This document shows positions 1-64,000 of a stretch of DNA of 64,000 bases, in pieces. The notes beneath the pieces are model-generated. The model did not search any database. It was not told the DNA's origin and worked only from the letters and a program-made list of their open reading frames with translations. The position numbers and the translations under genes are program-made. This stretch comes from Chloroherpeton thalassium ATCC 35110 (lineage in GTDB: Bacteria; Bacteroidota; Chlorobiia; Chlorobiales; Chloroherpetonaceae), in NCBI RefSeq assembly GCF_000020525.1, contig NC_011026.1, forward strand, positions 1,284,001-1,348,000, in the 5' to 3' direction. Every line of letters begins with the position of its first letter. The first letter of the stretch is position 1.

Positions 1-2
1 GC

Positions 3-719
3 TACGCGGTGCTTTCCGATATTTTGGGCAACGAAGATCATCTTGGCGACATGGACTTTAAGGTTGCCGGAACAATTGATGGCATCACCGCTTGCCAGAT
101 GGACATTAAAATCGACGGTCTGGATTATGCGATTGTAGAGAAAGCGCTTGAACAAGCTCGCCAGGGAAGAATGCACATTTTGAAAATCATGGACGAGGCG
201 ATTACCTCACCGCGTCAAGAGCTTGCTAAATATGCCCCGCGCCTAACGACTATTCAAATTCCTGTGGATGCAATCGGTGCTGTGATTGGAAAGGGAGGCG
301 AAACAATTCGTGCTCTCACATCTGAAACCAATACTGAAATAGATATCGCTGATGATGGAACGGTTACCATTGCATCGGTTTCGTCAGAGGGCAGTGCGGC
401 AGCTGTGGATGCCATCAAATTGCTGGTGTCTGACCCGGAAGTTGGAATGGTGTATAATGGAAAAGTCAAGGAGGTTCGCGATGATCTTGGTGCCATTGTT
501 GAGATTCTTCCTGGCGTAACCGGGTTGTTGCATATTTCGGAGCTTTCGCACCAGCGTGGCACAAAGCCGAGCGACATTTTGAAAGTGGGTCAAAAAACAA
601 AGGTCAAGCTAATTCGGATGGCCAAAGATCCGAAAGATCCGCGTCGAACCCGCTATTCACTTTCTATGAAAGTTTTGGTAGAACCTCCTGCTGAAGATGG
701 CCAAAAAGAGAATGAATAA
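3..719 (+). CDS. pnp: polynucleotide phosphorylase, C-terminal part
   Basis: The gene enters from outside the window, so the start is not visible; about 238 residues remain. PNPase is a phosphate-dependent 3'-5' exoribonuclease acting in cytoplasmic mRNA decay. The visible part begins at the end of the second RNase PH core ([12 protein letters not shown], then the conserved metal-site region MDIKIDGLD). A KH domain follows with the signature [12 protein letters not shown] at about nt 283-318, and then an S1 RNA-binding domain at about nt 455-690 ([19 protein letters not shown]). The order core-KH-S1 is the normal family architecture and the acidic tail is ordinary. The gene is followed by an intrinsic terminator, so it is probably the last gene of its transcript. 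Identification is secure. Confidence 0.97.
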
Positions 720-762
720 AGCGAAAAGTAATTTCGATTTTTGTCGAACTTTCTAATCAATT

Positions 763-806
763 AAAGGACTTTTGAAGCGTGTAAAAAACTTACAAAAGTC
801 CTTTTT
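763..806 (+). terminator. intrinsic terminator after pnp
   Basis: A perfect 12-bp inverted repeat, AAAGGACTTTTG at 763-774 and CAAAAGTCCTTT at 793-804, has an 18-nt loop and runs into a short T tract. It lies 44 bases after the pnp stop codon. Confidence 0.8.
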
Positions 807-965
807 CATTATATCAGATTTTTTCTGCGTATTCGGTTGGCTCAAGCTGCAATGCCGCCTCTCCTTTTCAGATGCTGCGCTACGGAAAAGTGTAAATCCC
901 TTTGAAATGCAAGGCTTTTGTTATAATATACCTGAATAACATTGTTGGTTAAAAGTTGTTTGAGT

Positions 966-2732
966 ATGAAAGGTACGGAACAAATTCATGAAAATGGGAC
1001 TGATGCGAAAGTAGAAGAGCTGGTATTTCATGGACATGGTGCCTCAAAAGGAATTGCGATAGGCAACGCATTTGTTTTTAGACGAGAAAAAATCACACCT
1101 GAAAGTAGAACCCTCCCGAAATCGCAGGTTGAGCATGAACTTTCTCGTTTGCAAACCGCTCTTGAGCGGTCAGAAAAAGAATTGCGCAAAATTGAGGCCG
1201 TTACGGTAAGGAAATTGGGCGAGATCTTTTCAGATATTTTTTCTGCGCAAATCATGATGCTTCACGATGAGGTGCTGATTAGCCGAATTCGTGGACGAAT
1301 TTGCGAGGAATTGCAATATGCCGATGCCATTGTCGACCAAGAAATTTCGATTTACCAAGAAATGATGCTGGCTTCCGACGACATGGCTTTTCGCGAGCGC
1401 GCAACAGATATTGAGGATTTAAAAGAGCGCATCATTCGAAATCTGCATTCAGGTTCTATTACTTCTCGCGTAGATGAAGATTCTATAGTCATTTCGAGCA
1501 TGTTAACGCCTGCCGATGTGGTGCTTTTCAGCCGACAGAATGTGATGGGTTGTGCCACAGATGGCGGGGGTTTAACCTCACACGTTTCTTTGATTTGTCG
1601 TTCGTTGAACATTCCAATGGTTGTTGGCCTTCACAATATTTCCGAAAAAGTGCATACTGGGCAGCCCGTAATTCTCGATGGCATTTCGGGAACGGTGTTT
1701 GTGAATCCAACGCCTGAGCGCCTCGAGGAATATATGCGTCGCAAAGAACGCGTAGAGGAAATGGCTTCTCGCTTAACAGAGTTTGCGGAAAAAGATACAT
1801 ATACGAAGTGCGGAAAGCGTGTTCATATCTATTCGAACATCGATTTTAAAGAAGAGCTATCCGTCATGGAAAAGTACGGGTCCGAAGGAGTTGGGCTGTA
1901 TCGTAGTGAAAGTCTTTTTGTCTCGCGGGGAAAAGCGCCCAGCGAAGAGGAACAGTATAATTACTATAAGGATTTGGCCGCGTGTCTTGCGCCAAAACCA
2001 CTGACGATTCGCCTGTTTGATGTTGGCGGCGACAAGCTTTTGGTTTCTTCCTATAAAGAGCAAAATCCAAATTTGGGTTGGCGAGGCATTCGGGTTCTGA
2101 TTGATGTGCCCGATATTTTGGAGAACCAAGTTCGTGCGATGCTTCGGGCAAATGTTCATGGGAACATAAAAATGCTTTTGCCCATGATTGCCTCAATGGA
2201 AGAAGTTTTTTTGATCAAAAGGCGCATCAGCGAAATTTCCCAAAAGCTAAAAAGTGAGAGGGCCTTGTTTAATGAGGCATTGCCGATTGGCGTAATGGTT
2301 GAAATGCCAGCTGCTGTGGAAATTGTGGACGAGCTTTTGGCTGAAGTCGATTTTCTGAGCGTTGGCACAAACGATCTGATTCAATATACCCTTGCGGTCG
2401 ATCGCAACAACGACGTCGTGCAAGATTTGTATAGAAAATTTCATCCAGCGATTATTCGCATGATTGCACGTGTCATAAAGCGAGCCAAACACGCAGGAAG
2501 CAGTGTTTCTATTTGCGGAGAAATGGCTGCCGATCCGCTTGCAGCACCACTTTTGTTAGGGTTAGGATTGGACGAATTCAGCGTTGTGAATTCCAGCATT
2601 CCTGAGTTGAAAAAAACGATTTCCTCCTGTGCAATTCAAGATGCTGAGCAGCTTGCAGCGCGATGCTTGGAACTGCCAACAACGGAAAAAATTGAACAGA
2701 CGCTAAAACACTTTAGCGTTCATAACACATAG
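966..2732 (+). CDS. ptsI: phosphoenolpyruvate-protein phosphotransferase (enzyme I)
   Basis: Enzyme I of the phosphotransferase system takes phosphate from phosphoenolpyruvate and passes it to HPr. The swivelling His domain carries GGGLTSHVSLICRS with the phospho-histidine at about residue 206. The PEP-binding barrel follows, with VEMPAAVEIVDELL, SVGTNDLIQYTLAVDRNN and the catalytic cysteine in SICGEMAADP at about 517. I chose ATG 966; a TTG at 942 in the same frame would add eight residues. There is an N-terminal extension of about 20-25 residues before the usual KGIAIGNAF start region. No HPr or sugar permease gene lies nearby, so a regulatory role rather than sugar uptake is possible, but this is inference. 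The reverse-strand cluster that follows is separated by a shared terminator. Confidence 0.95.
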   Translation: MKGTEQIHENGTDAKVEELVFHGHGASKGIAIGNAFVFRREKITPESRTLPKSQVEHELSRLQTALERSEKELRKIEAVTVRKLGEIFSDIFSAQIMMLHDEVLISRIRGRICEELQYADAIVDQEISIYQEMMLASDDMAFRERATDIEDLKERIIRNLHSGSITSRVDEDSIVISSMLTPADVVLFSRQNVMGCATDGGGLTSHVSLICRSLNIPMVVGLHNISEKVHTGQPVILDGISGTVFVNPTPERLEEYMRRKERVEEMASRLTEFAEKDTYTKCGKRVHIYSNIDFKEELSVMEKYGSEGVGLYRSESLFVSRGKAPSEEEQYNYYKDLAACLAPKPLTIRLFDVGGDKLLVSSYKEQNPNLGWRGIRVLIDVPDILENQVRAMLRANVHGNIKMLLPMIASMEEVFLIKRRISEISQKLKSERALFNEALPIGVMVEMPAAVEIVDELLAEVDFLSVGTNDLIQYTLAVDRNNDVVQDLYRKFHPAIIRMIARVIKRAKHAGSSVSICGEMAADPLAAPLLLGLGLDEFSVVNSSIPELKKTISSCAIQDAEQLAARCLELPTTEKIEQTLKHFSVHNT

Positions 2733-2752
2733 CCACTTTCTAAATCTGAAAA

Positions 2753-2795
2753 ATTTCTCCAATTATTTGCAAGGCATTAAAATAATTGGAGAAAT
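2753..2795. terminator. bidirectional terminator between ptsI and the DUF2279-like gene
   Basis: A perfect 16-bp stem, ATTTCTCCAATTATTT at 2753-2768 and its complement at 2780-2795, has an 11-nt loop. It sits between convergent genes. The right arm lies inside the last codons of the minus-strand gene that ends at 2777, so the gene end and the terminator share sequence. A/T flanks on both sides allow it to work in either direction. Confidence 0.75.
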
Positions 2796-3298
2796 AAAAT
2801 CCCCGCTGCAATTCCCAGCACATCAGCAACTAAGTCTTTAACGCTGAAGATATTTCTTGGATTTCTATTGTCGTTTACTTCTTTGCCAAATCCGAGAAAA
2901 AACGTTAGGCCTGCGCCTGAGATTGTTGCTGCACTTTGATCAAAGCCAAGCAAATTGTCGCCAAGCGTTTTCAGCCCAACGGTAAAAACGAATGAATAGC
3001 TGAAATGCAAAAGTTTATCGTGGCCAAACCATCGATCGTTTTTTAGCGCGATTTCTTTGTAGTCAATTGGCGACGGAAGCGCTTCTGTGTTGGCGCTGCC
3101 GACTTGTAGCAGGCTATCTTGAGAAACCGGCCAAACGAAAAAAGAGCCAGGCAAAAAATGCCGTTCGCCAAGTTTTCTAAAAGCATAAGTTGCGTTATCA
3201 GGCTCAGAATCGCAGAAATAGTGCTTCTCGAAAGCATGTGCGGAATTTGTAAGGAAAATCATGAAAATGAGTGTAGCGAGGCAGGAATAGCGTGTCAT
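2777..3298 (-). CDS. exported DUF2279/YfiM-like protein
   Basis: A 173-residue protein with a clear signal peptide (MTRYSCLATLIFMIFLTNSAHA, cleaved before FEK). The mature part carries DKLLHFSYSF and, later, GKEVNDNRNPRNIFSVKDLVADVLG. This DKxxHF ... KExxD ... FSxKDLxxDxxG pattern matches my recollection of the YfiM/DUF2279 family of putative periplasmic proteins. Two hydrophobic stretches near the C-terminus could be membrane segments. The ATG at 3298 overlaps the TGA of the upstream GldE-like gene (ATGA), which indicates translational coupling; a longer reading frame reaches 3340 but has no better start. The function is unknown. Family assignment is by motif memory and moderately certain. 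Confidence 0.7.
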   Translation of the reverse strand: MTRYSCLATLIFMIFLTNSAHAFEKHYFCDSEPDNATYAFRKLGERHFLPGSFFVWPVSQDSLLQVGSANTEALPSPIDYKEIALKNDRWFGHDKLLHFSYSFVFTVGLKTLGDNLLGFDQSAATISGAGLTFFLGFGKEVNDNRNPRNIFSVKDLVADVLGIAAGILFLQLF

Positions 3299-4605
3299 GT
3301 TTCTTGAGATGGATTTGGCGGAGAGGTCTGCTTTGTACAAATAATGACGCTTAAAATGCGTTGTCCTAGAATTTTTTCAATTTCAATATCAAGGTTTTCG
3401 TATTGGATGTGCTGTTTTTCGTTTGGAATTCCACCGCATAAATTCAAAATAAATCCGCCGAGTGTGTCAAAATCGTCGCTGTAATCTGATTCTTTATTTG
3501 GGTGGTGAATTGGCAAATTGAGCACTTCAAAAGCTTCTTCAATGGGAATGCGCGCATCAAAACGGTAGCAGTCGGTGCCAATTTGTTTGTAGTCTGCTTG
3601 AGAAGGTGGTGTGGCAGCAAGTTCTCCCAAAATTTCCTGGATAATGTCGTCTAACGTCACGATGCCTGATGTCCCGCCATATTCGTCGACGACAATGGCG
3701 ACTTGAGTATGTTTTTTTTGAAATGTTTTTAAAAGATCATCTAAGCGTTGGGTTTCTGGGACAAAAATCGGCGGGCGCGCATTTTTGTGCCAATCTTCCG
3801 GTTTCAGCTGTCGCTTTGCGTTTGTGAATTTGACAAGATCTTTGGCGTGGAGCACCCCCAAAATATTGTCAAGGTCATCTTCATAAAGCGGAATTTTGGA
3901 TATTTTTTTATTTCGGATCAATTCAACAAGTTCATCCCACGAAGCCTCTGTGTCAATGGCACAGATATCCGCGCGAGGCGTCATAATTTTTCGAACGATT
4001 TGCTCGCGAAAGTCCAAGATATTTTCAATGAGTAGGTGTTCTGTGTCGGTAAGTTCTCCACGCTCAAGGCCAGATTCAGCGAGCGCTTTGATTTCCTCGT
4101 TGGTTAAGCTGCTTACCGAGAGCGATTTCATGCCTTTTATCCGAACCGTGACTTTTTCAAAGATTTTTGTCAGGAAAATAACAATCGTTGAAAGGGGATA
4201 AAAAATGATATTTCCAACCAATACAAAAGGTGCTGCAAGCTTGCTGACTTTTTCAGGATGAATAGATGCAAGAAGTTTAGGCAGATTTTCCCCCAGTAGC
4301 ATAACCACGAGTAAGCTAATTAGTGCATTGAGGCTATGAGCAAGCGCTGGCAAAACCTGATAGTCCCTCACAATTTTATCGGTGAGAAAAATCGAAACCA
4401 CAAACACAGAAAGGTTGCTCATGGTATTTCCGATGGTAAGAGTAGTCGTTACCCGTTTCTGATTTTGAAGTAATTTAAGGAGGCCATGAAAAGATGGATC
4501 GCTTTTGGCCTGTTCTTTCAGTTTCGTTTCATCTAAGGTGAAAAAGGCGGCCTCTGTTCCTGAAAAAAAAGCAGAAAAGAATAGCAGAAGAAAATAGGCA
4601 ACCAA
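3295..4605 (-). CDS. GldE-like CNNM/CBS-domain membrane protein (CorC/HlyC family)
   Basis: At least 436 residues. The N-terminal CNNM (DUF21) membrane domain begins with FFSAFFSGTEAAFF and spans roughly residues 1-160 with about four hydrophobic segments. A CBS pair follows (KIMTPRADICAID at about 207; VVDEYGGTSGIVTLDDI at about 305), and a CorC_HlyC domain forms the C-terminus. Related proteins are implicated in magnesium/cobalt transport, and in Bacteroidota the GldE protein is gliding-associated. The first standard start codon is TTG 4605, which has no ribosome binding site. The strong AAAGGAG at 4642-4648 lies further upstream, and the open frame continues up to it with no ATG, GTG or TTG at the proper spacing. 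The true N-terminus is therefore uncertain and may use a non-standard codon near 4638. Confidence 0.85.
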   Translation of the reverse strand: MVAYFLLLFFSAFFSGTEAAFFTLDETKLKEQAKSDPSFHGLLKLLQNQKRVTTTLTIGNTMSNLSVFVVSIFLTDKIVRDYQVLPALAHSLNALISLLVVMLLGENLPKLLASIHPEKVSKLAAPFVLVGNIIFYPLSTIVIFLTKIFEKVTVRIKGMKSLSVSSLTNEEIKALAESGLERGELTDTEHLLIENILDFREQIVRKIMTPRADICAIDTEASWDELVELIRNKKISKIPLYEDDLDNILGVLHAKDLVKFTNAKRQLKPEDWHKNARPPIFVPETQRLDDLLKTFQKKHTQVAIVVDEYGGTSGIVTLDDIIQEILGELAATPPSQADYKQIGTDCYRFDARIPIEEAFEVLNLPIHHPNKESDYSDDFDTLGGFILNLCGGIPNEKQHIQYENLDIEIEKILGQRILSVIICTKQTSPPNPSQET

Positions 4606-4746
4606 ATATGGAATGTAAGGTAGTATGGCCTCGATGATAAGCTCCTTTAGTGATTATGTCGTTGGCCTATTTCTAACAGCGCAGACAATTTTTTCATAGG
4701 TCAAAAAATTAAGCAAATAATCGAAGCCAAAACTGAATTTTAGGCA

Positions 4747-5271
4747 TTAGAACGGTAAGTCATCTTTTTCTGGCTCAGATGGCATATTGGAGCCGGCATT
4801 TGACTGTTGCGGTGGCGCTGAGCTATAATTTGATGCCTGCGATGAAGTATTCGGTGCATTATATTGAGGTGATGGGCTACCATAGTAATCTCCTTGAGGC
4901 GGATAGTAAGATGGGTCAGGCATACCGCCTCCTTGTGCGGAGCCTAACATGACTAATTCAGTACAAACAATTTCTGTCATATAGCGCTTTTCGCCACTTT
5001 TTTGATCATCCCAACTTCTTGTTTGAAGCTTTCCTTCGATATAAACTTGCTTTCCTTTTCTCAAGTATTGCTTGCTGATGTCCGCTAATTTTCCCCAAAC
5101 AACAATGCGATGCCATTCAGTGCGTTCCCTAAATTCTCCTGTGCTATCTTTAAAACTTTCATTAGTCGCAAGACTAAAATTTGCAACAGAATGACCGTTA
5201 GGTGTAACTCGTAGATCCGGGTCTGTTCCAAGATTGCCGATAAGCATCACTTTATTTAAACCTCTTGCCAT
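4747..5271 (-). CDS. ssb: single-stranded DNA-binding protein
   Basis: A 174-residue SSB. The OB fold occupies about residues 1-110 ([49 protein letters not shown]). A low-complexity Gly/Pro/Gln/Ser linker follows, ending in the conserved acidic tail DDLPF that docks SSB partner proteins in replication and repair. Length and layout are normal. It is transcribed away from the str operon, with a 380-base AT-rich divergent region between them. The same tail type reappears on the helicase at 39784-41886. Confidence 0.97.
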
Positions 5272-5651
5272 AAAAACAATGTTATTTTGGTTTTAGGGGA
5301 AAATCTATAATTCTTTTTTACGCGAAGAGAAATTACAAAACAATTATGAAAAAGCAATTTCTCTTTGAGCTCTGATAGCATTTGTGTAAAATAGCCGCAT
5401 TTTTTGCAAAAAAAGCAAAAAAATAATCTTAATAAATGCAAAAAAAAGAAATTATAACGTTACTTTTGGGTTTCCCATTTCGGAGGAAAAGTGGGCCGAT
5501 AAAATTTGTACGAAAAAATTAGTTGAAATTTTTGTTTTTAACTGGGAAACGTATAACTTTGCAGCCCTCAGTTTTAGCATTAAAGTGTGCTCAAACTCTA
5601 ATTTTTGGGGTTTTTGAGTGTTTAAAAAAGAATTGAAGTTACTAGAATAGA
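5272..5651. other. divergent intergenic region ssb / rpsL
   Basis: 380 AT-rich bases without a gene. It holds the promoter of the str operon (5531-5561, listed separately). A short possible leader hairpin, CTCAAA/TTTGAG, lies at about 5590-5624 and is too weak to call. I saw no matching promoter on the minus strand for ssb. Confidence 0.7.
5531..5561 (+). promoter_or_regulatory. str operon promoter, Bacteroidota-type
   Basis: TTTG at 5531-5534, a 19-base spacer and TAACTTTG at 5554-5561 match exactly the TTTG / TAnnTTTG consensus described for the primary sigma factor of Bacteroides. A start about 7 bases downstream would give a leader of roughly 80 bases before rpsL. This is seen by eye and not experimentally supported here. 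Confidence 0.7.
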
Positions 5652-6038
5652 ATGCCAACAATTCAGCAGCTAGTTAGAGACGGGAGATATACAAAAAGCT
5701 TTAAAACGGCATCGCCAGCGTTGGATCGGTGTCCGCAAAAAAGAGGAGTTTGTACGCGTGTGTATACAACAACTCCGAAAAAGCCGAACTCAGCATTGCG
5801 TAAAGTTGCTCGTGTTAGATTGTCTAATGGAATAGAGGTTACAGCTTATATTCCTGGTGAAGGTCATAATTTACAGGAGCACTCAATTGTTTTGATTCGT
5901 GGTGGTCGTGTGAAGGATTTGCCGGGTGTTCGGTATCATATCGTTCGTGGTTCGCTTGACACGTCTGGTGTTGCTGATAGAAGAAATGGTCGCTCAAAGT
6001 ATGGGGCTAAGCGTCCTAAAGAAGGCGCAAAAAAGTAA
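5652..6038 (+). CDS. rpsL: 30S ribosomal protein S12
   Basis: 128 residues, full length. S12 sits at the decoding centre. Both signature loops are present: [13 protein letters not shown] around residues 40-52, with the lysine linked to streptomycin sensitivity intact, and [12 protein letters not shown] around 86-97, which contains the aspartate that RimO modifies in other bacteria. It is the first gene of the str operon (rpsL-rpsG-fusA-tuf). The ATG has no recognisable Shine-Dalgarno sequence. Confidence 0.98.
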
Positions 6039-6063
6039 TAGATAATTTTTAATTACGGTGTAA

Positions 6064-6531
6064 ATGCGTAGAAAAGCTGCTTCCAAAAGATTAACGCTCA
6101 CTGATCAGCGGTTTAATGACGAAATAATATATCGGTTGATTAACGCTGTTATGATTGATGGTAAAAAAAGTGTAGCAACAAAAGTTGTATATGATGCAAT
6201 GGATATTGTTGGGGAAAAATCTGAAGAGTCTGCTTTGGATGTTTTTCATAAAGCAATGACAAATATTTCTCCAGTAGTTGAAGTTCGCGGTAAGCGAGTT
6301 GGTGGTGCTACATATCAGATCCCGATGGAAGTTCGTGCTGAACGTCGTGTGGCGTTGGCTCTTAGGTGGTTAAAAAAATATTCTGAGTCTCGCTCAGGAA
6401 AGTCAATGGCAACTCGGCTTGCTGCTGAGATTTTAGATGCGTCAAATAGTCAAGGCTCTGCTGTGAAAAAGCGTGAAGAGGTTCATAAAATGGCGGAAGC
6501 AAATAAAGCGTTTTCTCATTTTAGGTTTTAG
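6064..6531 (+). CDS. rpsG: 30S ribosomal protein S7
   Basis: 155 residues, the normal length, beginning MRRKAASKR. It nucleates assembly of the 30S head and contacts the tRNA exit site. Conserved regions DGKKSVATKVVYDA and ALRWLKKYSESRSGKSMATRLA are present. It follows rpsL by 25 bases in the same operon, again without a Shine-Dalgarno motif. Confidence 0.98.
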   Translation: MRRKAASKRLTLTDQRFNDEIIYRLINAVMIDGKKSVATKVVYDAMDIVGEKSEESALDVFHKAMTNISPVVEVRGKRVGGATYQIPMEVRAERRVALALRWLKKYSESRSGKSMATRLAAEILDASNSQGSAVKKREEVHKMAEANKAFSHFRF

Positions 6532-6573
6532 TTGAATAAACAAACGTCAAGTTAAACAAAGCAAATCTTTATT

Positions 6574-8691
6574 ATGCCGAGGCAAATACCGTTAGAAAAA
6601 GTTAGAAACATAGGTATTATGGCTCATATCGATGCTGGTAAAACAACAACGACTGAGCGTATTTTGTATTATACGGGTCGTGTGCATCGTTTGGGTGAGG
6701 TTCATGATGGCGCAGCCACTATGGACTGGATGGAGCAGGAAAAAGAGCGTGGTATCACGATCACTTCTGCTGCAACCACTTGTTTTTGGCAGCCTCGCTA
6801 TGGTTTGTTGAAAGACGTTCGTCATAGAGTTAATATTATTGATACGCCGGGTCACGTTGATTTTACTGTAGAGGTAGAGCGTTCCTTGCGTGTTCTGGAT
6901 GGTGCTGTCGCTGTTTTTTGTGCTGTTGGCGGTGTTGAGCCTCAGTCGGAAACGGTTTGGCGTCAAGCTAATAAGTATAAAGTTCCTCGTATCGGTTATG
7001 TAAATAAAATGGATAGAGTTGGGGCGGATTTCTTTAATGTTGTTGAAATGATTAAAGAGCGTCTTAAAGCAAATCCTGTTCCTATTCAGATTCCGATTGG
7101 TCAGGGCGAAATGTTCGCAGGATTTATTGATCTGATTCGGATGAAGGGAATTATTTACGATAAAGAAGATGGTACAACTTATCAAGAAGTTGAAATTCCT
7201 CATGATTTGGAAAATCAGGCTAAGACTTGGCGCGTGAATATGCTTGAGGCTGTGTCTGATATTGATGATTCATTGTTGGAGAAGTATTTGAATGGCGAAG
7301 AAATTACAGAAGAAGAAGTTCGTCGTACGCTTCGTGTGGCTACTTTGAAAACTGAAATTATTCCGGTTCTTTGTGGTTCTTCGTTTAAGAACAAAGGTGT
7401 TCAGTTTATGTTAGACGCTGTTGTTGAATATTTGCCATCGCCAATTGATGTTGGAGCTGTAACAGGTCATAGCCCAAGAGATGAAGATGAAAAAATAGCA
7501 CGTCAGCCTGATGATAGTGCTCCATTTGCTGGTCTCGCGTTTAAAATTACTTCAGATCCTTATGTTGGTAAATTGACATTCTTCCGTGTTTATTCAGGTG
7601 TTTTGAAGTCAGGAAGTTATGTGCTGAATTCTATAACTGGTAAAAAGGAACGAATTGGTAGACTTCTTCAGATGCACGCAAATCATCGTGAAGACTTGGA
7701 TGAAGTATTTGCAGGTGATATTGCAGCAGCGGTAGGTTTAAAGGATACAAAAACGGGTGATACGCTTTGTGATGAGTCAAAATCAATCGTTCTTGAAAAA
7801 ATGGTTTTCCCTGAGCCAGTTATTCAAATTGCGATTGAGCCTAAAACAAAAGCTGATTCTGATAAGCTTGGTATGTCGTTAGCTAAATTGGCTGAAGAAG
7901 ACCCTACTTTCAAAGTCAGTATGAATGAAGATACCAATCAGACGCTTATTGCTGGTATGGGTGAGCTTCACCTTGAAATTATTGTAGATCGTTTAAAACG
8001 AGAGTTTAAGGTCGATGCCAACGTTGGTAAACCGCAGGTTTCTTACAAAGAAACAATCCGCAAGAAAGTTGAAGCTGAAGGTAAGTTTGTTCGTCAGTCA
8101 GGTGGTAAAGGTCAGTTTGGTTTGGTAAATATTATTGTAGAGCCATCTGAAAAAGATAAAGGTTTTGAGTTTGTTAATGAGATTAAAGGTGGTTCAATTC
8201 CAAAAGAGTATATTCCAGCAGTTTCTCAGGGTATTCAAGAAGCAATGCGGAATGGAATTGTTGCTGGATATCCAATGATTGATGTGAAGGTCACTTTGTT
8301 TGATGGAAAATATCACGAGGTTGACTCTTCAGAAATGGCGTTTAAAATTGCCGGTTCTATCGGGTTTAAAGAAGGTGCAAGGAAAGCCGGTGCTGTTTTG
8401 CTTGAGCCTATTATGGCTGTTGAGGTCATTACGCCGGAAGAATATATGGGCGACGTAATGGGCGATTTGTCCGGTAGAAGAGGGCATATTGAAGGAATGC
8501 ACCAAAGAGCAGGTGCTCAAGTTATTAAAGCAAAAGTCCCGCTTTCTGCGATGTTTGGATATTCAACGGAACTGCGTTCTATGACGCAAGGTCGTGCAAA
8601 CTACTCTATGGAGTTTCATGATTATTCAGAAGTTCCGGCAAGTATTGCGAACGAGATTGTTGAGAAGAGCAGCGGAAAAGTAACGGCATAA
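6574..8691 (+). CDS. fusA: elongation factor G
   Basis: 705 residues. The GTPase drives ribosomal translocation. The G domain starts at residue 13 with [18 protein letters not shown] (P loop), then [12 protein letters not shown] (switch I/II region), DTPGHVDF and [10 protein letters not shown]. Domains II to V follow, including the domain IV loop region [10 protein letters not shown]. The length and motif order match bacterial EF-G. It is third in the str operon, 42 bases after rpsG, with no Shine-Dalgarno motif before the ATG. Confidence 0.98.
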
Positions 8692-8737
8692 GAAATTTAA
8701 AAACAATTAAACCAAAGATAACCACAGGAGATATTCC

Positions 8738-9919
8738 ATGGCAAAAGAGTCTTATAAAAGGGAAAAACCGCACGTAAATATTGGTACAATTGGTCACGTT
8801 GACCATGGTAAAACAACTCTGACGGCAGCGATTACAAAAGTTTTGTCTGAAAAAGGACAAGCTCAAAAAATGGATTTTGACGAGATTGACAAAGCTCCTG
8901 AAGAAAAAGAGCGCGGTATTACTATTTCAACCTCACACGTTGAATATGAAACACCTTCTCGTCACTATGCGCATATCGACTGTCCCGGTCACGCTGACTA
9001 TGTGAAAAACATGATTACCGGTGCGGCCCAGATGGACGGCGCTATTCTCGTGGTTGCCGCTACAGATGGCCCAATGCCTCAGACTCGTGAGCACATTCTT
9101 CTTGCAAAGCAGGTAAACGTGCCTTCTATTGTGGTTTTCATGAACAAAGTTGATATTGCAGATCCTGAGTTGATTGAGCTCGTTGAAATGGAACTTCGTG
9201 AGTTGTTAAGCTCTTATGGTTTCCCTGGTGATGATATTCCAATTATTCAAGGTTCAGCACTTGGGGCACTTAATGGCGAAGCTGAGTGGGTTGGTAAAAT
9301 TGAAGAATTGATGGAAGCTGTTGATAACTATATTCCAACGCCCGTCCGTGATGTAGATAAGCCATTCTTGATGCCAGTTGAAGACGTATTCTCTATTTCT
9401 GGTCGTGGTACAGTGGGTACAGGCAGAATTGAAAGAGGCGTCATTAAAATCAACGAAGAAGTTGAATTAGTTGGTATTAGACCGACAAAAAAATCGGTTG
9501 TTACTGGTATTGAAATGTTCCGCAAACTTTTGGATCAAGGTGAAGCTGGTGATAACGCAGGTCTTTTGCTTCGTGGTGTTAACAAAGATGAGCTTGAGCG
9601 TGGTATGGTTATTGCTAAACCAGGTTCAATTACTCCGCATACCAAGTTTAAGGCTGAGGTTTATATCTTGAAAAAAGAAGAAGGTGGCCGTCATACACCA
9701 TTTTTTAACGGCTATCGTCCGCAGTTTTATTTCAGAACAACTGACGTAACTGGTTCTGTAAATCTTCCTGACGGCGTAGAAATGGTTATGCCTGGTGATA
9801 ACCTATCTATTGAGGCAGAGTTGATTGCGCCAATCGCTATGGATGAAGGTTTACGTTTTGCTATTCGTGAGGGTGGTAGAACCGTTGGTGCTGGTACAGT
9901 TACAAGCATTATTGAGTAA
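8738..9919 (+). CDS. tuf: elongation factor Tu
   Basis: 393 residues. EF-Tu delivers aminoacyl-tRNA to the ribosomal A site. GTPase motifs GHVDHGKTT (about 19-27), DCPGHADY (about 81-88) and NKVD (about 136-139) are present, and the C-terminal barrels end in [15 protein letters not shown]. Unlike its neighbours it has a clear AGGAG before the ATG, consistent with very high expression. It closes the str transcript: a strong terminator follows within 21 bases. Confidence 0.98.
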
Positions 9920-9939
9920 AGACATTGGATTGTCGTCCT

Positions 9940-9976
9940 GAGGGGCGAGTTATATTGGCTCGCCCCTCTTTTTTTT
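9940..9976 (+). terminator. strong intrinsic terminator between tuf and rpsJ
   Basis: A 10-bp GC-rich perfect stem, GAGGGGCGAG at 9940-9949 and CTCGCCCCTC at 9959-9968, has a 9-nt loop and runs directly into eight Ts. It lies only 31 bases before the GTG of rpsJ, and no promoter is visible between them, so it may act as an attenuator for the S10 operon. Confidence 0.9.
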
Positions 9977-10007
9977 GTCCAAATTAAGAAATTAAGAGAC
10001 TAGGAAA

Positions 10008-10319
10008 GTGGCGGTACAGCAAAAGATACGGATTAAGCTCAAATCATACGACCATAGCTTGGTTGACAAATGGGCTGAAAAGATTATTGAGGCAGTAAAG
10101 CAAACGGATGCGATTATTTCCGGGCCAATTCCATTGCCGACTGAGTCACAGGTTTTTACAGTGAACCGGTCTCCTCATGTGGATAAAAAATCGCGTGAGC
10201 AATTTATGGTGGCTTCGCACAAGCGGTTGATTGAGATAATCAACCCAAGCAGTAAAACTATTGATCTTCTGATGAAGTTGGAGCTGCCAAGCGGAGTGGA
10301 TGTTGAAATAAAAAGCTGA
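10008..10319 (+). CDS. rpsJ: 30S ribosomal protein S10
   Basis: 103 residues, full length, beginning [21 protein letters not shown]10 is a 30S head protein and the NusE partner of NusB in antitermination. It starts with GTG, preceded by AGGA only two bases away. It is the first gene of the S10 block, placed immediately behind a strong terminator. Confidence 0.98.
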
Positions 10320-10374
10320 GCGTTCGCTACGCTGGCAAATAAAGTTTAGCCTGAATTATAAAATTATTTGTGAG

Positions 10375-11001
10375 ATGAGTGCTATACTTGGGAAAAAAAT
10401 AGGGATGACAAGTCTTTTTGATGAAAATAGAAAGGCCATTCCATGCACAGTGATTGAGGCAGGGCCATGCTTTGTATCGCAAGTGAAGACTGTTGATAAA
10501 GACGGATACGCCGCTTATCAAATTTGTTTTGATAAGAAGAAAGAAAATAGAACAGCTAAGCCGCAACTTGGCCATTTTCAGAAAAGTGGTGTCGAGCCAT
10601 CATATAAAATGTCTGAGTTTAGAAAAGAAATTTTTGCTGATGAATTAAATGCTGGAGACGAAGTTAAAGTGTCTATCTTCAAAGAGGGCGATACGGTTAA
10701 AGTTTCTGGTGTTTCAAAAGGTAAGGGTTTTGCAGGTGTTGTGAAGCGTTATCATTTTGGTGGTGGTTCAAAAACACATGGTCAATCCGATAGACTTCGT
10801 GCGCCTGGTTCCGTTGGTGGTTCGTCTTTTCCTTCTAGAACGTTCAAAGGACAGCGAATGGCTGGTCGCAAAGGAAGTGATTCTGTGACTATTAGAGGGT
10901 TAAAAGTTGTAAAAGTGCTTCCTGAGTCCAATTTATTGGTTATTAAAGGAGCTGTTCCAGGACCGAACAATTCATATTTAGAGATTGTAACGAGTAAATA
11001 A
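10375..11001 (+). CDS. rplC: 50S ribosomal protein L3
   Basis: 208 residues. L3 is an early assembly protein whose central extension reaches the peptidyl transferase centre. That extension is visible as [20 protein letters not shown] around residues 140-159, including the glutamine that is methylated in some bacteria. N-terminal [14 protein letters not shown] is typical. It follows rpsJ by 55 bases. Confidence 0.98.
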
Positions 11002-11034
11002 GTTAACGATAAAGGCTTAAAAACGACGCCAAAA

Positions 11035-11667
11035 ATGGAAGTTAAAGTTTTAAATAAAGACGGCGCTGAAACAGGTGAAACGGTTGAGTTAAAACCGGTC
11101 ATATTTGAAATTGAGCCAAACGATCATGCAATTTATCTTGATGTCCGCTCTATTATGGCGAATCAGCATCAAGGAACACACAAAGTAAAAACCCGTTCTG
11201 AAGTTAGCGGTGGCGGTCGTAAGCCATATCGTCAAAAGGGGACTGGTAATGCTCGTCGTGGTTCAAGTCGCTCACCTGTAATGATTGGTGGTGGTGCTAT
11301 TTTCGGGCCAAAGCCTCACGACTATGTTGTTGGGATTAATAAAAAAATGAAGCGCTTAGCCAGAATTTCTGCATTGTCTTACAAGGCGAAAAATAATGAA
11401 ATTATCGTCATGGAAGATTATGTGCCTTCGGAAATCAAAACGAAAGAAGTTGTTTCGTTTTTGAAAAGCTTAGGGCTAAATGAGAAAAAGACGCTTTTGT
11501 TAATGCCCAGCAAAAATGATGTGATGTATAAATCAGGTAGAAATATTTCAAAGCTTTCAATTTTAGAGGCTAATAAAGCATCTACCTATGATTTATTGAA
11601 TAACAAAACATTGCTGATTCAAAAAAGCGCACTTGAGACTTTAGAAAGAAGTTTAGGTGTCGCGTAA
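11035..11667 (+). CDS. rplD: 50S ribosomal protein L4
   Basis: 210 residues. L4 lines the exit tunnel; its long basic loop is visible as [20 protein letters not shown] followed by [10 protein letters not shown]. In enterobacteria L4 also represses the S10 operon by attenuation; whether it does so here, at the terminator before rpsJ, is not known. It is 33 bases after rplC, without a Shine-Dalgarno sequence. Confidence 0.98.
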
Positions 11668-11699
11668 GCGGGAAATTCTTAAAAGATTGTATTGAAAAA

Positions 11700-12017
11700 A
11701 TGAGAAACGCATTAATATATCCGATCTTAACTGAAAAAGCAACGCGCATGACAGAGGTGCAAACTCAGTACACTTTTAAAGTCAACCCGCGAGCAAATAA
11801 GCTGGAAATTCGCAAAGCTGTTGAAGAAAAATTCAACGTTGATGTTGATTCAGTTAGAACGGTAATTTGCAGAGGAAAGCGTAAAAGACAATTCACCAGA
11901 AAAGGCTTGATTGAAGGAAAAAAGAGCAATTGGAAAAAAGCCATTGTGACTCTGAAAGATGGAGCGACAATTGATTTTTATGGTGCAACGGCATCAGCAG
12001 GTCAGGCAAATGGATAA
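11700..12017 (+). CDS. rplW: 50S ribosomal protein L23
   Basis: 105 residues. L23 sits at the tunnel exit and docks trigger factor and SRP. The N-terminal [11 protein letters not shown] and the central [20 protein letters not shown] are family hallmarks. Gene order L4-L23-L2 is conserved. Confidence 0.97.
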
Positions 12018-12060
12018 TTGTATCAAGCAAGGTTGCAAGAACATATTATAGATTTAGAAA

Positions 12061-12903
12061 ATGCCAGTTAGAATATTAAAGCCAAGAACTCCAGGAACAA
12101 GATTTTTCTCTTATCCATCGTTCGAGGAGATTACAACCGATAAGCCTGAAAAAAGTTTATTGGTCCCAAATAAAAGTACCGGTGGTAGAAACAATAATGG
12201 GCGTGTCACTTCTCGCCACATGGGTGGTGGGCATAAGCGGTACTATCGAATCATTGACTTTAAACGGAATAAAGATGGAATTCCTGCTAAAGTTGCGACT
12301 ATAGAGTACGACCCAAATCGTACCGCGCGAATCGCGCTCTTAAGTTATGCAGACGGTGAAAAACGCTATATTTTAGCGCCTAACGGCATTAAAGTTGGTG
12401 ATTTGATCGAATGCGGCCCTGAAGCCGATATTAAAGTTGGAAATGCGTTACCGCTAAAAAATATTCCGGTTGGTATTGAAGTCCATAATATTGAAATGCG
12501 TCCAGGCAAAGGTGGACAGATGGCCAGAAGCGCCGGTTCGTATGCTGTGCTTGTCGCAAAAGAAGGCGATTATGCGACTTTGAAAATGCCATCGGGTGAG
12601 CTTCGCAAAGTTCGTGTTGAATGTAAAGCAACTGTTGGTGTTATTGGTAATCTTGAGCATGAAAATCTCTCTTTAGGTAAGGCTGGGCGTTCTCGTTGGT
12701 TGGGCATTAGACCGCAAACTCGTGGTATGGCGATGAACCCTGTAGACCATCCAATGGGTGGCGGTGAAGGTAAATCAAAGTCGGGTGGTGGTCGCAAGCA
12801 TCCGAAATCACCGTGGGGACAGAAATCAAAAGGCTTAAAAACACGCAAGCGTAAGAAAGCCTCATCAAAATTGATTGTACGCAGAAGAGACTCAAAGAAA
12901 TAA
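12061..12903 (+). CDS. rplB: 50S ribosomal protein L2
   Basis: 280 residues. L2 is a core protein near the peptidyl transferase centre and at the subunit interface. The conserved C-terminal segment reads [19 protein letters not shown]. The Asp-His pair regarded as functionally critical is kept, while the usual second histidine of the HPHGGGEG version is methionine here. Length and basic tail [11 protein letters not shown] are normal. Confidence 0.98.
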
Positions 12904-12918
12904 AGAAAGTATAGATAA

Positions 12919-13215
12919 ATGGCAAGGTCACTAAAAAAAGGCCCGTTTATACAAGAACGCTTATTGTCGCGTGTTCTTGAAATGAATCAAAAGGGAGAAA
13001 AAAAGGTCATTAAAACATGGTCAAGAAGTTCAATGATCTCTCCTGATTTTGTCGGTCATACAATTGCTGTGCACAATGGCAAAACTCATATTCCTGTATA
13101 TGTTTCGGAAAATATGGTCGGACATAAGTTTGGTGAATTTGCGCCAACACGAACATATCGTGGTCATGCAGGAGGAAAAGCTGAAAAAGGCGGTTCAGCA
13201 CCAAAGAGAAAATAA
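12919..13215 (+). CDS. rpsS: 30S ribosomal protein S19
   Basis: 98 residues. The head protein S19 contacts S13 and the A-site t[19 protein letters not shown] and the motif [20 protein letters not shown] with the TRTYRGHAG end are characteristic. It starts 15 bases after rplB. Confidence 0.98.
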
Positions 13216-13264
13216 GTAAGGCCGAAAGAGTACGACAAATTAATTAGAAAATTGATGCTGTAAC

Positions 13265-13627
13265 ATGGAAGCAAGAGCGATATTACGACATACGCCAACT
13301 TCACCAAGAAAAATGCGGCTGGTCGCCGATTTAGTGAGAGGAAAGCAAGTAGACGCCGCAAAGGCAATGCTTGCACATTCTACCAAGCACGCAGCGCGAA
13401 CCGTATTACAAACGTTGAGTTCTGCTGTAGCTAACTACTCGCAGGCAAATCCTGAAAAGCGCCTTGATGAATCTGAATTAATTGTGAAGCGGATTTATGT
13501 GGATCAAGGTGTAACCTTAAAGCGAATTTTGCCAGCACCAATGGGGCGTGCTTACCGGGTAAGAAAGCGGGCGAATCATCTGACTATTATCGTCGATGAA
13601 GCAAATCCAACTGATGAACAAAATTAA
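13265..13627 (+). CDS. rplV: 50S ribosomal protein L22
   Basis: 120 residues. L22 lines the peptide tunnel next to L4; the beta hairpin [18 protein letters not shown] is seen near the C-terminus. Normal family length with a short acidic tail. Gene order S19-L22-S3 is conserved. Confidence 0.97.
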
Positions 13628-13647
13628 TTTTAACTAAGGAGCGAGCG

Positions 13648-14448
13648 TTGGGACAAAAAGTAAATCCAGTTGGCTTTAGATTAGGAGTCATTAAAGATTG
13701 GGACTCGCGTTGGTACGATAACACGGACAAAATTGCGGGTAAGATTAAGGAAGATCAGGTCATTCGCAATTATGTGATTACCCGTTTAAAACGTCAAAAA
13801 GCAGGTGTCGCGAAAGTTGTTATTGAGCGAACTTCAAAAAATGTTCGTCTGTACATTTACGCAGCAAGACCCGGTGCTGTAGTTGGCAGAAGTGGTGAAG
13901 AAATTAATACATTGGCGCAAGAGCTTGGAAAGATTACTAGCAAAGATATTAAGATCGATGTTATCGAAATCAAGCGTCCTGAGTTAGATGCGCAGCTTGT
14001 TGCCGATAATATCGCCTCTCAACTTGAAGGCCGTATTTCGTTCAGAAGAGCTATGAAGCAAGCGATTCAGCAAGCTCGTCGTGCCGGAGCGGAAGGTATT
14101 CGTATTCGCTGTGCAGGTCGTTTAGGCGGCGCTGAAATTGCTCGTGCTGAACAGTATAAAGAAGGTAAAATTCCGCTACACACCATTCGTGCAAATATTG
14201 ATTACGCAGCATCGACTGGTTTTACAATTACAGGCACAATAGGCATAAAAGTTTGGATTTATAAAGGCGAAATTCTTGGTCAGCGCATTGATATGTTGGA
14301 AGAAGAAGAGCGTCAGAAAGCAAAAGAGCGTCGAGAAAATTCACGCCAAAAAGCAGGAGGACGCGGTCAAAATCGCCGTCGCCGTCGCAAAAAATCCGGT
14401 GGTAATCATCAAGACAATCAAGCTGATAACGCTCAGCAAGAGTCATAA
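13648..14448 (+). CDS. rpsC: 30S ribosomal protein S3
   Basis: 266 residues, longer than the roughly 233 of E. coli because of a basic, low-complexity C-terminal tail ([20 protein letters not shown] then [14 protein letters not shown]). The KH domain ([20 protein letters not shown]) and the C-terminal domain ([17 protein letters not shown]) are intact. S3 forms part of the mRNA entry channel and its helicase site. The start is TTG, placed behind AAGGAG, one of the few clear Shine-Dalgarno motifs of the block. Confidence 0.97.
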
Positions 14449-14487
14449 TCGTTATTCATTAACCTATTTCGTTTCGGAGTAAGCACT

Positions 14488-14922
14488 ATGTTAATGCCAA
14501 AGCGCGTCAAGTATAGAAAAGTACAACGCGGACGCATGAAAGGGAATGCGGCAAGAGGAACAGAAATTAATTTTGGGTCGTTCGCTTTAAAAGCTCTTGA
14601 GCCGGCATGGATAACCAGTCGGCAAATTGAAGCGGCTCGTGTTGCGATGAATCGTCACATGAAGCGCGATGGAAAAATTTGGATTCGTATTTTTCCTGAT
14701 AAACCAGTTACGAAAAAGCCTGCCGAAACACGAATGGGTTCCGGTAAAGGTTCTCCTGAGTTTTGGGTTGCCGTTGTAAAACCAGGCAGAATCATGTTTG
14801 AAGTAGATGGAGTGTCGAAAGAAGTTGCAATGGAAGGCTTGAGACTTGCTTCAAAAAAGATGCCTATCAAAACAAAGTTTGTTGTCAGACCGGATTACGA
14901 AGAAACCGTGACAAAAAAGTAA
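14488..14922 (+). CDS. rplP: 50S ribosomal protein L16
   Basis: 144 residues from ATG 14488 (MLMPKR), chosen because CGGAG at 14474-14478 fits it better than the second ATG at 14494. L16 helps position A-site t[37 protein letters not shown] and [15 protein letters not shown] are family signatures. Confidence 0.97.
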
Positions 14923-14945
14923 GAATTAAAACGAGTTAAGAAACG

Positions 14946-15140
14946 ATGAAAAAACACGAAATCGCATCGCTTTCGGAAGACGAGTTGAAAAAGCAACTGG
15001 TCGAGTTAAAGCAGCGTTTTGCGGATATTCGCTTCAACAAAATCGTTGAACCGCCTCAAAATCCGATGATTTTTAAAAATTTACGCAGAGATATTGCAAG
15101 AATGAAAACAGCCTTGCATCGATATCAAACGCAAAAGTAA
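14946..15140 (+). CDS. rpmC: 50S ribosomal protein L29
   Basis: 64 residues of the two-helix L29 fold (LSEDELKKQLVELKQRFADI; IARMKTALHRYQ). It sits at the tunnel exit beside L23. Conserved position between L16 and S17. Confidence 0.96.
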   Translation: MKKHEIASLSEDELKKQLVELKQRFADIRFNKIVEPPQNPMIFKNLRRDIARMKTALHRYQTQK

Positions 15141-15192
15141 GCAGTCAAGTTAGTTAACGGGATTTAATTAAGCATTTCACTTACAGAAAATT

Positions 15193-15492
15193 ATGTCCGA
15201 AGAACAGAATACGGAAAGCCAGTCACAGGCTAACACCGCAGAACGCAATAGAAGAAAAGAACGTGTCGGCAAGGTTGTCAGCAATAAAATGCAAAAAAGC
15301 ATTGTTGTGGCCGTTGAGCGTTATGTACAGCATCGCGTGTATAAAAAATACTATAAGCAGACAACCAAGATTATGGCACACGACGAAAAAAACGATGCCA
15401 AGCTAGGTGATACTGTGAGAATTATGGAGTCTCGTCCGCTAAGCAAGCGTAAAGCTTGGCGTCTTGTTGAGATTATTGAAAGAGCAAAATAA
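15193..15492 (+). CDS. rpsQ: 30S ribosomal protein S17
   Basis: 99 residues. The OB-fold core starts at about residue 22 ([19 protein letters not shown]) and is preceded by a polar extension rich in Glu, Gln and Ser. [20 protein letters not shown] and [15 protein letters not shown] complete the family pattern. It is a primary 16S rRNA-binding protein. Confidence 0.97.
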
Positions 15493-15551
15493 TTTTTTTT
15501 GCAAAAAATAGACAAGTTTATTAAATTTAATACTTTTTGAGCCTTTAAGTT

Positions 15552-15920
15552 ATGATTCAGAAAGAAACCGACTTGATGGTTGCCGACAATAGCGGAGCAA
15601 AAAGAGTTCGCTGTATTCATGTTTTGGGCGGTACCGGACGTAGATATGCAACAATTGGGGATATGATTGTTGTGTCTGTAAAATCGGCTATCCCTGGGGG
15701 CGCAGTAAAAAAGAAAGACGTCTCAAAAGCTGTTGTTGTTAGAACAAAAAAAGAGTATAGAAGAAAAGACGGATCATATATCCGATTTGATGAAAATGCC
15801 GTTGTGTTACTTAATACGCAAGGCGAGCCGAGAGGAACTCGTATTTTTGGTCCTGTTGCTAGAGAGCTTCGTGATAAACAGTACATGAAAATTATCTCGT
15901 TGGCGCCAGAAGTTATTTAA
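15552..15920 (+). CDS. rplN: 50S ribosomal protein L14
   Basis: 122 residues, the normal length, starting [20 protein letters not shown]14 contributes to the inter-subunit bridge with L19. It ends eight bases before a tRNA-Gly gene, so the message is continuous with a tRNA. Confidence 0.98.
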
Positions 15921-15928
15921 TGTTTTCT

Positions 15929-16001
15929 GCGGGAGTAACTCAGTTGGTAGAGTCACAGCCTTCCAAGCTGTTGGTCGCGAGTTCGAGTCTCGTCTCCCGC
16001 T
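15929..16001 (+). tRNA. tRNA-Gly (anticodon TCC)
   Basis: A 73-nt cloverleaf embedded in the ribosomal protein operon between rplN and rplX, in the same orientation. The acceptor arms GCGGGAG and CTCCCGC pair perfectly. The anticodon loop is CTTCCAA with TCC at 15962-15964 and a perfect 5-bp stem. The T arm GCGAGTTCGAGTCTCGT contains GTTCGAG. CCA is not encoded. No promoter is visible, so it is probably released from the polycistronic transcript by RNase P and 3' processing. Confidence 0.95.
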
Positions 16002-16048
16002 CTAAGTTGTTGTGAATAATGTAACTAACTTGTAAAAGTTGTAGTGCA

Positions 16049-16294
16049 ATGAAGTTGGGAATTAAAAAAGTCAAAATGCATGTCAAAAAAAATGACATGG
16101 TAAAGGTAATTTCGGGAAATGATAAAGGTGTATCGGGGAAAATTTTGAGAGTTTTTCCTGAGAAAAACAGGGTCATTGTGGAAGGTGTAAATATGCGTAA
16201 GCGTCACATGCGTCCTACTCAAGAGTATCCGCAAGGTGCAATTCTTGAGCGTGAAATGCCGATACATGCTTCAAACGTCAAAAAAGTTTCTTAA
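16049..16294 (+). CDS. rplX: 50S ribosomal protein L24
   Basis: 81 residues. The KOW motif ([20 protein letters not shown]) and the following [12 protein letters not shown] are typical. L24 starts 50S assembly. An internal ATG at 16076 would also leave the domain intact, so the first nine residues are slightly uncertain. It is the first protein gene after the tRNA. Confidence 0.96.
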
Positions 16295-16342
16295 TGTAAA
16301 AATGATGAATGACAAAGACCATTCATCTTAATCAAGTTTAAA

Positions 16343-16945
16343 ATGGCGAAAAAACAAGAAAATAAAGCTAAAGAAGAGGTTTTAAATCTGCCTGTTCCAA
16401 AGTCTCGTATCTCTGAAAAGTATCAGAAAGAAGTCCTTCCTAAACTTCGTCAGCAGTTCAAGTATTCGAACGTGATGATGGTTCCTAGCCTTAAAAAAAT
16501 TTCTATTAATATAGGCGTGGGCGCTGCTGCACAAGATCCAAAATTGCTTGATAACGCAGTTAAAGAATTAATAGCTATTACTGGTCAAAAGCCTGAAATT
16601 CGCAAAGCAAAAAAAGCTATTTCCAACTTTAAATTGCGCGCTGGGCAACCGATCGGCTGTCGTGTGACCCTTAGAAAAAATAGAATGTATGAGTTTTTTG
16701 ACCGTCTTGTTGCTTTAGCTATTCCAAGAATTCGTGACTTTCGTGGTGTGAGTGACAGCAGTTTTGATGGTAGAGGAAACTATACGCTTGGCATTCGCGA
16801 GCAAATTATTTTTCCTGAAATAGACATCGATAAAGTTCCAAAAATCACCGGTATGGACATCACATTTGTGACTTCTGCTAAAACGGATGAGGAAGCATAC
16901 GCATTGCTTAAGGAACTTGGAATGCCGTTCAAAAAGAAAGATTAA
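16343..16945 (+). CDS. rplE: 50S ribosomal protein L5
   Basis: 200 residues. L5 binds 5S rRNA in the central protuberance. A Lys/Glu-rich extension of about 20 residues precedes the family start ([13 protein letters not shown]). [28 protein letters not shown] and [17 protein letters not shown] are signatures. Confidence 0.97.
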
Positions 16946-16977
16946 CCTGAAAGAAACGAATTTAGCGACTTTTTATT

Positions 16978-17247
16978 ATGGCAAAAAAGTGTGTTGTTGT
17001 GCGCAATGAAAAGCGCAAACAAATAGTTGAAAAGTATGCTTCTAAACGAGAAGAGCTAAAAAAACAAGGCGATTATGAGGCATTAAGAAAATTGCCTCGC
17101 GATAGTTCTCCTACAAGGCTCAAAAATCGTTGCAGCATTACGGGCAGAGCAAAAGGTGTATATAAGAAATTTGGCTTATGTCGTCATATTCTTAGAAAAT
17201 ATGCACTTGAAGGTAAGATTCCCGGAATGAAAAAAGCAAGTTGGTAA
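16978..17247 (+). CDS. rpsN: 30S ribosomal protein S14 (zinc-free type)
   Basis: 89 residues, the C-minus paralogue without a CxxC zinc ribbon, starting [33 protein letters not shown] and the end [11 protein letters not shown] are conserved. The zinc-free type means this subunit does not depend on zinc at this position. Confidence 0.97.
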
Positions 17248-17324
17248 CATCTATTTAACCTTTGTGGCCGCTATGTATGAAATGGCAACATGTGTAGAAC
17301 GCGCAAAGATAATCAATCAATTCT

Positions 17325-17720
17325 ATGCCAGTTACAGATCCGATAGCTGATTATATTACCCGAATTCGCAACGCAGGTGTTGCAAAGCATAAGACAACAG
17401 ATATACCGCACTCAAAGCTCAAAGAAAGACTTACCGTTCTTTTAGAAGAAAAAGGATATATCAAAAGTCACACGGTTGTGCAAGGTGAGAAATTTCCCGT
17501 GATTCGTGTCCATTTGAAATATGACATGTACGGAAAGCCTGTCATTAAAGAAATAAAAAGGGTTAGTAAGCCCGGCCGTCGTTCTTACGAAGGGAAAGAT
17601 ATTAGAAAATACTTGGGCGGTTTAGGTTTATATATTCTTTCAACTTCAAAAGGGCTGCTCACAGATAAAGAAGCAAGATCATTAGGTGTTGGTGGAGAAG
17701 TCCTGTTTAGTATTCTCTAA
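17325..17720 (+). CDS. rpsH: 30S ribosomal protein S8
   Basis: 131 residues: [17 protein letters not shown], then the RNA-binding C-terminal part ending [19 protein letters not shown] followed by GEVLFSIL. S8 binds the central domain of 16S rRNA, and in enterobacteria it represses the spc operon. It is 77 bases after rpsN; the gap contains no gene. Confidence 0.98.
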
Positions 17721-17743
17721 ATCAAAATTGTTGTTATCTGAAA

Positions 17744-18283
17744 ATGTCAAGAATTGGAAAATTACCTGTCTCCATTACGAAGGGTGTAAAAGTAGAGTTG
17801 AAAGATGATAAAGTCATTGTTTCTGGCCCAAAAGGAACTTTAGAACAGAAGTTACGTCCTGAAGTTACTGTGAGCGTTGATGGAAACAATGTCGTTGTTA
17901 CTCGAAAAGACGACACTCGACCTTCAAAAGAAATGCACGGCCTTTATAGAGTTTTGATAAACAATATGGTAACTGGTGTGAGCACCGGATTTACTAAAAA
18001 ATTGGAACTCGTTGGGGTTGGTTATAAAGCTGAGATAAAAAAAGATATGTTGGTTTTATCTTTAGGTTTTTCTCATCAGATTTATTTCAAAACGCCAGCA
18101 GAGATAAAAGTAGAAGTGCCAGCACCTACAAATATTTCTATTAGTGGTTCAGATAAAGAACTTGTTGGGCAAGTTGCCGCTAAGATTCGTTCGTTTAGAC
18201 CGCCAGAGCCTTATCAAGGTAAAGGTGTTAAATACGAAAATGAAGTAATCAGACGTAAAGAAGGTAAAGCTGCTGGTAAGTAG
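17744..18283 (+). CDS. rplF: 50S ribosomal protein L6
   Basis: 179 residues with the duplicated L6 fold: SRIGKLPVSITKGVKVE at the start and the C-terminal signature PPEPYQGKGVKYENEVIRRK. It lies near the sarcin-ricin loop and the GTPase factor site. Spacing to rpsH is 23 bases. Confidence 0.98.
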   Translation: MSRIGKLPVSITKGVKVELKDDKVIVSGPKGTLEQKLRPEVTVSVDGNNVVVTRKDDTRPSKEMHGLYRVLINNMVTGVSTGFTKKLELVGVGYKAEIKKDMLVLSLGFSHQIYFKTPAEIKVEVPAPTNISISGSDKELVGQVAAKIRSFRPPEPYQGKGVKYENEVIRRKEGKAAGK

Positions 18284-18356
18284 TTTTAAGAAAAAGTAAC
18301 GCTTGCTAATTACAAAAATGAAAGTGGCAAATATCACTTTCAAAATTTGCTAAACA

Positions 18357-18719
18357 ATGAGTAGTAAATCTAAATTTGTTCGTCGTCAAAGAATTAAGCG
18401 TCGCGTTCGCAGCGTCGTATCAGGCACTGAGCAAAGACCTCGTTTGACGGTTTTTCGCAGCTTAAGCCATATTTATGCGCAATTAATAGATGATGTTAAT
18501 GGGCATACATTGGTAGCGGCATCAAGTATGCCAAGCAAAGGCGCTTCTCTATTGAAAGGGAAAAAATCCGATGTGAGCCGTGAAGTTGGAAAAGCATTAG
18601 CTGAAAAAGCAAAAGCAAAAGGCATTGATGCAGTAGTATTTGATCGCAACGGCTATCGCTACCATGGAAGAGTCAAAGCGCTTGCCGAAGGGGCAAGAGA
18701 AGGTGGCCTTAAGTTTTAA
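18357..18719 (+). CDS. rplR: 50S ribosomal protein L18
   Basis: 120 residues. A basic N-terminus ([20 protein letters not shown]) is followed by [20 protein letters not shown] and the end [20 protein letters not shown]. It is a 5S rRNA-binding protein, and its partner L5 is encoded upstream. Confidence 0.97.
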
Positions 18720-18742
18720 CTGTAAAAATTAAAAATCGTGAA

Positions 18743-19261
18743 ATGTTAACGAATCCACGAAAAAAAATAAGACCAGGTGAACTAAATCTAAAAGAAAAGT
18801 TGGTTCATATCAACCGCACAGCTAAGGTAGTTAAAGGTGGTAAACGTTTTGGTTTTAATGCTATTGTTGTGGTTGGTGACGGTGAAGGTCATGTTGGTTA
18901 CGGGTTAGGCAAAGCGAATGAGGTGCAAGATGCAATTGCGAAAGGCATTGAAGACGCAAAGAAAAATGTTATAGAAGTTCCCATTATCAAAGGTACAATC
19001 CCTCATCAAATTTTTGCTAAGTTTGGCGCGGCAAAAGTTTTAATGAAGCCGGCAACTCCTGGTACGGGTTTGATTGCTGGTGGTGCAGTTAGAGCGGTAT
19101 TGGAGATGGCAGGTGTTAAAGATGTTTTGACAAAATCATTGGGATCTTCAAACCCACATAATGTTGTGAAGGCGACAGTGCACGGCTTGCAAGAAGTTTC
19201 AGATGCTTATGATGTTTCCGAGCGTCGCGGAAAAAGCTTGCAAGATATTTATGAAGGTTAA
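18743..19261 (+). CDS. rpsE: 30S ribosomal protein S5
   Basis: 172 residues. The double-stranded RNA-binding domain contains [20 protein letters not shown], and the C-terminal domain contains [20 protein letters not shown]5 takes part in decoding fidelity and the mRNA entry helicase. The usual S5-L30-L15-SecY order follows. Confidence 0.98.
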
Positions 19262-19297
19262 TTGAATTTCGTTGAAAAGTATTGACGCTAAAAAATT

Positions 19298-19498
19298 ATG
19301 TCTGAGACAAGCAATAAAAAGTTAAAAATCACTCAATATCGTAGTATCATTGGTTGCTCAAAAAAGCAAAAAGCCACAATTAAATGCTTAGGCTTAGGGC
19401 GTCCGAATTATTCTCGCGTATTGAATGATAATCCCCTTTTACAAGGGCAATTGAGAGTTGTTCAACATCTTGTCAAAGTTGAGGAAGTTAGCGAGTAA
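19298..19498 (+). CDS. rpmD: 50S ribosomal protein L30
   Basis: 66 residues: KKLKITQYRSIIGCSKKQKA then LGLGRPNYSRVLNDNPLLQG. Slightly longer than the E. coli protein, with a short polar N-terminal extension. It is placed between S5 and L15 as usual. Confidence 0.96.
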   Translation: MSETSNKKLKITQYRSIIGCSKKQKATIKCLGLGRPNYSRVLNDNPLLQGQLRVVQHLVKVEEVSE

Positions 19499-19546
19499 AA
19501 GTCACGGTGTTTAGCCGATAACTTTTGTAAACTTAGGAATTAAAAA

Positions 19547-20107
19547 ATGAATTTAAGTACACTGCAACCTGCAAAAGGCGCGATTAAGTCTGGGCGAAGA
19601 ATTGGAAGAGGCCAAGGTTCTGGTTCAGGAACAACAGCGGGAAGAGGTAATAAAGGGCATAAGGCAAGAAGCGGTTATACCAGCAAAAACTTTGAAGGTG
19701 GTCAAATGCCACTTCATCGTCGTCTTCCGAAGTTTGGTTTTTCTGTTCCAAATCCGGTAAAAATTCGCACAGTAAATGTAGCTGATTTAGAAAAGTATGT
19801 TGAAAAAGGACTCTTAGAAAAAGAAATTACTTTGGAGTCTTTTAAATCCATCGGCATAATTGGGAAGAAAGACCGCTTAAAAGTATTAGGCACTGGTGAA
19901 GTCTCTTCTGCATTAACAGTTACCGCGCATTATTTTAGCGAAAGTGCGAAAGAAAAAATTGAAAAAGCAGGTGGAAAAACGGTTGTTGTCTTCAGAACAA
20001 TTGAGGAAGCTCAAAAAATGAAGAAAGAATTGTTTGAAGAAGCGTTGCTTACGCCTAAAGTGAGTGTTGATGAGAAGAAAAAGGCCGCAAAAAAGCTTAA
20101 AGCTTAA
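19547..20107 (+). CDS. rplO: 50S ribosomal protein L15
   Basis: 186 residues, longer than the typical 145-150 because of a Lys/Glu-rich C-terminal extension ([19 protein letters not shown]). The glycine-rich N-terminus ([20 protein letters not shown]) and [14 protein letters not shown] are conserved. AGGAAT before the ATG is a weak ribosome binding site. Confidence 0.96.
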
Positions 20108-20124
20108 AACCTAAAATACTCGGT

Positions 20125-21453
20125 ATGAAACTTGTCGACAGTGTCAGGAATATTAGTAAAATACCTGAGCTCAGGGACCGGATAGTTTATACCATTTTAC
20201 TTTTGGTTGTCTATCGTGTTGGTTCTCACATTACTATTCCAGGTGTCGATGCGTCAGCCGTTGCAGCAGCGTCGCAAGCTCCATCAAACGATTTATTTGG
20301 ATTATTTGATCTTTTTGTCGGAGGCGCTTTTAAGAGAGCCTCCGTTTTTGCTTTAGGTATTATGCCGTACATCTCTTCAGCAATTATTATTCAATTGCTA
20401 GGCGCTGTAACACCATATTTTCAAAAGTTACAGAAAGAAGGCGAAGAAGGTCGCAGAAAAATCAATCAGTATACTCGATATGGAACGGTGGTAATTGCGG
20501 CTATGCAAGCATGGGGGGTAAGCGTAAGTTTGGCAAGTCCTTCATCGTTTGGGCAGCCGATTGTGCCAGATCCAGGTTTGTTCTTTACCATATCAACCGT
20601 CATTATGTTAACGGCAAGCACTATTTTTGCAATGTGGCTTGGCGAGCGTATTACTGAGCGTGGTATTGGAAATGGCATTTCTTTACTGATTATGATTGGT
20701 ATTCTGGCACGTTTTCCGCAATCGTTGGTTGCTGAATTTCAGTCAGTATCAATGGGAAATAAAAATTGGATCGTTGAAGTTGTGATATTAGCTATCATGG
20801 TCGCCATTGTGGCTGGTGTCGTCTTATTGACAGTGGGGACGCGGCGAATTCCAGTTCAGTATGCCAAAAGAGTTGTCGGTAGAAAAGTGTATGGCGGATC
20901 GATGCAGTATATTCCAATGCGAATCAATACGGCTGGTGTAATGCCGATCATCTTTGCGCAGTCGATCATGTTTGTACCAAGCACAATTGTTTCGTTTTTC
21001 CCTGAAAGTGAGACCATGCAGCAAGTGGCATCTTTTATCGCTTATGATTCATGGGGGTATGCACTGATATTTGGGTTGATGATTGTGTTTTTTACTTATT
21101 TTTACACGGCGATTGCTTTTAATCCAAAGGATGTTGCAGACACGATGCAGCGTCAAGGTGGCTTTATCCCTGGTGTTCGTCCAGGAAAGAGTACCTCAGA
21201 CTTCATTGACAATATTTTAACCAAAATCACATTACCTGGAGCCATTTCTTTGGCAATCATTGCAATTCTTCCAACAATTTTGACCAAGTTTGGAAATGTC
21301 ACGCCAGGATTTGCTCATTTTTTTGGTGGAACAAGCTTGCTAATTATCGTTGGCGTCGCGTTAGATACGCTTCAGCAAGTAGAAAGTCATTTGTTAATGC
21401 GGCATTATGATGGTTTTATGAAGTCCGGCAAAGTAAGAGGGCGAAAAGCTTAA
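20125..21453 (+). CDS. secY: preprotein translocase subunit SecY
   Basis: 442 residues with ten predicted membrane segments. SecY forms the protein-conducting channel of the inner membrane with SecE and SecG. Signatures: RIVYTILLLVVYRVGSHI, GIMPYISSAIIIQLLG and GERITERGIGNGISLLIMIG. The cytosolic C-terminus ends in KVRGRKA. It starts 17 bases after rplO. Unlike many bacteria, no adk or map gene follows before infA. Confidence 0.98.
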   Translation: MKLVDSVRNISKIPELRDRIVYTILLLVVYRVGSHITIPGVDASAVAAASQAPSNDLFGLFDLFVGGAFKRASVFALGIMPYISSAIIIQLLGAVTPYFQKLQKEGEEGRRKINQYTRYGTVVIAAMQAWGVSVSLASPSSFGQPIVPDPGLFFTISTVIMLTASTIFAMWLGERITERGIGNGISLLIMIGILARFPQSLVAEFQSVSMGNKNWIVEVVILAIMVAIVAGVVLLTVGTRRIPVQYAKRVVGRKVYGGSMQYIPMRINTAGVMPIIFAQSIMFVPSTIVSFFPESETMQQVASFIAYDSWGYALIFGLMIVFFTYFYTAIAFNPKDVADTMQRQGGFIPGVRPGKSTSDFIDNILTKITLPGAISLAIIAILPTILTKFGNVTPGFAHFFGGTSLLIIVGVALDTLQQVESHLLMRHYDGFMKSGKVRGRKA

Positions 21454-21495
21454 CCGGTTGATGTGAATTAACTTTTATTAAGAGGAGAAAAACGA

Positions 21496-21714
21496 TTGGC
21501 TAAAGAAGAAGCAATAGAAGTAGATGGCGTCATTCTTGAAGCTTTGCCGAATGCGAATTTTCGTGTTAAGCTTGAAAATGAGTTGGAAGTTTTAGCTCAT
21601 GTTTCTGGAAAAATGAGAATGCACTTTATAAAAATATTGCCAGGCGATAGGGTTAGAGTGCAGCTTTCTCCATATGATTTGACAAAAGGCCGGATTACTT
21701 ACCGGTTTAAATAA
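21496..21714 (+). CDS. infA: translation initiation factor IF-1
   Basis: 72 residues, single S1/OB domain: [20 protein letters not shown], then [19 protein letters not shown] and [18 protein letters not shown]-1 binds the ribosomal A site during initiation. It starts with TTG behind a good AGAGGAG at 21481-21486. Confidence 0.97.
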
Positions 21715-21730
21715 GTAGATGGTAATAATA

Positions 21731-21762
21731 TTTGTGTGATTTGGGGATTTTTTATATATTTG
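21731..21762 (+). promoter_or_regulatory. promoter of the rpmJ-alpha operon, Bacteroidota-type
   Basis: TTTG at 21731-21734, a 20-base spacer and TATATTTG at 21755-21762 match the TTTG / TAnnTTTG consensus. It lies just after infA and about 40 bases before rpmJ, so rpmJ to rplQ can be transcribed separately from the S10-spc transcript. Confidence 0.72.
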
Positions 21763-21802
21763 CGCCCCTTTTTGCATTAGCGTTAAATTTATATAAAGAA
21801 AT

Positions 21803-21919
21803 ATGAAAGTCTCATCGTCGGTCGGAAAGCGCTGCGAAAGTTGCAAAATCATCAGAAGAAAAGGTAAAATTTATGTGATTTGCAAAAAAAATCCGAATCA
21901 TAAGCAGCGTCAGGGATAA
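21803..21919 (+). CDS. rpmJ: 50S ribosomal protein L36
   Basis: A 38-residue gene: [20 protein letters not shown] continuing to NPNHKQRQG. The zinc ligands are C11, C14, C27 and H33, the zinc-binding type of L36. It lies between infA and rpsM, its classical place. No Shine-Dalgarno sequence; it has its own upstream promoter candidate. Confidence 0.96.
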
Positions 21920-21959
21920 TCTTCAATCGTGAATTAATCGTCTATCAATAATTAGGAAT

Positions 21960-22337
21960 ATGAGAATAGCAGGTGTAGACCTTCCGAGAAACAAGCATGT
22001 TGTCATCGGGCTTACCTATGTTTATGGGATAGGTCGCACGACAGCAAAAAAAATACTTGCTAAAGCTGGCGTCCCGGAAGATAAAAAAGTCTCTGAAGTA
22101 ACAGATGATGAAGCGAATGAAATTCGCACTATTGTTACAAACGAATATAAAGTTGAGGGACAAGCCAGAAGTGAGCAGCAACTCGCAATTAAGCGTTTAA
22201 TGGATATTGGTTGCTATCGCGGTTTGCGTCATCGTAGAGGATTGCCAGCCCGTGGTCAGAGAACAAGAACAAATGCAAGAACCCGCAAAGGAAAGAGAAA
22301 AACCGTTGCTGGAAAGAAAAAAGCCGGTAAGAAATAA
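21960..22337 (+). CDS. rpsM: 30S ribosomal protein S13
   Basis: 125 residues: [32 protein letters not shown] and the tail [20 protein letters not shown]. The head protein contacts P-site tRNA and L5. AGGAAT lies four bases before the ATG. Confidence 0.98.
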
Positions 22338-22388
22338 ATAATCGGTTTTTCGTTTGCTTGACTTGAATGTGAAAAATGAAAAATAACA

Positions 22389-22775
22389 ATGGCAACAGCA
22401 CCAGTTAAAAAGAAAAAAAAAGTAAATGTAACTCAGGACGGTATCGTTCATATCAAAGCGACTTTTAATAATATTGCGGTTACAATTACAGACGTGACAG
22501 GAAATACGGTTTCTTGGTCGACTGCAGGGAAAAATGGATTTAAAGGTTCTAAAAAGAACACGCCATATGCTTCTCAGGTTACGGCAGAGTCGGCCGCAAA
22601 AGAAGCCTATGATTTAGGAATGAGAAAAGTTGATGTGCGGATAAAAGGACCTGGTTCTGGCCGTGATGCAGCTATTCGCTCACTTCAAAATGCAGGATTG
22701 GAAGTGAAAACTATTTCTGACATTACTCCTTTACCACACAATGGTTGCCGCCCACCAAAGCGCAGAAGAGTATAA
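22389..22775 (+). CDS. rpsK: 30S ribosomal protein S11
   Basis: 128 residues. A basic start ([20 protein letters not shown]), [17 protein letters not shown] and the end [15 protein letters not shown] define the family. S11 forms the platform near the E site. It is 51 bases after rpsM. Confidence 0.98.
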
Positions 22776-22805
22776 TTTTGATAATTAAGCCTACTATCAA
22801 GTTCA

Positions 22806-23417
22806 ATGGCAAGATTTAGGGGATCTATAACAAAGGTATCAAGACGGTTAGGCGTAGCTTTAGCGCCTAAAGCTGAAAAGTATTTAGGACGCAGAGCTTA
22901 CGCCCCAGGACAGCATGGACAGTCAAGAAAAGGGAAGATTTCGGAATATGCTTTGCAGTTGCGTGAAAAGCAAAAGATGAAGTATATCTATGGCGTTTTA
23001 GAACGTCAGTTTCGGAATTACTATAAAAAAGCAGTTTCTCAACGTGGTGTAACCGGTGAAAACTTGGTAAAATTGCTTGAGTGTCGGTTTGATAATGTTG
23101 TGTTTCGTGCTGGATTTTCGCCATCAAGAGCAGGGGCAAGGCAGCTTGTTTCTCATTGCCACCTGAGAATTAATGGCAACAAAGTCAATATTCCGTCTTA
23201 TCAGGTAAAGCCTGGTGATGTAATTGACTTTAGAGAAAAGAGCCGAAATATGGATGCTGTTCGTAATTCTTTGAATAAAACACCTGACTCGCGGATTCCT
23301 CAATGGATTCAAGTGGATAAGGCAAACATGAAGGCTGTCTTTTTGAACGTACCAGAAAGAGCAGACATACAAGAGCCTTATAATGAGCAGCTTGTTGTAG
23401 AATTGTACTCAAAATAG
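22806..23417 (+). CDS. rpsD: 30S ribosomal protein S4
   Basis: 203 residues. [19 protein letters not shown], then [15 protein letters not shown] and the S4 RNA-binding domain ([18 protein letters not shown]...). No N-terminal zinc cysteines are present. S4 nucleates 30S assembly and in E. coli represses the alpha operon. Confidence 0.98.
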
Positions 23418-23558
23418 TTTTTTGGCTGTATTACATAGCACAAAAATCTATCGGTCAGTTTGTGTTTTTGCCCAATGATAATCTGCGAAATAGTAAGTTA
23501 AAATGCTCTTTTGGTATCATGGGTAATTTAGAATTTATTCAATAGAGGGACTCATAGT

Positions 23559-24545
23559 ATGATACAACAAATGCAGATGCCCGAAAAGTTAGAAGTCGAT
23601 GAGGCATCCTATTCCAATTATTATGGTAAGTTTATCGCACAGCCTCTTGAGCGTGGATATGGCGTTACAATAGGCAATGCGATTCGCAGGGTCTTGCTTT
23701 CTTCGCTTCCAGGAACTGCAATTACGGGGATAAAAATAGAAGGCGTTTTGCATGAGTTTTCAACAATTGATGGTGTTAAAGAAGATGTCCCTGATATTGT
23801 CTTGAATTTGAAACAAATTCGCTTTCGCTCGATTAGCAAGCGAAATGCAGTTGTGACTTTGGTTTTAAGAGGGCCTAAAGACTTTGTCGCAGGTGACATT
23901 GTTAGCCCTGAAGGTGATTTTGAGGTTTTAAATCCTGAACATCATATTGCGACTTTAAACGAAGATGCAACGTTAAAAATTGACGTCTCAGTCGGGCGAG
24001 GAAGAGGCTATATGCCTGCTGAAGATAATAAGCCTGAAACGATGCCAATTGGTTATATCTCAGTCGACTCTATTTTTACGCCGATTAGAAATGTAAAATA
24101 TAGCGTCGAAAACACCCGTGTTGGCCAGCGCACTGATTATGAAAAATTGAGCCTCGAAGTGGAAACTGATGGCTCTATTGCACCGGATGAAGCGGTTAGC
24201 ATGGCTGGAAAGATCATCAACGATCATGTTCGGCTTTTCTCATTGTTCTCGCCAACACAGGAAGAAGAAGTTGAAGAAGAAGTTCAGCAAGAGGATGAAG
24301 AGTTTGAAAATATGCGCAAGCTGTTGATGACTCGCATTGAGGATTTAGAACTCTCAGTTCGTTCTCATAACTGTTTGCGTTCAGCTGAAATAGACACATT
24401 AGGACAGCTTGTTAGCAAGCGGGAAGATGAACTGCTTGGTTATAAAAACTTTGGAAAAAAATCTTTGGCTGAGTTAAAAGAGTTGCTTGAATCGAAAAAT
24501 CTCAGCTTTGGAATGGAAGTGACAAAATATAGGCTGAATCAATAA
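23559..24545 (+). CDS. rpoA: RNA polymerase alpha subunit
   Basis: 328 residues. The N-terminal assembly domain includes [20 protein letters not shown]. An acidic linker ([17 protein letters not shown]) leads to the C-terminal domain that contacts UP elements and activators ([37 protein letters not shown]). It is preceded by 141 bases without a gene and by GAGGGA before the ATG. It belongs to the alpha operon with rpsM-rpsK-rpsD and rplQ. Confidence 0.98.
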
Positions 24546-24591
24546 TTTGTATTCGAGCTTACGAGTATCCTTAAAAATTTTTTGAAAGATC

Positions 24592-25101
24592 ATGCGAAAA
24601 GGAAAGTTACCAAGAAAGCTTGGACGTACGGCAAGTCATCGCAGAGCGACATTAGCGAACCTCTCATCTCAGTTGATCATTTATAAGCGAGTGACTACAA
24701 CCGAAGCGAAAGCAAAAGAGATGAAGCGAATTGTTGATAAGCTCATTACTCGTGCTAAAAAAGGCACTGTTCATGCGCAAAGAGAAGTTTTTAAATTTGT
24801 TAGAGATAAAGAGGCTGTTAAAACTCTTTTTGAAGACGTGGTAAGTAAATCAGCTGAAAGAAACGGCGGATATACGCGCGTAATCAAGCTGCCGCCACGT
24901 TATGGTGATGCTGCTAAAATGGCGTTGATCGAGCTTGTTGATTATAGTGAAATGACAACCGAAAAAGCTGTAAAGCGCCAAGATCGTAGCCGTCGTGTTA
25001 AAGGCTCTAAGAAAGCTATCGATGAAAAAACAAGTGATGATTCAGCTTCGGTAGAGGCAGCGCCTGCAGCACCTGAAGCAGAAGAAAAAAAGGACGCATA
25101 A
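24592..25101 (+). CDS. rplQ: 50S ribosomal protein L17
   Basis: 169 residues. The core ([40 protein letters not shown]) spans about 125 residues. An extra 40-residue Ala/Glu-rich tail ([17 protein letters not shown]) is added compared with E. coli. It is the last gene of the alpha operon, closed by a strong terminator. Confidence 0.97.
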
Positions 25102-25147
25102 AAGCAAATCCTTTCTGAACCACATAGCATTTTTCAAGACTCTTTTT

Positions 25148-25180
25148 AAAGGCTTGCCAAACTGGCAAGCCTTTTTATTT
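25148..25180 (+). terminator. terminator of the alpha operon
   Basis: AAAGGCTTGCCA at 25148-25159 and TGGCAAGCCTTT at 25163-25174 form a 12-bp perfect stem with a 3-nt loop, followed by Ts. It ends the long ribosomal transcript 47 bases after rplQ. Confidence 0.9.
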
Positions 25181-25206
25181 TGCATCATTCAACAAATGAG
25201 CAAGAA

Positions 25207-26382
25207 ATGAAAAGCAGTCATATCAAAATCTTCTTTATTATCGCGGCAACAATTGGCGCGAGCCTCCTTTTTTACTACACACAAGATACGGTTACAAAAA
25301 TCAGAGAGCGCCAGCGTCAAGCGATTTCGCTTTGGGTCAAAACCTTAAAGATGGTGATTGTTTCCGATTCAAAAGAGTTGTCCTACATTTATAGCGAAAT
25401 CATCACCAACATTGATTTTCCTGCCGTTTTAACCGATGCCGAGAATAATCCGGTCACATGGCGAAATGTTCCATTGGATGAGGCCGACTCTGACACTGTA
25501 AAAATCAAACGCCTCCGCGAATTGGTTGCTCAAATGGACAAAGCTTATGAGCCGGTTGCCGTGAAAATTGGCGATACACTAACGCTTCAAATTGTGCATT
25601 ATGGCGACTCTTCTTTGATTAAAACCTTACAAATTGCGCCTCTCATTTCGCTTGCGTTTGTTGCGCTTTTTTTCTTTGTCGCATATCTCTCATTCAAATA
25701 TATCAAGCAAAGTGAGGAGTCAAATATTTGGGTTGGAATGGCCAAAGAAACCGCGCATCAGCTTGGGACACCGATTTCCGCCTTAATGGGATGGCTTGAA
25801 CTTTTGAAAATCTACATTGGAAATCCTGAACGGCAAAGTCAAATCATCATGGATATGCAGGCTGATGTCAACCGACTAAATCGTGTGGCGACGAGATTTT
25901 CCAAAATTGGTTCAAACGGCGAACTCAAGCTTGAAAATCTTGCTGAAATGGTGGAGGGCGTGTTTAATTATTATCGAAAGCGGATTCCAAATATGGGCAA
26001 GAATATTGAGTTGCGTTTGTTGGAAGCAGGGGATGTGGATGTAAAAGTGAATCGTGAATTAATGGAGTGGGTGCTTGAAAATATTACAAAAAATGCTATC
26101 GATTCGATTGAAAACGGGCAAGGTCAAATTACAGCGAAACTTACGGATGAGGAGCGCTTTGTCTGCATTGAAATAACGGATTCTGGGAAAGGAATTCCAT
26201 CTAAAAATAAGAAAGATATTTTTCGCCCAGGTTTTAGCACGAAAGAGCGAGGTTGGGGACTCGGCCTCAGTTTAGCTAAGCGAATTGTAGAAGATTATCA
26301 TCATGGAAAATTGATTTTGAAGGATAGTGCTGTTGGCAAGGGTTCTACTTTTTTAATTAAGCTTAGAAAAATGCTTAATTAA
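25207..26382 (+). CDS. sensor histidine kinase (orphan)
   Basis: About 391 residues. Start chosen at ATG 25207 (MKSSHIKIFF); a TTG at 25180 in frame lies inside the terminator. One N-terminal membrane helix (IKIFFIIAATIGASLLFYYT), an extracytoplasmic region of about 110 residues and a second helix (ISLAFVALFFFVAYLSF) are followed almost directly by the kinase core, with no obvious HAMP domain. H box: MAKETAHQLGTPISAL with H at about 184. N box: ENITKNAIDSIENG. G1 and G2: ITDSGKGIP and GWGLGLSLAKRIVEDYHHG. No response regulator is encoded next to it. The signal sensed is unknown. Confidence 0.9.
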   Translation: MKSSHIKIFFIIAATIGASLLFYYTQDTVTKIRERQRQAISLWVKTLKMVIVSDSKELSYIYSEIITNIDFPAVLTDAENNPVTWRNVPLDEADSDTVKIKRLRELVAQMDKAYEPVAVKIGDTLTLQIVHYGDSSLIKTLQIAPLISLAFVALFFFVAYLSFKYIKQSEESNIWVGMAKETAHQLGTPISALMGWLELLKIYIGNPERQSQIIMDMQADVNRLNRVATRFSKIGSNGELKLENLAEMVEGVFNYYRKRIPNMGKNIELRLLEAGDVDVKVNRELMEWVLENITKNAIDSIENGQGQITAKLTDEERFVCIEITDSGKGIPSKNKKDIFRPGFSTKERGWGLGLSLAKRIVEDYHHGKLILKDSAVGKGSTFLIKLRKMLN

Positions 26383-26500
26383 GCAAGATGGGATATGGGT
26401 TATATTAAATGAAAATTAACATTGTTTTTATTTGTGTTTTGATATTTTTCTATACAGAATTTTCCTGGTGAAATATTATTAATAAAAAGGAAGTTTTATT

Positions 26501-29182
26501 ATGAGAAAAATTTACTCTAAAATGAAGTCTTCGGTGTTGTTTTTCATTTTTACTGTTGCAAGTATATCTGTATACTCGCAACAGCATGTTCAACTTTGGC
26601 CAAAAGCTAAACAAACCTCAGCCGGAAAGTTATATGGATATACAGTGATATTTAAGTCAAAATTTGTAATAGAACCACAATATTTAGATGCTACGCCATT
26701 TAGCTATGGTGAAGATAAAGTTGCTGCTGTGAAAAATCAGAAAGGTGAATGGGGATATATTAATGAAAAAAATGAAGTTGTTATTCCTTTTTCGGATAAA
26801 TATGAGCAAGCATCAGTCTTTAGAAATGGCTATGCAGTTGTTTGGGATAAACAGAAAAGAAAGGGATTGATTAACCGGAAGGGGGAGCTTACAGTAAAAA
26901 TGATGTATGAACAAATTGGGGATAATTATGACGGATTAATTCCAGTAAAGCAGTTTAACGGTAAATATGGCTATATAAATCCACAAGGTGATGTTGTAAT
27001 TCCATTCCAATTTGATAAAGCTGAAAATTTTATACGTTCCGATAATGCCAAGCCAGCTTGGTTTGCAAAGGTCTTAATTGATGAAAAAATAGGAAAAATA
27101 TCAATTGTAAATAGAAACGGTCAAGTATTGAATTATGATGAAAATGAAGTTTCTGAGCCTCCTGGTTTTATAATTGAAGAAGATTTTGCGGTTGTAAATT
27201 ATTATAATAAAAAACATGATAAATATTTTTATTTGGTTATTAAGTCAAATGGTGAAGAAGTTTTAAAAAATTCAAATGCTGAAATTCAGTTGCATAAACT
27301 TCAGGACGGCAGGATTTTATTTGAGCTGAAAGAAAAAGCAATGAAGCTTAATACGGTAAAAACATGCGATGATTATGATATTAGATATTTTAGAATTCCT
27401 TGGAAAGGAAATATAAGTCCTACAGATTTAGTTGTTGATTTAATTAGTGTATATGATAAAGACGGGCATGAAGTTGTTAGTCGAAATTTGGGATATAATT
27501 ACTTTGAACCAAAAGTAAAATATTCACGAGTTGGACGGGCTTTTTCAGTAGATGGGAAAGCCGTAGCGAGATTTGGGTTAATGGATTGGAGCTGTAAGGA
27601 GGTTTTGAAAACATTATATTATGAATCTGATTGGAACGATAATTTAAATATTGGTATGGTTGGTTTTGATAAAAGTATAAGAATTTCTGATTATTTAAGA
27701 AGTATAAAGTATAAAAAAACTGAGAATGAATATGATGAGTTGGTTCAATATTATGAGAAACAAGAGCTATCGAGTAAGTATATGTATTTTGTTGATGATA
27801 AAATGAAGTGTGTTAAAATGAGCGCAAAGGATTTAAAAGAAGCTGATTTTCAAAGATGTGAGTGGCCAGGAAAAGTTTCGGAAAATATCGTATTCGATTG
27901 CAAATATGTTCCTGATTTTAGCGCTGTTAATTATGAAGTGTTAAAGAAAAAGAATAGAGACGTGATTGCTGATAACCCGATTTATGAGCCATCGCCATTT
28001 TCATTATCTAAAATTCCTGAAAAAAAACAGGAGAGAAAACCTGATAAACTCGGTGATTTTGTTGTGATGCCAAAAGTAAGTCAAAATTTTCAATTTAGTA
28101 ATGATGGGTTAGCAATTGGCGGAGGAAAAATAGATAATCAGTTTTGTTATGTCCTCTCCCGAAATGGCCGCATGATCGCATTTAATAAAGAAGGGAAAGC
28201 AAGCCCATTTTATATGAACTTAGGGAATGATCCTAAAGCAAATCTCTCTTCCTTTTATTCTTGGTTTGAAGGCCTACAAAGCTCCATTAATATTGGGATT
28301 TTTCTTGAATATGAAAAAGAGAATAGAGAAAAGACTTATTCTATGACGGACTGGCATCATAATGATATTATTCGACCTGATGTTAAGTATAAAATTAAAA
28401 AGTATTTGTATAATAACCTTATATGGTTGAAAGAAATTGAAAATACTAATAATGATTATGTTTGGAATGCTAAGGATTTTTCTATTGCTAAAATTGATAT
28501 GGATCAAGAGATAAAAAGTGTTTATCAAACTATTGATGATAAAGTTATATTCCCACTTGGTAAGGATGGCGAATTATATAAAATGTCTTTCGATAGTGGA
28601 CAATCAAAGCTGATTGCTAGTAATATTGATTGGGGGTTTGTTTTTACCAATAAAAGCAAAATCTTTATTTTGGCGTTAAATAAAGATAAAAAACAAGGAA
28701 TTATCGATTTGGATGGTAATGTAATTGTTCCGTTCGAATATGATCATATTCAAACTAATTTCGTTTCTGATAACCCGTATCTGTTTTTATCAAAAAACAA
28801 TGAAATGTTCTCATATAATCTTGAAACGGGAGAAAAAAAGATTGTAAAAACAAATGTTCGTTTAAACGCAGGTTTCAGAAGAGCTTTTGGAAAGTATGGC
28901 GTGTGTCAGGATGGGGCGTTCTTTATTTTGGTTGATCAAGATGGAACGGAATTTTTGCGTGTGGAGGCGGAAGCGTTTTTCGGGCAGCCAGACTTTTCAA
29001 TGGCTAAGAAAAATGGGCGATGGCACTTTGTGGATGAGGCTGGAAATAATCCATTTGGTCGTGATTTTGTGGATATTTATCCGTTTCATGACGGGCTGTC
29101 GCTGGTTTTGTTGGATGGTGATATGAATGCGTATATCAATAAACAAGGCGACTTTGTGATCGGGCCATTTCCAATTCATTAA
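26501..29182 (+). CDS. large secreted WG-repeat protein
   Basis: 893 residues with a signal peptide (SSVLFFIFTVASISVYS, cleaved near QQHVQ). The protein contains WG (KWG-leptospira type) repeats: GEWGYINEKNEVVIPFS, RKGLINRKGELTVKM and GKYGYINPQGDVVIPFQFD in the N-terminal part; KQGIIDLDGNVIVPFEYD and GRWHFVDEAGNNPFG in the C-terminal part. The middle, roughly residues 230-680, has no repeat I recognise. A good AAGGAAG precedes the ATG. The gene is visibly richer in A and T than the flanking genes, which suggests horizontal acquisition or relaxed selection. WG-repeat proteins have no general assigned function; surface or periplasmic location is inferred. Confidence 0.85.
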   Translation: MRKIYSKMKSSVLFFIFTVASISVYSQQHVQLWPKAKQTSAGKLYGYTVIFKSKFVIEPQYLDATPFSYGEDKVAAVKNQKGEWGYINEKNEVVIPFSDKYEQASVFRNGYAVVWDKQKRKGLINRKGELTVKMMYEQIGDNYDGLIPVKQFNGKYGYINPQGDVVIPFQFDKAENFIRSDNAKPAWFAKVLIDEKIGKISIVNRNGQVLNYDENEVSEPPGFIIEEDFAVVNYYNKKHDKYFYLVIKSNGEEVLKNSNAEIQLHKLQDGRILFELKEKAMKLNTVKTCDDYDIRYFRIPWKGNISPTDLVVDLISVYDKDGHEVVSRNLGYNYFEPKVKYSRVGRAFSVDGKAVARFGLMDWSCKEVLKTLYYESDWNDNLNIGMVGFDKSIRISDYLRSIKYKKTENEYDELVQYYEKQELSSKYMYFVDDKMKCVKMSAKDLKEADFQRCEWPGKVSENIVFDCKYVPDFSAVNYEVLKKKNRDVIADNPIYEPSPFSLSKIPEKKQERKPDKLGDFVVMPKVSQNFQFSNDGLAIGGGKIDNQFCYVLSRNGRMIAFNKEGKASPFYMNLGNDPKANLSSFYSWFEGLQSSINIGIFLEYEKENREKTYSMTDWHHNDIIRPDVKYKIKKYLYNNLIWLKEIENTNNDYVWNAKDFSIAKIDMDQEIKSVYQTIDDKVIFPLGKDGELYKMSFDSGQSKLIASNIDWGFVFTNKSKIFILALNKDKKQGIIDLDGNVIVPFEYDHIQTNFVSDNPYLFLSKNNEMFSYNLETGEKKIVKTNVRLNAGFRRAFGKYGVCQDGAFFILVDQDGTEFLRVEAEAFFGQPDFSMAKKNGRWHFVDEAGNNPFGRDFVDIYPFHDGLSLVLLDGDMNAYINKQGDFVIGPFPIH

Positions 29183-29229
29183 CAAAAACTGCGATTTTAT
29201 TCTCGGAAAAAAGCGTCTCGTATAACAAG

Positions 29230-29253
29230 AAAACGCCGTTTTTACGGCGTTTT
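29230..29253. terminator. bidirectional terminator between WG-repeat gene and guaA
   Basis: AAAACGCCGT at 29230-29239 and ACGGCGTTTT at 29244-29253 form a perfect 10-bp stem with a TTTT loop between convergent genes. A-run on one side and T-run on the other allow function in both directions. Confidence 0.85.
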
Positions 29254-29299
29254 CATCGTTTTGTATGAATTTGAAAATTGAGATGGAAAAACGGTTTGC

Positions 29300-30844
29300 T
29301 TATTCCCACTCAATTGTTGCCGGCGGTTTAGATGAAATGTCGTAGGTGACGCGATTGATCCCACGAACTTCATTGATGATTCGGTTCGATACATGAGCCA
29401 AGAAATCGTTCGGCAACCGCGCCCAGTCTGCTGTCATGCCATCGGTGGAATTGACCGCGCGCAAGGCAACCGCGTTTTCATAAGTGCGATTGTCGCCCAT
29501 CACGCCGACGGTTTGAACTGGCAGCAGCACTGTGAATGCCTGCCAAATTTGCAAGTAAAGGTCATGTTTTTTCAGTTCGTCGATGAAAATCGCATCGGCT
29601 TCGCGCAAGACATCCAGTCGTTCTTTGGAAACCGAGCCAAGCACACGCACCGCAAGCCCGGGACCCGGAAATGGATGGCGGGTTAAAATCTCATCTGGCA
29701 CATCAAGCAATTTTCCCACTTTCCGAACTTCATCTTTGAAAAGCTCGCGCAGCGGCTCGATCAACTTAAGTTTCATGCGCTTTGGCAATCCGCCAACATT
29801 ATGATGCGTTTTAATCGTTTGCGACGGCCCTTTCACGCTCACGCTTTCAATTACATCTGGATAAAGCGTGCCTTGCACCAAAAACTTTTCGTTGTGAATG
29901 TGCTCCTCAAAAACTTTGATGAATGTCCTGCCGATGATTTTTCGCTTGCGCTCCGGCGAAACCACATTTTTCAGGCGGCTTAAAAAGAGCTCGGACGCGT
30001 CGACGGTTGTTAGATTTAAGCCAAGCTGTTTTAATTTTTCTTGAACTTTTTCGGCCTCATTTTTTCTCAGCAAGCCATTATCCACAAAAATGCAATGAAG
30101 TTTATCGCCCAACGCCCGGCTGACCAAAACGGCTGCAACGGATGAATCAACGCCGCCGCTGATGGCGCAAATGGCTGTTTGATCGCCGACAAGTTCTTTT
30201 ATGCGGGCAATTTCAGAATCGATGAAACTTTGTGGCGACCAATCCGGCGTGATGCCAGCGATGTTGATGAGAAAGTTAGATAGCAGCTTTTCGCCAAACT
30301 CCGTGTGATGCACTTCTGGATGAAATTGCAGGCCAAAAATCCGGTGTGCACCTTCGCCTTCAGTGACTTCAATGGCGCAAAGTTCGGAGTTTGCAGTTTG
30401 GGCTGTGATGTGAAATCCTTTGGGCAGGCAAGTGAGTTTATCGCTGTGGCTCATCCAAACGGTGGAGTCTGGTATATTTTTGAAAAGTAAACTTTCCGCT
30501 AACTCATTTTGGCGAACAATGTTCATTTGAGCGCGGCCAAATTCGCGTTTTGGTGAAGCGGCAACTTCGCCACCAAAATGCTTTGCAATGGCTTGAAGGC
30601 CGTAGCAAATTCCCAAAATGGGAATGTCCAGCTCGTAAATTTTTTCGTCGGGCATGGGGGCAAATGCGTCATAAACGCTGGTCGGTCCGCCGGAGAGAAT
30701 CAGTGCTTTCGGATTTCGCTCGCGGAGCGCCTCGGCTGATGTATGGTAAGGCAGGATTTCGGAATAGATTCCCAGTTCCCGAATGCGCCGGGCAATGAGC
30801 TGCGTGTACTGGGATCCGAAATCGAGAACAATCACGGAATTCAT
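29300..30844 (-). CDS. guaA: GMP synthase (glutamine-hydrolysing)
   Basis: 514 residues. Converts XMP, glutamine and ATP into GMP. The class I glutamine amidotransferase domain has the nucleophile in ILGICYGLQ (C80) and [13 protein letters not shown]. The ATP pyrophosphatase domain carries the P loop [14 protein letters not shown], and the C-terminal dimerisation domain ends [13 protein letters not shown]. Normal length. It is the last gene of a minus-strand run after the penicillin-binding protein gene. Confidence 0.98.
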
Positions 30845-30867
30845 GGCAGTTACTTCTTTTGATTCGC

Positions 30868-30933
30868 GTTGGCCTCGGCTCCGCCCGGGCCAACAAAATT
30901 TTAAAGTGTCAAAATGCTTTCAGGCGGAGCCGA
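30868..30933. repeat. inverted repeat in the guaA upstream region
   Basis: TCGGCTCCGCC at 30875-30885 and GGCGGAGCCGA at 30923-30933 are perfect 11-bp complements separated by 37 bases. A second, mutually exclusive hairpin GTTGGCC/GGCCAAC spans 30868-30894. They lie 24-89 bases before the guaA start codon, where a leader or a repeat element could be. Confidence 0.6.
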
Positions 30934-30953
30934 AAAGCACGAAACCGTATTGG

Positions 30954-33311
30954 TTAAAATTGGCCTTCGCCGCGTTTTTTTTGAGGCGGAGCAATTGGAA
31001 TGGCGCGAGCGGTTCTATTTCCGCCTAACGTGTCAAGCCGGTTAAAATTGCTGTAATTATTCAAGCTGCTTTGATATTGTTTCCAGCTTGCTTCGGTGAA
31101 ATATTCGATATAGGCGTCGTTGTCATTTGCGTCTGCTGGCAAATTGGTTCGCGATGAAATTGGTATGCCGATCACTTTTGCCGGCTTTTTAAAATAGCGA
31201 CTTTGCAAGCCGAGTTCAGGGTCTGCGTAGCAATGCGTCATAAAGTTTGCCCAAATTGGTAGCGAAGCTCTGGCGCCTTGTCCATATTTCATAGAGGTGT
31301 ATTTGATCCTTTCATCGTCAAATCCCGTCCAAACAACAGCCGCCAGCTGCGGCGTAAAACCGGCAAACCAAGCGTCTTTGTTATCTTGTGTCGTTCCGGT
31401 TTTTCCACCCGCATCCTCATAAAATTTGTAGCGCGAGCGAACCGCAACGCCCGTTCCTCCATTGATAACGCCTTTGAGCATAGAGACCATCACGTAATTG
31501 GTTTCTGGATCCAAGGCTTTGGCGCGATCGGGTTTGTAAGTAACAATGGGCTGGCCAAATTTGTCCTCGATGCGCAGAATGCTGACCGGTTCAACATGGA
31601 CGCCGTTATTGGCAAAAGTGCTATAAGCCGAGCAAAGCTCCAATGGCGAAACAACCGATGTGCCAAGTGCGATGGAATAGTTTTCATCAAGCGGTGATTT
31701 AATGCCCATTCGGCGAGCATACTCGATGATTTTTGAGGGTGGCACGGATTCATTCACCAGGCGAATTGTCACTTGGTTGAGTGAATTTTTCAGCGCGTCG
31801 CGCAGTGTGGTTAAGCCGCCCGATTCAAGGTCGGAGTTTTCCGGTGTCCAGATGCGATCGTCGTCTTTGATAACGAGAGGCTGGTTCAGAAGCTGATAGT
31901 TCGGTGGAATGCCCGCGTCGATAGCCGCCGTATAAACAAACGGTTTAAAAGTTGAGCCCGGCTGGCGTCGCGCTTGCCAAACATGATCAAATTGATATTG
32001 ATAATCGTCTTTCCTGAAATCTTTTCCGCCAACCCACGCTTTAATGTGGCCGGTTGCCGGTTCAATGGCGATGAAGCCAACTTCCACAGCGGTTTTTTTC
32101 AGCAAAAGCTTGCGCAGCCATTCTTTATCGTTTTTCAATTTTGCAAGCGCTTCTTTTTCCGTCATGCCTTGTTCGCGAAGTTCTTGAAAGCGAGGACTTT
32201 CGCGGATAACATCATTTTTTAAAGAGGTCGGCCAGCGCCAGTCTTTATCAAATTGGTCTTGTACCCAAGGCAAATGTTCGGCAACGGCATCCTCCGCATA
32301 TTTTTGCATGCGCGTATCGAGCGAAGTATAAACCGTCAGCCCGTCGCGATAGATGTCGAAGCCGTATTTTTTTGCTTCTTGTTTCAATTGGCGGCGGATG
32401 TATTCGGTGTAGTAAGGTGCGTCGCCCACATCGGTGACGGAAGTAAAATGCGTCACCAGTGCTTTTGCTTTTTCAGTTTCGGCTTCTTGTTCGGTTAAAA
32501 ATCCGGCTTTGGCCATCAAGCCAATGATGAGATTTCGCCGGGCAAGCGAGTTTTCTTTTTCACGAACCGGATCATAATCGCGCGGGCTTTTCAGCGTGCC
32601 AACTAAAACAGCACTTTCTGCCACGTCCAAATCGATGGCGGGTTTATCAAAATAAGTCCATGCGGCAGCCTCGATGCCCCACGCGCCCGAACCGAAATAA
32701 ACCGTGTTCAGGTAGAGCCAAAGAATTTCATCTTTGGTATAAGTTCGCTCAATTTGAATGGCCGTTAAAAATTCCTTCAATTTTCGCGAAACGGTTCGAT
32801 CGTGCGTTAAGTAAAGATTTCTGGCAAGCTGCTGCGTCACGGTACTTGCGCCATGCCAACGGCTTCGCATGGTAATGATGTTTTCTATCATTGCAGCCAC
32901 AAACCGCCGCGAGTTGAAGCCCCAGTGATCATAAAATTCTACATCTTCAGTTGCAATAAGCGCCTGGCGCGCATAAACTGAAATGGAGTCCAGCGGAACG
33001 GAAGTTCGATTTTTCAAAAAGTATTTTGAGAGCAGCTTCCCGTCGGCAGAATACACGGTGGTGGCAAGTTCCGGCTTTGGATTTTCAAGCTGTTCCAGGC
33101 TGGGTAAATCTTGGGAAAGGTAAAGCATGATGCCGCCGATGCCGAGCGCGCCCAAAAGAATCATGGCGAGAAATCCAAGATAAATCCGCTGCATCAAGGC
33201 GTTTCGTCGCGCCACCTTTTTTCTATACTCGGGATTATGAAAATACGCTTCGCGTTCTTTTGATGAATGCCCGTTGCCGGCATCGTCGTTCTTCTCTATG
33301 TTCTTTGGCAT
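30954..33311 (-). CDS. penicillin-binding protein 1A-type transglycosylase/transpeptidase
   Basis: 785 residues from ATG 33311, preceded by GAGGAG; an upstream in-frame start at 33362 lacks a site. A cytoplasmic N-terminus is followed by one membrane anchor (FLAMILLGALGIGGIMLYLS). The GT51 transglycosylase domain carries ATEDVEFYDHWGF and GASTVTQQLARNLYL. The class A transpeptidase domain has SxxK in PGSTFKPFVYTAAI, SxN in NSLNQVTIRL and KTGTTQDNKDAWFAG. It polymerises and crosslinks peptidoglycan. A Pro/Lys-rich tail ends the protein. It lies upstream of guaA on the same strand. Confidence 0.95.
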   Translation of the reverse strand: MPKNIEKNDDAGNGHSSKEREAYFHNPEYRKKVARRNALMQRIYLGFLAMILLGALGIGGIMLYLSQDLPSLEQLENPKPELATTVYSADGKLLSKYFLKNRTSVPLDSISVYARQALIATEDVEFYDHWGFNSRRFVAAMIENIITMRSRWHGASTVTQQLARNLYLTHDRTVSRKLKEFLTAIQIERTYTKDEILWLYLNTVYFGSGAWGIEAAAWTYFDKPAIDLDVAESAVLVGTLKSPRDYDPVREKENSLARRNLIIGLMAKAGFLTEQEAETEKAKALVTHFTSVTDVGDAPYYTEYIRRQLKQEAKKYGFDIYRDGLTVYTSLDTRMQKYAEDAVAEHLPWVQDQFDKDWRWPTSLKNDVIRESPRFQELREQGMTEKEALAKLKNDKEWLRKLLLKKTAVEVGFIAIEPATGHIKAWVGGKDFRKDDYQYQFDHVWQARRQPGSTFKPFVYTAAIDAGIPPNYQLLNQPLVIKDDDRIWTPENSDLESGGLTTLRDALKNSLNQVTIRLVNESVPPSKIIEYARRMGIKSPLDENYSIALGTSVVSPLELCSAYSTFANNGVHVEPVSILRIEDKFGQPIVTYKPDRAKALDPETNYVMVSMLKGVINGGTGVAVRSRYKFYEDAGGKTGTTQDNKDAWFAGFTPQLAAVVWTGFDDERIKYTSMKYGQGARASLPIWANFMTHCYADPELGLQSRYFKKPAKVIGIPISSRTNLPADANDNDAYIEYFTEASWKQYQSSLNNYSNFNRLDTLGGNRTARAIPIAPPQKKRGEGQF

Positions 33312-33361
33312 ATCTCCTCGTACTCTGGTCGTAAAAAATTCGGAATGTGTACTTCTAAACA

Positions 33362-33385
33362 AAAGCTACCCGAGACGGTAGCTTT
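33362..33385 (-). terminator. terminator after the alpha/beta hydrolase gene
   Basis: On the minus strand AAAGCTACC/GGTAGCTTT forms a 9-bp stem with a 6-nt loop, followed by TTTTG. It separates the hydrolase transcript from the penicillin-binding protein gene. Confidence 0.75.
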
Positions 33386-33484
33386 CCTCGTTACTGAAAA
33401 CTTATAAGTTAATGTTTAATCAAAGGCTTTCAAAAAGTGACTGCTGGAAAATCGGCGGTGGCTATTTCACGAATTTAAGCGAGC

Positions 33485-34390
33485 TTAGCTTTTTGCGTTG
33501 GCTGCAATTGGTTCAACCGGTTTTCTGGCAAACTGAGCGCTTTGCGAAAAATGTTCCCGAAGGTTTTTGACAAATTCCTCCGTGTTTTCCAACATAGGCA
33601 AGTGGCCGGTGCCAGGATATTGGATGAGTGTAGTCGGTGAAGCTGCTGTTCCTTGGCGGCGTTCATAGAGTGTGACCATGCCGTCGGGCGGAATGGTTTT
33701 ATCATCGATGCCAACGCAAAGCAAGAGCGGCGCGTCGATGGAAACCGATTGCGCCGTGTATAAGTCCAGCGCGCCTTTATCGAGCGAGAGCGTTCCAACT
33801 TGCTTAGCGGCTTCGGTGTCTGTGTTGAGAAAATCTTCAACGATAATTTTTTCGAACGCTTCGCCGATGGGCTGTGAGGTTGCTTTTTCCACAAATGCCT
33901 CTTTGAACGAGCCGAGGAAAAACAGCCATTTGAAGTTCATGGAAGTTTCGACAAACCAGCTGAGCATTTGCATTTGCCACCAGCTATAATCAAAAATGCC
34001 ACAAGCGATAATCGTCACCGAAGCGGTGGCGTTCGGATAGCGATGGTGGAGCTCGGTGGCAACCATGCTGCCCATAGAGTGCCCGATAATGTGCATGTTG
34101 TGGTCGCCGGCAATGCCCAATTTTTCAATCAGTTCGGAGGCTTCGTCGGCAAAAACGGGGATATTAAATTTGTGTTGATTATGAACCACTTTGGTGCGGC
34201 CTGTTCCGCTTTGGTCCAGCGTGATGCAGCGATAATCCGGGGTTAAAGCGTCGACAACCGGCTTCCAATATCGGCAGGAAAGCGCCCAACCGTTTAGAAA
34301 AATGACAACCGGTTTGCCCGTGACTTCAGGATGCGTCTCAAGCGTGTCCTCATAATAAACAACGCTGTGAGCTGTGGATAATTGACTCAT
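33485..34390 (-). CDS. alpha/beta hydrolase
   Basis: 301 residues of the alpha/beta hydrolase fold without a signal peptide. The oxyanion region is FLNGWALSCRYW, the nucleophile elbow is GHSMGS, the acid is probably in CVGIDDKTIPPDG and the histidine in GTGHLPML. The substrate cannot be read from the sequence; esterases, haloperoxidase-like and lactonase-like enzymes share this pattern. A Lys/Ala-rich C-terminal tail is present. It is monocistronic by the terminator that follows. Confidence 0.85.
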   Translation of the reverse strand: MSQLSTAHSVVYYEDTLETHPEVTGKPVVIFLNGWALSCRYWKPVVDALTPDYRCITLDQSGTGRTKVVHNQHKFNIPVFADEASELIEKLGIAGDHNMHIIGHSMGSMVATELHHRYPNATASVTIIACGIFDYSWWQMQMLSWFVETSMNFKWLFFLGSFKEAFVEKATSQPIGEAFEKIIVEDFLNTDTEAAKQVGTLSLDKGALDLYTAQSVSIDAPLLLCVGIDDKTIPPDGMVTLYERRQGTAASPTTLIQYPGTGHLPMLENTEEFVKNLREHFSQSAQFARKPVEPIAANAKS

Positions 34391-34515
34391 TTCAAATACG
34401 GATAAAGTTCAAAAATCGCTTGAAATATAAGTTGAAAATATAAGCAGCATTCTGAGAATGGCAAACCCACGGAGCGTTTCTCGGGGCAAAGCGCCAGCGA
34501 AGTTTTATCGAGTTG

Positions 34516-34546
34516 CTTGCAATGGCTTGTATTTTTTGTATATTTG
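34516..34546 (+). promoter_or_regulatory. promoter of tRNA-Pro, Bacteroidota-type
   Basis: CTTG at 34516-34519 (one mismatch to TTTG), a 19-base spacer and TATATTTG at 34539-34546. The tRNA begins about 20 bases after the -7 box, which fits a short 5' leader. Confidence 0.65.
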
Positions 34547-34566
34547 CCCTTCCAAAAATTTTGTTT

Positions 34567-34640
<74 letters not shown>

Positions 34641-34664
34641 CAAACTCCCAAATTTCGCTCTTCA

Positions 34665-35468
34665 CTAAAGAAGTTTTTTGCTTTTCAAGATGTCTTCCAC
34701 GATTTCGCGAGCGACTTTTCCCGACGCATTCTCGCCTTGAATCATGCAAGTAAATGCGTAAGTTTTTCTCTCAACTTCAACATACCCGACAAACCAACCC
34801 AAATTGAATGCGCCTCTTGCTTGATTGAAGCCTGAACCTGTTTTTCCATAAAATGCGCCGCGTTCCGTCTTGCGAATCAGCATGATCTTTTTAAGCGCGG
34901 ATTGTGCTTTTTCAGAAAAGGGAAGCTGATTGGTGAGAAGCGCATGAATTAGTCGAACTTGCTCGAGCGGTGAAATTAAAATGGTTTTGCTGCCTTGTCT
35001 CGGAAGCCAAAACACGTCGATGCCGGCGGAAATGTCGCCATCACCGTAATGTATTTTGTTGAGCCAAGTTTGCATGTGCTTCTCGCCGATTTTCCGAGCC
35101 AGCGCTTGAAATGCCGGCACGCAAGAAACCTGAAATGCCTCTTTTAGCGTCAAATCTTTGTTCCAATCTGCAATGAAGCGTTTTTCCCCGTCCCATTTGT
35201 AAAAAGGCTCGTTCGGTGAGGAAATCAACCCAAGCTGAAGTCCGATAAGCGTATTCCAAATCTTGAAAGTTGAACAGGGCGCAAGCTTTTCCGCTGATGC
35301 GGCAGGGTTGAAATCGTTGATTTGCCCTGACTCGCAGTCCATCAAAATGAGCGTGCCTTTTCGGCCATCCAGCGCATGTTGAACAAGACTGTCTGGAACA
35401 GGAAAAACTTGTCCGAACGCAGCCGTTGCGAGCATAAGCAAAAGTGAGAGAAAGCAAGCGTGTTTCAT
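34665..35468 (-). CDS. class D (OXA-type) beta-lactamase
   Basis: 267 residues with a signal peptide (CFLSLLLMLATAAFG). Class D active-site motifs are in order: S66-T-F-K69 in PCSTFKI, S115-C-V in FQVSCVPAF, and K209-T-G in FYGKTGSGF, followed by W225 in LGWFVGYVE. HYGDGDISAGIDVFWL corresponds to the usual YGN region but has Asp (D143) in place of Asn. The enzyme should act in the periplasm on beta-lactams, or on another acyl-serine substrate. No mobile element lies next to it, so it looks like a resident chromosomal gene. A regulator is not visible. Confidence 0.9.
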   Translation of the reverse strand: MKHACFLSLLLMLATAAFGQVFPVPDSLVQHALDGRKGTLILMDCESGQINDFNPAASAEKLAPCSTFKIWNTLIGLQLGLISSPNEPFYKWDGEKRFIADWNKDLTLKEAFQVSCVPAFQALARKIGEKHMQTWLNKIHYGDGDISAGIDVFWLPRQGSKTILISPLEQVRLIHALLTNQLPFSEKAQSALKKIMLIRKTERGAFYGKTGSGFNQARGAFNLGWFVGYVEVERKTYAFTCMIQGENASGKVAREIVEDILKSKKLL

Positions 35469-35813
35469 CTTTTTTGGCAGTTAGGATTAAGCAAAAATCG
35501 ACTCTATTTAGTTTGCAAAATAATGTTTTTCAAAGACGCAGCCTTTTTGAATAGCGCTGTAAAAATAATTTATTTTAAAAATAAGTTTATAATTTCAAGG
35601 AGTTAAATTTTTTATCTTTTTGTAACATCTTTCGATGCCTCGCGTGTAAAAGCTGTTTTTTATTGAATCGGGGTTTGCTCAAAAGCGCCGAACCGACTTG
35701 CACGCACCAAAAAATCCAGCCAAAAATGCTTGCAACTTTCCCCCGTCGCGCAGCGGGCAGCCGCCTGGTAAAAAAGCATCCTTTACTATTATTTTAATCC
35801 AACTTTTTATCTC
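35469..35813. other. divergent intergenic region, OXA gene / methyltransferase fusion
   Basis: 345 bases without a gene. The first two thirds are very AT-rich (long A and T runs around 35510-35620). I found no clear TTTG/TAnnTTTG promoter for either gene and no strong hairpin. Confidence 0.6.
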
Positions 35814-37784
35814 ATGAGCGAAAAAAGCAGTAAGCCTAAGGGAGGCCGATTGACGAAAAACGGACAGCCTCCAAAATCTCCGATGATTCACAAAGACCAC
35901 TTTGAGGCGCAGGTTCACCCGGACTGGTGGCGCCATATTTTTACATCTCTCTATTTGAAAACCGATGGCGATGTGGTAAATGATCCAGGCATTACCGGCA
36001 AAGAGGTCTCGCTCATTTTGGATACACTCAAAGTGCAACCCGACGCGCACGTCTTAGATCTTTGCTGCGGTCAAGGCCGCCATTCGCTCGAGATCGCGCG
36101 GCGCGGCTTCAAAAATATCGATGGGCTGGATCGTTCACATTACTTGATTCAGCGTGCCAAATCGCAGGGCAAAAAAGAGGCGCTTCCCGTCCGATTCAAG
36201 GAAGGCGATGCAAGAAAATTGCCGTATCCGTCCGATTCATTTGATGTGGTTACCATTTTGGGCAACAGTTTCGGCTATTTCGAGAGCGTGCAAGACGACA
36301 TGCGCGTGCTGAAGGAAGTCGCGCGGGTGCTGAAACCTTGGGGAAAATTGCTCATCGATGTCACCGACGGCGATTATTTGCGCGAGCATTTCGAGCCGCG
36401 CTCGTGGGAATGGATGGATGAAAAGCATTTTGTTTGCCGCGAGCGTTCGCTTTCGCTCGATGGGCAACGGCTCATTTCGCGCGAACTGATCAATCACACG
36501 CAAAAAGGCCTTATCGCCGATCATTTTTATGCCGAACGGCTTTATTCCAAAGAAAGCCTCACGAACCTCTTGAAGCACGCCGGCTTTTCCGATACGATGT
36601 TTCATGCGGAGGTCTCGCCGGAATCGCAGCGCAATCAGGATTTGGGCATGATGCAGCGCCGCTTCATTTTGACCACAACCATTAAAAAACAGTGGGCTGC
36701 TCAAAAAAAGAAGAAAGAACAGACGAAAGAAGTGGTGGTGATCATGGGCGACCCCTCGAAGCCCGACGCGCTCAAGCCGCTTTGTATTTTTGACGACGAC
36801 GATTTTTACACCATCGACCAGCTAAAAAACGCCTTGCGGCAGATTGATCGCTATAAGATCACCTATTTGAACAATCACAACACGCTCATCCACGATTTGG
36901 CCAGAATAAAGCCAAAAGTGGATTTTGTGTTTAACCTTTGCGACGAGGGTTTCAACAACGACCCGCGCAAGGAGTTGCACATTCCGTCGCTGCTTGAAAT
37001 CATGGGCTTTCGCTACACGGGTTCCGGGCCGCAGTGCTTGGCGTATTGCTACGACAAGTCGCTTGTGCGCGGCATTGCCAAAGAGATGGGCATCGCCGTG
37101 CCGGAAGCCTTTTTTATTAGGCCGGAGGAAACTTCGTTTGAACTGCCGTTCAACTTTCCCGTGATTGCCAAGCCGAACTTCGGCGATTCCAGCTTTGGCA
37201 TCACCACGCGCAGCGTTTCTTACACGATCGAGGAACTCGTGAATGCCATTTCGGAAATTCGCAGCAAAATCGGTTATGAAAAGCCGATTTTGGTTGAGGA
37301 ATTTCTCACTGGAAAGGATTTGAGCTTGGGCATTATCGGCAACGCGCCGGAATCTTACATGGTGCTGCCGATTATTGAGGAGGATTATTCCGGCCTGCCG
37401 GAGTCGCTGCCGAAAATTTGCGGCTACGAGGCCAAATGGCTGCCCGACTCGCCTTACGCGACCGTGAAATCTATTCCGGCGCAAATTTCGGAGGAAACCA
37501 AGAAGCTGCTGGAAGAATGGTGCGTGATGCTCTTCGAGCGCTTAGAATGCCGCGATTATTGCCGATTTGATTGGCGACTCGACGCAAACGGCAATCCGAA
37601 ATTGCTTGAGGTGAATCCGAACCCGGGCTGGTGCTGGGATGGACATTTGGCGAAAATGTCGGCGTTCTCGGAAATAGATTATCCGAAAATGATAGAAACC
37701 ATTTTAGCTGAAGCCGAAAAACGCTTTTCGCGCGAAACAGAAATGGTGGTGGAAAAACCGCTTGCGCCAGCAGGGGTTTCATAA
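35814..37784 (+). CDS. SAM methyltransferase fused to a D-Ala-D-Ala ligase-like ATP-grasp domain
   Basis: 656 residues in one frame. Residues about 35-290 are a class I methyltransferase: motif I VLDLCCGQGRHSLEIA (80-95), DGLDRSHYLIQRAK, EGDARKLPYPSDSFDVV and VARVLKPWGKLLIDV. A Lys-rich linker at about 287-303 leads to an ATP-grasp half related to D-alanine-D-alanine ligase: LCDEGFNNDPRKELHIPSLL, GFRYTGSGPQC, NFPVIAKPNFGDSSFGI, KPILVEEFLTGKDLSLGII and the metal site DWRLDANGNPKLLEVNPNPG. Both halves appear intact. ATP-grasp enzymes of this type join an amino acid or peptide carboxylate to an amine; the methyltransferase may act on the same product. Neither substrate can be inferred. It stands alone, with a terminator after it. 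Confidence 0.9.
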   Translation: MSEKSSKPKGGRLTKNGQPPKSPMIHKDHFEAQVHPDWWRHIFTSLYLKTDGDVVNDPGITGKEVSLILDTLKVQPDAHVLDLCCGQGRHSLEIARRGFKNIDGLDRSHYLIQRAKSQGKKEALPVRFKEGDARKLPYPSDSFDVVTILGNSFGYFESVQDDMRVLKEVARVLKPWGKLLIDVTDGDYLREHFEPRSWEWMDEKHFVCRERSLSLDGQRLISRELINHTQKGLIADHFYAERLYSKESLTNLLKHAGFSDTMFHAEVSPESQRNQDLGMMQRRFILTTTIKKQWAAQKKKKEQTKEVVVIMGDPSKPDALKPLCIFDDDDFYTIDQLKNALRQIDRYKITYLNNHNTLIHDLARIKPKVDFVFNLCDEGFNNDPRKELHIPSLLEIMGFRYTGSGPQCLAYCYDKSLVRGIAKEMGIAVPEAFFIRPEETSFELPFNFPVIAKPNFGDSSFGITTRSVSYTIEELVNAISEIRSKIGYEKPILVEEFLTGKDLSLGIIGNAPESYMVLPIIEEDYSGLPESLPKICGYEAKWLPDSPYATVKSIPAQISEETKKLLEEWCVMLFERLECRDYCRFDWRLDANGNPKLLEVNPNPGWCWDGHLAKMSAFSEIDYPKMIETILAEAEKRFSRETEMVVEKPLAPAGVS

Positions 37785-37810
37785 GCCGGAACAGATTTTA
37801 GCATGAGGAC

Positions 37811-37849
37811 CGCAGGCTTTCAGGAAAAGTGAAGGTCTGCGTGTTTTTT
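37811..37849 (+). terminator. probable terminator after the fusion gene
   Basis: CGCAGGCTTTC at 37811-37821 pairs with GAAGGTCTGCG at 37831-37841 (two G-U pairs) around a 9-nt loop, followed by GTTTTTT. Confidence 0.6.
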
Positions 37850-37889
37850 ATCGCATTTTTAGGATGAGTGGAAATCATAATATCATTTT

Positions 37890-38001
37890 CGCTCTGAGCG
37901 GAGACGAATGGTGCAAAAGTCCCGCTGCCCGATGGTGGAAAAGAATCGCGCCATACTGAGCCTTTTGGCGACGCATCCACGCGCCCGGTCGGATGCGTCA
38001 C
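37890..38001 (-). repeat. degenerate dispersed palindromic repeat, copy at 37.9 kb
   Basis: Read on the minus strand this stretch contains GTGACGCATCCG, GGATGCGTCGCC, AAAAGGCTCAGTATGG and CGTCTCCGCTCAGAGCG. These align with parts of the repeat array at 41944-42364 (GTGACACATTCG, GGATTCTTCGCC, AGAGGCTCAGAATG, CGTCTCCGCTCAGTGCG). A 9-bp inverted repeat GACGCATCC/GGATGCGTC is inside it. It appears to be a diverged, inverted copy of the same element. Confidence 0.6.
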
Positions 38002-38038
38002 ATTCGTATTTGTCATTTTGAAGTAAAAGCATAAGTCA

Positions 38039-38389
38039 ATGAACCCTGTTGTTTATACCGTACTTCTTTTAATCTGCAGCAATATTTTCATGACCTTCGC
38101 GTGGTATGCGCATCTCAAAGAACTGAGCGGGCAGCTTTGGTTTGTTGCGGCGTTTGTCAGTTGGGGCGTGGCGTTGTTTGAATACTTGTTGCAAGTTCCG
38201 GCCAATCGAATTGGTTATACGGTATTGTCGGTTGGTGAATTGAAGATTATTCAGGAGGTGATTTCCTTAAGCGTGTTCGTGCCGTTTTCGGCGTACTACT
38301 TGAAAGAACCGATGAAATTGGATTATCTGTGGGCAGGGTTGTGTCTGGTTGGGGCGGTGTACTTTATGTTTCGAAGCAAGCTTCCATAA
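38039..38389 (+). CDS. DUF486 / DMT-family small membrane protein
   Basis: 116 residues with four hydrophobic segments: VVYTVLLLICSNIFMTFAW, LWFVAAFVSWGVALFEYLL, ISLSVFVPFSAYYL and WAGLCLVGAVYFMF. FEYLLQVPANRIGY is characteristic of the DUF486 family, short relatives of drug/metabolite transporters. The substrate is unknown. A terminator follows. Confidence 0.85.
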   Translation: MNPVVYTVLLLICSNIFMTFAWYAHLKELSGQLWFVAAFVSWGVALFEYLLQVPANRIGYTVLSVGELKIIQEVISLSVFVPFSAYYLKEPMKLDYLWAGLCLVGAVYFMFRSKLP

Positions 38390-38448
38390 AAACGGGGTTA
38401 ATTTTGGTGATTTTCTCACGAGCCGTGAGTGCAAAAGGTATAAAAATG

Positions 38449-38470
38449 AAAAAGGGGCATCCCCCTTTTT
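38449..38470. terminator. bidirectional terminator
   Basis: AAAAAGGGG at 38449-38457 and CCCCTTTTT at 38462-38470 form a 9-bp stem with a 4-nt loop between convergent genes. A small extra hairpin CTCACG/CGTGAG sits upstream at 38415-38429. Confidence 0.8.
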
Positions 38471-38520
38471 CATTGTAGCTTGTTACAATCAAAGCACTTC
38501 ATCAAGATATCGCGCGCTTT

Positions 38521-39036
38521 TTAATGTGCGCTTTCATGCTGGTCATTGGCGCTTTCGTTATGATCGCCAGTCTGATTCGTGTCTGTTTGCGGCATGTGTC
38601 GGATTTCAGTGTGTCGGATCTGCCCGCCCAAATTGCCCACTTTGCTAAAAGCGCCAAAGGTAATTAGCGTAATCAAAAGCGTCGTAATAGAGAGCGCATA
38701 AGCCAGGTTATTTTTTTTGAGCAAAGTTATAAAGCTGGCCAGCGAAAGTCCTCCCATCAAAGCGCTCAGCCAAAGGGTTTTTTCTGCCAGTTCTTTGTGC
38801 TCTTTAATAATTTGGCGATCGAGCTCCCCAACAAAAGGCGCAAAAGCATCAGCCGCGCCTGATCCCGAAATAAGCACAGGAACGGTTGCTAAAGCGATCA
38901 GAATAATCAATACAAACGAAGCCTGCTTAATAGCGTCTTGTTTTGAAAATATGCCATAAGCTAAAAATGCTGATCCGATGAGTGTTCCAAAAATTGGAAA
39001 GTGGGTTATCATTAAATGAATATGTGTTAAATCCAT
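38521..39036 (-). CDS. DUF2231-like membrane protein with His-rich tail
   Basis: 171 residues with four membrane segments (for example FPIFGTLIGSAFLAYGIF and ASFVLIILIALATVPVLISG). The N-terminal HIHLMITHFPI and the late LGGQIRHTEIRHM are reminiscent of the DUF2231 family, in which conserved histidines suggest haem or metal binding. The C-terminal 25 residues are hydrophilic with His, Asp and Asn. Function unknown; family assignment is by pattern memory. Confidence 0.7.
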   Translation of the reverse strand: MDLTHIHLMITHFPIFGTLIGSAFLAYGIFSKQDAIKQASFVLIILIALATVPVLISGSGAADAFAPFVGELDRQIIKEHKELAEKTLWLSALMGGLSLASFITLLKKNNLAYALSITTLLITLITFGAFSKVGNLGGQIRHTEIRHMPQTDTNQTGDHNESANDQHESAH

Positions 39037-39081
39037 AGTTGTTAAAAATTGGGTTAGAAAAATACTCAGTAATTGAATCGG

Positions 39082-39393
39082 TCAATCAGGGATTGCCAAG
39101 TGCGGTGGCGGTGCGCGAAATCTGAAAGATATTTTCTGAAGCGTCGTTACGAAGTCAATTTCAATGATAGAAAACAGCTCTATTGCTTGAGATGAATAAC
39201 GAAGGGTTTGCATGAAATGTATTTCTGCGTCTTGAAGTGTATTTGGGTGGGGCGGATTAAAAAATGCTGTGGTTTGCTGATGGCTAATATGGTGGACGGC
39301 GTTAGCCATTTCACCATAATCGAGCCGATACATGATGGAATGGAGATACATTATTACAACCACTTCTATCAGGAAGAGCAGGTATATGATCAT
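39082..39393 (-). CDS. hypothetical protein, possible
   Basis: A 103-residue open frame, starting at ATG 39393, placed 45 bases upstream of the DUF2231-like gene on the same strand. The N-terminus is hydrophobic (IIYLLFLIEVVVIMYL) and could be a membrane anchor. The rest has several His (NAVHHISHQQ) and ends with FRFRAPPPHLAIPD. No family recognised and no Shine-Dalgarno sequence. It may be real because the region is otherwise empty and the orientation fits, but evidence is thin. Confidence 0.4.
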   Translation of the reverse strand: MIIYLLFLIEVVVIMYLHSIMYRLDYGEMANAVHHISHQQTTAFFNPPHPNTLQDAEIHFMQTLRYSSQAIELFSIIEIDFVTTLQKISFRFRAPPPHLAIPD

Positions 39394-39783
39394 GTGTCGT
39401 TTTGATTATGAGCCCAAATTTTAATAGAAAATCCATTGTTTTGAAGCCAAATAAACAACTGAAATGATTCCCTTACATTGTCGCTAAATAAATTAAATCA
39501 TGAACATAGTTTTTCTATATGACAATATGTTGACAGTAATTTAATGTTGTAACACAAAATTAACAACAATAAAATTACTTTTAAAGTATTAGTAATGTTG
39601 AATTATATAATTTAATATGGCAACTGTTTTTTGTATTGCCTATGAAGGTGATAAAGCCATCATCAAAAAACACATCTGCGGCGCGACCTCATAGATTGCC
39701 ACAAATTTCCCCTGCTGCATTCCGTTTGAAAATCCGTATTATGCTTGATTTCGTGTTGTGAATTTCTCTTGCTTGCAAGCCTT
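39394..39783. other. AT-rich intergenic region before the helicase gene
   Basis: 390 bases. The part 39480-39640 is strongly AT-rich with several TTAAT/ATTAA tracts; GTTGT/ACAAC at about 39545-39566 is a weak inverted repeat. No gene, tRNA or convincing promoter was found. Confidence 0.6.
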
Positions 39784-41886
39784 ATGAATACCAGAAAGTT
39801 TGTCCTTTACGACGATTCGGATGACGGCGGGAAGGACTCGCCCGCGCACGGCGCTTCTCTTGAAAAATATCAATCGGAATTAAATTCCGCGCAGTTCGAG
39901 GCCGTGACGACCACCGACGGCGCGTTGCTGGTCGTGGCCGGAGCGGGGACGGGGAAAACGAAAACTTTGACTTATCGCGTCGGTTATTTGATTGAATCCG
40001 GTGTGCCGGCGTCGGATATTTTGCTGCTTACTTTCACGCGCCGCGCTGCTCAGGAAATGCTTGCTCGCGCCGCCGCGATTTGCGATTCGCGTTGCAGCCA
40101 AATTCAAGGCGGCACATTCCACGCTTTCGCGCATAAATTGCTTCGCTTGCACGCCTCGCAAATCGGCCTTGCCGAAAATTTTACCGTGCTTGACCAAGCC
40201 GACGCCGAAGAAACGCTGGACATCGTTCGCACCGCGCTCGGGTTTAACAAAAAAGAAAAACGCTTTCCGAAAAAACGCACACTTGCGACCGTTATCAGCA
40301 CTTCAAGAAATAAGCAACTCCCGATTGAATTGGTCGTGGAGGCGCAATACCCGCATTTTCTTTCGTTCGCCGAAGAGATTGAATTTCTTGCGAAAAAATA
40401 TCGCGAATACAAACGCGCCAACGCCTTGCTCGATTTTGACGATTTGCTTACCGAGCTTCGCGACCTTTTCCTGAATTTTCCCGAATTGGGACATCAAATT
40501 TCCTCGTCCTTGCGCTATGTCATGGTGGATGAATATCAGGATACGAACTTGGTGCAGGCCGAACTCGTCGCGCATTTTTCCGCCGTGCATAAAAATGTGA
40601 TGGCCGTCGGCGACGACGCGCAATCGATTTATGCGTTTCGCGGCGCGAATTATCGCAATATTTTGGACTTTCCGAATCAATTTCCCGAATGCAAATTGAT
40701 TAAGCTCGAGGAAAATTATCGCAGCACGCCCGAGATTTTGAGCCTTACAAATTTTGTCATCAATCGCGCAAAGGAAAAATTTACCAAAACGCTGTTTTCG
40801 CGCAAGCCCGAAGGTGAACTGCCTGCCATTGTGTCCGCGCCGGACGAGCGATTCCAGACGCGCTTCATTGCGCAGCGGATTTTGGAACTTCGCGAAGAGG
40901 GCGTGCCGCTTCGTGAAATCGCGGTTCTCATGCGCAACGGTCGCGACTCTTACGCGCTCGAGCTTGAACTTCGCAAGCGAAATATTCCATTCGTCAAATT
41001 CGGCGGCCAAAAGGTGGTGGAAGCCGCGCACATCAAGGATTTTCTGGCTTATCTAAAACTCATTTACAACCCGCGCGATGTCATCAGTTGGAATCGCGTG
41101 TTGCAGCTTTTGGAGGGCGTCGGCCCGAAAACCGCCAAGCAGGTGATTGAATGGGTGAAGGACTCGGGTTCGCCGTATGAAATCGGCGGGGTGAAAATGT
41201 CGGCGAAATATGCGGCGTCGCTGAAAAATTTGGGCGATTTGCTCGGCTCGCTCTCGTCCGGCAAAAAATCGCTCGGCGAAACCGCCGCCGCCGTGATGAA
41301 TTATTATCTGCCGCTCATGCACGAAAAATATTACGAGGATTTTCCCAAGCGCGAAAAGGATTTGGAGAATTTCCTAAACATCATCGCCAACTATCAAAAT
41401 CTTGAAACGCTGCTGGCCGAACTGGCGCTCGACCCGATCGAACTCACCGCCATCGAAACCGAACCGGCCAAGCCCGACGAGCAGCCGATGACGCTTTCCA
41501 CCATTCATTCGGCGAAAGGTTTGGAGTGGCGAACGGTTTTTCTCATCAACATGCTGGACGGCGTGTTGCCCTCAAAATACGCGGTGGACGACGCGGCGTC
41601 GCTGGACGAAGAACTTCGCCTGCTCTATGTCGCCATGACGCGGGCGAAAAGTTTGCTTTATGTTTGCTATCCGATTGTTTGCACGCAGCGCGGCTTTGAA
41701 GATTACATGTCGAACCCGTCGCGCTTTTTGCAAAAATTGCCGGACGCGCTTTACGAGCGAATTTTGCTGGTTCAAGAAAAGCGCAAAAGCCCGCCGCAGC
41801 TTTCCGGAAAAGCAAAACCGCAGCTTCAGAAAAAAGCATCGGGCGGGAAAAATGAAAATTTTAATGACGATAATTTGCCGTTTTAA
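39784..41886 (+). CDS. UvrD/PcrA-type superfamily 1 DNA helicase
   Basis: 700 residues from ATG 39784; a TTG at 39745 would add 13 unlikely residues. Helicase motifs are in order: LNSAQFEAV (Q motif), VVAGAGTGKTKTLTYRV (I), LLLTFTRRAAQEML (Ia), MVDEYQDTNLVQ (II), GDDAQSIYAFRGANYRN (III), LEENYRST (IV), LSTIHSAKGLEW (V) and LLYVAMTRAK (VI). It is shorter than E. coli UvrD in the C-terminal region. The protein ends in NENFNDDNLPF, almost identical to the acidic tip of this organism's SSB (DDLPF). Likely role is 3'-5' unwinding in repair or replication restart. It stands alone. Confidence 0.93.
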   Translation: MNTRKFVLYDDSDDGGKDSPAHGASLEKYQSELNSAQFEAVTTTDGALLVVAGAGTGKTKTLTYRVGYLIESGVPASDILLLTFTRRAAQEMLARAAAICDSRCSQIQGGTFHAFAHKLLRLHASQIGLAENFTVLDQADAEETLDIVRTALGFNKKEKRFPKKRTLATVISTSRNKQLPIELVVEAQYPHFLSFAEEIEFLAKKYREYKRANALLDFDDLLTELRDLFLNFPELGHQISSSLRYVMVDEYQDTNLVQAELVAHFSAVHKNVMAVGDDAQSIYAFRGANYRNILDFPNQFPECKLIKLEENYRSTPEILSLTNFVINRAKEKFTKTLFSRKPEGELPAIVSAPDERFQTRFIAQRILELREEGVPLREIAVLMRNGRDSYALELELRKRNIPFVKFGGQKVVEAAHIKDFLAYLKLIYNPRDVISWNRVLQLLEGVGPKTAKQVIEWVKDSGSPYEIGGVKMSAKYAASLKNLGDLLGSLSSGKKSLGETAAAVMNYYLPLMHEKYYEDFPKREKDLENFLNIIANYQNLETLLAELALDPIELTAIETEPAKPDEQPMTLSTIHSAKGLEWRTVFLINMLDGVLPSKYAVDDAASLDEELRLLYVAMTRAKSLLYVCYPIVCTQRGFEDYMSNPSRFLQKLPDALYERILLVQEKRKSPPQLSGKAKPQLQKKASGGKNENFNDDNLPF

Positions 41887-41943
41887 CTTTTGATTTATAG
41901 CTTATCTCTTTGTGGGTTTGCGGTTAGGCATGTAAATAATTAT

Positions 41944-42246
41944 GTCATGCCGAACGGCGTGACACATTCGCTCATGAGCCGAATGGATTCTTCGCCAAGA
42001 GGCTCAGAATGACAGAATTTTTTGTCAATGACTGTGAAGAAGAAGGCTTCAGAGTTGTCATGCCGAACGGCGTGACACATTCGCTCATGAGCCGAATGGA
42101 TTCTTCGCCAAGAGGCTCAGAATGACAGAATTTTTTGTCAATGACTGTGAAGAAGAAGGCTTCAGAGTTGTCATGCTGAACGGAGTGAAGCATCCATTCG
42201 TCCGGTTCACTCAGGATTCTTCGGCTAAGAAGGCTCAGAATGGCAG
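41944..42246 (+). repeat. 113-bp tandem repeat of a palindromic dispersed element
   Basis: Two identical 113-bp units, 41944-42056 and 42057-42169, are followed by a diverged third copy from 42170 to about 42246. Each unit begins GTCATGCCGAACGGCGTGAC and contains GGATTCTTCGCCAAGAGGCT before CAGAATGACA, so it is itself an imperfect palindrome (GTCAT ... ATGAC). Perfect identity of the first two copies implies recent duplication or gene conversion. The units are contiguous with no spacers. Confidence 0.9.
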
Positions 42247-42267
42247 AGGGTTTGCCTGAATGGCAAT

Positions 42268-42299
42268 CCCGAGCGTTGAGCGGAGCCGAAACGCTCGGG
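42268..42299. repeat. palindromic hairpin element
   Basis: CCCGAGCGTT at 42268-42277 and AACGCTCGGG at 42290-42299 are perfect 10-bp complements around the loop GAGCGGAGCCGA. There is no T tract, so it is more likely part of the dispersed repeat than a terminator. Confidence 0.75.
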
Positions 42300-42320
42300 T
42301 TCTGTGGCCTTCGTCTCCGC

Positions 42321-42364
42321 TCAGTGCGACACAGGAAAGCTGTCAGTGCGACACAGGAAAGTTG
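42321..42364 (+). repeat. 22-bp tandem repeat
   Basis: TCAGTGCGACACAGGAAAGC plus TG is repeated twice, at 42321-42342 and 42343-42364, with one mismatch. It continues the repeat cluster upstream of pyrE. Confidence 0.8.
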
Positions 42365-42464
42365 TCATTCACAAATTGATTTTTTTTCCAAAACGGAAAA
42401 ATGATTTACTCAAAGACAGGCACGGGTTTTAAATCGGATTTTTTTAACTGAACACTAATTGGCA

Positions 42465-43061
42465 ATGGCCATATCATCAGAAGAGCTTTTAGCAATATTC
42501 AAATCGACGGAAGCCCTGCTTGATGGGCATTTTTTACTGACTTCGGGCAAGCATAGCCCGAACTATTTTCAATGCGCCAAAGTGCTGCAATATCCCGAGC
42601 ATTTGCAACGGCTTTGCGGCGAATTAGCGAATTTTTTTAGAGATAAAAAAGTGGATGCGGTGATTTCGCCCGCGCTTGGTGGCGTCGTTGTCGGTACGGA
42701 AGTCGGGCGTCAGCTTGGCGTGCGCACACTTTTTGCCGAACGAAAAGATGGCGAAATGACCTTGCGTCGTGGATTTGAAATTCGCCCGGGCGAACGGTTT
42801 TTGGTTGTGGAAGATGTGATTACCACAGGCGGTTCAATCAAAGAGGTGATCGCCCTTTTAACAGAAGCCGGCGCTGAAGTGGCCGGTGCGGGAAGCATTG
42901 TGGATAGAAGCAATGGAAAAGCGAAAATTGCCGATGTGCAATTTTCCTTGCTGCAAATGGAAGTCGTGATGTATGAGCCGGACGATTGTCCGCTTTGCAA
43001 ACAGGGCTTGCCGCTTGTCAAACCAGGCAGCCGCACGGGAACGTCGCCAAAGGCTTCTTAA
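42465..43061 (+). CDS. pyrE: orotate phosphoribosyltransferase
   Basis: 198 residues from ATG 42465; a TTG two codons earlier is possible. Makes orotidine 5'-phosphate from orotate and PRPP in pyrimidine synthesis. The PRPP-binding motif is [17 protein letters not shown], and [20 protein letters not shown] and [12 protein letters not shown] are typical. The C-terminal [16 protein letters not shown] is frequent in this longer PyrE type. It heads the pyrE-tyrA-nadK cluster. Confidence 0.96.
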
Positions 43062-43078
43062 AAGCTGGGATTTTAAAA

Positions 43079-43945
43079 ATGACAAAGGAACAGATAAAAA
43101 GTATTTCCATTATTGGGTTGGGATTGATTGGCACTTCGCTCGCGCGGGCCTGGCAAGCTGCGTTTGAGGCCGAAGGGCGCAAGCTGTTTATTTCGGGATA
43201 CGACAACAACTTTGCCAACAAGGACAAAAAGGAAATTTTAAATTACGGGCTAAATCGTTTCGAGTCCGATTTTCAATACCTTTGCGCAGTGGATTTGGTG
43301 GTGCTTGCTGCGCCGGTTCAGGAAAACATCAAAACGCTGCGAAAAATCAAACGCTTTTTGAAGCCAAAAACACTCGTGGTGGATGCCTCAAGCACCAAGC
43401 AGGCGATTATGGATGTCGCCAAAGAACTTGATGTTCGCTTTGTGGGAATGCACCCAATTGCGGGAAGCGAGTTGCGTGGTTATCAAAACAGCAATCCTGA
43501 TTTATTTCGCGGCAAGCCGGTTGCAATTTGCGCCGATGAGAAACTGCTCAAGCAAGCAAAAGTAAAGGATTTTCAAGCGCTGATGGAACTCATTGGCGCC
43601 GAGCCATTTGTGGTGGATGCGGCCTCGCACGACAAGATTTTTGCCAAAATCAGCCATTTGCCGCAGCTGCTTTCCACGGCGATCGTCAATTATTGTGCCG
43701 AAGATTTGGACAAGGCGGGCACAGGCCTTCAGGACATGGCGCGTTTATCGGGTAGCGCATGGCTCGTTTGGCAAGACATTTTCGCGACCAACCAAACAGA
43801 AATTGCCGATGTTTTGGCGGCGTTTTCCCAAAAGCTTCAATCCCTTTCCAATGACATTCGCGCCGGGAATTATGAAGCTATTGAGCAGGAATTTCAATCT
43901 GGAAATGAGAATTACCAAAAGCTACAAAAGCGCACACAGCAATGA
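43079..43945 (+). CDS. tyrA: prephenate dehydrogenase
   Basis: 288 residues from ATG 43079, 17 bases after pyrE. Oxidative decarboxylation of prephenate (or arogenate) on the tyrosine route. The Rossmann motif is ISIIGLGLIGTSLARAW, and the catalytic region is VGMHPIAGSELRG, with VVDASSTKQAIMDVA before it. No chorismate mutase or ACT domain is attached. Use of prephenate versus arogenate cannot be decided from sequence. Its stop overlaps the start of nadK (ATGA). Confidence 0.94.
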   Translation: MTKEQIKSISIIGLGLIGTSLARAWQAAFEAEGRKLFISGYDNNFANKDKKEILNYGLNRFESDFQYLCAVDLVVLAAPVQENIKTLRKIKRFLKPKTLVVDASSTKQAIMDVAKELDVRFVGMHPIAGSELRGYQNSNPDLFRGKPVAICADEKLLKQAKVKDFQALMELIGAEPFVVDAASHDKIFAKISHLPQLLSTAIVNYCAEDLDKAGTGLQDMARLSGSAWLVWQDIFATNQTEIADVLAAFSQKLQSLSNDIRAGNYEAIEQEFQSGNENYQKLQKRTQQ

Positions 43946-44793
43946 AGTTTGGCATCGTTGTAAATACAAATAGGCCGCGAGCCATTGCGGCAGGAAAAGA
44001 GTTGATTAGCTGGATGCGCAAAGAGCAGATCGATTTTGTGCTGGATGCAAATTCCGCTGAAAATTTAAAAGAATCGCCTTCCGTTGAAATGGAAAATATG
44101 CACGAGCAAGCTGATTTTTTTGTCTCGCTTGGCGGCGACGGAACACTGCTCGGTGTTTCGCATTTTTCCAACACCAAACCCATTATCGGCATCAATTTGG
44201 GGCGGCTGGGTTTTTTGGCCGAGTTTTGCGAGCATGAAATGTATGATGTCATTAAGCGCGTGCTTCAAAACAATTTTATGCTGGAAAACCGCACGCAGCT
44301 TGAGGTGTCGGTGTCTGGAAAAGGTCAGGTGCGTAATTTCACGGGGTTAAACGATGTGGTCATTGAAAAAGGCACGTATCCAGGCGTTCCGGTGATTTCG
44401 GTCAGTATCGATAATAACTTGGTGAGTGAATACCGCGCCGACGGCGTGATTATCGCGACATCAACCGGTTCAACCGGTTATTCGCTTTCCGCCGGCGGAC
44501 CAATTATTATTCCGAAATCGAAAGTCTTTGTTGTCACGCCGGTTTGTCCGCATATGCTGACTGTGCGCCCGATGGTTATTTGCGACGACAAGGAAATTGA
44601 AGTCCGCGTCGAAACCCCCGGCGATCGATTTGTGTTGAATTGCGACGGGATGCTCATCCAAAACATTTCCCCAAGTCATCAAATTCGCGTTCGCAAGGCG
44701 AAAAATACGGTGAACTTAATCGCCAACGAGCGGCGCAACTACTACAATGTGCTGCGTCAAAAATTCCATTGGGGCAAAGAGCAAGAGTCTTAA
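43942..44793 (+). CDS. nadK: NAD kinase
   Basis: 283 residues. Phosphorylates NAD to NADP. SLGGDGTLLGVS (D66) and the second signature TGSTGYSLSAGGPI are intact, with the conserved GINLGRLGFLAEF. The start overlaps tyrA by four bases, so the two are translationally coupled. Confidence 0.96.
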   Translation: MKFGIVVNTNRPRAIAAGKELISWMRKEQIDFVLDANSAENLKESPSVEMENMHEQADFFVSLGGDGTLLGVSHFSNTKPIIGINLGRLGFLAEFCEHEMYDVIKRVLQNNFMLENRTQLEVSVSGKGQVRNFTGLNDVVIEKGTYPGVPVISVSIDNNLVSEYRADGVIIATSTGSTGYSLSAGGPIIIPKSKVFVVTPVCPHMLTVRPMVICDDKEIEVRVETPGDRFVLNCDGMLIQNISPSHQIRVRKAKNTVNLIANERRNYYNVLRQKFHWGKEQES

Positions 44794-45054
44794 TTTGAAT
44801 TTTCACCCCTATAGTTTATTATTACACACGGGCAACACCCTAACTGTTCAGCCTGATGGCGTTTTACCGTAGTTTCTATTTCCCTGTTCTGTAAGGAAAA
44901 TTCCAGATATATTCTGTTTATCAAAAACACTCATGCTAAATCAGAGCGTTTTTAATTCGGGGGTATCCTCGCGGAGAAAGTATCAAGGAATGCAAATTAC
45001 TAAGTTCCAAATAAAATGCGAACAACAAGTTTTTATAACTAAAAGGCGACTACC

Positions 45055-45750
45055 ATGTTTGGGATAGGAAATTTGGTATGTATTGCGTGCTCTCATCAGG
45101 ATAAAGGAGTCAAAAATCCTAAGCCTGAGTTTCTTTATTCAGATTTAAGAGAAAAATGGAAGTATGAGCATGAATTGATCAATCATCGTATAACATGGCT
45201 ATTAAATACACAAGCTTTTTTTTTGGCTGCATACGGTTTATTAGCCAAACTCAATTATGATATAAAAGCTCATGATGTCTCTAAAGTAACAAAAATATCT
45301 ATGGGGGAGCAGCTTGTATGTAAAATAGAGACCTTGCCAAGTGGTCATAACGACAAATTGGTTGATTATTTAATCACTCCGATATCTATAGCTGAATTTT
45401 TAATTCCCATATTCTCCTGTTTTGTTGTTTTGATCCTTTGGAGTGGTATAAATGCAGCTCAAGGAGCAATGCTAGAAATAAAAAACAAGTTTAACGCCTA
45501 TCAAAAAAAACACACATTGTGGCGTGATATTCGAGTCGATATTGCTGATAAGTATACAAAAAAAGGTGTTGAAACTTCTTTATTTTTACCAATACTTCTA
45601 TTGATAATGTGGGGGTTTTTATTTCTCGTTGAATTAATCAGAGTTTATGATGTGTATTCAGGTATCTATATTAGCATTAGGATTCTCTTGATATTTATAT
45701 CATGGTTATTGAACGAACAATTGTCTACAACAAACCCCTCTTTACCATGA
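45055..45750 (+). CDS. AT-rich membrane protein of unknown function
   Basis: 231 residues with four likely membrane segments: WLLNTQAFFLAAYGLLAKL, IAEFLIPIFSCFVVLILW, LFLPILLLIMWGFLFLVEL and ISIRILLIFISWLL. The first segment is preceded by LREKWKYEHELINHRIT, a charged pattern I associate loosely with accessory membrane proteins of the SLATT/RipA kind, without certainty. A cytosolic stretch of about 45 residues separates helices 2 and 3. The gene is clearly more AT-rich than nadK and acuI on either side, suggesting acquisition. A possible weak hairpin (ATACCA/TGGTAT, 45764-45778) follows. Confidence 0.7.
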   Translation: MFGIGNLVCIACSHQDKGVKNPKPEFLYSDLREKWKYEHELINHRITWLLNTQAFFLAAYGLLAKLNYDIKAHDVSKVTKISMGEQLVCKIETLPSGHNDKLVDYLITPISIAEFLIPIFSCFVVLILWSGINAAQGAMLEIKNKFNAYQKKHTLWRDIRVDIADKYTKKGVETSLFLPILLLIMWGFLFLVELIRVYDVYSGIYISIRILLIFISWLLNEQLSTTNPSLP

Positions 45751-45803
45751 GCCATCCTTTGCCATACCACTTTGGTATTTAGTGCATCTCAGCTAATCTA
45801 CAC

Positions 45804-46805
45804 TCAAGCGATTTTCACCAAAACCCGCCCTCTGATTTTCGCTTGCAAGATTAAATCAATCTGCTCGCTCAGCTCGTCAAGCGTAATTTCCGTCACCATT
45901 TTTTCAAGCTGAGGGAACTGCCAATCTTTCGCAAGCTTCTGCCACATTTTTTCACGAAGCGCCAGCGGCGTGCTTGCCGCATCGATGCCTTGCAACCGAA
46001 CGCCTCGCAAAATAAATGGATAAACCGTAAGGGAAATATTTGGTGAAGCGACATTTCCACAGCAAGTGACCGTGCCGGTTTGTTTGGTTGAGCGAATTGT
46101 CGTGGTTAAAACCTCGCCACCGACCGTGTCAATTGCACCCGCCCAAAGTCCTTTCAACAATGGCCTTTTTGAACTATCCGTAACTTCCGAACGATCCAAA
46201 ATTCGGCTTGCCCCGAGTGATTTTAAAAACTCATGCTCGCTTGCCTTTCCCGTAGCCGCCACGACCGAGTAGCCTTCTTTTGCCAAAATGGCGACCGCAA
46301 GGCTGCCAACGCCGCCCGTCGCGCCGGTAACCAAAATTTCTCCGTCTTTCGGTTTGAGTCCGGCCTCTTGCAGCCGATAAACCGAGATCGCCGCCGTTAA
46401 ACCAGCTGTGCCGAACGACATGCACGCTTTCATGGAAAGTTCTTTTGGAAGGCCGACCACCCAATCTGCGGGAACGCGAATGTACTCCGCAAAACCGCCG
46501 GAAGTATTCATGCCGAGATCGTAGCCTGTGGCAATCACGGCATCTCCGGGCTGAAAATTTCCCTTTGTGCAAGTTTCGACTGTTCCAACAGCATCGACGC
46601 CTGGCGTGTGAGGATAGGATTTTGTGACGCCTTTATTGCCCGTTGCAGAAAGCGCGTCTTTGTAATTGAGTGAAGAGTAATGCACTTTTATCAGCACTTC
46701 GCCTTCGGGAAGCGCATCTATTGTTTTCTCGCCGATGCTTCGTTGAAATTCACCTTTCGGCGATTCTTCAACAATCATGGCTTTAAATGATTTTTTCATG
46801 CTCAT
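45804..46805 (-). CDS. acuI: AcuI/YhdH-type zinc-free alcohol dehydrogenase family reductase
   Basis: 333 residues of the medium-chain reductase family. Start MSMKKSFKAMIVEE; the nucleotide-binding motif is VTGATGGVGSLAVAILAK, and the GroES-like part contains YSSLNYKDALSATGNKGVTK and HTPGVDAVGTVE. There are no catalytic zinc cysteines. The family includes acrylyl-CoA reductase (NADPH) and YhdH quinone oxidoreductase; the assignment follows length and N-terminal pattern. A GGA-containing site precedes the ATG at a wide spacing. It stands alone. Confidence 0.85.
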   Translation of the reverse strand: MSMKKSFKAMIVEESPKGEFQRSIGEKTIDALPEGEVLIKVHYSSLNYKDALSATGNKGVTKSYPHTPGVDAVGTVETCTKGNFQPGDAVIATGYDLGMNTSGGFAEYIRVPADWVVGLPKELSMKACMSFGTAGLTAAISVYRLQEAGLKPKDGEILVTGATGGVGSLAVAILAKEGYSVVAATGKASEHEFLKSLGASRILDRSEVTDSSKRPLLKGLWAGAIDTVGGEVLTTTIRSTKQTGTVTCCGNVASPNISLTVYPFILRGVRLQGIDAASTPLALREKMWQKLAKDWQFPQLEKMVTEITLDELSEQIDLILQAKIRGRVLVKIA

Positions 46806-46953
46806 TGCGATGTCCTTTCTTTGCGTTTGCTGGTAAGTTTCGATGAGGCGCTATTTTTTTTCTGTGTTGTATGAGAAGCTAAAGTTTCTCAAACCAAATA
46901 TGCACGTGGATAACGAAAGCCAAATTTCCAATGCAAGAACTTAATATAAAATC

Positions 46954-47064
46954 TTACAATCTGTTCATGGCCGCTTCAAATATTATTTCATTGTAATGAA
47001 GCGGTTCGGGCGAAGTGCTTAGAACTTTGTCAATTGCTTGTCTCCAAGTTAGTCCATTTGCCAT
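46954..47064 (-). pseudogene. N-terminal remnant of a HARE-HTH domain protein
   Basis: A 36-codon frame, MANGLTWRQAIDKVLSTSPE continuing PLHYNEIIFEAAMNRL, then TAA. The pattern of a conserved W, AI..VL, and PLHY.EI is that of the winged-helix HARE-HTH domain found at the N-terminus of restriction endonucleases and chromatin proteins. The remaining domain and any effector are missing; reading past the stop gives no recognisable continuation. It is probably a truncated gene, although a standalone microprotein cannot be excluded. Confidence 0.6.
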
Positions 47065-47094
47065 AAATTGTTTTTCTGTATAATGTTATAGCGG

Positions 47095-48111
47095 TTATTT
47101 CCCCCGAATGTGCTTTTGCCAATAGTCCATCCAATCGTGTTGATTGGCGGAGGCGGTGCTGTCGTTGATGTCCAAACGGGTGACGGTGACGCCTTGCATC
47201 CAGTCGATTTCCAGATTTAGGTCTTGGCGCGTGGGGAGGCGGTAGAATTTTTCGGCTTGCAAGGCAAGGCTTTCGCGGTTGGTGACGAAATCGTAGAAAA
47301 GCTTTGCGGCCTTCGGATGGCGCGCGCCCGCCACCAGCCCGATGCCCTCAATCGCCGAGACCGTCCCCGACTTCGGGATCACAAAGCCGAACGGATAGTT
47401 ATTTTCACGCGATTGCAACAACACATCGGTCAAGTTCCAGAGCGTGAGCAAGGCTTCGCCACGCGAGAGCTTCAAGTAAAGCTGGGTCGGGTCGGCGGCG
47501 TAGCTTTTCGTGTTTTTGTCCAACTTTTTCAGCCACGCATAGCCGGAATCGAGCGAGCCGGTGCGCCTGAGTTCCTTCGCCACGAGTGCGGCAAAAATCG
47601 TGCGCATCGTGCCGGATTGCACCGGATTTCGAATGATGATTTTCTTGTGCCATTTTTCCGCCAAAAGCTCGTCCCAATCTTGCGGCGCGTCGGCCTTCGT
47701 GAGCAGTTCCGAATTGAACATGATGCACTCGGGCGTCTGAAACGGTGCGTACCAAAAATCCGACGCGGATTTGAATTCAGCCGCGACCTCGTTTGCCCAC
47801 GCGGGCTTATAGGGCACAAGCAACCCGAGCTTTTCGCCCGTCTCAAACAGCTCTTTCGGGCCGCCCCACCACACATCGGCCTGTGGATTTTCCTTCTCGG
47901 TTCGGATGCTGTCCAGCACGGTTTGCGAACCCATGTCGAGCCAAATTACATCCGTTTCGGGATGCGCTTTCTCAAAGGCTTTTTCAAAATAGCTGAGCAT
48001 TTCCTTGCCGTGCGGCGAATAAACCACAACCGCTTCTTTTTGCTTTCCCGAGCAACCAAAAACGGCGAGCGAAAGAAGCATGGCAACGAGTAGCGAAATT
48101 CGGCGAGTCAT
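47095..48111 (-). CDS. extracellular solute-binding lipoprotein (iron(III)-type)
   Basis: 338 residues. A lipoprotein signal peptide with lipobox LAVFGC (C20) is followed by VVVYSPHGKEML. The fold is that of family 1 binding proteins of ferric iron/thiamine/2-aminoethylphosphonate type (ADVWWGGPKELFETG, YAPFQTPECIMFNS, KIIIRNPVQSGTMR). No permease or ATPase of an ABC transporter is encoded beside it in this window, so the partner genes lie elsewhere or are lost. The ligand is uncertain. Confidence 0.85.
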   Translation of the reverse strand: MTRRISLLVAMLLSLAVFGCSGKQKEAVVVYSPHGKEMLSYFEKAFEKAHPETDVIWLDMGSQTVLDSIRTEKENPQADVWWGGPKELFETGEKLGLLVPYKPAWANEVAAEFKSASDFWYAPFQTPECIMFNSELLTKADAPQDWDELLAEKWHKKIIIRNPVQSGTMRTIFAALVAKELRRTGSLDSGYAWLKKLDKNTKSYAADPTQLYLKLSRGEALLTLWNLTDVLLQSRENNYPFGFVIPKSGTVSAIEGIGLVAGARHPKAAKLFYDFVTNRESLALQAEKFYRLPTRQDLNLEIDWMQGVTVTRLDINDSTASANQHDWMDYWQKHIRGK

Positions 48112-48206
48112 TTTTAAGCGGTTCTATGAGGTTGAAAAAGATGATATTTGGGCTTTGAAAGCGCCATGAAAATAACCAACTTTAGGGCTTTAAAACGAAC
48201 CCAATT

Positions 48207-49277
48207 ATGAATTTGCGCTTATTTCTACTTTCAAGTCTTTTGAGTTTGCTCCTTTTTCAGGACGCGCTTCAGGCGCAGGTGGCCGGTTCGGCAGCGCCTT
48301 ATGCTCGCATGGGATTTTCGTCGCGTGGCATGGCGCTCGGCAACGCGGGCAGCGCCGTTGTGCTTGACGGCGAATTTCATCCGTATTATAATCCCGCTGT
48401 GCTGGCGTTTTCGGAATTCTACATGGCGCATGCCTCCTACGCGGCGCTTTCGCTTGACCGTAAATTGAATTTCGTTTCCGTCTCGGGCAAGGTCGGGCCG
48501 GGCGCGGGGCTTGGTTTTTCGTGGATTAACTCCGGCGTCTCGGACATCGACGGGCGCGATTCCGACGGCAACGCGACCGGAAATTTTTCCACCTCCGAAA
48601 ATCTCTTCATGCTTTCGTTTGCAAATCGCTTTAGTCCGGCGTTTTCGGTCGGCGTGAATTTGCGCGGCTATTTGGCCGATTTTTACGACGGCGTTGAATC
48701 CTCTTTTGCCGTCGGCTTTGATGTCGGCGCAATTTATCGCGTTCGCCCCGATTCGCTCTCCTCGCTCGCCTTCGCCGTTGCGATTCAAGATGTGAAATCA
48801 AAATACGAATGGGACACGACGCCGATTTACGATTTGGACGGCACGAACACGACCGACGACCTCCCGACGACTTACAAGCTCGGCGCAAGCTTCAGCCGCG
48901 AAAATTTGTTCGGGTTCAAAACGGTGATGATTGCCGCCGAAATTGCCATCGAAAGCATGACTTTTGACGGCGAAGAAACCTACACGGTCATGCAAAACGG
49001 GCAGCTCGTAACGGTTTCCGAACCGGTTGAGCTTAACAAATCCGAAACGCATCTGAATTTCGGCGTCATGCTCCAGCCGGTTCGCGTGCTGAAATTTCGT
49101 TTCGGTGTCGATCGGCTTGGACTTCAGGGCGTGGATTTTTCGGAAATTGCGCGACCAGCGGCGGGTTTTTCGGTTGAATATCCCGTTCAAAATGTGCTGA
49201 CGCTGATTGATTATGCTTATGTGTTTGAACCTTATACCTCAGGAATGAATGTTATTTCGGTTGGCGCAAGATTTTAA
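48207..49277 (+). CDS. PorV/PorQ-family outer membrane beta-barrel protein
   Basis: 356 residues with a signal peptide (LFLLSSLLSLLLFQDALQA). The mature N-terminus, GFSSRGMALGNAGSAVVLDG followed by YYNPAVLAF, is the hallmark of the PorV/PorQ (UPF0164) family of FadL-like barrels. Alternating amphipathic strands run to the aromatic end ISVGARF. In Bacteroidota, PorV shuttles or anchors type IX secretion substrates at the cell surface. The gene begins an operon with a lipoprotein and a T9SS-type cargo, which strongly supports a role in surface display of that cargo. Confidence 0.85.
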   Translation: MNLRLFLLSSLLSLLLFQDALQAQVAGSAAPYARMGFSSRGMALGNAGSAVVLDGEFHPYYNPAVLAFSEFYMAHASYAALSLDRKLNFVSVSGKVGPGAGLGFSWINSGVSDIDGRDSDGNATGNFSTSENLFMLSFANRFSPAFSVGVNLRGYLADFYDGVESSFAVGFDVGAIYRVRPDSLSSLAFAVAIQDVKSKYEWDTTPIYDLDGTNTTDDLPTTYKLGASFSRENLFGFKTVMIAAEIAIESMTFDGEETYTVMQNGQLVTVSEPVELNKSETHLNFGVMLQPVRVLKFRFGVDRLGLQGVDFSEIARPAAGFSVEYPVQNVLTLIDYAYVFEPYTSGMNVISVGARF

Positions 49278-49289
49278 TCTCATTTCAAC

Positions 49290-50114
49290 ATGAAAAAAAG
49301 TTTTCTCGGCCTGATTTTGCTTGGCCTTTTTTGGTTGGTAGCCTGTGGCGACGACAAAACCTTGAACAGCGAGGAAGGCGAGTCGCCGCTGCTTTTAACG
49401 CTCGATTCGCTTCGGCTGGGCGATTCAGCGATTTCTGAGCTGAACTTGGATGAATTTCTCGTTAGCGAAACCGATGCGCAATTATCGCTGAGCGTCCAAT
49501 GCACGGCGCTTCAGGTTGAAAATCCGATTGCGCAAGTCATGGCGTATTTTTACGAGCCAAGTTCGCTTGCGGAAATTGCTTCGTGCAAACTCTCGCAAAT
49601 TGCAACGCAAAACGACACCAGCAGCTACGCAGGCGATCTTTCCTTTTCGCTGAAACGAACCGAAGTTGGCGACTATACGCTTGTGGCCGTTGCGCAAGAT
49701 GCTTCGGGACAAAGCGCAAATACTTTTCGCCGAAAAATCAAATTCAAAAAAAATAACACGCCACCGGTGCTCTCGTCCGTTGCGTTTTCCAAAGACATGC
49801 TGAATGTGAGCGTTGCGCCATACGCGGACACGCTCATCGTGATGGCGAGTGTTTCCGACGACGACGGCCAAGATGATATTGCCACAGTCGAAGCGGTTTA
49901 TTCCGGTAATGCGTTTCCGATGTACGACGACGGCGACGAAGAACTGCACGGCGACAAATTTCTCGCCGATGGCATTTACTCAAGAGGATTTTCCGCCAAC
50001 TCTTCGAACAGCACCGGCCTTCGCACATTTACTTTTCATGTCATCGATAAATCCGGCGACACGAGCAACACCATCGAAAAATCTTTTTACATCAAGAGTT
50101 TAGGGACAAAATGA
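49290..50114 (+). CDS. lipoprotein of unknown function in the PorV operon
   Basis: 274 residues. Lipobox LVACG (C at about 19) after FLGLILLGLFW. The mature protein is acidic and beta-rich. KNNTPPVLSSVAFSKD and VASVSDDDGQ-like motifs (MASVSDDDGQDDIATVEAVY) suggest an Ig-like or cadherin-like fold, and DKFLADGIYSRGF resembles calcium-type D-x-D-x-D segments seen in surface proteins. It starts 12 bases after the PorV-like gene and its stop overlaps the start of the next gene (ATGA). Confidence 0.8.
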   Translation: MKKSFLGLILLGLFWLVACGDDKTLNSEEGESPLLLTLDSLRLGDSAISELNLDEFLVSETDAQLSLSVQCTALQVENPIAQVMAYFYEPSSLAEIASCKLSQIATQNDTSSYAGDLSFSLKRTEVGDYTLVAVAQDASGQSANTFRRKIKFKKNNTPPVLSSVAFSKDMLNVSVAPYADTLIVMASVSDDDGQDDIATVEAVYSGNAFPMYDDGDEELHGDKFLADGIYSRGFSANSSNSTGLRTFTFHVIDKSGDTSNTIEKSFYIKSLGTK

Positions 50115-51691
50115 CGCGTTTCCGAATCACTTTTTTCATCATCATGCTGGCGATTTTTTTTGCAGAAAACGCGAGCGCGCAAGTAAAAAAGACGCCGATC
50201 GATTTGCGAAAATATGCGCTGACGAAATCAGAGAGCAGCAATCCGACCTCGAACAGCGCGAGTCAAATTTGCCACGACTCGCTGGCTGGGAAAGTTTGGC
50301 TCGGCACAAACGACGGCTTGAATGTTTCCAGCAACGGTGGCCAATCGTTTTCCGACATCACCATTTTTCAGCGGTTTAATGAAAACGGGATTTACGGCTT
50401 GGACGCAAAAAACGACACGATTTGGGCATCGACGGCGTATGTTTCCGACGCGGAAAATAACCCGACGACCGGCGACGGCATGACGGCCTCGTTCGACGGC
50501 GGGCAAACATGGCGAAGCTTCGCCCAACCGCTGGATGCGGAGGACGACACGACCGTGCAATACGGCAACCGAATGATTTCAGCCTTGCCCGTCACCGTGT
50601 CGGAGCAAAATGTCATTTACGATATGGCAATCGGCCCCGCGCAAGGCATGGTTTGGGCGGCGACTTGGTCGGGCGGCATTCGCCGGACGCAGGATAACGG
50701 GCAGACTTGGCAGCGCGTGGTGTTGCCGCCAACGGGTTGGCAAACGATTTCCCCCGACGACGATTGTGATTTTTCGCTTGCGCCGGCGGTTGGTTCAAGC
50801 GGCCATTTGGTGTTTTTGGGATTTTCGGCGCATGTCGCGGGTGATGGCTCGGTTTGGGTTGGCACGGTGGATGGAATCTGCCGCTCGAACGACGCCGTTT
50901 CGGACGCGCCAAGCTGGACGAAGTATAACGATTCTTATGGCGGACTTTCGGGAAATTGGGTCACAGCAATTGAATCTCAACCCACCGAAGATTCACAACT
51001 GGGCACAATTTGGGCGGCAACTTGGCCAGCGGAAGGCAGTAGCGAATTTTATGCGGCGTCTTACACAAAAGACGGCGGGCTTTCTTGGAAAACTGCGCTC
51101 GACGGCGAAAAGCTTTACGATTTCGCTTTTAGCGGCGACACGGTTTATGCCGTTGGGCCGAACGGCCTTTTCATTTCACCCGATAACGGCGATTCGTGGA
51201 TGTTCAAAAGAAATCTGGTGGATGCGGAAGATTCTCAAAAATCGGTGGTGAGCACGGCCTCGTTCTACGCGGTGGAAACAGAGCCGATTGCGGGCGGCGG
51301 CACGCGGCTTTGGGTTGGCACAGGCGATGGAACGGCCATTTCTGAAGACGGCGGCAAAACTTGGCGCTTACTTCGCGCAGAACCTGAGGTTGAGAGCGTG
51401 GAAAAACCGTTTGCTTATCCAAACCCGTTTTCGCCAAAAATCGACGGCGTGGTTCGCTTGCGCTACAAGCTAAGCAAGTCTGGCTCAGTCACAATTCGGA
51501 TTTTCGATTTTTCCATGAAGCCCGTTTGCACTGTGCTAAGCGGCGGTTTCCGAAACGCACAGCAAGAGTATGAAGAAACCTGGAACGGAAAAACCTCGTT
51601 TGGCGCACGCGTTGCTAATGGCGTTTATTTTTACAGAATTGAACAGAGCGGCGAAGAAGCGCGCTGGGGAAAGATTTTGGTGCTGGAATAA
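50111..51691 (+). CDS. Asp-box beta-propeller surface protein with T9SS type A C-terminal domain
   Basis: 526 residues with signal peptide (FFIIMLAIFFAENASA). The body is a BNR/Asp-box propeller; five SxDxGxxW copies are visible: SFDGGQTW, TQDNGQTW, TKDGGLSW, SPDNGDSW and SEDGGKTW. The last 85 residues form a FlgD-like/T9SS sorting domain: FAYPNPFSPKIDGVVRLRYK, SGSVTIRIFDFSMKPV, GARVANGVYFYRIE and the end WGKILVLE. This predicts export across the outer membrane by type IX secretion. It is translationally coupled to the lipoprotein gene and probably depends on the PorV-like barrel. The ligand of the propeller is unknown. Confidence 0.88.
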   Translation: MTRFRITFFIIMLAIFFAENASAQVKKTPIDLRKYALTKSESSNPTSNSASQICHDSLAGKVWLGTNDGLNVSSNGGQSFSDITIFQRFNENGIYGLDAKNDTIWASTAYVSDAENNPTTGDGMTASFDGGQTWRSFAQPLDAEDDTTVQYGNRMISALPVTVSEQNVIYDMAIGPAQGMVWAATWSGGIRRTQDNGQTWQRVVLPPTGWQTISPDDDCDFSLAPAVGSSGHLVFLGFSAHVAGDGSVWVGTVDGICRSNDAVSDAPSWTKYNDSYGGLSGNWVTAIESQPTEDSQLGTIWAATWPAEGSSEFYAASYTKDGGLSWKTALDGEKLYDFAFSGDTVYAVGPNGLFISPDNGDSWMFKRNLVDAEDSQKSVVSTASFYAVETEPIAGGGTRLWVGTGDGTAISEDGGKTWRLLRAEPEVESVEKPFAYPNPFSPKIDGVVRLRYKLSKSGSVTIRIFDFSMKPVCTVLSGGFRNAQQEYEETWNGKTSFGARVANGVYFYRIEQSGEEARWGKILVLE

Positions 51692-51699
51692 AGCATAAG

Positions 51700-51739
51700 G
51701 TCGGGATAAAAAGAATCGGAAGAATTTTTATGTCCCGAC
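51700..51739. terminator. hairpin between convergent genes
   Basis: GTCGGGA at 51700-51706 plus TAAAAA pairs with TTTTTA (51725-51730) and TCCCGAC at 51733-51739, with a two-base bulge. No T tract follows, so termination is only plausible. Confidence 0.45.
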
Positions 51740-51751
51740 ACTTCAAGATTT

Positions 51752-52212
51752 TTATAACTCTCTTACTATGCTATTTCCGATTTTTTTACGTCCTTTGTGT
51801 TTTCTTTTCGAATAAAGCGCCTTATTTATTCCACTCCCATTCTTTTTACCTCTTTTTCCTTTTTGACGTCGAGAGGGAACTTTCCCTAAATGACTACTCA
51901 CTTGTTCATAAAGCTCAATAAGTTCAGTCTCAATTTCCGGCGGCGGAAAACCGTTTAAACCTTGTTTTGCCAAAAGGTAAGCATTTCGAAAATCATTTGC
52001 ATGAAATGCCAATGAAGCCGCACTACGATAAAGAATTGAGCGTGTCGGTTCGGCACTTGGTTCAGCCGGAAAATGCGCGGCGGCTCGCCGCTCCAGTGCC
52101 AGCGCCTGCTGAAACAAGTTAATTGGTTCGTTTTGATGACCCTTTCTTTTCAATGAAAAAGCTTCTCAGCTATATCCATAGCCTGTTCGTGTAATACTTC
52201 AATTTCTGACAT
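51752..52212 (-). pseudogene. frameshifted conserved protein, second member of a two-gene pair
   Basis: The start is ATG 52212 (MSEIEVLHEQAMDIAE), overlapping the end of the upstream gene by 14 bases. This frame runs into TGA at 52150-52152. A -1 shift at GCTGAGAAGC (52161-52170) joins it smoothly to EAFSLKRKGHQNEPINLFQQ, AAAHFPAEPSAEPTRSILYR, SAASLAFHANDFRNAYLLAK and QGLNGFPPPEIETELIELYE, so one base appears to be missing. The combined protein would have about 152 residues. Helical repeats resembling a single TPR-like unit and a Lys/Arg-rich tail are seen. I recall similar SAASLA...GLxGxPPxEIExEL proteins in cyanobacteria with no assigned function. Confidence 0.65.
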
Positions 52213-52603
52213 GTCTTTGCAGCATTGTGGTTACCGGTGTGCTAAACTCAACAACGATGACATACACTGGAAAAGATGTATCATCGGAGCGCCTTGTTTG
52301 TTTTATTTTTTTAGCAACCCTGTATTGCGGTTTATTGGTTGGGATTCGTTTTAAAATTCCAGAAATTTCCAACCGGCCACGTGTTTGTGGAAAAATTTGA
52401 TTGTCAGTTATTTCTTTGTCCCCTAACCAGTAATCTATTCCCGTTGTTGTAACAGAACGCCTTATAGCGGTATAATTTGTTTGTTCCCGTATGAGTAACA
52501 GCGCAATGGCTTCAGCGCCGTGTTCAGGTCCGTCATCTGCATTATACGCGCGAAAGAGCGCGGCTCTGTCTATTTCATGCTCATCCCAACAGACTTTGTA
52601 CAA
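52199..52603 (-). CDS. conserved hypothetical protein, first member of a two-gene pair
   Basis: 134 residues. The start TTG 52603 (MYKVCWDEHEIDRAALF) lacks a Shine-Dalgarno sequence; the frame is open a further 11 codons upstream, so the N-terminus is not certain. Conserved-looking features: RAYNADDGPEHGAEAIALLL, SVTTTGIDYWLG, RGRLEISGIL, KKIKQTRRSDDTSFPVYVIV and VEFSTPV. I recall cyanobacterial relatives that also occur beside the partner gene, but no function is known to me. It overlaps the downstream frameshifted gene by 14 bases, which points to coupled expression. Confidence 0.7.
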   Translation of the reverse strand: MYKVCWDEHEIDRAALFRAYNADDGPEHGAEAIALLLIREQTNYTAIRRSVTTTGIDYWLGDKEITDNQIFPQTRGRLEISGILKRIPTNKPQYRVAKKIKQTRRSDDTSFPVYVIVVEFSTPVTTMLQRHVRN

Positions 52604-52784
52604 ATATTCTTTGTTGCACTTATCGACTTCAATTTAGATCTAATTGCAAAACAGACTCGTTTTTAGGGTATTCTTAGCGAGTTTCCATTTTAAAACAACT
52701 TGCATAGGAAAGCGCCTTGCAAAATAACTTCAGGATCATTTTTATAGAAAATGCAAGCAAGCGCTTTGCTGTTTTAAAAAATCG

Positions 52785-54470
52785 CTAAAGTGGAACAATG
52801 AGATGCTTATCGAAGGCTTTGGTTAACAGCAACTCTTTGAGCAGCTTAATCAGGGTGGTGTCGAACTTATTGAAAAAATGAAACCCATTGAGAACGCGCT
52901 CTTGCAAAACGCCGCCTGGCAACAAGTTATCGCGGCTTTTTTCAATTTGGGCGATGAGATCGTTGTGTCGTTGTTTTTCTGCCTTGATGGTTTTCGACTT
53001 CAAGTTTTCGACTTGATTGAGCGTACTTTGCATCACCTTTTCAACACTTTGCGCCAAAGTCGGATCTATTTCCGAAAGTTTTAGCCCAAACTTTTTGAAA
53101 ATGTCGCTCAGTCCTTGAATGGCGGTTGTGGCTTCGTCTTCAATATCCACAGTGGACGCCGCAAGCAAAAGCTCGTTAATAAACTGCTGCGAATTTTGAT
53201 AAAATCGCGATAAGCTGCCTGAAATTTCCTTTTCGTTTAGAATCCGTGCCGACTTTTCAAAAACGCGCGAAATTTTAGGCTCTAACAACGATAAACTGGC
53301 TCGCGGATAAATGATGGGCATCGGAATATTGAAAAACTGATAGTTCCGCAAAAACTGTCCGAAATAAGAGATTTCACCTGGTCCTGCTACATAGGCAACC
53401 GTCGGCAATACGGTGTCTTGCACAATCGGGCGTAAAACGACATTTGGGCTGAAAAGCTCCGGCGCGGAGTGCGCAAATTCGAGCATTTCGTGTTGGCTAA
53501 AAGTTGTTTTGCCTGGCAAAAGCTCTACCGAACCTTGCCGGCGCGGCTCGATTTTCAAGCGCTGATTTTCTTGAAAAAAGTACAAATTAATCGGCCTGGG
53601 TTTTGCCTGCGCGTCGTAGCCACTTTCTTCGAGTCGCGCGCTTTGTGCAATAATGTTTTGCGAGCTTGCCGGAAATGTTTCCAATTCGCGAATAAAAACG
53701 GACTTTGCCAGCGTTTTGAACCCTTTTGGATGACTGGAAACAATGATCAGCCCTTCGTCATAAAACAGTCGAGCCAAAAGCGTTGCGAACGCCATTTCGT
53801 AAGAAACGCCTTCTTTATAGCTTTCACGAACGAGCGTGAGCATTTTTTGCTTGTAGTCCGATTCGGGAAACGCTTCCAAAATTTCCTTGCCAAGCCAATC
53901 CAAAAACTCAGGCGTGATTTGCGTTGCACCCGCGCTACTCAGCGCTTGGTAGGAAGCTTCTGAATAGGAAAACCGCTCGAGCGAATTTCCCTTTAGCAAA
54001 GAAACATGCGAAATTTCCTCATAATCGTGATCTTCAGACTCGAGCCAAAAAACAGGGACGAACTCAAAATCGGGATAGTGCTCATGCCATTTTTCAGTCA
54101 GCACAATCGCCGAAAGCGTTTTATAAATGGTGTAGACGGGACCTGTCAAAAAGCCAACTTGCTGACCCGTGACAACCGCCAGCGTTTTTTTGGAAAGCAG
54201 CGATTGAATGCGCTCAAATGTTTTCGGGCCCGAGCCAAACAATTGGTTTTGCCGCGTTAGCTCCAAGACAAGTTCCGGGCGCTGATACGTTCGCCCGCTA
54301 ACCGTTTGTATTTGGGCAGAAAGGTGCGCCGGATTGCGATAATCGTGCTGGTAAAATTGCGAGATTAGCGCATCCGTGGCAAGTGTATTGGAAGTGTAAT
54401 CAAGAAATAATTGCGAAAACTGTTTCCCGCCTTCGCTGATGCTGTGGAATGGAATTGAGTAGCTTTGCAA
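52785..54470 (-). CDS. bshC: putative cysteine ligase BshC (bacillithiol biosynthesis)
   Basis: 561 residues. BshC adds cysteine to glucosaminyl-malate to form bacillithiol, the low-molecular-weight thiol used by Firmicutes and by Bacteroidota/Chlorobiota relatives. VVTGQQVGFLTGPVYTIYKT, VPVFWLESEDHDYEEI and PTVAYVAGPGEISYFGQF are the family signatures, and a coiled-coil region sits at about residues 455-520. bshA and bshB are not in the window. It lies 12 bases after surE on the same strand and is likely co-transcribed. Confidence 0.93.
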   Translation of the reverse strand: MQSYSIPFHSISEGGKQFSQLFLDYTSNTLATDALISQFYQHDYRNPAHLSAQIQTVSGRTYQRPELVLELTRQNQLFGSGPKTFERIQSLLSKKTLAVVTGQQVGFLTGPVYTIYKTLSAIVLTEKWHEHYPDFEFVPVFWLESEDHDYEEISHVSLLKGNSLERFSYSEASYQALSSAGATQITPEFLDWLGKEILEAFPESDYKQKMLTLVRESYKEGVSYEMAFATLLARLFYDEGLIIVSSHPKGFKTLAKSVFIRELETFPASSQNIIAQSARLEESGYDAQAKPRPINLYFFQENQRLKIEPRRQGSVELLPGKTTFSQHEMLEFAHSAPELFSPNVVLRPIVQDTVLPTVAYVAGPGEISYFGQFLRNYQFFNIPMPIIYPRASLSLLEPKISRVFEKSARILNEKEISGSLSRFYQNSQQFINELLLAASTVDIEDEATTAIQGLSDIFKKFGLKLSEIDPTLAQSVEKVMQSTLNQVENLKSKTIKAEKQRHNDLIAQIEKSRDNLLPGGVLQERVLNGFHFFNKFDTTLIKLLKELLLTKAFDKHLIVPL

Positions 54471-54482
54471 TGTCGGCTCAAC

Positions 54483-55310
54483 TTATTTTTTGAATTTCCA
54501 TGATGTTAAAGACTCCATAAAGTCGTAATTCGTCAAATCAAAACGAAGCGGCGTAACCGAAACGTAATTGTGGCGAATGGCGTATTCGTCGTCGGTCAAT
54601 TTGTCGTCGTAAAGTGCCATCATGCCATTGAGCCAGTAGTACGGCTGCCCGTAGGGATCGTGATGCTCAATCATGGATTCCTGCCAACACGAGCGGCCTT
54701 GCCGTGTAACCACAATGCCTTGAATGTCAGATTCGGGAACATTCGGAATATTCACCGACAAAAGCGTGCGCGGCGGCAAGCCTTTTTCTAACACTTTCTT
54801 GGCAATTTGCCTGGCGACTTTTCCCGCGTAAGAAAAATCGGCGTTTTCGTAAGTGGTCAAAGAAAAGGCGATGGATGGAATCTCGTAGATACGCCCTTCC
54901 ACCGCAGCGCCAATTGTGCCGGAATACAAAATGTTGATGGCTGTGTTGCTACCATAATTAATCCCGCTAACCACCAGATCAGGTCGGTCTTTCAAAATGT
55001 GTGTCATGGCCACTTTCACGCAATCAACCGGCGTGCCAGAAACCGAATAGCCAAATAATTTCTTATTTTTATACACTTTTTGGATGCGCAGCGGGCGTCC
55101 GAGTGTCATGGCGTGGCTCATGCCACTTTGCGGTGAAGCAGGAGCAACAACGGTTACATCGCCAATTCTTTGCATAGATTGCGCCAAAACGCGAATCCCT
55201 TCTGCATCGATACCGTCGTCGTTTGTTACGAGTATTTTGGGTTTGGTCTGCGAGGCTGGCTCATACGATGAGTCATTTTCAGAATTGCTCTTGTCCTTAA
55301 TATCTCCCAC
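54483..55310 (-). CDS. surE: 5'-nucleotidase SurE
   Basis: 275 residues. Divalent-metal nucleotidase acting on nucleoside monophosphates. The family start [14 protein letters not shown] is at residue 26; it is preceded by a polar 25-residue extension beginning at GTG 55310, and no internal ATG offers a shorter form. [15 protein letters not shown] and [11 protein letters not shown] complete the active site. It precedes bshC in a probable two-gene operon. Confidence 0.94.
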
Positions 55311-55618
55311 AAGTTTCTACTTTTTATTCAAAAATTTCAGGAAAACGAAAGATACAAAAAAATTGAAAGGGACGCTTAAAAATGCGCATAACCGTATTTT
55401 ATGCACGAAAAAATTGGTAAAGCAAAAAGATGTTTTGGTGCGGAGGATTGATAGCCGTCGAGCCGAAAAAGCGTAGGGAAAAAATTTGCAAGCTGGAAAA
55501 AAGAGGCGCATTGCGGCAACTGTCGCGCACTCAGAGCGTAGCGCTACGGTTGCGCGCAATTGAGCGAGTTTGTGGCGTTGCAATGCGATTCTTTTAGCTG
55601 TGCGGGGGATTTGCTCGG
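55311..55618. other. intergenic region upstream of surE
   Basis: 308 bases without a gene. A perfect 12-bp palindrome CGTAGCGCTACG is at 55537-55548. No promoter of the TTTG/TAnnTTTG type was found on the minus strand. Confidence 0.6.
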
Positions 55619-55870
55619 TTATTGCTTTTTTTCGTCGGTATAGTAAAGCGATTGAAACGCATAAATGATCAGCGCGATGCCAATCACCGACGCAGCCAGC
55701 GAAACAACGCTGCCGATATAGTAAATTGAGTGCAGCAGGCCGAGCCCGGGCGCAAACATGAGTAAAAGGTTAGCGCCGGCAAGAATAACCAGCACGCGCG
55801 AAAAACGCACATGCACTTGCGGTTTGGCCGGCTTACCCGATTTCTTGGAATTTTGAGATGATTTTGCCAT
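55619..55870 (-). CDS. small two-helix membrane protein
   Basis: 83 residues from ATG 55870. A Lys/Ser/Gln-rich N-terminus (MAKSSQNSKKSGKPAKPQ) precedes two hydrophobic helices (VLVILAGANLLLMFAPGLG; SVVSLAASVIGIALIIYAF) and a charged end YYTDEKKQ. It resembles the layout of small DUF-type membrane proteins of Bacteroidota, but I cannot name a family. It is divergent from tsaD. Confidence 0.65.
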   Translation of the reverse strand: MAKSSQNSKKSGKPAKPQVHVRFSRVLVILAGANLLLMFAPGLGLLHSIYYIGSVVSLAASVIGIALIIYAFQSLYYTDEKKQ

Positions 55871-55908
55871 AAACAAGTCTTTCTATCTTAACGGACACAA
55901 GTTTTACA

Positions 55909-56967
55909 ATGAATATCTTAGGTATTGAAACCAGTTGCGACGAAACTTCGGCTGCCGTGCTGAAAAACGGGCTGGTTGCGTCAAATATCATCAGCTCGCA
56001 GCTTTGCCACAGCGAGTTTGGCGGCGTGGTGCCGGAACTAGCTTCACGCGAACACGACCGAATGGTGGTCACGGTGGTTGAAGCTGCGCTAAATGCTGCC
56101 AATATAAAGAAAACCGAATTGGATTTCATAGCCGCAACTGCCGGACCAGGCCTGATTGGCGCCGTCTTGGTTGGCTTGAGTTTTGGGCAAGCGCTCGGGT
56201 TTTCGCTCGGCAAACCGTTCATCCCGATTAACCACATCGACGCGCATATTTTTTCAAGCTTTATTAACGACGGCACGCAACACACTTTTCCTGCGTTTCC
56301 GTTCGTCTCGCTCACGGTTTCGGGCGGCCATACCATGCTTTGCTTGGTTCATGACGATTTGCGCATCGAACCGCTTGGCAGCACCATTGACGACGCCGCC
56401 GGCGAAGCGTTCGACAAAACTGGAAAAATGCTCGGCCTGAACTATCCAGCAGGCCCCGTCATCGATAAACTCGCGCAAACCGGCGATCCGAATTTTCATC
56501 AATTTCCACAAGCCCTAACGGCGCAATCTAAAACCGGCAATGATTACAAAGCCAATCTCGATTTTAGCTTTTCCGGCCTTAAAACATCGGTCTTGCGCTA
56601 TTTGAGCGGACAAAAGCCGGAATTTATCCAAGCGCATTTGAATGATATTTGCGCCTCGATTCAAGAAGCGATTACGAGCGTGTTGGTTAGAAAAACGATT
56701 TTGGCGGCTGAGCAATCCGGTGTTCGCACGATTTCTGTGACGGGCGGCGTGAGCGCCAACTCCGAGCTACGCCGCAAGTTTGAGGCGGCCTCTAAAGCGC
56801 ACGGCTTTTCGCTGCATATTCCCAAGCCGGTTTATTCCACCGATAACGCCGCAATGATTGCAACGCTTGCGCATCTCAAAGCCGAACGCGGCCTGATTGA
56901 ACCCTGCGCCTACAATGCGCCGGCCTTTGCTGGATACGAAAAAATGAAAGTCTTTCGCGCGCGTTGA
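55909..56967 (+). CDS. tsaD: tRNA N6-threonylcarbamoyladenosine transferase
   Basis: 352 residues. Transfers threonylcarbamoyl to A37 of ANN-decoding tRNAs with TsaB, TsaC and TsaE. The ASKHA start [18 protein letters not shown], the metal site NHIDAHIF (H109, H113) and [15 protein letters not shown] are conserved. The end [15 protein letters not shown] is ordinary. Confidence 0.97.
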
Positions 56968-57028
56968 AATAGTCCGTGAAATAGCGTATTTTGAAGGCCA
57001 TAAAAATAGTCACCTTTTAATTTTTCTC

Positions 57029-57388
57029 ATGAATACACTTACAGGATTTTTCGCTTTTCTCCTTTTTGCACCACCAAGCGGGGGCGAGCAAACCAACCCG
57101 TTCGTCCAGCTTATTCCACTCGCGCTTATTTTTGTCGTCTTCTATTTTTTCTTGATTCGTCCGCAGCAGAAAAAACAAAAAGAGCGGGAGTCGCTTTTGG
57201 AAACAATTAAAAAAGGCGACCGCGTGGTAACCATCGGCGGCATTCACGGCACTGTGGCCGGCATCGATTCAGACAAAAAAACCGTGCTGGTGCAAGTGAG
57301 CGACACCGTAAAGCTCAAGTTTGACAAAAGCGCCATTTCGAGCATTGAAAAAACCGAAACAGGCGAAAAACTTCAGCCTAACGACTAA
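57029..57388 (+). CDS. yajC: preprotein translocase subunit YajC
   Basis: 119 residues. One membrane helix (LIPLALIFVVFYFFLI) with the signature RPQQKKQKER, then KKGDRVVTIGGIHGTVAGID. YajC associates with SecDF at the inner membrane. It is 61 bases after tsaD, and TATTTTG at about 56989 is near but not on the -7 consensus. Confidence 0.95.
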   Translation: MNTLTGFFAFLLFAPPSGGEQTNPFVQLIPLALIFVVFYFFLIRPQQKKQKERESLLETIKKGDRVVTIGGIHGTVAGIDSDKKTVLVQVSDTVKLKFDKSAISSIEKTETGEKLQPND

Positions 57389-57426
57389 GCTAACCGAGAT
57401 ATTTTTTTAACGCATTTTTTCTGAAA

Positions 57427-58536
57427 ATGGCTAAAGCTAAGCTTGTACTTGAAAACGGGGCTGTTTTTGAAGGAACGGCCTTCGGGTTGATTGGAGAAAC
57501 TTCCGGCGAAGTGGTTTTCAACACCTCGCACACCGGCTATCAAGAAATTCTGACCGACCCGTCCTACGCGGGGCAAATGGTTGTAATGACCTATCCGCTA
57601 ATGGGAAACTACGGCGCGAACGAATACGACATTGAATCATCCAAGATTTGGGCGTCGGGACTGATCGTCAGTGAACTTTCAGAAATTTATAGCAACCACG
57701 AAGCGGAGTTCAGCCTCGATGAATATTTGCATTCGCAAGGTGTGATGGGCATTGACAATATTGATACGCGCAAGCTCGTGCGAATGCTCAGAACCGAAGG
57801 CGCCATGCGCGGCGTGATTTCTTGCGCGGAATTGGGCGATGACGAACTGCTCAAAAAAGCAAAAAGCATCCCTGAAATGACCGGTCAAGATTTGGCCAGC
57901 AAAGTAACCACGCCTGCCAGCTACTCGGCTCCTGCTGAAGAAGAACATGCCAAATTTCATGTGGTTGCCTACGATTATGGCATTAAGCGGAACATTTTGC
58001 GCATGCTCACCGCCGCTGGTTGCACGGTAACTGTGGTGAGTGCTCAAACACCGGCTCATCGCGTTTTGGCGCTCAAGCCGGATGGCATTTTTCTTTCCAA
58101 CGGCCCTGGCGACCCAGACGCCGTGAAATATGCCATCGAATCCATCAAAGAACTTTCCGAAACGACTGAAAACGGCAAGCATATTCCGATGTTTGGCATT
58201 TGCTTGGGGCATCAACTGCTCTCGCTCGCATTCGGCGCGAAAACATTCAAGCTCAAATTCGGGCATCACGGTAGCAATCATCCGGTGAAAAATCTTTTGA
58301 CCGGCAGCATCGAAATTACCGCACAAAATCACGGCTTTGCCGTCGACCCGAATTCCATGCCGGAAAATCTGGAACTCACACATTTGAACCTGTATGACAA
58401 CACCGTTGCCGGAATGCGCCACAAGGAATTGCCGGTTTTCTGTGTGCAATACCACCCGGAAGCCTCGCCCGGCCCGCACGATTCACATTACTTGTTCAAA
58501 CAGTTTATTGGAATGATGGAAGAAGCAAAAGCCTAA
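57427..58536 (+). CDS. carA: carbamoyl-phosphate synthase small subunit
   Basis: 369 residues. Supplies ammonia from glutamine to CarB for arginine and pyrimidine synthesis. The N-terminal CPSase domain starts [17 protein letters not shown]. The glutaminase domain has the nucleophile in [15 protein letters not shown] (C259), and [14 protein letters not shown] gives the His/Glu pair. carB is not adjacent; a terminator follows immediately. Confidence 0.97.
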
Positions 58537-58560
58537 GCGTTTCTTTTCTGCCAAAATGTA

Positions 58561-58593
58561 AAAAGCCTAACAGTGTGAGCTGTTAGGCTTTTT
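58561..58593. terminator. bidirectional terminator after carA
   Basis: AAAAGCCTAACAG at 58561-58573 and CTGTTAGGCTTTT at 58580-58592 form a 13-bp stem with a 6-nt loop. It separates carA from the convergent hydrolase gene. Confidence 0.9.
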
Positions 58594-58622
58594 CGTTTTT
58601 ATTGCAATACGCCAACGATGCG

Positions 58623-60011
58623 TTACCGTTGGAATTCCCAATATTTTTGTTTTGGTGGATGATGAATTTGGCTCAAGTAGCGCTTATCGGGGCGCAAGTC
58701 TTTCAGCAAATAGTAAATGTCGGACAGCACCGAGCGATTATCCGAAAAATACCCGTGTCCGAGAAGGCTTGTATCGACGTTTGTGGAATCGATAGTTTCA
58801 ATCCCATCGGCCAAGACCAGCTGCTCACCCGATTCGCCCGCTCTTGGATAACCGCCGTGCAGCAACTTCGATAAACGAAGCGCCTTATCTTTGGATGACG
58901 CGTAAAGCGTGACGGGAAAATTTGGCATCGCAATGACCGGCGCAATTTGCTCCTTGAAAACATCCGCATCGATATCCGGCGCCGTCAGGATAATTTCGCG
59001 AAATCGCGCCCGAACCGCAGGGTCGGTTTCTACCAGTTCTTTGATGCCTTTTGCGAGGCAGCGATTGCCCATGCTATGCGCAATCAAGTAAATATTTTCG
59101 GCGTCCGTTTTTTCGCAAAAATCTTTCATAAACGCCTCAAAATTTCCCTGCGACCATTCCACATTGTTCTCGTCGGCGGTGTATTTCAAAAGCTTGGCAT
59201 GAGACGGCCAGCTATAAAAAATCGGCGCGCCCTTAAACTGAAGATCAAACGCCATTTGCGCGGTTCGGCGGGCGGCATCTTCAAAACTCACATTGTAGCC
59301 ATGCACGAAAATAAATGCCGCTTTCTTTTCCGACTGATTGAGCCTATCCGATAGGGTTTGAAAAAAGATGCCCTTTTCCTGCTCGGTAATTTTCAGAAGC
59401 GCAACATGTTTTTCGGGATTGTCTCGAAACTCAAGCCGCAAAACAGATGGTGATTCAAGCTCGCCTGTCTGATGGTTTTTAGGAATGCTCACTTCACACA
59501 TGCCGTAATGAAGCTTGCCGCGTTCATATCCGTAAAAATCGCCCGGCTTTGATTTTCCGGTCGGCTTGCGATCGGTTGCATGAAAAACTTGCATAATGTG
59601 ATAGGCTACTTTTTCGTCAGTGCCTAAAAATCCTTCAGCGCTAGCAGCGCCACCAAAAAATCTATCGGCGGAGAAACCTAACAAGTCCATTCCTTTTGAT
59701 TCCGAAAAGGGAGGGAAGTCAGCCTCTAATTCACCCGGTTCTTCGAAAGCTTCGGATTCCAGCATTTCGTCGGGATTCTCGGCGTGGCTGAGCATTGCCA
59801 ATAATTGCTCGGCCAATTGCTCGGCTTGTTCAATCAGGTCTTGAAAATCCGATGGGCATTGCATGAGAAATTCCTCAATTTGTTTCCAAAGCAAATCAAG
59901 TTTTTCCATGTCCTTTTCTTTTAAAAGGCGTTTGGCTTCGATATGGAGTTGCTGAAAAACATCTTGCCACTGATCAAAACCCTGCAAAAACCCCCAATGA
60001 ATTGTTTCCAT
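58623..60011 (-). CDS. DUF900-type alpha/beta hydrolase
   Basis: 462 residues. An N-terminal helical, acidic region (about residues 1-110) has no recognised domain. The C-terminal half is the DUF900 alpha/beta hydrolase: AAFIFVHGYNVSFEDAARR, IFYSWPSH, the nucleophile in LIAHSMGNRCL, the acid in LTAPDIDADVF and the His in LLGHGYFSDN. No signal peptide, so it is probably cytoplasmic. Substrate unknown. Confidence 0.85.
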   Translation of the reverse strand: METIHWGFLQGFDQWQDVFQQLHIEAKRLLKEKDMEKLDLLWKQIEEFLMQCPSDFQDLIEQAEQLAEQLLAMLSHAENPDEMLESEAFEEPGELEADFPPFSESKGMDLLGFSADRFFGGAASAEGFLGTDEKVAYHIMQVFHATDRKPTGKSKPGDFYGYERGKLHYGMCEVSIPKNHQTGELESPSVLRLEFRDNPEKHVALLKITEQEKGIFFQTLSDRLNQSEKKAAFIFVHGYNVSFEDAARRTAQMAFDLQFKGAPIFYSWPSHAKLLKYTADENNVEWSQGNFEAFMKDFCEKTDAENIYLIAHSMGNRCLAKGIKELVETDPAVRARFREIILTAPDIDADVFKEQIAPVIAMPNFPVTLYASSKDKALRLSKLLHGGYPRAGESGEQLVLADGIETIDSTNVDTSLLGHGYFSDNRSVLSDIYYLLKDLRPDKRYLSQIHHPPKQKYWEFQR

Positions 60012-60324
60012 ATGAATGAAGGATAAGTTTGGTTTGGGATGAAAAGCCGGTAAGATTTGCTTACCGTCAGGTTGCTCGAATGCTCATCCAAAAATATGAG
60101 ACTTTTTGAAATGATTCCCAGGTTGGCGTAAGCAATTTTTTAAACAGGGCTTTTCTGAATGGAAAAAATAACAGCTAACGGTTAGAAACTGAATTTTTAA
60201 CGTTTGATAAAAAAGGCATTTGCTATCGTCCCGACTTTAACGTAAATTCGTAACGCTGGTTGTAGTACTCTTTACCATTGGTTACTAGTGATGTCTTATC
60301 AACAACTAAAGCAAATAAATTATC
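60012..60324. other. intergenic region before the CsmB/F-like gene
   Basis: 313 bases. It contains a small hairpin CGGTAAG/CTTACCG at 60048-60066 and no other gene. I could not find a promoter of the TTTG/TAnnTTTG type for the following gene, which must be strongly expressed if it is a chlorosome protein. Confidence 0.6.
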
Positions 60325-60540
60325 ATGGCTGACGAACAAAATCCATTAAATGATTTGCTCACCAACGCAACAAACGCTTTTGGTGAAATTGGCAATGCAC
60401 ACATGGCCCTTCTTAATAAAGGCATGGGTGCTTTTGGTTCAGTTGCTGGTAACGTCCTCAATGGTTTTACAGATTTCGTAAAATCATTTACCGCGACCGT
60501 TACTCAGGTGTTAGAAAAAGTAACTGCACCGAAACAATAA
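60325..60540 (+). CDS. chlorosome envelope protein of the CsmB/CsmF type, probable
   Basis: 71 residues, no signal peptide. The amphipathic C-terminal part (FTDFVKSFTATVTQVLEKVT then APKQ) resembles the ending ...TVTQVLQ.V...APK that I remember from CsmB and CsmF of Chlorobaculum. Those small proteins coat the chlorosome, the bacteriochlorophyll-filled antenna of green sulfur bacteria. The N-terminal half (NPLNDLLTNATNAFGEIGNA) is more divergent, so the subgroup is left open. It is monocistronic: a strong terminator follows and nothing is coded upstream in the same direction. Confidence 0.65.
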   Translation: MADEQNPLNDLLTNATNAFGEIGNAHMALLNKGMGAFGSVAGNVLNGFTDFVKSFTATVTQVLEKVTAPKQ

Positions 60541-60563
60541 GCTGTTTAGCTGGTTCAGACTCA

Positions 60564-60605
60564 AAAGCCATCCGAAATCAACCGCGGATGGCTTTCTTTT
60601 TTTCT
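60564..60605 (+). terminator. strong terminator after the CsmB/F-like gene
   Basis: AAAGCCATCCG at 60564-60574 and CGGATGGCTTT at 60585-60595 make an 11-bp stem with a 10-nt loop, followed by a long T tract. Confidence 0.9.
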
Positions 60606-60734
60606 GCGCGTTTTCTTCTATAACCACACTTTTCTTTTTCAGCTTCAAAAAGGCTATGAAAGCCGTTGCATCGAGTTTGGAAAAAGAGCATATTTGGAAG
60701 TTTTCGTGTCGTCAATTCAATTATGTTCAAAACC

Positions 60735-61763
60735 ATGTCGCAAAAATACACTGTCGCCGTTCTTGGCGCTACCGGTCTGGTTGGCCGCACCATGATTCAA
60801 GTGCTTGAAGAAAGAAATTTTCCTGTTAGCGAATTGATTCCGTTAGCTTCGCCAAAATCGATTGGGCAAAAAGTTTCTTTTCAAGGCAAAGAGTTTCCTG
60901 TTCAAGTTCCATCGGCAGAAATTTTTCAAAAAGTTGATATTGCGCTTTTTTCCGCAGGTGGTTCTGTTAGTCAAGAGTGGGGCCCGATTGCGGCAGCAAA
61001 TGGAGCGATTGTCATTGATAATTCCTCCGCTTTTCGAATGGATGAGCAAATTCCGCTCGTTGTGCCGGAAGTAAATGGCGAAGCTATTTTTGACGAAAAT
61101 GGCAAGCCAGCGTCAATTATTGCTAATCCAAATTGCTCGACCATTCAGATGGTTGTGGTATTAAAGCCGTTGCACGATCGTTACAAAATTCATCGTGTGG
61201 TGGTTTCCACCTATCAATCGGTAACGGGCAAGGGCAAAAAAGGGCTGGAAGCTTTAGAAGAAGAAATTTCCGGCAAAAAGCCCGAAAATTACACGCACGT
61301 GCATCCGATTGCCTTTAATGTTGTGCCGCATATCGATGTCTTTTTGGACAACGATTACACCAAAGAAGAAATGAAAATGGTCAATGAAACGCGCAAGATT
61401 TTAAATGACCAAAACATCAAGGTTTCTCCAACAACCGTGCGCGTGCCCGTTTATGGCGGCCATGCCGAAGCGATTAACATAGAATTTGAAAACGAGTTTG
61501 AGATTCAAGAAGTAAAGGACATTTTATCAAATACGCCGGGCGTGATTGTCAAAGATAAGCCGGGCGAAAATGTGTATCCGATGCCAATCGAGAGCTACGG
61601 ACGCGATGAGGTGTTTGTAGGGAGAATTCGTCCTGATTATTGGCACAAGCATTCCTTAAATCTTTGGTGTGTTGCCGATAACCTTCGCAAAGGCGCCGCA
61701 ACCAACGCTGTGCAAATTGCGCAACTTTTGGTTGACAAGCTCACGCCAAAAGCCATCGCATAA
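60735..61763 (+). CDS. asd: aspartate-semialdehyde dehydrogenase
   Basis: 342 residues from ATG 60735 (MSQKYTVAVLGATG); another ATG at 60723 would add four residues. Reduces aspartyl phosphate in lysine, threonine and methionine synthesis. VLGATGLVGRTMIQVLEE is the NADP-binding loop, IIANPNCSTIQM holds the catalytic cysteine, and VPVYGGHAEAINIEFE carries the active-site histidine. It starts after the terminator of the preceding gene. Confidence 0.96.
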   Translation: MSQKYTVAVLGATGLVGRTMIQVLEERNFPVSELIPLASPKSIGQKVSFQGKEFPVQVPSAEIFQKVDIALFSAGGSVSQEWGPIAAANGAIVIDNSSAFRMDEQIPLVVPEVNGEAIFDENGKPASIIANPNCSTIQMVVVLKPLHDRYKIHRVVVSTYQSVTGKGKKGLEALEEEISGKKPENYTHVHPIAFNVVPHIDVFLDNDYTKEEMKMVNETRKILNDQNIKVSPTTVRVPVYGGHAEAINIEFENEFEIQEVKDILSNTPGVIVKDKPGENVYPMPIESYGRDEVFVGRIRPDYWHKHSLNLWCVADNLRKGAATNAVQIAQLLVDKLTPKAIA

Positions 61764-62077
61764 CGGCATTTATTTTTACCCGAACTCAGCAACGCGATTT
61801 TTAAAGCGGTCGCCATAGCCGATGAAAAAAGGCTGGCGGCCTCTTTTTTTGCCCAGTTATTACGCTTCAGCAAAGGCGGCTTGTTTATCAAAAATTTACC
61901 GCATCGAAACGATTCGACTGGGATTGGAAATAATGAGAAAATTTTGCGAGTAGTGGCTTTGGGCGCGACTTAAAAATCAAAATACTTCAGTAACTTCACG
62001 GTTTGTGAGAGAAGATAGCATGTGTTTGATTCGGCTGCGCCGCGCTTGCTTTTTGAATTAATTTTAAATGCGTAAAG
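61764..62077. other. intergenic region between asd and prfA
   Basis: 314 bases. It holds the asd terminator at 61808-61850; the remaining 230 bases contain no gene or recognisable promoter. Confidence 0.6.
61808..61850 (+). terminator. terminator after asd
   Basis: GGTCGCCATAGCC at 61808-61820 pairs with GGCTGGCGGCC at 61831-61841 (one G-U, a two-base bulge), followed by TCTTTTTTT. Confidence 0.8.
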
Positions 62078-63154
62078 ATGTTTGACCAGCTTCAATCGAT
62101 TAAAGACAGATATAAAGAAATTGAAAAGCAGCTTTCCGACCCGGGAGTGATTTCAAATCAGGATAAATTTCGCCAGTTGAATAAGGAATACAGCGGCTTA
62201 AGCGAAATTGTGAAGGCGTATGATGAATATCGCAAGGCAAAAGATGCGCTTCAGCAGAGCAAAGAATTGCTTTACACCGAATCCGACCCGGAAATGAAAG
62301 AATTGGCACAAGCTGATTATGATGAATATTCGGAGAAAGTGCCAGAACTTGAGCAGCAGTTGAAGATTTTACTCCTGCCGAAAGAGGAGGCCGATTCGCG
62401 CAACGCGATGGTTGAAATTCGTGCGGGCGCGGGCGGCGATGAGGCAGCACTTTTTGCTGCCGATTTGCTGCGCATGTATCAGCGATTTGCCGAGCGAAAC
62501 GGCTGGAAATGCGAAGTGCTCGACTATAACGAAAGCAGCGGTTTGGGTGGCTTTAAAGAGGCGACCATTTCGCTTAGCGGCGATGATGTTTATGGCACCA
62601 TGAAGTTTGAAAGTGGCGTGCATCGCGTGCAGCGCGTGCCGGAAACCGAAACGCAAGGTCGCGTGCATACTTCGGCGGCCAGCGTAGCTGTTTTGCCAGA
62701 AGCTGAAGATTTTGACATTGAAATCCGAAAAGAGGATTTGCAGATGGACACGTATCGCTCTGGCGGTAAAGGTGGCCAAAACGTAAACAAAGTAGAAACA
62801 GCGGTTCGAATTACGCACGTGCCGTCGGGCATTGTGGTGGCGTGCCAAGAAGAGCGCTCTCAGCTTCAAAACCGCGAACGCGCGATGAAAATGCTTCGCT
62901 CGAAGCTCTACGACATCAAGCTGGCCGAGCAGCAAAAAGAACGTGCCGATTTGCGCCGATCGATGGTTTCCACTGGCGATAGAAGTGCAAAAATTCGCAC
63001 GTATAACTTTCCGCAGTCGCGTGTTACTGATCATCGAATTGGATTCACAACACACGCCTTGCCGCAACTTTTGGACGGTGATCTTTTTGAAATCATCGAG
63101 GCGCTGCGTGTACATGATCAAACCGAGCGCCTGAAAGCACAGGTCGGTGCATAA
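62078..63154 (+). CDS. prfA: peptide chain release factor 1
   Basis: 358 residues. Reads UAA and UAG. The codon-recognition tripeptide region is [16 protein letters not shown] (P188-E189-T190, the PxT type of RF1). The catalytic GGQ is in [20 protein letters not shown] (Q234). The N-terminal helical domain and the C-terminal ARVHDQ-type end ([15 protein letters not shown]) are normal. Confidence 0.97.
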
Positions 63155-63512
63155 GTTTTTTGCAAACTGAAAAAGGAACGCAAAACAGCGTTGGTTTTTG
63201 CTAAGTGGCAATAATCAAAAGAATATTCCTAACGAGAAAAGGAACAATCCATGTTTTTGATATGAACCAGGTCGGCCTGAAAAAAAACATGGATTGCCGC
63301 ACCGACTTCGTGTTTGCGCGTTGTCAAAGTCCGAACAGCCGCTAAAGTTTTTCTTCGATAAAAAATCCCTATCGTTGTGTTTGTTATAAAATCTTGATTT
63401 TCGCGATTTATTTCTTAAAATATTCCAGACAAGTAAAGTCCACATCTTCAGAATAAAATGAAAATAGGCGGCTTTAGCGAAAGCCAATCCGTTCAAATTA
63501 CTAGCAGGAATT
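63155..63512. other. intergenic region prfA / hypA with inverted repeat
   Basis: 358 bases without a gene. A weak prfA terminator (AACGC/GCGTT at 63177-63192, then GGTTTTTG) comes first. It is followed by a long inverted repeat at 63245-63296 (listed separately) and then AT-rich sequence up to hypA. Confidence 0.65.
63245..63296. repeat. 14-bp inverted repeat with nested hairpin
   Basis: CAATCCATGTTTTT at 63245-63258 and AAAAACATGGATTG at 63283-63296 are perfect complements. The 24-base interval holds a second hairpin CAGG/CCTG (63268-63279). It is not followed by T residues. It lies about 215 bases before hypA. Confidence 0.8.
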
Positions 63513-63854
63513 ATGCATGAAATGTCGATTGCGATGAGCATCGTAGAAATTGTGACCGCAAAGGCCAACGAAGAGCACGCAGAAAAAATCAACATGATTG
63601 AAATCGAAATAGGTAGCCTTGCCGGTGTGCAGCGCGAGGCGCTTGAATTTTGCATGGAATCGGCTTGCAAAGGCACTCTGGCCGATAGCGCGGCTGTTAC
63701 CATTCATGAGCTTGCTGCGCTGGCGCGCTGCGAGGAATGCGGATATGAATTTCAACCGGATTTCTTTTTTTCTCGCTGCTCTGAATGTGGCGGTTTTCGT
63801 GTAAAAATCGTTCAAGGAAAAGAATTAAAAATTCGGTCCATTAATATAGACTAA
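63513..63854 (+). CDS. hypA: hydrogenase nickel insertion protein HypA
   Basis: 113 residues. HypA delivers nickel to [NiFe]-hydrogenase (or urease) together with HypB. The N-terminal MHEMSIAMSIVE supplies the nickel-binding His2. The zinc ribbon uses C73, C76, C89 and C92 (CEECGYEFQPDFFFSRCSEC). It starts the hyp cluster, with hypB 12 bases downstream, and indicates that a [NiFe]-hydrogenase is encoded in the genome. Confidence 0.96.
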   Translation: MHEMSIAMSIVEIVTAKANEEHAEKINMIEIEIGSLAGVQREALEFCMESACKGTLADSAAVTIHELAALARCEECGYEFQPDFFFSRCSECGGFRVKIVQGKELKIRSINID

Positions 63855-63866
63855 AGGAGTAAAGTT

Positions 63867-64000
63867 ATGTGCGATACTTGCGGATGCAACCAACCCGGGA
63901 GCGCAGTGACCATTCGTAAACCTGGCGAAATGAAAGCGTGCGATTGCGATGGAAATTGTGAACAAGATTGCCACGAGCATGATCATGAGCACGGCCATGA
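63867..64000 (+). CDS. hypB: hydrogenase nickel incorporation GTPase HypB, 5' part
   Basis: Only about 44 residues are inside the window. The N-terminal MCDTCGC is the high-affinity nickel site of HypB. An Asp/Cys-rich stretch (CDCDGNCEQDC) leads into a His-rich tract (HEHDHEHGH) that can store or sense nickel. AAAGGAG precedes the ATG. The GTPase domain lies beyond position 64000. Translational order hypA-hypB is conserved. Confidence 0.9.
   Translation, partial: MCDTCGCNQPGSAVTIRKPGEMKACDCDGNCEQDCHEHDHEHGH

Follow-up and report, generated by a model that had tools for sequence, protein, structure and literature searches.

A candidate bifunctional synthase in Chloroherpeton thalassium: a methyltransferase fused to a D-Ala-D-Ala-ligase-like ATP-grasp enzyme, conserved across bacteria and archaea

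Chloroherpeton thalassium encodes a 656-residue protein that joins a complete class I SAM-dependent methyltransferase to a complete D-Ala-D-Ala-ligase-like ATP-grasp module, and the same fusion is found in very distant bacteria and archaea. The best reading of this protein, put forward tentatively from its sequence, is that of a self-contained bifunctional synthase that would produce an N-methylated dipeptide-like amide. The parts are of known kinds; what is new is that they are combined, that the combination is extremely conserved and that it reaches so far.

Layout of the gene and conservation of both active sites

The genome is a single contig of 3,293,456 bases, and the stretch of DNA analysed (the window; 64,000 nucleotides, whose numbering is used below) covers its positions 1,284,001–1,348,000. 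The gene occupies positions 35814–37784 of the forward strand, starts with ATG and is composed of a methyltransferase half (approximately residues 30–290; 35901–36683, + strand), a variable linker (residues 291–304; 36684–36725, +) and a ligase half (approximately residues 305–640; 36726–37733, +). Pfam models match both halves above their curated cut-offs: Methyltransf_25 covers residues 80–177 (E 3.4e-21) and, together with Methyltransf_11, residues 80–181, and Dala_Dala_lig_C (PF07478) covers residues 444–631 (E 4.5e-23), while none of the NCBIfam models among the matches listed spans the fusion as a whole chain. The AlphaFold2 model (mean pLDDT 83) contains two well-formed folds, whose best structural matches in Foldseek were Ddl/VanA (3r5x, E 1.2e-20) and a SAM methyltransferase (E 2.7e-17). 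Structure prediction had been suggested as a way to define the interface; it gave confident folds but not a confident packing of the halves, whose relative placement is uncertain (pTM 0.55), with a low-confidence linker (pLDDT below 50 at residues 296–302). Read-through by chance, a frameshift or an assembly artefact do not account for the joined domains, because 76 homologues share the two-domain layout with the window protein end to end.

Alignment of these 77 full-length fused proteins (the window protein and 76 homologues) allowed the conservation of both sites to be followed. In the methyltransferase half, SAM motif I (LDLCCGQGRH, residues 81–90; 36054–36083, +) has invariant D82, C85, G86, G88 and R89, and D82, G86, G88, D106 and the GNSFGYF segment of the SAM site are invariant or nearly so. 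A family-specific cap segment (RSWEW...FVCRERSLS, residues 196–214; 36399–36455, +), which aligns with the cap segment of the N-methyl-bacillithiol synthase NmbA, contains invariant S197, W198, E199, W200, R209, E210 and R211. In the ligase half, the ATP/substrate loop GDSSFGI (residues 457–463; 37182–37202, +) aligns with GSSVGI of the Ddl encoded elsewhere in the same genome and has invariant G457, D458, S460, G462 and I463; the Ddl-type omega-loop ICGYEAKW (residues 535–542; 37416–37439, +), with W in place of Y, aligns with FYDYDAKY of that Ddl and has invariant C536, Y538, E539, A540, K541 and W542. The Mg/ATP and acceptor-site motif LLEVNPNPGWCWDGH (residues 597–611; 37602–37646, +), which starts with LLEVNPNPG (residues 597–605) and whose acceptor part is unlike that of Ddl/VanA, has invariant E599, N601 to G605, W606, C607, D609, G610 and H611, W608 being nearly so. 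Further invariants of this half are G312-D, D329-D, residues within NLCDEG, K453-P, E495, EDYS and R584-D-R588. K453, E495, K541, R584, D586, E599 and N601, all invariant (n=77), occupy the ATP, Mg and catalytic positions when aligned with VanA and the local Ddl.

Among the pairs for which dN/dS could be estimated, values ranged from 0.03 to 0.32 in the methyltransferase half and from 0.03 to 0.19 in the ligase half (mostly 0.03–0.15), far below 1 throughout and alike in both halves within each pair. This similarity between halves points to selection on both activities and, taken with the conserved motifs, makes it very probable that both active sites are complete and that both are used. A sequence-only reading of this DNA had described the 656-residue frame with intact LDLCCGQGRH and LLEVNPNPG motifs and had predicted ligation and methylation on one chain. 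The frame and the motifs are confirmed by the ORF list, Pfam and the alignment, in which no loss of catalytic residues was seen among the 77 sequences; the pairing of activities is supported by the two conserved sites, a common target molecule being a further step that we infer.

Distribution and genomic neighbourhood of the fusion

A scan of 84,980 GTDB species genomes identified 434 stretches that encode relatives, and the best 80 were retrieved; the 76 that were aligned, spread over more than 20 phyla of bacteria and archaea, are all fused over their full length and are 62–70% identical to the window protein. According to the record titles, bacterial carriers include Planctomycetota, Atribacterota, Aminicenantes, Spirochaetota, Zixibacteria, Thermodesulfobacterium, Caldithrix, Chloroflexota and Tectomicrobia, and archaeal carriers include Methanoculleus (cultured isolates), Methanophagales, Altiarchaeota and Jordarchaeia. 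The gene is also present in isolate genomes (L086, L094 and L101) and in assembled chromosomes (L038 and L070). The sequence-only reading knew of no named enzyme with this architecture, and none turned up here: the homologue search for a characterised one came out negative, and neither NCBIfam nor the PDB nor about 5.4 million open-access papers yielded a description. The main text of a survey of archaeal fusions does not mention it (PMC11237513).

By contrast, none of the 60 relatives searched gave a full-length match to the fusion, and NPNPGWCWDGH, used as an exact back-translated pattern, was present in only 3 of 296 genomes of its phylum, host included. Since its closest relatives lack the fusion, the host probably gained it by horizontal acquisition. 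For the family as a whole, the phylum label had to change 30 times on a quick tree of the fusion proteins, in which 23 phyla are represented (the minimum possible is 22 and the mean after shuffling 41.6); switches between bacteria and archaea numbered 5. Repeated horizontal transfer is the simplest reading of this distribution, to whose patchiness loss and mis-binning add some share. Contamination may affect some of the bins: the L050 and L053 proteins are nearly identical, yet their bins are labelled Methanophagales and Nitrosotalea, which suggests that one contig was mis-binned. Two full-length copies occur in one Freyarchaeota-labelled bin (L068, genome G301, contigs C32 and C12), either by duplication or because the bin is mixed. 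No full-length match to the fusion was found on plasmids, phages or viruses.

The neighbourhood of the gene was compared in about 78 loci with flanks of up to 8 kb, calling ORFs of at least 70 aa and naming the neighbours by reading their sequences. Comparing proteins with both domains, and the genes around them, had been proposed as a check; it revealed the fused family but no recurrent partner or shared operon in these loci. Neighbours vary by lineage and include Mg transporters, an aldo/keto reductase, a radical-SAM protein and peptidases, among others; recurrence is confined to close relatives, with CorA-like and aldo/keto-reductase-like genes repeated in Atribacteria and an MgtE-like gene in two related bins. 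In two unrelated groups (L062, L067 and L069; L037 and L061), a gene for a Mg2+ transporter (CorA-like or MgtE-like) lies directly upstream of the fusion, an adjacency that is probably due to chance. In the window, the gene is flanked by a class D beta-lactamase-like gene on the opposite strand and by a DUF486 transporter-like gene. The product of the former (34665–35468, − strand) reaches 222 bits, below the class D cut-off of 250, in a host presumed to be a marine phototroph. No riboswitch or other regulatory RNA was found upstream of the fusion in the window or in nine loci, and the upstream DNA is conserved only among close relatives. Because the gene moves alone and stays conserved while its neighbours do not, the enzyme probably acts alone on common metabolites.

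Relatives of the two halves

The ligase half keeps the fold, the ATP and Mg residues and the omega-loop YEAK of the Ddl/VanA enzymes (DdlB, VanA; PF07478), but it differs from Ddl in a motif of the N-terminal lobe (GDPxKxDxLKP...FDDDDFYT) and in having NLCDEG where Ddl has the HG loop, and from both Ddl and VanA in its acceptor loop, WCWDGH. G610 and H611 of this loop, both invariant in the 77 sequences, align with S316 and R317 of VanA, which we take to be the residues that bind the acceptor carboxylate; on this alignment, those residues are not kept in the ligase half. Outside the family, the ligase half is nearest, among the proteins found, to free-standing FN-x-x-EG ATP-grasp proteins of Chlorobiota genomes (about 31–39% identity), which have the FN(L/I)-x-EG and YEAKW motifs in common with the fusion but no methyltransferase and a different C-terminal acceptor loop. 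In four Chlorobiota loci (L104, L105, L108 and L110) the FN-x-x-EG gene has a constant place near rsmB-like and small BON-like genes, and a second divergent copy (L109 and L111) lies at another location. A comparable logic is known from Ngg-type GNAT-ATP-grasp fusions (N-acetylglutaminylglutamine synthetase), in which a single chain both couples two amino acids and modifies the product's amine; these proteins carry an acetyltransferase where the present fusion has a methyltransferase.

The methyltransferase half has NmbA (9RI2) as its best sequence match in the PDB (phmmer E 2.8e-25, residues 27–261), the next methyltransferase being about twelve orders weaker (E 1.3e-13), and by this best match it belongs to the same class I subfamily, cap-forming segment included. 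Profile comparison also favoured NmbA (E 3.6e-28), with the glycine sarcosine N-methyltransferases 5h02 and 5gwx among the other matches (E approximately 1.5e-11). NmbA adds a methyl group to the cysteine nitrogen of bacillithiol, which corresponds to the alpha-amine of an aminoacyl amide (PMC12719100; PMC6282198). It works as a separate protein of 266 aa with bacillithiol as its substrate, whereas the methyltransferase half described here is fused to a ligase and, unlike NmbA, is found mostly in hosts that make no bacillithiol by the BshC test. The host genome contains, in addition, a separate NmbA-like protein of 266 aa at about 2.90 Mb (hhalign against the methyltransferase half, E 3e-22).

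Predicted activity and alternatives

According to the proposed scheme, the Ddl-like half would use ATP to convert the carboxylate of an amino acid (or a similar acid) into an acyl phosphate, which would then be joined to an amine other than D-Ala or D-Lac, giving a dipeptide-like amide; the carboxylate of this partner, if it has one, would be gripped differently from that of D-Ala. The NmbA-like half would then transfer at least one methyl group from SAM, most likely onto the alpha-amine of the acyl part, by analogy with NmbA, which does so on the cysteinyl amide of bacillithiol, and with CypM, which methylates a peptide N-terminus. Both substrates would be ordinary metabolites, since no partner gene travels with the fusion, and the cell would use the product, a small N-methylated amide, internally, for instance as a compatible solute or protective metabolite. 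The scheme in this specific form, which falls somewhat short of an even chance, goes beyond the alignments in the order of the reactions, the methylated atom (be it N, O or a carboxylate), the substrates and the use of the product, all of which are inferred. It is also possible that the chain carries out two independent reactions, an arrangement with which the undefined interface of the model (pTM 0.55) is compatible.

The alternative that survives best, although it is unlikely, keeps the same two activities but reverses their order or changes their target: a free amino acid would be methylated first, or a betaine made, and the ligase would couple it afterwards. Glycine/sarcosine N-methyltransferases make a betaine, and the matches to 5h02 and 5gwx agree with this order, but NmbA, which acts on a ready-made amide, is matched far better. 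Moreover, Ddl-type sites hold the first amino group through a proton, and a fully methylated amine has none to offer. Slightly less likely is a masking role for the methyltransferase, in which a carboxylate converted to its methyl ester would leave only the intended acid open to the ligase. Such protecting-group logic is documented beside an ATP-grasp ligase in the assembly of cystargolide, where CysG carries out a cryptic carboxyl methylation (PMC11427300), and the loss of the Ddl/VanA acceptor-carboxylate residues would fit a carboxylate that is absent or masked; against it, NmbA, the nearest characterised methyltransferase, is N-directed (PMC12719100). In addition, no esterase that could remove the mask accompanies the fusion gene in the approximately 78 loci.

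A peptide- or protein-modifying role, in which a graspetide-like or other RiPP maturase would ligate and methylate a ribosomal peptide, is very unlikely: RiPP pathways do contain both ATP-grasp ligases and methyltransferases, but neither a recurrent small precursor ORF nor any other recurrent neighbour was found in the same loci (ORFs of at least 70 aa), and every library and structure match pointed to a small-substrate Ddl-type ATP-grasp. Ligation of the mycosporine type (MysC/MysD) was set aside for the absence of recurrent partner genes.

The two remaining alternatives are the least likely. The fold and the best family matches of the ligase half, which are to Ddl/VanA, could suggest a second, divergent cell-wall D-Ala-D-Ala (or D-Ala-X) ligase with an appended methyltransferase, but this candidate was rejected: the best Ddl model of NCBIfam reaches 116 bits (E 1e-33) against a cut-off of 243, Dala_Dala_lig_N (PF01820) has no Pfam match in the fusion protein, the only PF01820 match of the host genome is a separate normal Ddl, and PF01820 is absent from 9 of 9 archaeal hosts checked (it is present in 9 of 10 bacterial hosts). 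The ligase half is thus no cell-wall Ddl, because its own genome already has one and archaea carry the fusion without PF01820, in agreement with the earlier view that ordinary peptidoglycan synthesis was unlikely. A bacillithiol-linked enzyme, in which an NmbA paralogue is joined to a ligase that makes a bacillithiol derivative, could be suspected from the NmbA-like half and from the BshC (the bacillithiol cysteine-adding enzyme) encoded in the same genome and window (52785–54470, − strand, with both Pfam domains), but BshC (PF10079) is absent from 15 of 16 other fusion-host genomes, which rules out bacillithiol as a general substrate, and the host already has its separate NmbA-like protein.

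On the most far-reaching view, one horizontally mobile gene would let very distant bacteria and archaea make a single undescribed N-methylated aminoacyl amide, a proposal that we regard as roughly a one-in-three prospect. In organisms free of bacillithiol, the product might even serve as a new low-molecular-weight thiol or as a protective solute, analogous to N-methyl-bacillithiol. Enzymes conserved to this degree (62–70% identity across Chlorobiota, Planctomycetota, Atribacterota, methanogens and Jordarchaeia) usually have a specific and valuable product, and a single gene seems to be the whole pathway here, so that the product would be directly discoverable by expressing one protein. A new shared metabolite, if one is found, would supply a missing piece of the chemistry of many subsurface lineages that are still uncultured.

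Follow-up and report, generated by a model that had tools for sequence, protein, structure and literature searches.

The two overlapping minus-strand reading frames, here called G1 and G2, that occupy positions 51752 to 52678 of the window (a 64,000 nt stretch of contig NC_011026.1 of Chloroherpeton thalassium ATCC 35110) are the dead relic of a two-gene module that spreads horizontally. When intact, as in other bacteria, plasmids and phages, the module probably couples a DNA- or RNA-cutting enzyme, encoded by G1, to a helper protein, encoded by G2, and acts as a toxin-like defence against viruses.

The gene pair of the window

G1 and G2 lie between a plus-strand gene with its end at 51691 and, on the minus strand, a gene (54470-52785) that we take to be that for BshC. 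The large plus-strand gene (50111-51691) presumably specifies a protein with a C-terminal segment of the FlgD-like/sorting type, and beside it 48207-49277 is, we assume, another possible outer-membrane protein gene. An inverted repeat (GTCGGGA...TCCCGAC) lies at 51700-51739, between the plus-strand gene and the end of G2; a terminator scan gave it no terminator score, and no perfect second copy occurs within the window. The features of the pair are:

52202-52678, minus strand: remnant of G1, a predicted homologue of PD-(D/E)XK-fold (restriction-endonuclease-like) nucleases, with the N-terminal third disrupted (tblastn of G1 from L061, L075 and L054; profile match; conserved residues)
52634-52642, minus strand: two in-frame stop codons, TAA (52636-52634) and TAG (52642-52640), within the G1 homology
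52150-52212, minus strand: 5' part of G2, from ATG (52212-52210) to TGA (52152-52150)
52153-52165, minus strand: G2 homology switches from frame 0 to frame -1 (tblastn pieces overlap here)
51896-52165, minus strand: TPR domain of G2 in the -1 frame, with AEPTRSILYRSAASLA (tblastn; TPR fold of the relative L054)
51752-51895, minus strand: open tail rich in Lys and Arg, without a match in relatives (no match to the C-terminal-domain profile; alignment)

The open frame of G1 runs from 52633 to 52202, with a first start codon (TTG) at 52603 and a TGA stop at 52201-52199; the remnant including the stop codon extends from 52678 to 52199. G1 and G2 share 14 nt at their junction, as they do in L054 and L061. 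Both matches are more than chance, given tblastn E-values of 5.5e-45 for G1 against L061 (50% identity) and 3.0e-26 for G2 against L054. Our coordinates, motifs and frames agree with those of the first-pass annotation, which had the second gene start inside the end of the first. Its motifs stand where it put them, but DDGPEHGAEAIA is not a conserved motif of the family; the conserved stretches are G-[FIV]-D-Y-W-L-G and R-L-E-[VI]-S-G-I in G1, and AEPTRS-[IV]-L in G2.

When intact relatives were used as tblastn queries, G1 homology reached upstream past the two in-frame stops to about 52678. The roughly 45 N-terminal residues of the relatives have no convincing counterpart in the window, and the best candidate for an N-terminal remnant in another frame (E 38) was not significant. 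The family-invariant D, E and K residues are all still present in the remnant. The first-pass annotation was right that G2 is broken by a single-base shift, but it had overlooked the two stop codons of G1 and the lack of a C-terminal domain in G2.

By tree, the nearest relatives of the window G2 are those of L075, L061, L065 and L054, and the window branch is long (1.16). In L075, L061 and L054 the gene is complete and of a long form whose C-terminal domain comprises some 250 residues, and L065 ends at a contig edge. Neither profile nor alignment gave any trace of this domain in the window, where homology ends at 51896, the -1 frame stays open as far as 51752, and the Lys/Arg-rich tail occupies the place of the domain found in L054, L061 and L075. 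With two stops in G1, a frame break in G2 and the C-terminal domain missing, the suspicion that the pair is decayed was borne out.

The segment is A+T-rich, with a GC content of 0.39-0.43 (500-base windows, 51500-52999) against 0.43-0.58 in the flanking windows. It is single-copy in its own genome (3,293,456 bases, one contig), which gave one G1 match, one G2 match and no repeat of the segment elsewhere, and there are no homologues of either gene in G083, a genome of the same family. Together these features fit acquisition followed by decay. G083 offered no clean empty site for comparison; the presumed BshC gene there ends 1 nt from a gene other than the left neighbour seen in the window.

The frame break in G2

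Programmed -1 frameshifting, raised by the first-pass annotation, would make gene 2 of the window a functional product, and the frames do overlap by 13 nt around a T-rich stretch. However, the shift is not conserved: 70 of the 76 other G2 matches in the fetched loci (own-locus copies excluded) are complete in one frame, the nearest relatives are in frame, and the six partial matches (in L051, L062, L071 and L072) break elsewhere. Nor does a stimulatory RNA structure follow the site (z 0.70 for folding against shuffles), and the upstream G1 is itself interrupted by two stops. We therefore give programmed frameshifting next to no credence. A sequencing error in a pair that is intact in life, the case that the first-pass annotation had set against its own proposal, would agree with a net change of only one base, yet a single error would leave the two separate in-frame stops and unrecognisable N-terminus of G1 to be explained, as well as a G2 without the C-terminal domain of its nearest relatives. 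On these grounds error alone is very improbable.

G1 is a predicted PD-(D/E)XK-fold protein

Neither gene belongs to a named family: no model in Pfam or NCBIfam matched above its cut-off, and nothing significant was found in PHROGs or PADLOC (PADLOC-DB 2.0.0; one PADLOC row with an E-value of 0.016 was disregarded). Full-text literature searches returned no paper dealing, by title or abstract, with the motifs or with such a pair. The first-pass statement that no function is known thus holds for these four collections.

The predicted structure of G1 is a small alpha/beta protein (pLDDT 92.5) in which the order of elements, H78-97, E100-105, E114-118, E128-135, H144-154 and E164-170 (residue numbers follow the L054 model), is that of the restriction-endonuclease-like core. 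Nucleases of this fold head the PDB matches of the model in both aligners, and members of the fold make up most of the top rows: Foldseek returned a tRNA-splicing endonuclease (E 7.3e-3), SPARDA (0.10) and MGME1 (0.11), and VIA-align returned LHK exonuclease (Z 7.1, rmsd 3.2, 98 aligned), SPARDA (6.5) and tRNA endonuclease (6.5). Many of the named viral structure matches are also PD-(D/E)XK proteins. None of the structure matches is individually significant (best Foldseek E 7.3e-3; all Z below 8), so the case for the fold rests on their agreement, the topology and the conserved residues. D113, E131, G134 and K151 are invariant in all 43 G1 rows, the window included. In 41 of these rows motif III reads E-x-S, the lysine being replaced by serine, and the invariant K151 sits in the helix after strand 3. 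The high-confidence model of G1 is thus predicted to have the PD-(D/E)XK (restriction-endonuclease-like) fold, with an invariant Asp, an invariant Glu and a lysine that has migrated into the helix that follows.

As the motif III lysine is missing, nuclease activity of G1 is not certain. The Lys to Ser change in 41 of 43 rows could alternatively mark a catalytically dead member of the fold that is used for binding, in which case the pair would be regulatory. We consider this improbable, since the invariance of D113, E131 and the helix K151 is what an active site with a migrated lysine should display, and a migrated lysine has been described in other PD-(D/E)XK families (PMC1913061). Selection also argues against a dead G1, as dN/dS values in intact pairs were 0.06-0.40 for this gene (14 of 16 computable); those for G2 were 0.05-0.19 (13 of 16).

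G2 is a TPR protein with exchangeable C-terminal domains

Residues 1-113 of the L054 G2 form a TPR domain that superimposes on Tah1 with a Z-score of 13.5 over 90 residues (rmsd 1.9), and Pfam TPR models match the family below their cut-offs only. G2 is a TPR domain alone in the fetched cyanobacterial loci, and a few longer frames occur elsewhere in cyanobacteria. Other G2 proteins share the C-terminal domain of about 250 residues noted above, and those of L003, L067 and L069 carry a different, unrelated one; there is no profile similarity between the two types. OB-fold entries are among the Foldseek rows for the long form, but they amount to no more than a hint, since matches to the TPR part take up the list. 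The TPR domain is also found fused to an ECF sigma factor (L068:6001-6957) and to a bacterial sugar transferase (L006:4309-5214).

Distribution and mobile elements

A profile search of genome contigs with the G2 alignment retrieved 66 loci, mostly from Cyanobacteriota, the others being from Bacteroidota, Pseudomonadota, Chloroflexota, Planctomycetota, Nitrospirota, Thermodesulfobacteriota and Myxococcota. G1 lies directly before G2 in most of them; the two are neighbours in cyanobacteria, as the first-pass annotation had it, and far beyond that phylum. The spread is patchy: 18 of 292 cyanobacteria, 5 of 395 genomes of another phylum, and 3 of 198 in the phylum of C. thalassium itself, one of these three being spurious. 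That match (L004, in G062) was discarded because it runs through six stops and coincides with long ORFs of no relation to the gene.

The pair is carried by plasmids of Anabaena (predicted to be conjugative), Hymenobacter and Cylindrospermum (L037). G1 was also found on nine IMG/VR viral contigs, seven with G2 and two that end just behind G1. On one phage contig (L229) the pair is situated between the genes for a late transcription activator and an endolysin, and adjoins an AbiTii-type gene (L229:6722-7612; PADLOC E 3.7e-44) that has a second domain. On another viral contig (L228) it is followed by an integrase gene. There is no conserved third gene, the largest cluster of neighbours occurring in nine loci, eight of them Nostoc by title. 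Chromosomal neighbours include genes for NB-ARC-TPR (L016), XisH-XisI (L043), YhcG (L071), HNH (L018) and DUF4288 (L019) proteins, and at L049:2607-4560 the pair precedes a caspase-like gene (PADLOC) and an ECF-type sigma factor gene (recognised by eye); these neighbours were picked by eye without a control set, and so carry no claim of enrichment.

Intact G1 is accompanied by G2 throughout one cyanobacterial family

In 42 of 46 intact pairs the genes overlap by 4 nt, the arrangement of two small, translationally coupled genes. Among 71 G2 rows, including the window, 48 have an intact G1 and 11 a broken one, and no G1 was found for the other 12. On a tree of the 66-locus set (five rows excluded: the window, L065, L023, L049 and L045) the state of G1 requires at least 14 changes, and its losses have therefore been repeated.

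The dependence of one gene on the other was surveyed in 217 genomes of one cyanobacterial family, with G1 matches in 64 and G2 matches in 76. After merging into loci, 44 of the 84 for G1 were intact, as were 88 of the 110 for G2. An intact G2 follows directly and in frame behind 43 of the 44 intact G1 genes, and in the remaining case (L150) G2 is in frame up to the end of the contig. For the 88 intact G2 loci, by comparison, G1 is intact in 43, broken in 21 and not found in 24. The remaining loci consist of five pairs with both genes broken and of broken genes that lack their partner, 14 of them G1 and 16 G2. When the 45 G2 loci without an intact G1 were re-read on the DNA, 6 of the 24 'absent' cases were seen to retain a recognisable piece of G1 (domain E <0.5), and in none of the 24 did a contig end within 1.5 kb account for the absence. 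Because the loci share ancestry, we attach no exact probability to this one-sidedness, but it would not be expected of two equally dispensable genes.

That none of the 44 intact G1 loci is without an in-frame G2 is the pattern of a Type II-like toxin-antitoxin system, in which the toxin gene is not kept alone. One-sided loss and mobile spread fit a mobile nuclease that cannot persist without its TPR partner. In both its dependence and its carriage by plasmids and phages, the pair behaves like the toxin-antitoxin or defence pair that the first-pass annotation had suggested. We put at about even the chances that it is a toxin-antitoxin-like defence module, in which the nuclease is tolerated only with the TPR partner and is restrained until infection.

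Some lone G2 genes remain under selection

Four lone G2 genes (L177, L178, L189 and L199) have a common junction at which a PIN operon (genes of 74 and 139 aa) stands in the place of G1, with the PIN gene 21-26 nt upstream of G2. G1 is without a match in three of the genomes concerned (G254, G280 and G583), and in the fourth (G678) what matched is broken. All six comparisons among these four genomes gave dN/dS values of 0.08-0.16 for the lone G2. An antitoxin is expected, though not by strict definition, to become dispensable once its toxin is lost, and the post-loss values depart from this; purifying selection on a lone G2 implies that it does more than neutralise a neighbouring G1. The PIN genes were rejected as new partners of G2, as a small gene precedes PIN in these four loci and in L179 and L181, in the manner of VapBC. 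L016 has a Pfam PIN match, of the same type as the PIN genes before lone G2; the other PIN genes, and the small genes, were recognised by eye. In L192 and L196, a lone G2 with a dN/dS of 0.08 is situated about 92 nt behind a gene of 266-269 aa, the product of which we take to be Rpn/PD-(D/E)XK-like.

These genes lend some weight to a different reading, in which G2 acts as an independent TPR adaptor. It would have a cellular or signalling role that does not involve G1, and would recruit or activate G1, a nuclease effector, instead of restraining it, a lone G1 being useless rather than toxic. Uselessness of G1 without G2 would equally explain why intact G1 never occurs alone. Selection on G2 after the loss of G1, its retention in genomes without any G1 match, the fusions of its TPR domain to a sigma factor (L068) and a sugar transferase (L006), and the existence of at least two C-terminal domains without mutual profile similarity all point the same way. 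By itself, however, an adaptor does not account for carriage by phages and plasmids next to a gene for abortive infection, which a defence effector would explain, and we regard this reading as possible but rather unlikely. The data do not tell restraint of G1 by G2 from its activation, and they show G2 to be useful in its own right.

Comparison with known systems

PD-(D/E)XK families with a migrated lysine include DUF506, DUF790 and DUF1626 (PMC1913061), from which G1 differs in matching no Pfam family by sequence and in being coupled to a TPR gene. Residues ~73-185 of G1 resemble the nuclease domain of the SPARDA effector (PDB 9qcc, 9vx6, 9jt2 and 9jsz; Z 6.1-6.5), which is a defence nuclease; G1 differs as a separate small protein, and no Argonaute was recognised by eye among the listed neighbours of the pair. 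In the Rpn toxin-antitoxin system, a nuclease-type toxin with anti-phage activity is restrained by its partner (PMC10327210). The likeness is that of a proposed nuclease toxin with a partner, but in Rpn the antitoxin is encoded within the toxin gene, whereas the partner here is a separate TPR protein.

The TPR / GreA-B-C / PIN conflict system and the STAND-EAD systems combine TPR modules with swapped effector or output domains and are common in multicellular cyanobacteria (PMC8195603, PMC7159879). Some G1/G2 pairs likewise adjoin NB-ARC and caspase-like genes, but the scanned G2 proteins have no GreA/B or PIN matches, unlike the TPR / GreA-B-C / PIN system, and the available portions of the two articles do not mention the pair. 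XisH-XisI and VapBC are also small two-gene nuclease modules, and lie directly upstream of some lone G2 genes, but G1 matches neither XisH nor PIN models.

Proposed function

In intact copies, G1 would be a PD-(D/E)XK-fold nuclease in which the helix after strand 3, and no longer the strand itself, supplies the catalytic lysine, and translation of G2 would begin at a start codon inside the end of G1. We infer that the TPR protein may restrain the nuclease, that the extra C-terminal domain, frequent on G2, could sense a trigger, and that the nuclease would be released upon infection or if G2 were lost, much as happens in toxin-antitoxin or abortive-infection systems; an anti-phage function would follow. 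More tentatively, the pair might represent an undescribed immune module borne by phages and plasmids, in which a compact migrated-lysine nuclease is licensed by a TPR switch whose C-terminal output or sensor domains, including a sigma factor, are exchangeable, and the switch is kept alone after nuclease loss, for example to confer immunity when further copies of the module arrive.

Two families that have no curated model, although they are found side by side repeatedly in cyanobacteria, Bacteroidota, proteobacteria, Chloroflexota, planctomycetes and phage contigs, gain a testable function from the analysis. The one-sided pattern of nuclease-gene loss makes a clear prediction for a toxicity assay, and the lone, still selected G2 genes pose a sharp question of anti-addiction immunity.
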